A program made the translations under genes and the position numbers. 33,420 bases of DNA from a virus: IMG/VR virus record IMGVR_UViG_3300020395_000048, positions 1 through 33,420 of that record; one strand, given 5' to 3'. The notes under the pieces are model-generated. The model ran no database searches. It was given only the letters and a program-made list of their open reading frames with translations, and was not told where the DNA came from. Below are positions 1 to 33,420 of the stretch, in pieces. Every line of letters starts with the position of its first letter. The stretch's first letter is position 1.

Positions 1-86
1 GCTAAGGACAGTCCTTGGGCTCCAGCAAGTGAAGAAATAACTTTTACGGCATTTTGTTGCCCTACCCTGACCTTAATATCTGCCAT
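1..86 (-). CDS. Virion structural / tail-fibre-like protein, N-terminus only (partial)
   Basis: Reading leftward from an ATG at 84-86, an open frame of 28 complete codons runs off the window edge. It begins MADIKVRVGQQNAVKV and continues with a Ser/Ala/Gly-rich stretch. From memory, this short 'IKVRVGQQNAxKVxSS' opening is shared by several virion structural or fibre-like proteins of T4-like cyanophages, but that is recall and not a search. It follows the 66-residue gene with a 32-base gap. A T4-late-like box (CATAAATA, 116-123) lies about 30 bases upstream, so it may have its own late promoter. No clear ribosome binding site is visible. The rest of the protein lies outside the window, so its function is inferred from the opening and from its place beside baseplate genes. 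Confidence 0.6.
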   Translation of the reverse strand, partial: MADIKVRVGQQNAVKVISSLAGAQGLSL

Positions 87-115
87 TTATGTAAGCAATT
101 CAAGAATCTATCTAT

Positions 116-123
116 TATTTATG
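116..123 (-). promoter_or_regulatory. T4-late-type promoter box (CATAAATA, one mismatch)
   Basis: On the minus strand the octamer CATAAATA differs at one base from the T4 late consensus TATAAATA. It lies 30 bases before the ATG at 86, matching the 26-31 base spacing of the two exact boxes before gp8 and gp25. It overlaps the stop codon of the preceding 66-residue gene. The single mismatch makes it weaker evidence than the other two. Confidence 0.45.
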
Positions 124-319
124 TTTTGCGATTAACTAACTCGTGAAGTAAAGATTTAATCTCATCAATATCTTTTTTCATATTATCCAACTCTGCTTTT
201 TCATCAAGTTTTCTATTTCTTTGAGAAATATGCTGATTATAAGCATTATTATCACAATCTAATATTGCTCCTGTATTTGGATCACGAAATAAGTTTTTAT
301 GCCCTTTAACTGGTATCAT
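119..319 (-). CDS. Small coiled-coil protein of the structural gene cluster (66 aa)
   Basis: A 66-residue charged protein. The N-terminal half has an 'IPVKGHKNLFRDPNTGAI' opening, and residues about 34-62 form a Lys/Glu/Leu-rich helix (KAELDNMKKDIDEIKSLL) with heptad-like spacing, so a coiled coil is likely. Its ATG overlaps the stop of the DUF4815 gene in an ATGA arrangement, which points to translational coupling. Small proteins with a similar 'KGxxxLxRDxxTGAI' start occur in T4-like marine phages near the baseplate genes (recalled, not searched). A role as a small virion or assembly protein is inferred only from position. Confidence 0.8.
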   Translation of the reverse strand: MIPVKGHKNLFRDPNTGAILDCDNNAYNQHISQRNRKLDEKAELDNMKKDIDEIKSLLHELVNRKT

Positions 320-3300
320 GCTAATGCTATTGCTCTAAAGTCTTTAAGTCTAACAGGAGCACATTCATTTGTTGATGACATTACAACTTTAATAATAAAT
401 CCATCAAATTGTTCTAAATCATTCATTGTAAATTGATATTCTGAGAAATCATTCAAACCATTTTTATTAACTTGAGCATCTGCTCTACCATCATTTAAAC
501 TAAGATCAATAATATCATCACCAAAACCATCACCATCAGTATCTATTAGATTCTTATATCCAGGAAATGCTCTATATGTCTGAGAAACTTCACTAGAATC
601 TGATGAGAATAACTTATAGAAAACTCTGAAATCTGCTTCTGGTTGTACATTAGCAGCAACAAAAACTTTTAATGAAGTTGCAGGTTGCTTTAAAGAAATT
701 CTATTAGTTACAAACACAGAACCATGTGGATCATCCAGTTTAGAATTTGTTCTAGTATCTGTAGCATAATCACTAACTGGATTATTAATCTTATTTCTAC
801 CTAATACAAATGTTGCATACTTAGAATCCAATACAGGAGATAAGTTCTTATCTGTTGATGTAAAATCAACCTTCAATGCTACAGATTTATTCTTAGGTAA
901 CGTTGATAATCTCTGTGCTTCATTATCTTTAGAAGCAACTAATCTAGGTGTTGGGAAGAATGTAGTCTCATTTAATATAGTTGGTTCAAATCCTTGATCA
1001 ATAAAGGATACTTCATTTCCACCAGCACTAGTTCCACTTACAGTTCTAACTGAAGTATCAATTCTAGTTCCTTTACCAGGTGTAATAGCATTTATCTGTG
1101 CAGATAATGTACTAAACTGATGATTTTGAGAAATTCCAACACTCTTACCACCTACTGCCTTTTCAGTAGTAAAACATAATAAAGTTTTATTATCGGCAAC
1201 ATTTGTTCCTCTAGGACCAGTTCCTCTATCAATTTCTAGATAATAATTATCAATATTTCCTGCATCTCTAAGAGTTGCATTTGATGGAACATTTATTGTA
1301 CTATTAATACCAACTAATGGGAATCCATTTATTTGATATGGTTGAATAGATGTTCCTTCACTATGACTAGATGATGGACTATTTTCTAATCCTCTACCAT
1401 CAATAGTAAGTTGTCCTATACCAACAACATAAGAAATAATTTCATTACCTATTAAAGCTTCACCGAAATTAGTTGTAATACCAGCAAAATTGGTAAATGG
1501 GGCGGTATTTGCAACTGATACAAGTGTACCACCAACATCCAATACGCTAGTTGTTTGTGTTGCTAAACTATCTGGTTCTATTCCCTTTAACCTAACAACA
1601 TTATTTGCACCATGATGAGCATGATTATACTGTATAACCTCTATAACATTACCCGAATTTAAATCACTAAGAACTTCAGAATCACCATTTACAGTTGCTG
1701 GTCCTGTTGTAATAGTTCTAGTATCATTATTTGCACCATAATGAATAATATTTTCACCAGATTTAAATACTTCACCTTGAACATCAGTTAAGTATATTGT
1801 ATCTAATGTGCTACTAATTTCTTTAATTGCAAATTTAGCACCAGCACCTCTTGTAACCAAAGAACTACTATTATCGATAGTAACAACATCACCTACACTA
1901 TATCTACTACCAGCAGTTACATTCTCAATTAATTTAACTGCTCCAGTAGTACCATCAATAGTAATAGAAGCTGTTGCACCAGAACCATCGCTAGTTAACG
2001 ATTTAATAGGTATAGTATTAGCAACAGGATCAACATCTGATGATTGGTTTGTGAAATTATATCCAGCACCAGAAGAAATTAATTCAGGTTGTGTAGAAGT
2101 GTTAATTGAAGCAGCAATTCTTTCTACCACACCAGTAATACTACCATCTTCCAAATCTGCAGGATCACCAGTACTTATTTTTCTACCAACAGGAGCTTCT
2201 GCAGCACCAAGTCCACTAACTTTAACTTTTAATTTTCTAGGTAAAGTTCTAATTGGATTATCAGATAATGTTTGAGTATTCTCATTACCTGCTTCAATTG
2301 GACTGTTGTAGAATGTTGCTGTACCACTATTAACAAATTCTGCTTTATAGAGTTGGAATGTTAAATCTTGATATTGACTTGGTGTCCAAATAGTTCCGTT
2401 TTGGGATTTAAATAAACTACCACCAATATACTGTTTAGTATGTACAACACTCTCAACATCAGGTAAATTCTGTGTTCTAACAGTCTTTTGACCCATTGTA
2501 GAAACCCACATCTCATACAAATCAGAAGATGGTGATAAGAATACAAGAGCATATTCCTTACCTCCTTCCAAATAAACTGGTGATGGGAATCTAATATTAG
2601 TTGCTATAGATGCATCATTAGAAACCTGAATATCATTTGGATTTAATGCAACTTGTGCATAACCTTGAACTAAGAAATTAGTTGGGGTTCCCAATTCAAC
2701 ATCTCTAATTTCAACAAATACTTTAGCATTTGGATCTTTACTTGCAAAATAAACATCAACGGATGTTAGGAACATACCAGTTTCATCAACCCTAAAGGAC
2801 TGTGCCAAAGGATCTCTATATGGAGCCTCTACTCTGTCAGTGTCAGAATCTACATCTACATCAATTTGAACTGTTATCTCATTTGGTTTTTGAGCTGGTT
2901 TGGGTGGATTTCTTACACCAACAGTTTTAGTATCTTGGGTTATAATTGTTCCAGTAGCATGATAAGTACCAGTAGCATCACTTGCTAATGCAGTGCTTCC
3001 AGGTAATGTAACTGTACCTACTGGTGCTGCAGTTACCTTAAATGTCTTTGTTCCTGTTCTGAATAGAACTGAAGGTTGTGGTGATTGATTTGCTTCTCTA
3101 AAGAAGAAAGTACCTAAAATATCACCCCAATTATCTGAATAGATATTTGCATTTGTTACAGTTGCAGTTGCACCACTAGATTCTCCAACAATAGTTGCAC
3201 CTTGTCTAATGTATCCATAGAATCTTTCATCATTAGCTAATGCAGTAACATCAATATTAAATATTTTTGAAGTTGATGAATATGTACTTGATGGTGCAGG

Positions 3301-6300
3301 TCTGGTTCTATCAAAAGGATCTACCGTAAATTCTTCAACATTTTGTGCTGGTACATATTCTGGTGCAGGTAATCCTATTACTGTTTCGGTAGGTCCTTCT
3401 ACATTATCAGGACCTGGTGAATATATTGAACCAACAGTCGAAACTACACTTCCCATAGGAACTGCAATTACACTTCCATCACCATACTTATGATTTGGTG
3501 CTAATACTCTTACCTTAGCAATTTCTCTTCCATTCATAATAACGGCAGCAGTTTCATATAATGAAAATGTACCAGAAACCATATCAATTTCAGTAAGTTT
3601 AGGGAAGATATCAGGTATTCCACTATCCAAATAACTATAATGTTTTGTTAATGGTTTTAATCCATTTGCATTAAATGCAACGTTTCTAGAACGCATAAAT
3701 GGATCTGCAGTTCCACTAACCTTAACACTCTCAACATAATCAAATTCATTATTATTACCCTCTAAAGTATTTGAAAAACTAAATTCTTTTGTATTTGTTG
3801 TGGTAGTAGTTGTAGTAGTTGTAGTATCAATATGATTACCATCAAATATATTTTGATTAGCTTCAACTTCAGTAACAGTTACATCTACGTCAGTATCAAT
3901 TGAAGTATTATCACTAACAAGATTTTGATGTTCTGCCCAAGTATTACCTGTAGATTCTGTTCTATGATCATCAATATAAATTGTTCTAACCCAATTATCT
4001 GATGGTGGATCTAATTGAACACTACCAGCAAAAACTATAACATTAAATGGGTTAATATTTTCAACCTGAGTTGCTTGAAGATTTTTAAGTTCACTAGCAA
4101 CTTCACTATATTTCAAAGTAATCAAATCACCAGTTTTTTGGCAATTATCATCAAGTAATTTAAGATTTGCACTTCTATCTGCTGTATTTTCATCAATTGA
4201 AGGATCAAACGCTAAATCTGCTTTTAATGACCAAAAATCAACTGCACTAATTAATTCTTTATTAACAACGTCAATATCACATACAGATCCATTTCTATAA
4301 TCTACAAATTCTCTATCTTTAAAATCATTTACTACAAATCCACTCTTAAATCGATTTAATCCATCAGCATCAAGAACTTGTAGTGACTTAGTATCTGATT
4401 CTAAAGCAGTAAGTGAAGTCATTACTTCAAGATTACTAATCCTTTTTTCAAGTTTACCAATATCTCTCATGGTAAATCTTCTATTATCATATAATTTTAT
4501 TTTTGGTCCAGTTATAGGATCATACAAATATGGTGGTAATGTTATTTGTGCAACTTCCATAGAAGCTCCTATTTCCGTAGGAGGTGCAGGTTTATCTGCA
4601 GAAACACCTTTAATTAACTTTACTTCTTCAAATTTATTAATAACTAACTTATCAATTCTTGGTAGATAATAAGTATATCCAAGAATAGAACTTTCATTTG
4701 GTGCAACAACATACTTAGTTGTTGATTCAAAAGATCTAGCAGCAAAATCGAATGGTGATTTGTTTACAGAAGGGTCAAATGTATCAACTCTTGGTCTAAA
4801 ATCAAGTATATCGGTTCCTCTATCATTTGCTATAGAGGGAACATCATGAGTATATCTATCTTTAGTGTAAGAATTTGCAGTAAAAAGATCACCACTAGCA
4901 ACATCTTGAGTTTGATACTTATCAAAAATAATTAATAATCTATTTGATGGTATTCCAGAAGTTTTCTTTCTAACTACCCTAGAATAATCTGCATACTGTT
5001 TTCTATGTCCTTTATCTAACTTGTAATTAGTTGTTCTATCAACATAATTACCATTTGTTATTCCTTGTAAATTTGTTTCAATATTAGATTCTTTAAAGTT
5101 AACAGTTTCTCCTTTAGTGAAAACGTTATCATTTAAATATACAAATTCAATCTCTGATGCAGATGGTCTATTAACAATTTGACCTATTGCTCTACTATCT
5201 TTACCAATTATTTTTTCACCAATAATAGTATTAGTATCTAATGCAAGACCAGAAACAAATGTTAGTTTATCTAAAGTTGGTTTGTTAGTATCTTTAGATT
5301 CATATATTGCATGAATTTTTACAACATCAGGAACATTTAAAGATATTTCTTGATCTTCAACTCTCAAACCATAATACTTACTATTAGTCATACCACTGTT
5401 GGTAGACACACCTACAGTTTTTGTTACTTCAAATTGAACACTTCTAGAATAATCTTTGGATCTACTTATTAAACCTACTTTCTTTAAAGTTACGTTTACA
5501 GTACAAGCAAGGTTTGCTGATAAACCACTAAACTGAATATCATTACCATTATTTGTTATTGATACTTGATCTGATGTTAAAGTTTCAGTAGTTCCATTAT
5601 TATAATGAATTGAATACTTTTCAGAATCAAATGGTTCAAAGAAAGCACTAGTAATTCCAGAAGAAACATCAAGTGCTTCAGAAGTACTAAATGATAATGT
5701 ATTATTAGATGGTGTCTTTCCAGTTACTTGACGAGTGATAGTAATATTTGAATTTGAAAGATCAACAGCAGAAACATTTCTCTTTGGAAGTTTAGTATAT
5801 AATCCAGAATTATTGTAATTAATAATTTTAGGAGATTTAATCCTGAATATATTAGATGTAGTGACACCTGCACATATTCTACCATTATTAACACCAGATA
5901 TAGTTTCAATAGGTGCTAATGATAAGGTTTCACCATCTGAAGATATAGAAACAATTCTATTATAAGTTTTATCTCCTACATCTGTTCCATATCCAACTAT
6001 AGAATCAGTTTTAATACCTACTTTTCCGATAAATCTTCTATTAGGTGAAGTTGCAGATGCACTATTTCCATTAGAAGCACCAGTAACTGTTAAAGTATCA
6101 AAAGCAGAAAAATTAGGTAATATTCTATCATATAAAACTGAATCAGCACTAAATTTACTTACCAAAGAAGAATTTAATGTACTTGAATCTTGATAAACTG
6201 ATTTAATATCATCAACAGTATATTTAAAAACTTTTACTATAGAAAAATTTGATTCAGTTGTTTGTTCATTAACAATTAAACTTTCACCTTGAATAAAAGT

Positions 6301-7893
6301 TCCAGTTGTTTGTGATATATTAATTTCATTAGGATTTCCTGTATGATTTGCAACATATCCTATTGCACCACTATTAAGTCCTCTAACACGACTAGAAAGT
6401 GGAATTGTAGTTGCAATTGTTCCAGGATTAGAAACTTGTAATAGTGTATATGTTTGAACATCGTATAAATGAAGATCCCATTCTGTTGAATCTCCACTAT
6501 ATGATGCATCAGTTACACTAAAAGAGTAAACACGAGCTTCACCAATCTTCAGAGCTGAACTACCAGTTGGACCTGCAGTTGATGGATCAACATTACCAGT
6601 TCCTTTTCTACGATTATAAAGACCAATAGTATTGGCAGTAGATCCCCCAACATTAATCCAAGGAGTACCTTCGGCATTATTAACCTTCAATAAGCTACCC
6701 ATTCTAAAAGGAACAGATGCAGACTTAATAGTTTTAGTATCTCTTGGTTTTTCTATATCTATTACTTTATTATAAACATCAACATCCCATCCTCTAACAT
6801 ATGCTCTTCCTGATGATAATTTAACACACATTAAATCGTCAGATGGATCAGCACCATCATCAGTTTTTTGTCCTTCAACAAATAAACCATTGGAATTAAT
6901 CTCATCATTTAAAGAATTTTGAACATTAACTCTAAATGGTTGTATTGCATAGTTTCCAGACTCGTCAAATGTTCTACCAGCAATCCATTTTTCTATATGA
7001 GAATATACAGATTCTGCTTGTAATTTTTTAATTTCACCATTCTTAACTCGCATTAATTCTACGAAGTTAGTATCTTCATAGTCTAAAAGTGATTTTTTCG
7101 CTAATTTAACGGATATTTTAAATCTATCTGCACCTGGTGCTGCATAATTTGTAAATCCTTTAGCATTATCATTTAAACTAGGATCATCATTTGCATTAAT
7201 TACAGTTTCTGATATTTCAAATCCTACCCTATATGAAGGTTTATTTGAATAAGGTTCTAAAACTATAGAAGACTTTTCAACATCTACAAAAGTACCTCTT
7301 ATGAAATAAACTCCAGTATCAACACCAAATGCCGATCCAATAGAAGTAGCATCTTCCGACATTACTGTTAGAATGGTTTCTCCAGAATTTAATGCAGTAT
7401 TACCATAAGTAATATTTTCTTCAAGTACTAAAACCTCTTCATTTGGAAAATGAGAACTTGCCGAATCACTTCCAGATTCCAAATATTTAACAAAAATTGT
7501 AATATCATCAACACCTTCATTTGGAGGTAAAATATAATTCTTAATAGATCCAACTATTTGAGAATTTTGACCTTTAATTCTAGTTCCTTTTCCATTATTA
7601 TTATTAATTAGAGCATCAAGATATACTGTAATATCAATCCCTAGATGATCTGGATTTACCTTTACTGCAAAATAAGTACTATCATATGTTATTCCACCAG
7701 GAATAACCATAGATCCTTCTTTAAAGATATGACTTCCAAATGATTCTATTTGATTTTGTAATATTGACTGAAGACCAGTTAGTTCCCTAGCTTGAACTGG
7801 GTATCCAGGTTTAAACAGTACTTTATAAAAATTATCTGCCTTATCAAAATCATCGTAATAAGGGCTTATATTTAAATTGGTCTTCTGTGGCAT
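316..7893 (-). CDS. DUF4815-family large virion structural protein (2525 aa)
   Basis: A very large structural protein. Its N-terminus (residues 1-65, NISPYYDDFDKADNFYKVLF then 'PGYPVQARELTGLQSILQNQ') is the signature of DUF4815 proteins of T4-like marine phages. A second family hallmark, an 'RRFTMRDIGKLEKRISNLE' helix, lies near residues 1130-1150. It is followed by a threonine run near residue 1360, a 'DPLAQSFRVDETGMFLTSVD' beta-rich domain near 1700-1870, and a C-terminal domain ending LKDFRAIALA. Near residues 2451-2460 is DTDGDGFGDD, an acidic loop resembling calcium-binding type-3/dockerin loops. It follows gp8 after 6 bases and overlaps the next gene by 4. It probably forms a baseplate-peripheral or fibre-attachment structure. 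The family assignment is strong; the exact role is not known to me. Confidence 0.88.
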   Translation of the reverse strand: MPQKTNLNISPYYDDFDKADNFYKVLFKPGYPVQARELTGLQSILQNQIESFGSHIFKEGSMVIPGGITYDSTYFAVKVNPDHLGIDITVYLDALINNNNGKGTRIKGQNSQIVGSIKNYILPPNEGVDDITIFVKYLESGSDSASSHFPNEEVLVLEENITYGNTALNSGETILTVMSEDATSIGSAFGVDTGVYFIRGTFVDVEKSSIVLEPYSNKPSYRVGFEISETVINANDDPSLNDNAKGFTNYAAPGADRFKISVKLAKKSLLDYEDTNFVELMRVKNGEIKKLQAESVYSHIEKWIAGRTFDESGNYAIQPFRVNVQNSLNDEINSNGLFVEGQKTDDGADPSDDLMCVKLSSGRAYVRGWDVDVYNKVIDIEKPRDTKTIKSASVPFRMGSLLKVNNAEGTPWINVGGSTANTIGLYNRRKGTGNVDPSTAGPTGSSALKIGEARVYSFSVTDASYSGDSTEWDLHLYDVQTYTLLQVSNPGTIATTIPLSSRVRGLNSGAIGYVANHTGNPNEINISQTTGTFIQGESLIVNEQTTESNFSIVKVFKYTVDDIKSVYQDSSTLNSSLVSKFSADSVLYDRILPNFSAFDTLTVTGASNGNSASATSPNRRFIGKVGIKTDSIVGYGTDVGDKTYNRIVSISSDGETLSLAPIETISGVNNGRICAGVTTSNIFRIKSPKIINYNNSGLYTKLPKRNVSAVDLSNSNITITRQVTGKTPSNNTLSFSTSEALDVSSGITSAFFEPFDSEKYSIHYNNGTTETLTSDQVSITNNGNDIQFSGLSANLACTVNVTLKKVGLISRSKDYSRSVQFEVTKTVGVSTNSGMTNSKYYGLRVEDQEISLNVPDVVKIHAIYESKDTNKPTLDKLTFVSGLALDTNTIIGEKIIGKDSRAIGQIVNRPSASEIEFVYLNDNVFTKGETVNFKESNIETNLQGITNGNYVDRTTNYKLDKGHRKQYADYSRVVRKKTSGIPSNRLLIIFDKYQTQDVASGDLFTANSYTKDRYTHDVPSIANDRGTDILDFRPRVDTFDPSVNKSPFDFAARSFESTTKYVVAPNESSILGYTYYLPRIDKLVINKFEEVKLIKGVSADKPAPPTEIGASMEVAQITLPPYLYDPITGPKIKLYDNRRFTMRDIGKLEKRISNLEVMTSLTALESDTKSLQVLDADGLNRFKSGFVVNDFKDREFVDYRNGSVCDIDVVNKELISAVDFWSLKADLAFDPSIDENTADRSANLKLLDDNCQKTGDLITLKYSEVASELKNLQATQVENINPFNVIVFAGSVQLDPPSDNWVRTIYIDDHRTESTGNTWAEHQNLVSDNTSIDTDVDVTVTEVEANQNIFDGNHIDTTTTTTTTTTNTKEFSFSNTLEGNNNEFDYVESVKVSGTADPFMRSRNVAFNANGLKPLTKHYSYLDSGIPDIFPKLTEIDMVSGTFSLYETAAVIMNGREIAKVRVLAPNHKYGDGSVIAVPMGSVVSTVGSIYSPGPDNVEGPTETVIGLPAPEYVPAQNVEEFTVDPFDRTRPAPSSTYSSTSKIFNIDVTALANDERFYGYIRQGATIVGESSGATATVTNANIYSDNWGDILGTFFFREANQSPQPSVLFRTGTKTFKVTAAPVGTVTLPGSTALASDATGTYHATGTIITQDTKTVGVRNPPKPAQKPNEITVQIDVDVDSDTDRVEAPYRDPLAQSFRVDETGMFLTSVDVYFASKDPNAKVFVEIRDVELGTPTNFLVQGYAQVALNPNDIQVSNDASIATNIRFPSPVYLEGGKEYALVFLSPSSDLYEMWVSTMGQKTVRTQNLPDVESVVHTKQYIGGSLFKSQNGTIWTPSQYQDLTFQLYKAEFVNSGTATFYNSPIEAGNENTQTLSDNPIRTLPRKLKVKVSGLGAAEAPVGRKISTGDPADLEDGSITGVVERIAASINTSTQPELISSGAGYNFTNQSSDVDPVANTIPIKSLTSDGSGATASITIDGTTGAVKLIENVTAGSRYSVGDVVTIDNSSSLVTRGAGAKFAIKEISSTLDTIYLTDVQGEVFKSGENIIHYGANNDTRTITTGPATVNGDSEVLSDLNSGNVIEVIQYNHAHHGANNVVRLKGIEPDSLATQTTSVLDVGGTLVSVANTAPFTNFAGITTNFGEALIGNEIISYVVGIGQLTIDGRGLENSPSSSHSEGTSIQPYQINGFPLVGINSTINVPSNATLRDAGNIDNYYLEIDRGTGPRGTNVADNKTLLCFTTEKAVGGKSVGISQNHQFSTLSAQINAITPGKGTRIDTSVRTVSGTSAGGNEVSFIDQGFEPTILNETTFFPTPRLVASKDNEAQRLSTLPKNKSVALKVDFTSTDKNLSPVLDSKYATFVLGRNKINNPVSDYATDTRTNSKLDDPHGSVFVTNRISLKQPATSLKVFVAANVQPEADFRVFYKLFSSDSSEVSQTYRAFPGYKNLIDTDGDGFGDDIIDLSLNDGRADAQVNKNGLNDFSEYQFTMNDLEQFDGFIIKVVMSSTNECAPVRLKDFRAIALA

Positions 7894-7899
7894 TTTTCT

Positions 7900-9495
7900 T
7901 TAGAATTCCAGGATGATTTTAACGTCTTCTTTTTGTCGCTCATTTCGAGCAATTAAAGGTCTATTATCTAAGTAGATAATTTCCCCCGATCCTTTATTTA
8001 TCTCATTATTGGATAACCCATTTGAGAAAGTAGTTCCCAAATCAATTAATTTAGTTCCAGTCGGGTTAGTTGTTATTCCACTAAAAGCAGTATTAATACT
8101 TGCAGAGAAATTAGAACTATCACCTTTTATTGCATTTGATGATGCTTCAAAGGAATAAATTGCACCAGCAGTTGAAATACCAGTATAATCAGTATGATCA
8201 TTATTAGTAGAATAATTTAAAGAACGATCTCTAAAATATTTCATAACCTTTGTATCTTCATCATAAGATGCAACATAACCTTGGGCGATTCTACCTGATG
8301 ATAATATTTGAGTTATTCTCTCACCAACTATTGGTTTATCTCCAGAAACAGTATCGAAAATAAATGCATTTAAAGATGAAAAAGTTGGGTCAGTATATGT
8401 AATAGATGTTCCAACTTGAGTTGGATTTTTAACTATTCCAACTTGTGCAAATTTTGTATCAGAAGGAAAATCTTTTGTAGAGTCATCAAATCTAGCATAA
8501 ATTAAAACTCTATCAGTTCCCAATTCCTTATAAAGATCATAACCATGACCTAAAGATGGTGGAATAATAGGAATAAGGTTTGCTCTTTGATTTGAAGGAT
8601 GTGCAGAATCTTGTAATGCACCCAAATCAACTAATCCATAACTATACCCTTGTCCACCAGAACTAACAGTAACATTAGTAACAACTTTATTTACAACATC
8701 AACTCTAGCTTTTCCTCCAGTACCATCACCTAATATATCAACCTCTTGCCCTAATCCTTCTGCATACTTACCACCACCACTTTCAATATATACATGCTTA
8801 ATTTGGTTATTGTTTATAGTAGAATCACCATTTTCTCTTATAGATTTAATTTGAGCATCTGTACTTTCTGTCCAATTATTAGGAACAGTAATATATTCTG
8901 TCGAATCAAACTTCAGAATATCTGCAGGTGAAACAGTATACAAATATTTCCAAACATAACCATCTCCACTATTACCAGCTCTTGATGGTTCTAAATCTGT
9001 AAATGTTGGTTCATCTTGAGAAATATTACCTTTTGGATTAGCACCTGTTGAACCATTTGAAATACAAAGATATACTTTGAATTCTGAGTTCATTACATAG
9101 TAATTTGCACCATATAATCTACTAGAATCGTTAATTGGACTTTGCTTATCAGATTTCGTTGAATAATCATCCCGATACATTTCATATCTATTACCAGCAG
9201 TCCAATCTATCCTTCTAATAATTCTTCTTATATTAGCAGATGCAATTCTCTTACCATACATCATAGTATCGCCAGTATGAGCGATATCTGAGAAACTATC
9301 TATAGGTTTAGGTGTATTGCCTGTTGTATTCCAACCTTCAGACCTTCCATAACCAACTTGAACACTTGGTGAAGGAGTTCCTGTTGGATTTGGTAATCCA
9401 ATAAAGACATAATATGAATTTTTATCAGACTCTACTGATTCTACAAAATTATTTGCGTTCAGAATTCTAAACTGATCAGTAACAATTGCTGGCAT
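7900..9495 (-). CDS. 8: Baseplate wedge subunit gp8 (531 aa, enlarged)
   Basis: Homologue of T4 gp8, a wedge component of the contractile-tail baseplate. Matching landmarks are IVTDQFR at residues 4-10 (T4 AIVTSKFR), GYGRSEGW at 48-55 (T4 TFGRSEPW), GDGYVWKYLY at 177-186 (T4 GDGYVWEYLF), EYITVP at 200-205, and the C-terminus IIYLDNRPLIARNERQ at about 505-520 followed by DVKIILEF (T4 MIYMENRPPI... INILFTF). T4 gp8 is 334 residues; the extra length here is mostly between residues 210 and 500. That stretch includes two Gly-rich 'GGGKYAEG / GGQGYSYG' motifs (240-286) like repeats in the neighbouring giant protein. An exact TATAAATA late box lies 26 bases before the start codon. The T4 comparison is from memory, but the matches are many and collinear. 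Confidence 0.92.
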   Translation of the reverse strand: MPAIVTDQFRILNANNFVESVESDKNSYYVFIGLPNPTGTPSPSVQVGYGRSEGWNTTGNTPKPIDSFSDIAHTGDTMMYGKRIASANIRRIIRRIDWTAGNRYEMYRDDYSTKSDKQSPINDSSRLYGANYYVMNSEFKVYLCISNGSTGANPKGNISQDEPTFTDLEPSRAGNSGDGYVWKYLYTVSPADILKFDSTEYITVPNNWTESTDAQIKSIRENGDSTINNNQIKHVYIESGGGKYAEGLGQEVDILGDGTGGKARVDVVNKVVTNVTVSSGGQGYSYGLVDLGALQDSAHPSNQRANLIPIIPPSLGHGYDLYKELGTDRVLIYARFDDSTKDFPSDTKFAQVGIVKNPTQVGTSITYTDPTFSSLNAFIFDTVSGDKPIVGERITQILSSGRIAQGYVASYDEDTKVMKYFRDRSLNYSTNNDHTDYTGISTAGAIYSFEASSNAIKGDSSNFSASINTAFSGITTNPTGTKLIDLGTTFSNGLSNNEINKGSGEIIYLDNRPLIARNERQKEDVKIILEF

Positions 9496-9520
9496 GATTA
9501 TAAATTAAACTTTTTTTCTT

Positions 9521-9528
9521 TATTTATA
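9521..9528 (-). promoter_or_regulatory. T4-type late promoter box before gp8 (TATAAATA)
   Basis: Exact T4 late consensus TATAAATA on the minus strand in the 42-base gap between the giant protein and gp8, 26 bases before the gp8 ATG. It is followed by an A-rich leader. In T4 such boxes are read by RNA polymerase carrying gp55 and gp33. It would start a gp8 - DUF4815 protein - 66-aa protein transcript. Confidence 0.78.
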
Positions 9529-9537
9529 GACATAATT

Positions 9538-12500
9538 TTATAGTCCTGTAACTATTCTAATAGCACCAGTATTTCTTAGTCCAAACTCAGCGTTCAAACC
9601 ACTATAATACTTTCTTTGAATTGTTGGGAAAGTTGATAATCCTGCATCAACTGTTAAACCAGTAACCCCAATAGAAATTGGAGAAGTTGATCTTTCACCA
9701 TTATATATTCTACCCCAACTTATCTTACCTAGAGATTTAGTCAAACCAATATTGGTAGCATCATAATAACCTGTTGATGTAACACCAGTAGTATTAGTCG
9801 TACTTAAAATATCACAAGTAATTTCTGCTCTAAAATCACTAAGTTGAGACATTGAATGTACTTTATAGATATTATCTAAGAAAGTTGATCCAATTGCAAC
9901 TATACTATTATCGTGACCATCAACTGAAGTAACTCCAGATCCCAAATCTATTGAAGTATCTTTAATTAAAATTGGATATCCAACTTGTAATTTATTTGCA
10001 TTAGATTTAAATGATGTATAGAAGAACTTAAGTGCTTTAGTTCCTGCTCCACCAGAACCTTCTACTGCAGCAATTCCAGTTATAATTCCAGTATATCCTT
10101 CAACATTATCAAAGGAAGTCATTTTTTCAGTTTTGTACTGAGGTTTTTCTACAATAACTCTTGGTGGATTTACTTGTGAATATCCTAAACCTATATTTGT
10201 TATTGTAGTAGAAGTAATAGAACCATTAGTAATTGTACCAGTTGCTTCTGCGAATGTAGAAACTCCAACTTGTGCATATTCATTTCTAACTGTTGTTCCA
10301 ATACCGACTCCAATTGGAGCAGCAATTAATAGATTAACCGAAGATCCAACATAACCACTACCACCATTAACAATAGTTAATGATCCAATGTCACCCCTAG
10401 AAGTAACATTTGCAGTTATTTCTGCTTGCTCACCACCTTCTGGTCCCATTAATAAGGCATCAACAGCAGTAATATTAACATTATACCTATCATCAACACC
10501 CAAGGCAGGATTAACATTATCTTCATAGAAGAATGATTCTGCATCATCAACAAATATTCCACCAGTAACACCAGTACCAGAATCAGTGGTTATATCACCA
10601 ATAACTTTTGATGTTGGATATATTTGTGGTTCAATAACTTCTCTTGCTTTAGATATTAATTCACCTTTAATAATCTTATCTTCTTTTTGTTTAGTCCAAT
10701 CAACTGGTTTAGGTGTATTTTCATTAATACCTCTACCTCTATACATTGTTGTTTCAACAAGATCAGATCCAAGAATATCTTTAATAATTCTATCACTTTC
10801 CTGATCAATAGTTTCTGTAAATGCAGGATTCTTATGAATACGAATATCATCACCAATCTTAATAGTTTCATTTACATTAACTATTTGTACATCAACACCA
10901 TCTTGTCCTTTATAGAAGAAAATATCAACTTTATCATCCATTGATGGTGCTTCTGTGAATGTAAATGTTGTACCACCCTCAAACTGATATGCAATGTTAG
11001 GGGTTTGCATAACTCCATTAACGAATATTAATAAAACTGCATTTAGATCTATTTCATCACCCAATATTGAGTCTTCATCAACTTCAAAACTTAATAATTG
11101 ACCATTACGGAATAATGGGAATCTCTTTCTATATCCAGTTTGTAATGAAGAAACACTATCAATAAAGTCTAACTCACCGAATTGCCAAGAAGAGAAATAA
11201 TCATTAAATGTAGTGACAACTTCAAGTTCAAATTCCTGTAATGGTTTTCTTAATCTCTTATCTGTTACTAGTCCCATTGGTTTGAACTTATCACCAATTG
11301 CAAATGAATGTCCAGATCTAGCAACTGCAAAATCAGATATTTCAAACATACTTCTTGCCACACCAACAGAAGTTCTTGCTGCACCTACTCTAAGATTTAA
11401 AAGTAAATTACTTCCAGTATCTTCTGTTTTTCCTACACCTAACCTAGAAATACCAACAATAGGCATATTTTCATAAATTGGTTCTGGTGTTGAAATTTCT
11501 GGATTAACATATCTTGCACCATACTCATTAATAGTAAAGTCTAATGCACCACCAGTACCTGCAGGTGATTTTCCTACTAAGACTCTAAAGGTATCTGCAG
11601 TTATTTTACCAACTGGTAATTCTATGCTATGAGCAGGATCGGTTGTACGTGGATAACTATGCAATGTTTGATGTAAATCATGCTCACATGTCATTACTAT
11701 TGAATTAGTAGCAAATCCAACAGTTTGATTTGACTTATAGATTCCTCCATTTACAGCACGAACAAATGAGTGTGTAAATTGGTCTTTAGATGGATTTGGA
11801 TTTACATTAACTTTAAATGTATTTACAGTAGTACTATAAATTGAAACCCATCTTCCACTTGCATAATCAGATGATCTTGGATAAGAATGCTCTGTTTGAT
11901 TATTGTCCTTAGCACAAGTAAATACTAAACTATCATCTTCAATTAATATCTTATCACCAACAGCAAACCCATGAGAATTCTTTGTAAGTGTTAGATTACC
12001 AGTATTCTTAACATAAGATGCATTTGTCGGAGTAATTGTTGTACAACCTACAAATCCATGTCCAGCACTTGTTACAATAAATTCACCTGTTGCTGGATCA
12101 TATTCAGCATTAGTGATATTACGGGTTGTAATGGGTGATTTTCCAACATTAATAGTAAATGTAGTATCAGTTGTTGCAGCAACTGCTACATTTGCATCAT
12201 TATGAATAGGATCAGTATATCTTGGATATGTGTGCTCAGTTGCGTGATTATCTCTATCACAAGTAAATGTTAATGAATTTGTAGAAATTCCAACTGTATT
12301 ACTACCTGCAAATATTCCATGACCTGCACCAACAGTTAACACTAGATTACCAGTAAGAGCATTATAAGTTGCTCCAGTTGGTGTTAACTTAGTACCAGAC
12401 CAAGAATCAATAGAAACACAATTAGTATTTTCTGTACCAGGAGCAAATATATGGATATAATTTCCTCCAGTTTGTGCTGCACCTGCTACTGCACTTACAA

Positions 12501-15500
12501 ATTTATGAGTATTGGAAGCAACTTTAGCACTAATTACTGCACCAGTTCCACCTCCACCTCCAGTACCAACATTAACTGTAATAGTATTATTTGTTGCACC
12601 ATCTATTCCTAATGCTACACCACCAGCAGGATCACTTGCACGAGGATATGAATGAGTGCTATCGTGATTATCTCTGGAACATGTAAATTTAAGAGATTCG
12701 GTATTAAGTTGAATTGTAGTTAATGCTCTCAATAATGAACCTGTTACAGCAGAACCATATGAATGGGTATAATTTCCACCAGTTGTTACTGCACCTGCAG
12801 TAGCAGAATGGAACGTATGTTTAGTTGTATTTGTTGATGGTATAGTAGAAAGAACTTGGACTGTTATTGTTGTATCCGTTACAGTTTCAATTTTAATTGG
12901 TTTATCATAAAGAGGATCTGTTGCTCTTGGATATCCCTTTGCTGATTGGTTATTATCAACATCACAAGTAAACTTAATAGATTCCTGAGCTAATTTAATA
13001 TTAGTTCCAGGTCTTAAAGTATGAGATCCAATAGTAATTTCCATCAATCCTGTTACTGGATCATACTTAGCATATGATGGGGAGTAAGAAACACCAGGTG
13101 ATGTTCCTACATTAACCTCAAATGTAAACTGAGTTACGTTTGATATTGCTAACCACTTTCCACTTACAGGATCAGAGGGTCTTGGATATGCATGGTCTGA
13201 TGCTCCACCATCCATAGCACAAGTAAATGTTATTGCATAATCCTTAAACTTAATAAGATCCCCATTAGAGAATCCGTGACCATTAGTTAATACTCCAGCA
13301 GTAATAGTTAATATACCAGTTGTTGGATCATATGCAGCACTATTAATATCATTTTCTGATGCTTGTTGTAATCCATGATTATTTTCAATAGTTAATATCA
13401 ATTCTCCAGTGGAAGAAATATAATCTACTGTTGATGGTGTATGAGTACCATTAGGATTAGTGGCGTTAATTGAATTAGCATCAGAAGAAACAAAAGTATG
13501 AACATATTCAATATCAGTAACACCAATTGCAACAGGCTCTCTATATCCAGAACCAGGAGTTAGATCATTATAGAATTCATATACATCACCACCAGTTTTA
13601 TAGGTATGCGGTATTGATGTTAATCCTACCTGAACCTCAAATGTTCTATCAGATATAATACCAACTATTGGTAATGCTCTTTCATGATCTGCAAATATTG
13701 AAGTTGTAATACCAACATAGTTAAGAGTTTGAACAGCGTTTGTAGTTGCAGAAACAAATGTATGTGCATCCGTATTAGTTGGTGTTGTTCCAAATAAAGC
13801 ATTAACTTTAAATGTGTTTGGAGTTACCGTGTTTATGTACATATACTTGTCATAAGCAGGGTCAGTGGTTCTAGGATACGCCTTATTCTGACTTGCTGCT
13901 GTTACAGCACCAACATTAACTGTAACCGTTGTACCACCTACAGCAGTGATTGCTAATGCAGTATTATAAGCAGGATCAGTAGTTCTAGGATATGATTTTA
14001 TTGCAGTATTATTATCTAAAGTACAAGTAAACTTAATTGCTTCTGTAGCAATTGTACAAGTATCACTAGTTGTAAATGTATGGTTTCCAATTGTTAAGGT
14101 CAAATCTCCAGTTGATGGATTATATGAAGCATTAGTTACATTCTTTTGAGTAGATGCAATAGTAACTGCATTAATTGCTGTTCCTCCAGCATAAGTATGA
14201 GCACCTGCACCAGCATTACAAGTAAAGATTAAAGATTCTTTCTTAAGTTTAATAGCATCTCCATTACTTAAACCATGATTATTAACTTGTAAGGTTAATT
14301 CGCCAGTAGATGGGTCATATACAGTTCCACCTGTAACAGGAGTACCAACATCCTTAGTTGGACATGTAAATTCTAAATTCTTTAACTTAACTGTATTTGG
14401 ATAACCTAAAGCATATCCATTAACAGTATTAGTTGTAACTGTAATTATTCCAGTGGTATTATCATAAGCAGCAGTTTCTATACCAAGTTTATACTTAGAA
14501 GAAGTTCCAATTCCAACAACTTTAGTAATAGAAGATGCAGCAAATAAATTACTATTATCTTTTTGTTCTGGTTTAACTTTAGCACCAACTAAAGGAGCGT
14601 ATCCAGTACCAGGAGTTGATCCCATAGAAACAATCAGTCCACCTCTTGGTAGTTGATTCTGATTAATATCATACTCTGATTGCATTGGGGTGCCATTTTC
14701 AGATGTAATTCCAGTGAATACTACACTAGAAATACCTGCTACTGAATCAGTATCAAATTCGTAATTATTACCAGCATTATTCAAAGTAAGAGGAGTTTGG
14801 AATACACCATTGATGAATAAAACACCATTTCCAATAGCAACACCAGTTTCTGTATTAGCACCACCTACAGTCATTGTGTAAGTTTTACCTATTCCTGTAA
14901 ACACATCAGAAATATCATCAAATACCATATTGGTATCATAATTACTTCTTAAGAAGGTTCTACCACAAAATTCAGCTTTAACATATGGTAGATTAGTATC
15001 ATTTCTTCTTTCTCTAGTATTACCTTTAGGTGGATCTAAGAACCATACAGTACTATCAACAATATTAAATGATCCTCTATGAACCCTAGTAGCGGTTGTG
15101 TCAAGGTGAGAAGTTGCTGCTATACCCAAAGATCCTCTATTAACTCTAACAACTGGTAGAGTACAAATACCGAGGGCGACATCAGTAGAATCGTTTATAG
15201 TTCCTTCAGGAAGACTAGAGAATCCTACCTGCTCAACCTTCATATATTCATTATCAATTCTTAAAACATCTCTTGGTTGAACAGAACTAATTCCACTAAG
15301 AACAAATTGTGATGTTCCAGCACCAATAGCACCATCAAGAGTATGCTCAATTGAAGTAAATGTAATAGGTTGCTGTACAATTCCATCCAAACCAATAACT
15401 GTTTTAGAAAGTTTCTTGGTCATATCAAGTTTATGGGCATTACCTTCACCAACTCCAGTAAATGTTATTGCAATACCAGATGAAATATATTCTTTTCTAC

Positions 15501-18500
15501 TATAAAGATTAAACTTATTTTCGTTGAAAACTTTAACATATACCTTAGATGGCATTATATCCGTAACAATACCTGCATAGTTTGTAGTAGATCCTATAGA
15601 AACTGCAGTAGATCCAACACCAACAAATGTTGATCCAGGTGTATATACTAATTCTTCATTATCATTAAAGAAATGATTTGGTATAGTAAACTCACCAGTT
15701 ACTTTATCTAATTGTTCAGTATTAGTAGGATTAAATATCTTACTATAGATTGGAGTATCTTCATGCTTTAATTCAAAATTAACTTTATTTGCTCTTGAAC
15801 CATTTACACCATCATATGCAGAAAGAAGAACACGTTTTTCTGTTGGTCCTATCACTAAAGGATCTGGAGTATTAGCAAAATCGTTTATAGTATTAAAGAC
15901 TTCATTATATGCTTGAAGTTCAATAAGATTTGTTTGTGATGAATCTGGATAGAAATTAACATCAATAATATTTCCTGTTGTAACAGATCCGAAAGTACCA
16001 AGTCCAACATTAGAAGATCCAGTAAATGGATATTGGATAACAGTTACATCACCATCATCCTGAAGAGCAACAACTTGGTGTACTGCAGATTCAGAACCAC
16101 TGGAAACTCTTACAAGAGATTTAACTGAACTATCAATTCTATCATCAATCCTAGTAACTAATATTGGTGTTGAAGTTCCACTATCATATGTTGATTCTAA
16201 TCTAGCACTTCTCTCAGCACCAATAGGTTGACCAGGAACAGCAAATCTATATGTTCCAACTCCAACAGATTCAGTAGCACCCAATCCAACAATATTTGCA
16301 CTTACATTAATTACCCTTTTAGTTTGGTTTTCACATTCAAAGTAAATTGTTCCAGAATCATACCTTGCAGTTAATATACCAACCCTAGATGCACTATAAG
16401 TTTTATTTAATGTATCAACATAACTTTCTGCATAATAGATATTTGTTCCATCAAAATCTACTATAATTTCACCATAATTAATTTCTTTTGTAATATCATC
16501 TTGGACAAGAACATCAGCAAAGAAACCATTGAAATCTGTATCAGAGAATTGTGCAATAGTTGTTGTGTTAAATCCAATAACATTATTATTTGTATCTGTA
16601 CTAGCAATTGAAACTGCAACATTTGCTCCAGTTATATCAATTTGACCGATTGATGTTGTTTCAGTTTTAATTGTATTTGTAATAAATTCTGTTTTAAGAA
16701 TTTTAATATCATGATCCCTATCATATTTCTCAACTGGTAAGAAATTTAATGCCTTTCTTCCAAAAAGATCAGCAGTTGCTTCAAAATCACCTAATTTATG
16801 TTTAGTATAATCTGATGTTTTTTGAACTAAAATAGCATCATTAGTTGTAGATAATACAATTACTTCAGAGAATTGAACATCTAATGTATCTGCATCAGTT
16901 ATCTGTACAAGATATTTTGTAAATGTACCTTCAACTTCTTCTATTTCTTGGAATACATCTTGGAAACCTTTACTGGAGAATTTACCACTTATATCATCAT
17001 GTAGTAAAACTCTATTTGATTTGCATAGTGTATAATCTGTTAATTTTGTATTTTCAAAAGTAGCAAATTTTGATTTTGTTGGGTTTACTTCTGGTCTAGC
17101 ATCATAATCCCTTCCAAAATCAAAATTATTAATAGTATCAACCCTCTTATCACCTAAAAGATCAACAACAATAACTGGTGTTACTTGAACAGTAGTTCCA
17201 ATACCAACATTAATAGAAGATGTTATACCAACATCAGCAAAATTCTTAAGACCTGCTGGATGAACTAATCTATTAACAGGATTTACTAGATTATCCCATG
17301 TAACATTACTCTTAATAGAGTATGAAAGATTTTGATAATAATCATTATTTGGAATAACTTGGAAATCTTCATTTAACTTTCCAGTATTATTAATCCATCC
17401 ATATTCCTGACGACTTGAATAATCTACCTTAAATTTTGCTCTATTTCCAACAATACCAGTTACTGTTGCTCTAACATTACTATTAGTTCCTTTTATTCTA
17501 TCGCCAATACTAAGTTGATATACACCATCAACTTTAATAAAATCTTCTCTAGATTCTACTATTTTTAGATCCTTTTCAATAAATTTTCCATTTTGTTCAA
17601 TATGAAGTACTTCATTAAGTTTGAATGAACCACGTTCTTGAATAACTTCAAAAGTTGGGTAATTATCTTTGTTTATAATATTTGCATATCCAGATTGGAA
17701 TGTCTTTGCAATACCTGGATTTGTCGTTAATCCTACTAAACTATACTTAATAACTGCAGGATTTGAATTTATATAATCATCAACTTTAAAGAATCTATAT
17801 TGATGATTTGAGGAATTATATCCATCCCCACCTGTAGCAATACCAGAAGAATTAGTATTACCTTGTGTTCCTATTCCTGCCTCACCAAATAATTCAACAC
17901 CTTCTACAAATATCTCATCACCAACAGCAAATGGAGGATCTACAAATCCATTAATAGGAGTTTCTAAAACACAAGTAACTATTCCTGATCCACCACCAGT
18001 CATAGAGTTAATTCCTATACCATTTGAGTTGTTTACAGTAAGAATCCTATGATTTACAGAATTTAATCCCTGAATTGGTGCAATTATATTAATATCAGAA
18101 ATTGATTGATATGGTGTATTTGCTGTTAAAGAAGTATCATCAACAACTTTATCATCAACTGGATCATATACAATAACATCAGGTGCAGACAAATACTGCT
18201 TTCCACCATCAATAACATTAATATCAGTAATAGTATCTACATTATCAATTCTAATAACTGGAGAAACAAATGCTTCTGGACTTAAAGTTTTATCTGATGG
18301 ATATTCATATCCAATATCAACTATTCTTACATCATTAATTCTACCAATTGATGTAGAAAGTGCTACGATATTCGCATTTTTACCCTGTGCACTAACTACA
18401 GATTTAAATTTAGGAATACTCTTATAATTTAATCCTTTAGAAATTACTTTTACATCTTTAATTGATCCAGTAATACGCCTAGATTCGGTAGAATATTCAA

Positions 18501-21500
18501 GTTTTTCGCACTGATCTTCTTTATATGATAAAAGTTCTGGAATTGATCTTGGAGAAACTTTAAAAGTATCTGATGTTATTCCAAAAATACTATAATTTCC
18601 ACTATATTTACTATCAACAAATTTAATTTCTGAATAATTTGGAACCAATGGATCTGCAGTACTAATATATCCACCCTTCTCTATAGCATAATACAACTGA
18701 GATGGAGTTGTTTCTGAGAATGATAAAGTTACTGTTGATTGAGTACCTATTCCAGATGTACCAAATCCTGATATATTAAATACGCTTGTATCTTGAGCAC
18801 TAATAAAATCATTATTAAATTCTTTATCATAGAAGAATTTAAGATTATAATCCAATAAAGAGCTATCAGAAATATTAAATGATATCTTAGAATTCTTAAC
18901 AACTTTAATTTGGGGATTAACTAATCCAAAACTATGATTTTGACCACCTGTTGAATTAATACCAACTAATAATGGTGGTTGGACTTGTACATCTTTTAAA
19001 GTTTCGCCCAAACTAAATTCATTTGAACTTAACTCATAGACATAATAACAAGGATTATCTAAACCTTCAGCAGGATCATTACTTTCATATAAAACCTTAT
19101 CTCCAGTTTTATATCCATGATCATTTATTGTAATAGAAGAAGTTGTAGTATTAATACCAGTAGAATTAAATCCAACTTTATTAACTAATAACTTTTGGTG
19201 TTCCGCATTAAATGAAAGACTTAATGGAGAAGTACTACCTATTCCTACAATAGTATTTGGTATAACTTCCAAATTAACTACATCATTGTTACGTAATCCA
19301 TGAGTTATAGTATTTGCTATTGCTATATTTGTAACTACTGTTGAAGTTATTTGATCAATATCCCCAATAACCTGATTGTAATTAGATTCTAATGAATATT
19401 CATAATCATCAGATCCATTACCGTGGAAGAATAATCCTTCACTTGTACTACCTATTGAGGTTCTTTGGGTTACTAATCCAACATAATTTTGACCTTTGTT
19501 TATAGCATAAACAGTTGAAGTATCTGTAGTTACATTAGGAATATTAAAAAGATTTATTGGAAGGCTTTGATCACCAACAATTAAAGAAGTAGCAGTTCCT
19601 CTCTTTCTTAATGTTAATTCTTGACCTGTTGTAAATGGGTGATTAGGAAGATATATTGCCCTTGTTGGAACTGGTCTATCATAAAATCCTATTCCAATTC
19701 TCGATTGCGTATCAATTCCACCACCTGCAGTTGTACCAAGTCCAACTGCTTGTTTCGCATTGAAATATACTAAATCATTAACTGTAGAATCGAACTTTTC
19801 AGTTCTAACTGGTATAGTAATTTCTTGATTTAATACATCAAGTTTAGATCCATAAGTATGAGCAGCACCTACACCATAGCGTTTTACTCTTAATATAGAT
19901 CCTACATCAAAAATGTTTAAAACTCTGACTAATTCATCATCATTAATTTTTATAGTTGATCCAATTGAAACTGTATTTGGAATTACATTAACATAGATAT
20001 CATCAACTCTACCAGTAACAACTGCATTTGCAGTCATAGATTTTGCTAATCCAATAGTATCAGTCTTAACACCAACAGAGAATGAATCTGTAAGATGAAC
20101 TATTGAACTACTTAAACCAGAAATAGAAACAGTATTTTGATCTTTTAATTCTATAAATGGTTCATATTTTGCTACAACTTCATTAGCATTTTTCCAAGTA
20201 AATAATGCATTTTCATATCTATCTAATTCAGTTGTAATTTCTGAAACTCCAAGTCCAACTAAAGATTTAACTTGTCCACGAAGACCAGTACCATTAGTTC
20301 CAATATCATCAAAATTTGTATAATCACCAACTCTATATCCAGTTCCTCCATCTAAAACTTCTAAATTATCAATTTCACCTGTAGTTACAGATTCAACAGT
20401 AGTAAGTTGTCTCAAATATTCATTTGATTCTACAATAAAATCATTATCAGCTAGAGCATTACCAACTTTATATGGGAAGGTATTTCTTGCTAAATTAGAA
20501 TTATTAAAATTAAATTCTTGTGTTAATGTTGTATTAGATGATATGAAAGGAGATCTATAAGTTTTACCAACAAAATATGGGAATCTTGGTTCTAATGTAT
20601 TAGTTTGTGTACTTTGCTGCACACTTGCAAAATATGCGTAAACACCGTTAGGAAATTCATTAGTTTTACAAAATCTACCATTATGTTCATCAAGAGTAGT
20701 AGATCCTGTATATTGCCAATCTTCAATAAAATAACCTTCTTCAAATTCTGTTGTAGATGGACGATCTATCACTTTAGAAGCATCTAAAGTATATCCAGAG
20801 GTTACAATACCAACAGAAGGTCCTAATTGATCTACTTTAGTATATCCATATGGACCATAAATTGGATTTCCATCATAAGCCCATCCAATAATAGGAGAAT
20901 GCTTTCCTCCATTATCTGAGAATGAATTTGCAATATCCGAAGAATATCCATGAATACTAAGATATAAATTCTCACCATCATCTGAAGATAAGTTATATGT
21001 ACCTTGTCTCTTATTATTATCAATCGTTAATTTTCTAACTCTTGGTTCAAATAATGCATTTGATCCTCTAGATTTAACAGTAAATATTGATTTAGAATCA
21101 GTATATCCTATACCAGTATTAATTACATCTACTTTAATTAACTTACCATCACTAACAACTGGTTTAAGAATAGCACCATTTCCAATTACATTAGTAGTGG
21201 TTATTCCAGTTGCTTGTACACTTATTTCTGGAAGAGAATAATATTCACTTCCCTTATTTAAAACTTGTACATCAACAATTCTACCATTAACTATAGATCC
21301 CTTTACTACAGCATCTTTTCCGTTTTGAACAGTTACTTTAGGATTTTTTTGTAAATTTAATATCTTAGATCCATACTTAGTTCCACTTTCATAAAGATAA
21401 GCATCAACTATCTTACCAGTAACAACAGGTGTAAACACAAATGTACCTGAAGATGTTGTAGTATTATTAGCAATACCACTTGCTGTATTATTACCTTGAG

Positions 21501-24500
21501 TAAGAGTAGCCTCAGCAGTTACTTTAATATCTGGATATTTGAATGTTTGTAATCCTGTTCCTTGAGAAGTTAGTTGAACATAATCACCTCTATCATAATT
21601 AACTTTAGAATCTGCTAATCTGAAAGAATCATCATCGATTTTTAATATGTAATAATTTTTACTATCTAATCCAGCAATTGAATTTGGGTTTGGATTAACA
21701 CCACCCGTATTACTATATTCAACTAAATCACCATCTACAAATCCATGTCCTTTAAAAGTTATCTTAGAATAACTTGTAGAAACATCAGATGGTTTAATAT
21801 GTAATTTTCTATGAGTATAACCAGAACCAGAATTTAATATTTTAACTGATTGTAATGTTTTCTTAGATACAGTTCTAAACTTATGAATACCAGCAGCATT
21901 AGTAGCAGTTGAAATACCAATAGTATTAATACCACTTCTTGCATCCTCATAAGAATTGTATATCTGAATAGTTTTTGAATTAACTACTCTAATATTATAT
22001 GGAGTACCTGTTGCTAATCTTCCAGTAGCAACATTTGAGACATCCTTATACCCACCAATACCAATATTTGGATTTCCATTATTATTATAATAAACAACTT
22101 CACCATCATTTAAATAATGTTCTGTCTTAAATGTAATTGTTTCATCATCAATAGACAATCCACCAGAGAAGAAAATATCTCTACTATCAAATTCTAACTC
22201 TCTATATCTCTGCCCAATAACTGGTTCTAATATACAACCTGATCCGTTACCTCCAGTTAATGTAATAGATTTAATATCATCAATATCAAAATCATGTGGA
22301 TCAACAAATATTTCTTTAACAGATCCAACAATAACTGGTTCTAATAATGCATTTGTTCCTCCACCAAGACTATCATCAACCAATATTTTTGGTGGATTTA
22401 TAACATCATAACCATCTCCACTATTATATACATCTACAGATTCTATAGGACCATAGTAAATATAATCTTCAGATATAGGTGTTCTTATCTCAACACCATC
22501 AATTAACATACCAATAGTATTAACTGGCGTTTCATTCTTACCAGAAACAAATAAATTTTGTGATAATGGGAATTTTCTTAATATCTTATTTGAACTTAAT
22601 TTCTTATTATATTCTGATGACTTAGTAAATGTATGAGAAGATGTTATTGCATCACCCTTTGCATTAAATCTAATACAATTTGTAGTATTTCCAATTAAAC
22701 CTCTTGAACTATATAATCTAATTTTACCAGGATTTATAGCTACAACTTCAACATAATACAAATCACCAGAAGCTAAAGTTGTTAATGGGTTTTCTGAAGT
22801 ATAAATTATAGAATCTCCAGTTATTAATTCAATTTCTTGCCCACCTTCCGCAATAATTACATCATAATCATCGGTCATATTATTATAACCTTCAAGTTGG
22901 TTGGATGTTGTTGATATAGTAACTAAAGTTGTTTTAAGATCTGATTTTAATGTATAACTTGGAAGTGAATTAGAAGCAACAAATGCATCTTTATCATCAT
23001 CAACATAAACATTTAAAACATCTGCTATAATATTATCATTACCTTCTAAAATTTCTATACCATTACTAGAAGATTTCTTTAATTTTCTTCTTAAATCATA
23101 ATAATATCCAACAACAGGAGTAAATCCAGATATTCCATTAACTATTATTTCATTCTTTGTTAAGTCAATATTAATAACTTCAGCAAATGGTGATACAACA
23201 GTTTCTGAATTTCGTAATAATATTTCAATTATATCACCAACTTTTAAGCTAGATTTATCAATATCAGTAGATACCATTATGGTAGAACCACTAATTTGAT
23301 CTATTTGATATCTAGAACTGGTATTATAAATCCATGAATTTGCAAATATTTCTTTATATGATTGATTATTTGAAGGATTTTGTACAGATTCACCAACATT
23401 TTTAACATATATTCGTTCACCTTCAGTTACAAGTGAAATATCAGAAACTATTTTAAATTCTGATAAAACTCCAGTAATTCTTAATTCTACTCTATTATCT
23501 AAATCTCCATCTTCATACCCAAATATAACCTCATCTGCTCTAACGTCCGAACGAATTCCAATAGGTTCAACTATATTAGTACATCCAAAAAATTGATTGA
23601 CTGATTTTGAAGTATATGATATTGAATTAATACCACATAAAACATATCCACTCTGAGGAAATCCAATGGTAGAGTCTACAGAAACGATAGAAGACCCCAC
23701 TGAAACCTTCTCTAACACCTTTGTTTTACCTGGAATGGTAAATGTACCCTCAATTAAATCTCTATCGTTATATCCAACGAATAATGAGAGTTTATAGTAT
23801 ACTTTTGGAGCATCTGTACCAACACCAGATCTAGTTAATATCTCAACTTCAGATACAGAAGCATTAGTTTGTAAATCTGTTGATTTATATACAGTTTGAC
23901 CTACTAATTTTTGCGGATCACCACTGATTTTATCAGCAATAATAACTTCTCTTCTTATAAATTCTGCACTTGATGGTTTAATTAAGCGTTCTTCTAAATC
24001 TAATACTATAGAATCTTCACCATATAAAACTTTTAATAAAATTTTAATAGATTCTTCAATACCTTTTGATTGATAAAATGACCTTGCATTCTTAATAAAA
24101 TTACCAACATCAAGATCTTTAGCAAAATCGTTATTTTCTAAACCAGGTAAAAAAGTTTTCTTTATTTTTTTATAAAATTCTTGTATGAATAATACACTTA
24201 AATTAATAACAGTTGCACTTGTAAGATGAGATTCTGCCTCTGTATCTTCAAAAGTTAAATTTTCCTTATTAACTGAATCTAAATGTGTTGCTATTCCTAC
24301 ATTATAACCACTTATACCACTAAATCCACGAATACAACCAATAAAAGTAGTATCAGTTTTAGATGTATATGTAATAATTTCACCATCAATCTTTAAAAGA
24401 CCGTATTGATCAGGAAATCCTTTAGTTGATTTAACTAGAATTGTTGTATCTGAAGTAGAAACTGGATCAACCAAAGTAGTAGTTCCATAAACAACTTCAG

Positions 24501-24693
24501 GAACTAGGTTATCAACCTTTAAATATTGATCAAAATTATCAATTAAATCGGTTACACCACCTTGAAATTCTTGTGAGAGATAATATTGTTTAAAAAATTC
24601 AGTAGCAAGTGGAAAATCTGACCTTAAAAATTCAGGTAACTGACTTTCAATTACTTTATTGACTTGTATTCTCTTATCAATGCCTATGCTCAT
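9538..24693 (-). CDS. Giant gp7-position baseplate protein with YHYH domain and tandem repeats (5051 aa)
   Basis: One uninterrupted frame of 5051 residues between gp6 and gp8, the position of T4 gp7. Residues 206-225 (FYQSKGIEESIKILLKVLYG) match T4 gp7's FYSTKGIEASYKFLFKVLYN. LVGQTVYKST at 263-272 matches LVGQTIYTAT, and NRLVHPAGLKNFAD near 2474-2487 resembles RFVHPVGFGF, the next gp7 landmark. A YHYH-type domain (GWAYDGNPIYGPYGY) lies near 1270-1284. Many 'GxGY' beta-type units and 'DGEIITYTSK...GCIRG' units occur along it. About eight FTC-YPR repeats lie near 3435-4380, and a 'FVNGVMQTP' motif lies near 4560. Its ATG abuts the gp6 stop codon with no gap, so translation is probably coupled. 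It is likely the central wedge protein with decorated extensions. The gp7 link rests on recalled T4 sequence plus gene order. Confidence 0.85.
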   Translation of the reverse strand: MSIGIDKRIQVNKVIESQLPEFLRSDFPLATEFFKQYYLSQEFQGGVTDLIDNFDQYLKVDNLVPEVVYGTTTLVDPVSTSDTTILVKSTKGFPDQYGLLKIDGEIITYTSKTDTTFIGCIRGFSGISGYNVGIATHLDSVNKENLTFEDTEAESHLTSATVINLSVLFIQEFYKKIKKTFLPGLENNDFAKDLDVGNFIKNARSFYQSKGIEESIKILLKVLYGEDSIVLDLEERLIKPSSAEFIRREVIIADKISGDPQKLVGQTVYKSTDLQTNASVSEVEILTRSGVGTDAPKVYYKLSLFVGYNDRDLIEGTFTIPGKTKVLEKVSVGSSIVSVDSTIGFPQSGYVLCGINSISYTSKSVNQFFGCTNIVEPIGIRSDVRADEVIFGYEDGDLDNRVELRITGVLSEFKIVSDISLVTEGERIYVKNVGESVQNPSNNQSYKEIFANSWIYNTSSRYQIDQISGSTIMVSTDIDKSSLKVGDIIEILLRNSETVVSPFAEVINIDLTKNEIIVNGISGFTPVVGYYYDLRRKLKKSSSNGIEILEGNDNIIADVLNVYVDDDKDAFVASNSLPSYTLKSDLKTTLVTISTTSNQLEGYNNMTDDYDVIIAEGGQEIELITGDSIIYTSENPLTTLASGDLYYVEVVAINPGKIRLYSSRGLIGNTTNCIRFNAKGDAITSSHTFTKSSEYNKKLSSNKILRKFPLSQNLFVSGKNETPVNTIGMLIDGVEIRTPISEDYIYYGPIESVDVYNSGDGYDVINPPKILVDDSLGGGTNALLEPVIVGSVKEIFVDPHDFDIDDIKSITLTGGNGSGCILEPVIGQRYRELEFDSRDIFFSGGLSIDDETITFKTEHYLNDGEVVYYNNNGNPNIGIGGYKDVSNVATGRLATGTPYNIRVVNSKTIQIYNSYEDARSGINTIGISTATNAAGIHKFRTVSKKTLQSVKILNSGSGYTHRKLHIKPSDVSTSYSKITFKGHGFVDGDLVEYSNTGGVNPNPNSIAGLDSKNYYILKIDDDSFRLADSKVNYDRGDYVQLTSQGTGLQTFKYPDIKVTAEATLTQGNNTASGIANNTTTSSGTFVFTPVVTGKIVDAYLYESGTKYGSKILNLQKNPKVTVQNGKDAVVKGSIVNGRIVDVQVLNKGSEYYSLPEISVQATGITTTNVIGNGAILKPVVSDGKLIKVDVINTGIGYTDSKSIFTVKSRGSNALFEPRVRKLTIDNNKRQGTYNLSSDDGENLYLSIHGYSSDIANSFSDNGGKHSPIIGWAYDGNPIYGPYGYTKVDQLGPSVGIVTSGYTLDASKVIDRPSTTEFEEGYFIEDWQYTGSTTLDEHNGRFCKTNEFPNGVYAYFASVQQSTQTNTLEPRFPYFVGKTYRSPFISSNTTLTQEFNFNNSNLARNTFPYKVGNALADNDFIVESNEYLRQLTTVESVTTGEIDNLEVLDGGTGYRVGDYTNFDDIGTNGTGLRGQVKSLVGLGVSEITTELDRYENALFTWKNANEVVAKYEPFIELKDQNTVSISGLSSSIVHLTDSFSVGVKTDTIGLAKSMTANAVVTGRVDDIYVNVIPNTVSIGSTIKINDDELVRVLNIFDVGSILRVKRYGVGAAHTYGSKLDVLNQEITIPVRTEKFDSTVNDLVYFNAKQAVGLGTTAGGGIDTQSRIGIGFYDRPVPTRAIYLPNHPFTTGQELTLRKRGTATSLIVGDQSLPINLFNIPNVTTDTSTVYAINKGQNYVGLVTQRTSIGSTSEGLFFHGNGSDDYEYSLESNYNQVIGDIDQITSTVVTNIAIANTITHGLRNNDVVNLEVIPNTIVGIGSTSPLSLSFNAEHQKLLVNKVGFNSTGINTTTSSITINDHGYKTGDKVLYESNDPAEGLDNPCYYVYELSSNEFSLGETLKDVQVQPPLLVGINSTGGQNHSFGLVNPQIKVVKNSKISFNISDSSLLDYNLKFFYDKEFNNDFISAQDTSVFNISGFGTSGIGTQSTVTLSFSETTPSQLYYAIEKGGYISTADPLVPNYSEIKFVDSKYSGNYSIFGITSDTFKVSPRSIPELLSYKEDQCEKLEYSTESRRITGSIKDVKVISKGLNYKSIPKFKSVVSAQGKNANIVALSTSIGRINDVRIVDIGYEYPSDKTLSPEAFVSPVIRIDNVDTITDINVIDGGKQYLSAPDVIVYDPVDDKVVDDTSLTANTPYQSISDINIIAPIQGLNSVNHRILTVNNSNGIGINSMTGGGSGIVTCVLETPINGFVDPPFAVGDEIFVEGVELFGEAGIGTQGNTNSSGIATGGDGYNSSNHQYRFFKVDDYINSNPAVIKYSLVGLTTNPGIAKTFQSGYANIINKDNYPTFEVIQERGSFKLNEVLHIEQNGKFIEKDLKIVESREDFIKVDGVYQLSIGDRIKGTNSNVRATVTGIVGNRAKFKVDYSSRQEYGWINNTGKLNEDFQVIPNNDYYQNLSYSIKSNVTWDNLVNPVNRLVHPAGLKNFADVGITSSINVGIGTTVQVTPVIVVDLLGDKRVDTINNFDFGRDYDARPEVNPTKSKFATFENTKLTDYTLCKSNRVLLHDDISGKFSSKGFQDVFQEIEEVEGTFTKYLVQITDADTLDVQFSEVIVLSTTNDAILVQKTSDYTKHKLGDFEATADLFGRKALNFLPVEKYDRDHDIKILKTEFITNTIKTETTSIGQIDITGANVAVSIASTDTNNNVIGFNTTTIAQFSDTDFNGFFADVLVQDDITKEINYGEIIVDFDGTNIYYAESYVDTLNKTYSASRVGILTARYDSGTIYFECENQTKRVINVSANIVGLGATESVGVGTYRFAVPGQPIGAERSARLESTYDSGTSTPILVTRIDDRIDSSVKSLVRVSSGSESAVHQVVALQDDGDVTVIQYPFTGSSNVGLGTFGSVTTGNIIDVNFYPDSSQTNLIELQAYNEVFNTINDFANTPDPLVIGPTEKRVLLSAYDGVNGSRANKVNFELKHEDTPIYSKIFNPTNTEQLDKVTGEFTIPNHFFNDNEELVYTPGSTFVGVGSTAVSIGSTTNYAGIVTDIMPSKVYVKVFNENKFNLYSRKEYISSGIAITFTGVGEGNAHKLDMTKKLSKTVIGLDGIVQQPITFTSIEHTLDGAIGAGTSQFVLSGISSVQPRDVLRIDNEYMKVEQVGFSSLPEGTINDSTDVALGICTLPVVRVNRGSLGIAATSHLDTTATRVHRGSFNIVDSTVWFLDPPKGNTRERRNDTNLPYVKAEFCGRTFLRSNYDTNMVFDDISDVFTGIGKTYTMTVGGANTETGVAIGNGVLFINGVFQTPLTLNNAGNNYEFDTDSVAGISSVVFTGITSENGTPMQSEYDINQNQLPRGGLIVSMGSTPGTGYAPLVGAKVKPEQKDNSNLFAASSITKVVGIGTSSKYKLGIETAAYDNTTGIITVTTNTVNGYALGYPNTVKLKNLEFTCPTKDVGTPVTGGTVYDPSTGELTLQVNNHGLSNGDAIKLKKESLIFTCNAGAGAHTYAGGTAINAVTIASTQKNVTNASYNPSTGDLTLTIGNHTFTTSDTCTIATEAIKFTCTLDNNTAIKSYPRTTDPAYNTALAITAVGGTTVTVNVGAVTAASQNKAYPRTTDPAYDKYMYINTVTPNTFKVNALFGTTPTNTDAHTFVSATTNAVQTLNYVGITTSIFADHERALPIVGIISDRTFEVQVGLTSIPHTYKTGGDVYEFYNDLTPGSGYREPVAIGVTDIEYVHTFVSSDANSINATNPNGTHTPSTVDYISSTGELILTIENNHGLQQASENDINSAAYDPTTGILTITAGVLTNGHGFSNGDLIKFKDYAITFTCAMDGGASDHAYPRPSDPVSGKWLAISNVTQFTFEVNVGTSPGVSYSPSYAKYDPVTGLMEITIGSHTLRPGTNIKLAQESIKFTCDVDNNQSAKGYPRATDPLYDKPIKIETVTDTTITVQVLSTIPSTNTTKHTFHSATAGAVTTGGNYTHSYGSAVTGSLLRALTTIQLNTESLKFTCSRDNHDSTHSYPRASDPAGGVALGIDGATNNTITVNVGTGGGGGTGAVISAKVASNTHKFVSAVAGAAQTGGNYIHIFAPGTENTNCVSIDSWSGTKLTPTGATYNALTGNLVLTVGAGHGIFAGSNTVGISTNSLTFTCDRDNHATEHTYPRYTDPIHNDANVAVAATTDTTFTINVGKSPITTRNITNAEYDPATGEFIVTSAGHGFVGCTTITPTNASYVKNTGNLTLTKNSHGFAVGDKILIEDDSLVFTCAKDNNQTEHSYPRSSDYASGRWVSIYSTTVNTFKVNVNPNPSKDQFTHSFVRAVNGGIYKSNQTVGFATNSIVMTCEHDLHQTLHSYPRTTDPAHSIELPVGKITADTFRVLVGKSPAGTGGALDFTINEYGARYVNPEISTPEPIYENMPIVGISRLGVGKTEDTGSNLLLNLRVGAARTSVGVARSMFEISDFAVARSGHSFAIGDKFKPMGLVTDKRLRKPLQEFELEVVTTFNDYFSSWQFGELDFIDSVSSLQTGYRKRFPLFRNGQLLSFEVDEDSILGDEIDLNAVLLIFVNGVMQTPNIAYQFEGGTTFTFTEAPSMDDKVDIFFYKGQDGVDVQIVNVNETIKIGDDIRIHKNPAFTETIDQESDRIIKDILGSDLVETTMYRGRGINENTPKPVDWTKQKEDKIIKGELISKAREVIEPQIYPTSKVIGDITTDSGTGVTGGIFVDDAESFFYEDNVNPALGVDDRYNVNITAVDALLMGPEGGEQAEITANVTSRGDIGSLTIVNGGSGYVGSSVNLLIAAPIGVGIGTTVRNEYAQVGVSTFAEATGTITNGSITSTTITNIGLGYSQVNPPRVIVEKPQYKTEKMTSFDNVEGYTGIITGIAAVEGSGGAGTKALKFFYTSFKSNANKLQVGYPILIKDTSIDLGSGVTSVDGHDNSIVAIGSTFLDNIYKVHSMSQLSDFRAEITCDILSTTNTTGVTSTGYYDATNIGLTKSLGKISWGRIYNGERSTSPISIGVTGLTVDAGLSTFPTIQRKYYSGLNAEFGLRNTGAIRIVTGL
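11560..14400 (-). repeat. In-frame tandem protein repeat (FTC...YPR...DP) in the giant protein
   Basis: Within the giant gene, roughly residues 3435-4380, a unit of about 80-120 residues recurs. Each full unit reads approximately 'YDPxTGxLxLT...HG...G...ESIxFTCxxDNxxxxHxYPRxxDP...TFxVNVG'. I count eight YPR cores, at about nucleotides 14000, 13880, 13195, 12935, 12645, 12230, 11880 and 11650. Two further FTC-containing units near 14240 and 14370 lack YPR. FTC/MTC followed by Asp two residues later is nearly invariant. The units have diverged at DNA level, so this is an old array or one under protein-level selection. Confidence 0.8.
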
Positions 24694-26631
24694 TTATTTT
24701 CTCTCTAGATCTCCGTTAGAGTAACTTGATGTGTAATAATCTCTTGTAAAGACAACGCCCGAAACATCTTCTCCAGAAGCAATTACATCTTTAACCATAT
24801 TTATCCTACTATTTGAAACATCAAAATGTAGGTATAAATCCTTTAATCCAACTACATCGTTAGATTCGGGGAATGCTTGTATTTCAATTAAATCATTTGC
24901 AGTAGAAGTTGATGTAATGTTTATGGTATTGAGTATTATTTCACCCTTAGTATAATTAACTGTTCCTACAGATTTAACAACCACTCTTAATTCATCCTTC
25001 TGATTTCGGGTAATTGCACTTAATATACCCATTCCACTACCATCTAACTTACCATTAGCATCTTTATTTGGGACATCAGTCAAATAAACAGTGTCAGATG
25101 TACCATTTACACTAAATCCAGTACTTTTTATGTTAAATCCCTCTGGATTTATATGAAATTTGTTTCCAAAACACAATTCATACTGTGCAAATTGATTTTT
25201 TAGTACTTTTAAGTCTCTTCTGATTTTAACTGTAGTAATATTAGAGGTAATTGCATTATCAACCCTATCAATTAACTGTAATATCTTACTATATTTAAAT
25301 CTTCCACCAAATTTATTAATATCTACACTTTTTGAGTAAGTTGTGAGAGAACCTGATACATCTGATTTTAATTTATTGGCATTTGTAACTTTAGAGGTGT
25401 CATAATAGATTGTTGAATCAATTTCAACATACAATAACTTTAAATCTACAATTTCGGAGTTAATTCCAGCAATTGCATAACTTTTTAACTTATTTTTTAT
25501 CTGTTGCTTATCAAAATCCGATACATATGTACCATTTTTTGGTTTTATACTAATTTGTACCTTACCAAATTGAGGAGGATCTAATTCTTCCCCACCAACA
25601 ACAGAAACAGTCTCAGTTTTAGGATAAATTGACTGTATTATTGCCTCATAATCATTGCCTGTAACTGCCCTGTGTTGTGAAGAATACAATCTAGGTGCAA
25701 AATACTTAATAGAGTTTAAATTCTCTGCTCCAGCACCGTTTATAGCGTTCTGAATCGTGTTTACGGTGATTCCAGCACTAGGTATGATAGTAGATGCATT
25801 CACATCTGTAGTGGGTTTATCAGTAAAAACGCCTTGGAAACTAAATTTAGATGCCCCATTACCATTTTCACCATCTGTAACAATATATCTTACTGTAATA
25901 ATGTCATTATTCTCTAATTTTCTACCAAAATACCCATCACCAAACAATATTTCATATTTTTCATCTTGAATTTCTTGCACAAAGAAAACTTTAGACTTTT
26001 TATCAATTTTTAGTATATTATCAATCATAGTATACTGATTTCCAAGTACACCACTAGCATTAGATACATGTACTGTGATGGTAGAAGTATCAATATTAGG
26101 ATTATCTAAGATAAAACGTTGATCACTACTATTATTTGATACAAAAATAGACTGTAAAAACGTTCCTTGGTAGACTGTAACTGGATTTTCTGCTGTTCCA
26201 AACTCAGCAACACCACCTTTTATTGATGCATAGTTCTCTTCAGTAGTTGAAAACCTATATGTAGTGCCATCTGCCTGTCCAACACACACTAAACCAGGTT
26301 TTAAGTACAATAAAGGGTTAGATGAGCTAGTTTCTACATTAAAATAAACTGATGCCTTTGCAGCAGATTTTGAACGGGGTACATAACCAATATTTCTTGC
26401 TAATGAAACTACATTTTCTCTTATAGTTGCTGAATCTAAGAAGGATTCATTTGCAACTAGGTTAGCATTAAAGGCATTAATATAGGTATTATACGCTAAA
26501 GTATCGATTAAAATTGAAAAATTAGAACCTTCAAAGTCAAAATCAGTAAAATTGCTGTTTGCACGAAGATAATCCCTTATTTGGGCTTTAATTTCATCAA
26601 AATCTAAACTTGTAAACTGTGTAAAAGGCAT
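24694..26631 (-). CDS. 6: Baseplate wedge subunit gp6 (645 aa)
   Basis: Homologue of T4 gp6, the wedge protein that forms the inner ring around the tail-tube hub of the contractile baseplate. Residues 12-90 carry the family signature: FDEIKAQIRDYL, then FDFEGSNFSILIDTLAYNT (T4 YDFEGSRLNVLCDLLAYNT), NESFLDSATIRENVV, and GYVPRSKSAA (T4 GYLPTSKSAA). A mid-protein segment, 'SSQHRAVTGNDYEAII' near residue 320, matches the T4 'TQQRCVTATDYDTFV' region. The length is close to T4's 660. It starts 4 bases after gp25 and ends directly against the giant gene's ATG. The three genes are thus tightly packed, probably as one late operon from the promoter at 27068-27075. Confidence 0.95.
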   Translation of the reverse strand: MPFTQFTSLDFDEIKAQIRDYLRANSNFTDFDFEGSNFSILIDTLAYNTYINAFNANLVANESFLDSATIRENVVSLARNIGYVPRSKSAAKASVYFNVETSSSNPLLYLKPGLVCVGQADGTTYRFSTTEENYASIKGGVAEFGTAENPVTVYQGTFLQSIFVSNNSSDQRFILDNPNIDTSTITVHVSNASGVLGNQYTMIDNILKIDKKSKVFFVQEIQDEKYEILFGDGYFGRKLENNDIITVRYIVTDGENGNGASKFSFQGVFTDKPTTDVNASTIIPSAGITVNTIQNAINGAGAENLNSIKYFAPRLYSSQHRAVTGNDYEAIIQSIYPKTETVSVVGGEELDPPQFGKVQISIKPKNGTYVSDFDKQQIKNKLKSYAIAGINSEIVDLKLLYVEIDSTIYYDTSKVTNANKLKSDVSGSLTTYSKSVDINKFGGRFKYSKILQLIDRVDNAITSNITTVKIRRDLKVLKNQFAQYELCFGNKFHINPEGFNIKSTGFSVNGTSDTVYLTDVPNKDANGKLDGSGMGILSAITRNQKDELRVVVKSVGTVNYTKGEIILNTINITSTSTANDLIEIQAFPESNDVVGLKDLYLHFDVSNSRINMVKDVIASGEDVSGVVFTRDYYTSSYSNGDLERK

Positions 26632-26635
26632 ATTA

Positions 26636-27037
26636 TTATCTGGTTGGTTCTAAAAGGAAATTAAATGATTGTGTTGGTAAAGATGTGCCAACAATATCAA
26701 AGAATACGGTAACATCATACCCATTAGCATCTTGATAATTGTTCATCTGTACATTTAAATTATCAATTCTTGGTTCATATTCATAAACGGTTTCTCTAAT
26801 TTGATCTTCAATAACTCTCATCATTCCAGGATAAAAGTTTTCAAATAAACTACCTCTAATATCAGTTCCAAGATCAGAATTAAAAAATCTTTCAGTTGGG
26901 ATGGTTTCAACTAAATTTCTTACTGATCGTACAATAGCACGTTCATTTTTTAAGATTGGAAGATCTTTTGTTACTGGATGAGGAGTAAAAGAGAAACTTA
27001 TATCTTTAAATGCCTGTGATGTACGTTTAATTGCCAT
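26636..27037 (-). CDS. 25: Baseplate wedge subunit gp25 (133 aa)
   Basis: Homologue of T4 gp25, the small lysozyme-like-fold wedge protein conserved in phage tails and type VI secretion (TssE). The diagnostic segments are ERFFNSDLGTDIRGSLFEN at residues 49-67 (T4 RPFDPEFGCDLSDQLFEN) and YEYEPRIDNLNV at 85-96 (T4 RNYEPRIDKLAV), including the invariant EPR. Its length equals the family norm. It is the first gene of the late wedge operon, with an exact TATAAATA box 31 bases before the ATG and gp6 starting 4 bases after its stop codon. Confidence 0.96.
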   Translation of the reverse strand: MAIKRTSQAFKDISFSFTPHPVTKDLPILKNERAIVRSVRNLVETIPTERFFNSDLGTDIRGSLFENFYPGMMRVIEDQIRETVYEYEPRIDNLNVQMNNYQDANGYDVTVFFDIVGTSLPTQSFNFLLEPTR

Positions 27038-27067
27038 CCTAAATGGTATATTTAGTATTATCGTCTT

Positions 27068-27075
27068 TATTTATA
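27068..27075 (-). promoter_or_regulatory. T4-type late promoter box before gp25 (TATAAATA)
   Basis: Exact TATAAATA on the minus strand in the 48-base gap between the oxygenase gene and gp25, 31 bases before the gp25 ATG. A second, shorter CTAAATA lies at 27049-27055, nearer the gene. It also resembles a late-type element but is too close to the start to be preferred. The box would drive gp25, gp6 and the giant gene. Confidence 0.78.
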
Positions 27076-27085
27076 CCTAATTTTT

Positions 27086-27727
27086 TTATTTTGTTCCATT
27101 TAAAGGATATTCATCTACCCATGAGGTACAGATATACTTTGTACCGCCAATTGGAGGGTTTCCACGGTGTGTATGTGTCCAAGCAGCAGGAAAAATAACA
27201 TATTTACCTGTTTTTGGTTTAATTCTTACTGATTGATATAAAAATTCAGTCTCTCCACCTTCAAAATCATCATTTAAGTAGAGTATAGTAACTAATTCCC
27301 GATAAGGTGCATTAGTACTATCAGCATGCCAATTATGAAAACCTTCACTAGGTTTTGTTCTTTGTAACTTAACCACTTTAGAATCCATTTGCTTTAACCC
27401 TAAAGTTTCATATTTCGCTATGTATTCATCAATAGCAACTCGTGAAGTCATATTCCAAGAATGAAATATATCATTCATACAATTAAACCCATAAGAATCT
27501 ACATTAGGATAACCATACCCCTTTATTCCAGAAGCAACTACTTCATTTACAAATATTTGAGTATCTTTTACAGTTGTATGATTTCTATACCTATAAGTAT
27601 TAGAGTTTTCTAAATGTTCAAAAAACTCCACAAAAAAACCCAGATTTAATTGAACTGGGTCAAATTGATATTCACTAATAAAATTAGAGTGATGTTGAGC
27701 ATCCAATAATCTGGGTTTTTCATTCAT
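27086..27727 (-). CDS. 2-oxoglutarate/Fe(II)-dependent oxygenase, prolyl-4-hydroxylase type (213 aa)
   Basis: An iron/2-oxoglutarate dioxygenase. The metal triad is visible as HAD (His134, Asp136) in FHNWHADS and a distal His in FPAAWTHTHRGN (most likely His187). The following GGTKYICTSW supplies the 2-oxoglutarate-binding basic residue (Lys198). 'LVTILYLNDDFEGGETEF' at about 146-163 is the usual core between them. The substrate is unknown; relatives hydroxylate proline or other residues. T4-like cyanophages commonly carry such genes. The ATG overlaps the stop of the preceding small basic gene (ATGA), and the gene ends 49 bases before gp25. A possible attenuator overlaps codons 3-32. Confidence 0.92.
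   Translation of the reverse strand: MNEKPRLLDAQHHSNFISEYQFDPVQLNLGFFVEFFEHLENSNTYRYRNHTTVKDTQIFVNEVVASGIKGYGYPNVDSYGFNCMNDIFHSWNMTSRVAIDEYIAKYETLGLKQMDSKVVKLQRTKPSEGFHNWHADSTNAPYRELVTILYLNDDFEGGETEFLYQSVRIKPKTGKYVIFPAAWTHTHRGNPPIGGTKYICTSWVDEYPLNGTK
27632..27720 (-). promoter_or_regulatory. Possible terminator / anti-terminator pair inside the oxygenase gene
   Basis: On the minus strand, ACCCAG (27660-27655) and CTGGGT (27643-27638) form a 6-bp stem with an 11-base loop, directly followed by a T run (27637-27632), like an intrinsic terminator. The same 3' arm can instead pair with a 13-base perfect complement, AAAAACCCAGATT/AATCTGGGTTTTT (27720-27708 with 27646-27634), which lies in codons 3-7. 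The two pairings exclude each other. This could control expression of the oxygenase, but coincidence inside a coding sequence is possible. Confidence 0.35.
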
Positions 27728-27870
27728 CTCCCTTGTCCTCTATACCTCTTAGGTGCTTTATTTCGAGACGAAGCGGCATATTTCGAGTGTTTTCCTCTTC
27801 CTTGACGAGTTTTTTTCGGGGTTGCTTCTACAAATGTAGACCCAGTTAGACTTTGTTTAAACTTTGCCAT
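27724..27870 (-). CDS. Very small basic protein (48 aa)
   Basis: A 48-residue frame from the ATG at 27868-27870 to TGA at 27724-27726, too short for usual gene calling. It begins MAKFKQSLTGSTFVEATPKK and ends KRYRGQGR. It is rich in Lys, Arg, Ser and Gly, with a strongly positive tail and no membrane segment. I recall near-identical small proteins ('KFKQSLTGSTF...TPKKTRQG') in T4-like cyanophages, always uncharacterised. It starts 2 bases after the stop of the 54-aa gene and overlaps the oxygenase start by ATGA, so it sits in the middle of a tightly coupled operon. Nucleic-acid or capsid binding is plausible from charge alone, but no function is known. Confidence 0.82.
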   Translation of the reverse strand: MAKFKQSLTGSTFVEATPKKTRQGRGKHSKYAASSRNKAPKRYRGQGR

Positions 27871-27872
27871 AA

Positions 27873-28037
27873 TTAAATTTGCTTAATTTCAGTTCTTAGA
27901 TTGTTTGGATTGTAAACACCAGTTTTATAGAATTCTTGAGCGAGGTCTTCCATCGCATCAAAGTACTCATCTTGGGTGAGATCTTCAAAAAGAAGTTTAT
28001 CACCCTCAAAGATACTATATAACTCTTTGTTTTTCAT
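27873..28037 (-). CDS. Small conserved phage protein, LF-x-x-L family (54 aa)
   Basis: I place the start at the ATG 28035-28037 (MKNKELYSIFEGDKLLFEDL), which overlaps the end of the glycosyltransferase gene by 23 bases. A further upstream ATG at 28091 would lie deep inside that gene and lacks family-like sequence. The protein is acidic. Its pattern, Y-x-I then LLFEDLTQDEY, resembles that of the 55-aa protein at 29372-29539 (YHIYL...CLFKNLNQQEF), so the two look like distant paralogues. I recall similar small proteins in marine T4-like phages. The function is unknown. Confidence 0.75.
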   Translation of the reverse strand: MKNKELYSIFEGDKLLFEDLTQDEYFDAMEDLAQEFYKTGVYNPNNLRTEIKQI

Positions 28038-28770
28038 GACCAACACGTACTCTAGGATCGCACCAGATTTCAAAACCTGCATCTTTTGCATCTAGGCAGA
28101 ACGAAACGTCCTCACCACACATATCCTGTACTTCACCAGATTCAAATACCTGCATCTTAGGTGCAAACCAAGGATACTTCATTTCATCGTGCTCAAATAC
28201 ACCATTCTTAATAAGAGTCCATCCAAATCCAGTATAATCTACGGTAAATGGTTTCTTTCTTTTCGAGATGCTTTCGAGGGTTTCGTGGTTCATCACTCCT
28301 CCATTAGAACGGAAATCATCTTCTTCCATCCAATGAGCAACTGATGTGGTCTTACCATCCTCTGTGCAGTACCAACCAGCAGCAATATCCTGATCCATAA
28401 GAACGATCTGCCAGAACTTCTCAGTGTTGAATACAATATCGCTATCGATCCATAACTGATAATCATACTTTAACTGACCATCCCAAGGTTTCTGATCAGG
28501 ACCTCTGAGAACATTAGCACCTAAACACTTACAACGTGCAAAGTTGACCATTGATGAGTAATCCTGAGAGATTTGGATACTTGCTCCACTTTGTACCAGA
28601 TCGAAGCATAGCTGAACAAAACTCTTCAAAAAAGCATAAGAGACTCCTCTACCAGGCAAACAAAATACTACTGTTTTACCTTTTATCATCTCCTTTGCTT
28701 TATCAAAATCCCATTCAGGTTCTTTTTTGACAACGGGAGATTTCGCTTTAACTGTAAATCCTTTTCCCAT
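28015..28770 (-). CDS. GT-A type glycosyltransferase-like protein (251 aa)
   Basis: A nucleotide-sugar-type transferase fold is indicated by a Rossmann-like start (KTVVFCLPGRGVSYAFLKS, residues 32-50), the metal-binding DSD (Asp109-Ser-Asp111, in LWIDSDIVF), and the late GEDVSFCLDAKDAGFEIWCD (219-238) followed by VRVGHEK with His245. That acid pair plus terminal His is typical of family-2-like GT-A enzymes. The first 25 residues are a Lys-rich extension. No membrane segment is seen. The acceptor (virion protein, DNA or host glycan) cannot be told. The gene is noticeably more GC-rich than its neighbours: two counted 60-base lines have 24 and 26 G+C. A near-consensus sigma70-type promoter stands just upstream, so it probably heads a four-gene unit. 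Confidence 0.8.
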   Translation of the reverse strand: MGKGFTVKAKSPVVKKEPEWDFDKAKEMIKGKTVVFCLPGRGVSYAFLKSFVQLCFDLVQSGASIQISQDYSSMVNFARCKCLGANVLRGPDQKPWDGQLKYDYQLWIDSDIVFNTEKFWQIVLMDQDIAAGWYCTEDGKTTSVAHWMEEDDFRSNGGVMNHETLESISKRKKPFTVDYTGFGWTLIKNGVFEHDEMKYPWFAPKMQVFESGEVQDMCGEDVSFCLDAKDAGFEIWCDPRVRVGHEKQRVI

Positions 28771-28792
28771 AATGTTATGTAATTACAAGGTT

Positions 28793-28821
28793 ATTATATG
28801 CGATTATATAGGAAAAGTCAA
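28793..28821 (-). promoter_or_regulatory. Sigma70-type promoter for the glycosyltransferase operon
   Basis: On the minus strand: TTGACT (28821-28816), a spacer of exactly 17 bases (28815-28799), then TATAAT (28798-28793). Eleven of twelve hexamer bases match the bacterial consensus. The predicted transcription start, near 28786, leaves a leader of about 16 bases before the ATG at 28770. A second TATAAT-like string (TATATAAT) lies within the spacer. The -35 hexamer begins just after the stop codon of the upstream oxygenase. Confidence 0.8.
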
Positions 28822-28822
28822 C

Positions 28823-29371
28823 TTAAAAATAATTAATTGCTAGTACTATTCTTTTACGGTCATCTGTACAAGTACTACTACAATGTGGAGTAGAACCATC
28901 GTGTATTGCTATACGATTTTCTACACTCATTATCTTATTACCTTGTTCATATCTTCCATTAATATCACCTTTATCTCTATCCCAATCATCATCACACATT
29001 AATGTAAAACCATTACAGGTATTCATATACAACAAAGCAGCTTTGTGATTAAAGTTAAAATCAATATGACTACCGTGTACAATCTGTTTACCCTGATTAC
29101 AATACATTATTGCTCTTGCTCTTATTATTGCTCTTACATCTAAAAACTCAAAGAGGGGTTTTAATTCATAATAAAAAGGATTCTCTATATTATTATTACC
29201 ATAGAAACTACTTACAAAATAAAACTGTTCATCATCTGGATCATCATCGTGTGTTGCTACCTTCTCGTTGAATATCCATTGAAACTTAGGACCATTATGT
29301 AAAATCTTTTTATCTAAGTATTCAAAATAACCCCTGTCAAGGGCGTTATCAATAATCTTTGCGTGTTTCAT
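28823..29371 (-). CDS. 2-oxoglutarate/Fe(II) oxygenase-like protein (182 aa)
   Basis: A second, different dioxygenase. HIDFNFNHKAALLYM holds His102-x-Asp104. AIHDGSTPHCSS gives the distal His163, and the Arg in DRKRIVLAINYF (172-182) is the likely 2-oxoglutarate anchor. The double-stranded beta-helix core 'ALLYMNTCNGFTLM' lies between. It shares only the fold-level motifs with the oxygenase at 27086-27727, so it is not a recent duplicate. T4-like cyanophages often carry several such genes. The substrate is unknown. It directly abuts the stop of the 55-aa gene and is the last gene of the unit from the promoter at 29727-29755. Confidence 0.82.
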   Translation of the reverse strand: MKHAKIIDNALDRGYFEYLDKKILHNGPKFQWIFNEKVATHDDDPDDEQFYFVSSFYGNNNIENPFYYELKPLFEFLDVRAIIRARAIMYCNQGKQIVHGSHIDFNFNHKAALLYMNTCNGFTLMCDDDWDRDKGDINGRYEQGNKIMSVENRIAIHDGSTPHCSSTCTDDRKRIVLAINYF

Positions 29372-29539
29372 TTAATAAGAGGCATCTGCTAATTCTTTTT
29401 CATCTATATCTACTTCACTATACTCTAAACCATCCCAGTATGAATGATATAACCTTCCCCATATAACATTAAACTCCTGTTGATTCAAATTCTTAAACAG
29501 GCATCTCTCATTTAAGTATATGTGGTAAGTTTTAGTCAT
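29372..29539 (-). CDS. Small conserved phage protein, LF-x-x-L family (55 aa)
   Basis: I start at the ATG 29537-29539 (MTKTYHIYLNERCLFKNL), which overlaps the end of the AbrB-like gene by 8 bases. The longer reading to 29572 would lie entirely inside that gene. The sequence has YHIYL, CLFKNLNQQEF and a Tyr/Trp-rich, acidic C-terminal half. The spacing of these motifs matches the 54-aa protein at 27873-28037, suggesting a small family with one copy per operon. No function is known. Confidence 0.75.
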   Translation of the reverse strand: MTKTYHIYLNERCLFKNLNQQEFNVIWGRLYHSYWDGLEYSEVDIDEKELADASY

Positions 29540-29720
29540 CTGTTTCTTGTAAAATAATTTCATCTCCATCAACCTTAAATCCTAATACAGTATCTTCAAA
29601 CCATCCCTGATCATTTACTATGCATTCTGGTATTCTTATTATATACTCCCCTGATACTGTATCAACTTCTACGGTAGTTCTTTCATCTTGGAAATTTTTT
29701 CGCATTGTGATGTTTCTCAT
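29532..29720 (-). CDS. AbrB/MazE-like small DNA-binding protein (62 aa)
   Basis: The body (TVEVDTVSGEYIIRIPECIV, then NDQGWFEDTVLGFKVDGDEI) follows the swapped-hairpin AbrB/MazE pattern: beta strand, 'IxIPexix...GW...D', beta strand with a Gly turn. Such domains bind DNA as dimers. T4-like cyanophages encode similar tiny proteins (recalled). ATG starts are available at 29720 and 29705; a TTG at 29738 is less likely. The promoter at 29727-29755 would begin transcription at about 29720. Starting at 29720 would therefore make a leaderless message, while 29705 would leave a short leader. It heads a three-gene unit with the 55-aa protein and the 182-aa oxygenase. Confidence 0.65.
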   Translation of the reverse strand: MRNITMRKNFQDERTTVEVDTVSGEYIIRIPECIVNDQGWFEDTVLGFKVDGDEIILQETDD

Positions 29721-29726
29721 TTTTGA

Positions 29727-29755
29727 ATTATATATCAATTGAGAATATTTTGCAA
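29727..29755 (-). promoter_or_regulatory. Sigma70-type promoter for the AbrB-like operon
   Basis: On the minus strand: TTGCAA (29755-29750), a 17-base spacer (29749-29733), then TATAAT (29732-29727). The -10 is perfect and the -35 matches 4 of 6. The expected start site falls at about the ATG at 29720, suggesting either a leaderless message or use of the ATG at 29705. Confidence 0.68.
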
Positions 29756-29919
29756 GTGATCCTGTGGGCGTTTTTACACTAGGGAAAAAAAATTTGACTT
29801 CTTATGGAATATTGTTCTCGCTTTCGTAACACTTTGTAGGTTAGGGTAGTTAGCGGTTTTTAAACGGGCACCCCCCACGGAGGGGGGCACTGCCTGAACA
29901 CGAACGAATGACTATGAGG
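29756..29919. other. Non-coding boundary between AT-rich and GC-richer regions
   Basis: About 160 bases with no convincing frame on either strand. It contains an A8 run (29787-29794), a TTGACT on the plus strand with no matching -10, and the hairpin at 29871-29887. It marks the change from the AT-rich virion/oxygenase block to the mini-gene array. Confidence 0.5.
29871..29887 (-). terminator. C6/G6 hairpin downstream of the 78-aa gene
   Basis: CCCCCC (29871-29876) and GGGGGG (29882-29887) form a 6-bp all-GC stem with a 5-base loop. It lies about 33 bases after the stop of the 78-aa gene. On the minus strand it is followed by a weak T/A-rich tract (CGTTTAAAAA), so terminator activity is likely but imperfect. 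Confidence 0.5.
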
Positions 29920-30156
29920 TCAGAAGCGACATGCCAAATGACTGTATTCTGCCCCAACCCTGTCCCGTGCTGCTGCCCTGCGATCTCTGGCATATTGTAG
30001 TTTTGCCCGTGCGATCACATTGTCTAAGTCTTCGACCATTGCTTTTCCTAAACCAGCAGCAGGTGTAAAGGTTGACCCCCTACCTGATGATGATCTTAGA
30101 GTATGTCCCTTAATGTTCGTATCAGTGGCACGAACCGAACCAATTGCTTTTGCCAT
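29920..30156 (-). CDS. Small basic protein of unknown function (78 aa)
   Basis: Supported by a good ribosome binding site (AAAGGAC, 6 bases before the ATG) and flanking hairpins on both sides. Residues 22-36 are Ser/Gly/Thr-rich (RSSSGRGSTFTPAAGLG). Residues 43-68 form an Arg/Ala-rich amphipathic helix (LDNVIARAKLQYARDRRAAA). It has no membrane segment and no motif I recognise. The gene is GC-richer than the virion genes. A -10-like TATACT follows the upstream terminator about 23 bases before the start codon, so it may be transcribed alone. Confidence 0.7.
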   Translation of the reverse strand: MAKAIGSVRATDTNIKGHTLRSSSGRGSTFTPAAGLGKAMVEDLDNVIARAKLQYARDRRAAARDRVGAEYSHLACRF

Positions 30157-30190
30157 AACGAAGTCCTTTAGGTATGTGAATAGTATAAAG

Positions 30191-30217
30191 CACGAACACC
30201 CCCGAAGGGGTGTCGTG
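30191..30217 (-). terminator. Hairpin terminator after the ArdA-like gene
   Basis: CACGA(A)CACCCC and GGGGTGTCGTG pair over 11 bp with one bulged A around a short loop. It begins about 9 bases after the ArdA-like stop codon. On the minus strand it is followed by CTTTATACTATTC, which serves as a short T tract and also contains a -10-like TATACT for the next gene. Confidence 0.65.
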
Positions 30218-30225
30218 TAACATTT

Positions 30226-30654
30226 TTATATGTTTCGGAAGATGTGACCTGAGTCTGTTATCATATAATCCCATGAGAGATTTTCCCATGTGGCATCCCA
30301 GTCAATGTCAATCCAGTGTGGAATATCATAGCAGCATGACTCTGCTTCTTCTTTTGCGAAGTCTGCAGGGTCATCCCACTGACCACAATATGCTTCCGAA
30401 GCACCTTGAACACATTCTGGACCACCCACGTCGTCCAAATATTCGTCAAGTGCTTCCCTTGCATCATCCGCATATATGTCCTCAAGTTCTGTCATGTACT
30501 CCTCAAAATAACTGAATTTATCCTGCCCGTAGGTATCAAGATAGTCCAGCATATCACGCAATTCATAAGTCCCGTCCTCAACCCATTCGTCAATCTGATC
30601 GGTGACAATAGTGTCGTAGATCTCTTTGTAGTTTGAAGTGAGAGTAATTGCCAT
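30226..30654 (-). CDS. ArdA-like antirestriction protein, acidic DNA mimic (142 aa)
   Basis: The C-terminal half matches the ArdA pattern: ASEAYCGQWDDPADFAKEEA (residues 85-104; ArdA 'FxEAYxGxxxSxxDFA'), then IPHWIDIDWDATWENLSWDY (111-130; ArdA 'yiDyexxaRdl..dy') and the ending SGHIFRN (ArdA 'GHVFxN'). I count 39 Asp/Glu against 6 Lys/Arg, fitting a protein that mimics DNA and blocks type I restriction enzymes. The N-terminal half (1-80) is helical and acidic but not clearly the usual ArdA N-domain. Length is close to the ArdA norm of about 165-180, somewhat short. No strong ribosome binding site is seen. It is followed by its own terminator. It would protect incoming phage DNA; activity is inferred. 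Confidence 0.75.
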   Translation of the reverse strand: MAITLTSNYKEIYDTIVTDQIDEWVEDGTYELRDMLDYLDTYGQDKFSYFEEYMTELEDIYADDAREALDEYLDDVGGPECVQGASEAYCGQWDDPADFAKEEAESCCYDIPHWIDIDWDATWENLSWDYMITDSGHIFRNI

Positions 30655-30847
30655 TTAGTGAAGGGGGTAAAACTGCAGGGGACTTAGTTCTTTTTTTGGT
30701 AGCGAACCAAGGGGCGTTCCCAACTCCCCTGTTTTGCTTATATGAATATAATACATCCCACGCACCCCACTTTAAACCAAATGTGGACAGTCTGTGAACT
30801 GGTACAAAATCATTGACTTATGCCCCGTTTCATGAGATCATAATAAT
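30655..30847. other. Structured divergent intergenic region
   Basis: 193 bases between the ArdA-like gene (minus) and a plus-strand gene. CAGGGGA (30676-30682) pairs perfectly with TCCCCTG (30725-30731). Inside that is a smaller TTGGT/ACCAA-type hairpin beside a T7 run. TATAAT at 30747-30752 lies on the plus strand but lacks a -35. A weak TGT..CAGT/ACTG..ACA dyad lies at 30782-30806. The region probably holds divergent promoters. A small structured RNA is possible but not shown. Confidence 0.4.
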
Positions 30848-31039
30848 ATGATTAATTACACAGTTGAGTGCCCCTACGCACCCGAAGAAAATACCACTCT
30901 AAGCGATGAGTGGAAAGCAACCGAATTATGCCTTGATTTGGCGAATGAGTTTGGTTATGCATGTGTTCGTGATCCGTGGGGAGAAATTCATCTTGACTAC
31001 GGTGACATTCTCCAGGCGGTTGAAGATATGGTAATTTAA
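30848..31039 (+). CDS. Small acidic protein, the only plus-strand gene seen (63 aa)
   Basis: MINYTVECPYAPEENTTLSD opens an acidic 63-residue protein with DEWKATELCLDLANEFGYAC and a Trp-Gly-rich centre (RDPWGEIHLDYGD). It has no recognised family and no membrane segment. It is supported by a strong intrinsic terminator 8 bases after its stop codon and by facing the terminator of the opposite gene. A weak GAG lies 11 bases upstream as a possible ribosome binding site. It is the only plus-strand gene in the window, so it is probably expressed independently of the minus-strand array. The function is unknown. Confidence 0.68.
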   Translation: MINYTVECPYAPEENTTLSDEWKATELCLDLANEFGYACVRDPWGEIHLDYGDILQAVEDMVI

Positions 31040-31047
31040 ACCACTCA

Positions 31048-31067
31048 CCCCCGAAAGGGGGTTTTTT
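31048..31067 (+). terminator. Intrinsic terminator of the plus-strand gene
   Basis: CCCCC-GAAA-GGGGG followed by TTTTTT: a GNRA tetraloop hairpin with a U tract, 8 bases after the TAA. Confidence 0.88.
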
Positions 31068-31096
31068 AATGAGCGAAGCGGCCGCCCCGTAGGGAC

Positions 31097-31120
31097 AAAA
31101 AAAAGGGGGCGGTTGCCCCC
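31097..31120 (-). terminator. Intrinsic terminator of the basic H1-like gene
   Basis: On the minus strand GGGGGC-AACC-GCCCCC (31120-31105) is followed by eight T. It begins about 5 bases after the stop codon at 31126, and faces the terminator of the plus-strand gene. Confidence 0.9.
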
Positions 31121-31125
31121 TTGAA

Positions 31126-31425
31126 TTATTTCTGAATCATCTTAACTAATTCAGCGTGGTAAGGTTTCACAAAATTAAATGCTTTAGTGAAATCCTTTGC
31201 TAACTCCTGAATTTCAAACTGGTGGATTTGCCAACGGGTTTGAATATCTTTGGAGTAACGCTCAAATGTGATGAGGCGTGAGGTTGAAGGGCGTTTGATT
31301 TCAGTTGATTTCACTTTGGTGATTTTAGCAACTGATTTCTTTACCTTCGGTGCTGTTGCTTTTCTTACTCTTTTCTTTGGGGCGGTTGCCTTAACGGTTG
31401 GAGTAGGAGTTGTAACAGATGGCAT
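31126..31425 (-). CDS. Basic histone H1-like protein (99 aa)
   Basis: The N-terminal half (residues 1-50) is low-complexity Lys/Ala/Pro/Thr/Val, with 'TAPKKRVRKATAPKVKKSVA' as the core, like the tails of H1-type nucleoid proteins. The C-terminal half (about 51-99) is a more ordinary helical domain (RLITFERYSKDIQTRWQIHQ, then LAKDFTKAFNFVKPYHAELV). The basic tail suggests DNA or RNA binding, perhaps to phage or host nucleoid, but the tail composition alone cannot prove this. It is bounded by a double terminator upstream and one of the strongest terminators in the window downstream, so it is a single-gene unit. A TATTATATGG -10-like sequence at 31449-31458 may be its promoter. No clear ribosome binding site is visible. 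Confidence 0.72.
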   Translation of the reverse strand: MPSVTTPTPTVKATAPKKRVRKATAPKVKKSVAKITKVKSTEIKRPSTSRLITFERYSKDIQTRWQIHQFEIQELAKDFTKAFNFVKPYHAELVKMIQK

Positions 31426-31464
31426 AAATTCGCTTGGTTGCGTTTACTCCCATATAATACCAAT

Positions 31465-31487
31465 AAAAAAACCCCTAATAGGGGTTT
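31465..31487 (-). terminator. Intrinsic terminator upstream of the H1-like gene
   Basis: AAACCCC-TATTA-GGGGTTT on the minus strand, followed by a T run. It is the second of two hairpins in tandem after the 49-aa gene. The T tract leads straight into TTGGTATTATATG, a likely -10 for the next gene. Confidence 0.82.
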
Positions 31488-31513
31488 GTGAAATAAACTT
31501 AACAGAATGAAAC

Positions 31514-31541
31514 AAAAAAATGCGGCCGCCCCGTGAGGGGC
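31514..31541 (-). terminator. GCCCC/GGGGC hairpin with delayed T run
   Basis: On the minus strand GCCCC-TCAC-GGGGC (31541-31528) follows the 49-aa stop codon by 6 bases. It is then followed by GGCCGCA and seven T. The GGGGCGGCC spacer string is shared with hairpins near 31085 and 32935. Confidence 0.62.
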
Positions 31542-31547
31542 AACCCG

Positions 31548-31697
31548 TTAGAAATCATTCAAAACTGATGATCGTCTCACGGGTTGAGCGTTGTACCAAT
31601 ACGCTGTCGCATCGGTGTCCCTTAGACCTTTCCTTTGGTTCTCATAATCCTTGCGTAGGATTTCATAAGTTTCAGGGGTGAGGGGTTGCATTGGCAT
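31548..31697 (-). CDS. Mini-protein of unknown function (49 aa)
   Basis: Reads from the ATG at 31695-31697 to TAA at 31548-31550. It begins MPMQPLTPETYEILRKDYEN and ends VRRSSVLNDF. The opening 'LTPETYEIL' resembles the 'LTxDE' openings of other mini-proteins in this array. It starts one base after the stop of the 51-aa gene, so the two are probably translationally coupled. Two hairpins follow. There is no membrane segment or known domain. Confidence 0.62.
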   Translation of the reverse strand: MPMQPLTPETYEILRKDYENQRKGLRDTDATAYWYNAQPVRRSSVLNDF

Positions 31698-31698
31698 T

Positions 31699-31854
31699 TT
31701 AGTAATCAATGTCAGAGTTTAGGTAAGAATCAATACTGAATTTTTGCTCATCAGAGAGAGTCTCTGAAATCGCATCTTCCATGAGTGCTGCGATTGCGTC
31801 CTCTTCGCTGAATTGGAAAGAACGGGGATCTAGCAAATTTGGATCAGAAATCAT
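31699..31854 (-). CDS. Acidic mini-protein of unknown function (51 aa)
   Basis: Reads from the ATG at 31852-31854 to TAA at 31699-31701. It begins MISDPNLLDPRSFQFSEEDA and ends IDSYLNSDIDY. It is strongly acidic, with Asp/Glu scattered throughout. It lies just downstream of a perfect terminator, with a TATTAT-like -10 in the intervening 32 bases, and is paired with the 49-aa gene. No ribosome binding site is evident. An acidic partner-binding or mimic role is possible but unsupported. Confidence 0.62.
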   Translation of the reverse strand: MISDPNLLDPRSFQFSEEDAIAALMEDAISETLSDEQKFSIDSYLNSDIDY

Positions 31855-31886
31855 TTTTAAAATGTTCAACAAATGAATAATAGCAA

Positions 31887-31910
31887 ATAAAAAACCCCTT
31901 TCGGGGTTTT
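31887..31910 (-). terminator. Intrinsic terminator after the FSYxTPVA protein gene
   Basis: AAAACCCC-GAAA-GGGGTTTT with further T on the minus strand, about 10 bases after the stop codon at 31921. Confidence 0.88.
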
Positions 31911-31920
31911 GTTGTAATAC

Positions 31921-32148
31921 TTAACCTGCAACCAGGTTATCAAAATAGGACTGCGGTTGATCTTTTGCAAGCACACCGTCTAACCATTTGTTGATGTGAC
32001 GTGATGTGGTCACTGACCATTTCTTAGAAGTTCTGTAATACCCGTTATCAGTTAGGCAAGCGACAGGTGTCTGGTAAGAGAACAAAACTGATGTGCCGTC
32101 TGAAAGATCCAACTGGGTCATGTTGGAAGCGATAGGGCGAAGTTGCAT
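31921..32148 (-). CDS. Conserved phage protein with FSYxTPVA and TTSRHINKW motifs (75 aa)
   Basis: The motifs VLFSYQTPVACLTDNGYYRT (residues 21-40) and KKWSVTTSRHINKWL (about 42-56) recur, as I recall, in small uncharacterised proteins across many phages and some bacteria. The fold is probably a small beta-rich domain. A strong ribosome binding site (AAAAGGAG, 5 bases from the ATG) fixes the start. Composite element A lies immediately upstream and an intrinsic terminator immediately downstream, so this is a single-gene unit. The biological role is unknown to me. The family resemblance is the best among the mini-genes here. Confidence 0.8.
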   Translation of the reverse strand: MQLRPIASNMTQLDLSDGTSVLFSYQTPVACLTDNGYYRTSKKWSVTTSRHINKWLDGVLAKDQPQSYFDNLVAG

Positions 32149-32170
32149 GAGTGCTCCTTTTGATTACTTT

Positions 32171-32233
32171 TATATAATAAACCCCCACTCTTACGAATGG
32201 GGGAAATGTGTGCCAGTTTATAGGGTGGCATAC
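32171..32233 (-). promoter_or_regulatory. Composite intergenic element A (dyad + hairpin + TTTATTATATA)
   Basis: On the minus strand: GTATGCCA/TGGCACAC dyad (32233-32208) spanning the stop codon of the upstream gene, then CCCCCA/TGGGGG hairpin (32203-32182), then TTTATTATATA (32181-32171), then a ribosome binding site. The hairpin plus T-rich tail is probably a terminator, and TATTATATA could act as a -10 box for the next gene. Confidence 0.65.
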
Positions 32234-32451
32234 TCCCTAACTTGGCACTCATGCAAATCATTTAAAGTTGAGATGCAATTATTGACCATCCTGCGGATGA
32301 CCTGCCTGGTTGGTGTGCTTGCGTAATCTTCAGTAAAAGGGGCGTACTCTTTTATGATTCGATTAACGCAAATTGAAACGTCGCTGCTGCCAATCTCTTC
32401 AACATCAGTGAACATAAAATCCACATTGTCAGAAATGATTTCAAAAAGCAT
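32218..32451 (-). CDS. Small acidic protein of unknown function (77 aa)
   Basis: I take the ATG at 32449-32451 (MLFEIISDNVDFMFTDVEEI) because CGGAGCACCC lies just before it. That closely matches the ribosome-binding region of the next gene (AGGAGCACTC). An ATG at 32475 would add 8 residues but has no such site. Features include an acidic N-terminal half and a 'STPTRQVIRRMVNNCISTLN' helix (about 48-67). The last codons (ECQVREYATL) are encoded across one arm of composite element A. No family is recognised. Confidence 0.68.
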   Translation of the reverse strand: MLFEIISDNVDFMFTDVEEIGSSDVSICVNRIIKEYAPFTEDYASTPTRQVIRRMVNNCISTLNDLHECQVREYATL

Positions 32452-32474
32452 GGGTGCTCCGTTTTGTTTACTCA

Positions 32475-32537
32475 TTAATAATAAACCCCTACTCTCACGA
32501 ATAGGGGTTTAGTGTGCCAGTTTGTCAAGTGGATAAC
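32475..32537 (-). promoter_or_regulatory. Composite intergenic element B
   Basis: On the minus strand: degenerate GTTATCCA/TGGCACAC dyad (32537-32512) spanning the stop codon of the 46-aa gene, then a perfect 9-bp AAACCCCTA/TAGGGGTTT hairpin (32510-32483), then ATTATTAATG. The loop sequence TTCGTGAGAG resembles that of element A (TTCGTAAGAG). Confidence 0.65.
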
Positions 32538-32665
32538 TCAGCCGAAATGTGCAATTCCCATACGTTCGGAGTTAGACCGTCCCGTGTCATTGCCTCAAGT
32601 GCAATTTGTGACACGGTTTCTAACTCATCAGGAGTTAGCAGTTCATAGAGGTCAATCATTGGCAT
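32525..32665 (-). CDS. Mini-protein with LTPDE motif (46 aa)
   Basis: Reads from the ATG at 32663-32665 to TGA at 32525-32527. It begins MPMIDLYELLTPDELETVSQ and ends VWELHISAELST. It is acidic and Leu-rich. The 'LTPDELETV' string parallels 'LTTDEMLDLC' in the 59-aa protein upstream and 'LSESEIAILC' in the 43-aa protein. It overlaps the end of the 59-aa gene by 10 bases, so the two are translationally coupled. Composite element B overlaps its stop codon. Confidence 0.62.
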   Translation of the reverse strand: MPMIDLYELLTPDELETVSQIALEAMTRDGLTPNVWELHISAELST

Positions 32666-32835
32666 AGGTCGTCGAACATTCTTTGTGCGGTTTGTTCTAT
32701 TGCTTCAACTGTGCCTTTGGAGAATGAACAGAGATCAAGCATCTCATCAGTTGTGAGTTTGTTGCTAACTCTGAAATCCTCCCACGCTTCGTCAAAACAA
32801 TTTTCAAGGATTGATTCGTTTTGTAGGGTGCTCAT
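32656..32835 (-). CDS. Mini-protein with LTTDE motif (59 aa)
   Basis: Reads from the ATG at 32833-32835, with a clear ribosome binding site AAAGGA 7 bases before it, to TGA at 32656-32658. It begins MSTLQNESILENCFDEAWED, with 'LTTDEMLDLCSFSKG' at 27-41, and ends FDDLCQ. It is acidic with three Cys. Bounded upstream by composite element C, it forms a two-gene unit with the 46-aa gene. No known domain. Confidence 0.68.
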   Translation of the reverse strand: MSTLQNESILENCFDEAWEDFRVSNKLTTDEMLDLCSFSKGTVEAIEQTAQRMFDDLCQ

Positions 32836-32871
32836 AGTTGGTTCCTTTACTACTCTTTAATATTAAATTAT

Positions 32872-32923
32872 CATCAGCACGAATGGGAAAACCCTATGCC
32901 AGTATGTGGATTGGCACAGGGTT
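32872..32923 (-). promoter_or_regulatory. Composite intergenic element C (degenerate)
   Basis: On the minus strand AACCCTGTGCCA pairs with TGGCATAGGGTT (32923-32912 with 32901-32890) over 12 bases with one mismatch, and is followed by TTTT. Next comes CCCATTCGTG (32886-32877), the remnant of the C5 arm and loop seen in A and B, without its partner arm. Here the dyad itself seems to have become the terminator. Confidence 0.55.
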
Positions 32924-32961
32924 AAAAAATCAGGCCGCCCCGCATCGCTCAGAGGCGATGC
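32924..32961 (-). terminator. Hairpin and T run after the 66-aa gene
   Basis: GCATCGC-CTCTGA-GCGATGC (32961-32942) is a perfect 7-bp stem whose loop contains the stop codon of the 66-aa gene. It is followed by GGGGCGGCCTGA and six T (32929-32924). The spacer to the T run is longer than usual. Confidence 0.6.
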
Positions 32962-33149
32962 ACGAGGCGATAATAAATGTTTACTAATTCCGTTACCTGC
33001 TCAACCTCTAACGCATCGCCCTCCCAATCTTCAACAAATAATTTGTTATCAAAATCAGGTGTGCCATCTACGAAGGTTGGGGCACTCATCAGTTTTCTAC
33101 TTGAGCAATCTAACCAGAATGATTGCCCCAGAGTTTCAGAATGGATCAT
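32949..33149 (-). CDS. Small protein of unknown function (66 aa)
   Basis: I start at the ATG 33147-33149 (MIHSETLGQSFWLDCSSRKL), which overlaps the stop of the 43-aa gene in ATGA form with a GGGAGA upstream. A longer frame to 33236 would lie inside that gene in another phase and is unlikely. Features are 'FWLDCSSRKLMSAPTFVDG' (11-29), an acidic middle, and a helical end (VTELVNIYYRLVHRL). Its stop codon sits in the loop of a hairpin. No family is recognised. Confidence 0.65.
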   Translation of the reverse strand: MIHSETLGQSFWLDCSSRKLMSAPTFVDGTPDFDNKLFVEDWEGDALEVEQVTELVNIYYRLVHRL

Positions 33150-33277
33150 TTTGTGATTTTCTCCCAAAGGGCATCGAATTCGGGTGTTTCGGATATTGGC
33201 ATATCCAAAGCAGCAGTTTCTGAAAAGAGTTCGCAAAGGATTGCGATTTCAGATTCGGATAATGAAATTTGTTTCAT
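33146..33277 (-). CDS. Mini-protein with LSESE motif (43 aa)
   Basis: Reads from the ATG at 33275-33277 to TGA at 33146-33148. It begins MKQISLSESEIAILCELFSE and ends FDALWEKITK. An in-frame ATG two codons upstream (33283) is also possible. Neither has a ribosome binding site, and both lie within a few bases of the TATTATATG tail of composite element D, so a leaderless or very short-leader message is possible. The pattern 'SEIAILC' matches 'DEITALC' in the partial gene upstream and 'DEMLDLC' in the 59-aa protein. Confidence 0.62.
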   Translation of the reverse strand: MKQISLSESEIAILCELFSETAALDMPISETPEFDALWEKITK

Positions 33278-33281
33278 AAGC

Positions 33282-33343
33282 ATATAATAAACCCCCATCG
33301 GTGAAAATGGGGGTTTTGTGTGCCGATTTAATTATTGGCACAC
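33282..33343 (-). promoter_or_regulatory. Composite intergenic element D
   Basis: On the minus strand: perfect GTGTGCC/GGCACAC dyad (33343-33318) spanning the stop codon of the upstream gene, then a perfect 10-bp AAACCCCCAT/ATGGGGGTTT hairpin (33316-33289), then ATTATAT (33288-33282). It is the best-preserved copy. Confidence 0.7.
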
Positions 33344-33420
33344 CATCGCTCATAAGCGAATTGTTTGCGAAGGTGCTTGAGCATATCATCGCACAGTGCC
33401 GTGATTTCATCATCACTGCC
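33328..33420 (-). CDS. Small protein, C-terminal part only (partial, 30 codons seen)
   Basis: An open frame enters from the right edge and ends at TAA 33328-33330. The visible part reads GSDDEITALCDDMLKHLRKQ and finishes with FAYERWCANN. It carries the 'DEITALC' pattern of the mini-protein set, and its last codons are encoded within the dyad of element D. The start lies outside the window. The function is unknown. Confidence 0.6.
   Translation of the reverse strand, partial: GSDDEITALCDDMLKHLRKQFAYERWCANN

Follow-up and report, generated by a model that had tools for sequence, protein, structure and literature searches.

Candidate gene-junction cassettes with an operator-like dyad, a nested terminator and a host-type promoter in a T4-like marine cyanophage

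Introduction

A composite intergenic element recurs between minus-strand mini-genes near one end of a viral DNA record, and the question that it raises is whether it ends one transcript, starts the next, does both, or is a homology block by which mini-genes are exchanged. The window analysed here is the whole virus record, 33,420 bases. In all likelihood, the element is a gene-junction cassette that combines an operator-like dyad, a nested terminator and a host-type promoter, and it is located in what is predicted to be the early region of a T4-like cyanophage.

Results

The window and its small-gene cluster

Judged by its sequence, the window is a fragment of a P-SSM2-like, T4-like marine cyanophage of the Kyanoviridae. 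Its large genes follow the baseplate gene order of P-SSM2 (gp25-gp6-gp7-gp8), and stretches of the window align to P-SSM2, P-SSM5 and other marine cyanophages at around 70-88%. Elements A-D lie within a minus-strand cluster of small genes; several of these mini-genes have homologues in P-SSM2 at 66.7-68.8 kb, where the order differs, and the dyad/-10 pattern is concentrated in the small-gene region upstream of gp25. A Pfam search with ten mini-gene and neighbouring proteins gave no match. In P-SSM2, an open frame homologous to the window gene at 32656-32835 (locus L123, 18589-18768) is unannotated in the record.

Gene distribution and parts of the copies

The preliminary description of this DNA reported four minus-strand copies; all four are present, but a fifth dyad (E), at 30783-30806, had been missed. 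The five dyads of the window (A-D and E) score 15.7-24.2 bits by a position weight matrix built from related loci, and the same matrix gives no match on shuffled sequence. The features are as follows (z, RNA folding z-score):

32209-32232, minus strand: element A, operator-like dyad TATGCCACCCTATAAACTGGCACA; the stop codon TAA (32218-32220) of the upstream gene is at the dyad centre
32182-32203, minus strand: element A, predicted intrinsic terminator CCCCCATTC-GTAA-GAGTGGGGG with a GNRA loop, then TTTATTAT; z -3.2
32174-32179, minus strand: element A, -10 box TATTAT, first base at +41 from the dyad centre; transcription start predicted at about 32167
31921-32148, minus strand: 75-aa gene read from element A, phrog_5643 (family of unknown function), with a GGAG ribosome site
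32513-32536, minus strand: element B, dyad TTATCCACTTGACAAACTGGCACA, containing the stop codon TGA of the upstream gene
32482-32511, minus strand: element B, predicted terminator TAAACCCCTATTC-GTGA-GAGTAGGGGTTTA with a GNRA loop; z -3.7
32478-32483, minus strand: element B, -10 box TATTAT at +41, overlapped by the end of the terminator
32218-32451, minus strand: 77-aa gene read from element B, start ATG at 32451
32895-32918, minus strand: element C, dyad TGTGCCAATCCACATACTGGCATA, within a longer stem (32890-32923; z -4.3)
32860-32865, minus strand: element C, -10 box TAATAT (not TTTATTAT) at +41
32656-32835, minus strand: 59-aa gene (phrog_14136) read from element C; the next gene is at 32525-32665
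33319-33342, minus strand: element D, dyad TGTGCCAATAATTAAATCGGCACA, with the stop codon TAA of the upstream gene at the dyad centre
33289-33317, minus strand: element D, predicted terminator AAACCCCCAT..ATGGGGGTTT; z -5.3
33284-33289, minus strand: element D, -10 box TATTAT at +41; the next ATG (33277) coincides with the predicted +1, 12 bases further
33146-33277, minus strand: mini-gene read from element D, with a predicted leaderless start
30783-30806, no strand assigned: fifth dyad E, between divergent genes; -10 box TATTAT on the minus side (30748-30753, +41) and TTGACT...CATAAT on the plus side
30226-30654, minus strand: gene read from E, anti-restriction protein family phrog_36653

Elements A, B and D show, on the minus strand, the order that had been proposed for all four copies: dyad, A-rich spacer, C4-5/G4-5 hairpin, TTTATTAT and the next gene. 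Element C departs from it, since its spacer contains no separate C4/G4 hairpin and its -10 box is TAATAT; its dyad, extended to a stem of 12 bp (AACCCTGTGCC...GGCATAGGGTT) with TTTT behind it, is terminator-like, and a box CCCATTCGT is found in its -35 region without a hairpin. The ten-base loop that had been read in A and B gives way to GNRA tetraloops, C(GUAA)G in A and C(GUGA)G in B, on which the stems close. A range of dyad quality is indeed seen, with perfect outer arms in D (GTGTGCC/GGCACAC) and imperfect dyads in B and C, but the dyad of A is imperfect too. As for the constant spacing of the preliminary description, it holds between the dyad and the -10 box, which begins exactly 41 bases past the dyad centre in each of A-D, but not between the dyad and the hairpin, whose axis moves. 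For the 77-aa gene of element B, a longer open reading frame to 32475 would start at the -10/start region. Dyad E is divergent and serves genes on both strands, and no terminator is found on either side of it. Two further junctions with a terminator and a -10 box, in which the dyad is decayed or absent, are located on the minus strand at 31469-31487 and 31891-31910.

Distance between the dyad and the -10 box, and predicted start sites

Related loci were gathered from viral contigs, by one scan for the pattern and three for proteins; sites picked by the dyad alone were then thinned so that they differed at more than 20 positions in 85, which left 204 non-redundant sites. The dyad consensus is TGTGNCASTT-N4-AASTGNCACA and it lies upstream of a TATAAT-type -10 box at a fixed distance: TATWMT starts 41 bases after the dyad centre in 48 of the 204 sites, 42 bases in 26, 43 in 10 and 40 in five, and each other distance is found in zero to two, with the caveat that site selection and common ancestry could inflate these and the following statistics, despite the thinning. 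Around half of these orientation-specific dyad hits show no -10 box in that orientation, partly because palindromes are seen from both sides. The distance is unchanged at sites without a hairpin. In the small-gene cluster of P-SSM2, TATAAT stands at 41 or 42 in most of the stronger sites, and most -10 boxes of this phage end 22-30 bases ahead of the annotated start; Syn9 contains six sites with a -10-like box at 40 or 41. In 42 of 62 codirectional cases, the dyad contains the stop codon of the upstream gene, usually at its centre, which may be why the upstream arm of the dyad is the weaker one. Dense tandem and divergent dyads, in largely non-coding DNA, are found at L123 16336-16620 (P-SSM2 66.3-66.6 kb), L004 33-420, L007 6180-6300 and L100 2054-2466, each perhaps a regulatory hub.

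When sites are aligned on the -10 box, the predicted +1, 12 bases past the first base of the box, is a purine in 96%; a TATAAT-like -10 box followed by a purine start at about this distance is the arrangement of a host-type sigma70 promoter. The -35 region is poorer: at least four of six matches to TTGACA at 16-18 bases are found in 40 of 113 sites (12 in shuffles), and in most sites this hexamer is weak or absent. Hexamers with five of six matches are present in 12 sites, against 1.2 in shuffles, and this enrichment suggests that some of the promoters may not need an activator. Start codons form two groups. In one, of 18 sites, the ATG is exactly at the predicted +1, and 17 of these sites show no ribosome site; the other is broad, 27-35 bases after the -10 start. 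The coincidence of ATG with the predicted first transcribed base gives independent support for the promoter. The ATG of element D (33277) is of the first type, and together with 17 related sites it would represent a leaderless class of cyanophage mini-genes.

Distribution in phages and hosts, and a probable protein partner of the dyad

A scan with a half-site plus -10 pattern, with reversed controls, gave 86 matches in 10 of 11 members of the Kyanoviridae and allies, and three in all the reversed controls. S-SSM7 contains 17 matches, P-SSM2 and P-SSM5 contain 14 each, P-TIM40 contains 10, P-HM2 and S-CAM7 seven each, S-PM2 six, Syn19 five, and Syn9 and P-SSM4 three each (P-HM2, a T4-like cyanophage, is recorded as Eurybiavirus with no family given). 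The exception is S-SM2 (GU071095), a member of the Kyanoviridae with no match to the pattern, in which an altered motif or a lost regulator would be informative. T4, P-SSP7 and Ma-LMM01 show no match either. The further copies that the preliminary description called for are therefore present in many related genomes. In 151 host-family genomes, 34 matches were found against 38, by our count, in reversed controls, and a near-perfect dyad is present in only eight of the 151. The pattern is found in the phages and is not above chance in the hosts, so it appears to belong to this phage group rather than to a host regulon.

The perfect palindrome gives 65 hits in the genome collection, against approximately 15 estimated by chance, many of them in Acidobacteria and Nostocales. 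These lack the -10 arrangement and, with the exception of one cyanophage contig that had been mis-binned, were set aside as a different palindrome family. Six loci of Pyrinomonadaceae (L133, L142, L150, L162, L178 and L181) and six of Nostocales and relatives (L134, L167, L172, L176, L190 and L191) show this similar palindrome, mostly TGTGACASTT-N4-AASTGTCACA, without the phage -10 arrangement. In genome G002 (locus L194; title, Flavobacteriales TMED113) there are ten dyads and a -10 box at 41, apparently on mis-binned cyanophage contigs.

A protein dimer would bind the dyad and help the host RNA polymerase where the -35 of a promoter is weak or gives way to a terminator. Assistance to the polymerase is probable because the spacing allows little variation and the terminator often occupies the -35 region, and the position of the dyad suggests activation rather than repression. 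Since the dyad is not present above chance in the hosts, the binding protein is probably phage-encoded. A dyad that serves as a repressor site for later shut-off of an ordinary host-type promoter seems somewhat unlikely to us: it would agree with a probably phage-made binder, as the dyad is not above chance in host genomes, with the enrichment of -35-like hexamers, and with the consideration that the first transcripts could not depend on an early phage product unless the virion brought it in, but the dyad is centred near -53, outside the -35/-10 region, at the strictly fixed spacing expected for polymerase contact, and a good -35 is missing at most sites.

Early promoters normally use factors present at entry, and cyanophages do borrow host PhoB sites (PMC10976474), which would fit sites that bind a host regulator borrowed by the phage. 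Such borrowing has, nevertheless, a low probability, given the 34 matches against 38 in the 151 host-family genomes, the near-perfect dyad in eight of them and a consensus unlike the NtcA and Pho boxes listed in PMC3037559; a host regulon was rejected because neither the dyad nor the pattern is enriched in host genomes.

The hairpin as a predicted nested terminator, and gene order around the cassette

The hairpin is a separate, predicted intrinsic terminator lodged in the gap between operator and promoter. Gap stems with at least four G-C pairs are found in 56 of 113 sites, against five (maximum nine) in shuffles. The gap hairpin depends on gene context, being present in 41 of 62 sites with a same-strand gene ending at the dyad and in nine of the 44 others (p=4e-6). 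Its axis, length and sequence vary among sites, and changes on both sides keep the stem paired; dyad and hairpin are independent of each other. Thus, stems kept as pairs and placed after codirectional genes are found, as for terminators. The hairpins of A, B and D show a GC-rich stem, a short loop and then a T run, which is short (TTTATTAT), so termination at these three elements may be partial. The likeness to intrinsic (Rho-independent) terminators extends to the GC stem, the tetraloop, the T run and the pairs kept by both-side changes; the difference is that here the terminator lies inside the promoter of the next gene and its T run merges with the -10 box. The box CCCATTCGT in the -35 region is found with and without a hairpin and is part of the stem in A and B. 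Transcript end and next promoter in one cassette, as had been suggested, agree with the fixed spacing, the codirectional terminators, the purine +1 and the two start-codon distances.

Members of the 75-aa gene family that is read from element A are preceded, depending on the phage, by several unrelated gene families, and in most of these cases the cassette lies between the two genes; eight or more upstream families were counted after mis-called upstream frames in L021, L024, L033 and L056 were set aside. The expectation that flanking genes differ and the element stays is thus borne out. This arrangement, and the gene order that differs between P-SSM2 and the window, would be expected of a recombination or homology block for mini-gene exchange. 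We consider such a block improbable as the explanation of the cassette, since it leaves the fixed -10 spacing and the context-dependent terminators unexplained, cassette sequences differ much between sites, and reshuffling may just be tolerated, each gene bringing its own promoter and terminator. Indeed, the mini-genes would be reorderable because each carries its own start and the stop signal of its neighbour.

The dyad as a probable DNA operator

Stem covariation, which had been expected for both structures, is found in the hairpin, where pairs are kept via changes on both sides, but not in the dyad. Across the dyad, the 113 sites with a -10 box show no base-pair covariation, and complementarity is no greater than the column expectation: the column pair -5/+4 is G-C in 42 sites, G-G in 30 and C-C in 15. 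A protein that reads two DNA half-sites would tolerate G-G and C-C oppositions, and a hairpin would not. Rfam gave no match to a described RNA family. Lacking covariation, the dyad is better understood as a DNA operator near -53 than as an RNA structure, and the proposed role of a dyad hairpin in protecting 3' ends is unlikely to be a conserved one. The proposal that the upstream transcript carries two RNA structures, one for termination and one for 3'-end protection, is very improbable. In its favour, both can be folded as RNA in A and D, and the dyad of C is lengthened into a terminator-like stem. Against it, the dyad, rejected as an RNA structure for want of covariation, shows G-G and C-C at 45 of 113 sites in one pair, is also located between the divergent genes of site E, and has its fixed spacing to the -10 box, not to the hairpin.

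Comparison with known promoters and elements

The cassette, read as operator, nested terminator and promoter, resembles the T4 middle promoters (MotA box, host sigma70, AsiA) in that a phage-specific upstream site replaces the -35 and a host-type -10 box is kept. It differs from them in that the MotA box is near -30 and is not palindromic, whereas the cassette dyad is palindromic and near -53, and T4 itself has no match to the pattern. T4-like middle promoters are missing from marine T4-like cyanophages, as are motA and/or asiA (PMC5780444). Class I and class II activator-dependent sigma70 promoters (CRP, NtcA) share with the cassette a palindrome at a fixed helical phase upstream of the -10 box and a poor -35; however, the cassette centre is near -53 and not at -41.5 or -61.5, its consensus is TGTG-N16-CACA, and no host regulon is seen.

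A novel element that controls early genes in Syn9 and P-TIM40, and is conserved among T4-like cyanophages, was reportedly found by Doron et al. in 2016, and we presume that the cassette is probably this Syn9 early-gene regulatory element. Identity of the two motifs is likely: the phage family is the same, Syn9 and P-TIM40 both carry our motif, and the pattern is widely present in T4-like cyanophages, as for that element. The literature covered, Doron et al. 2016 aside, contained no description of the motif, and the nested terminator, the in-operator stop codon and the leaderless subset are details that we have not met in print. The available portions of the 2010 cyanophage comparison, in which sigma70, T4 late, Pho and NtcA sites were sought, name no such palindrome (PMC3037559).

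Discussion

At each gene junction of the predicted early region, a cassette of approximately 70-90 bases would act in five steps. The stop codon of the upstream gene would lie within an operator-like palindrome; an intrinsic terminator would end the upstream transcript; a host-type -10 box would overlap the T run of the terminator; transcription would begin some 12 bases past the first base of this box; and the next gene would be read either by a leader and a ribosome site or from an ATG at the first base. The host RNA polymerase would start at the -10 box, probably assisted by a dimeric protein on the dyad, centred near -53. The genes behind the cassette are probably expressed early: the gene that follows site E encodes an anti-restriction protein (phrog_36653), which is suggestive of early expression, as anti-restriction is a typical early function. 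If so, the dyad-binding protein may come with the virion.

More tentatively, a phage-encoded and possibly virion-delivered protein might activate early promoters via a palindrome near -53 that is absent from the host; terminator-bearing promoters of host type would thereby become phage-specific, and the mini-genes would be freely shuffled, self-contained units, some of them leaderless. If this is true, each mini-gene is a plug-in unit with its own operator, promoter and upstream terminator. Cyanophage early genes encode mostly small proteins of unknown role that take over the most abundant marine photosynthetic cells. With a motif of exact spacing, early promoters, likely starts and leaderless genes would be predictable from sequence, uncultured phages included, and the dyad could serve as DNA bait in the search for the missing early regulator.
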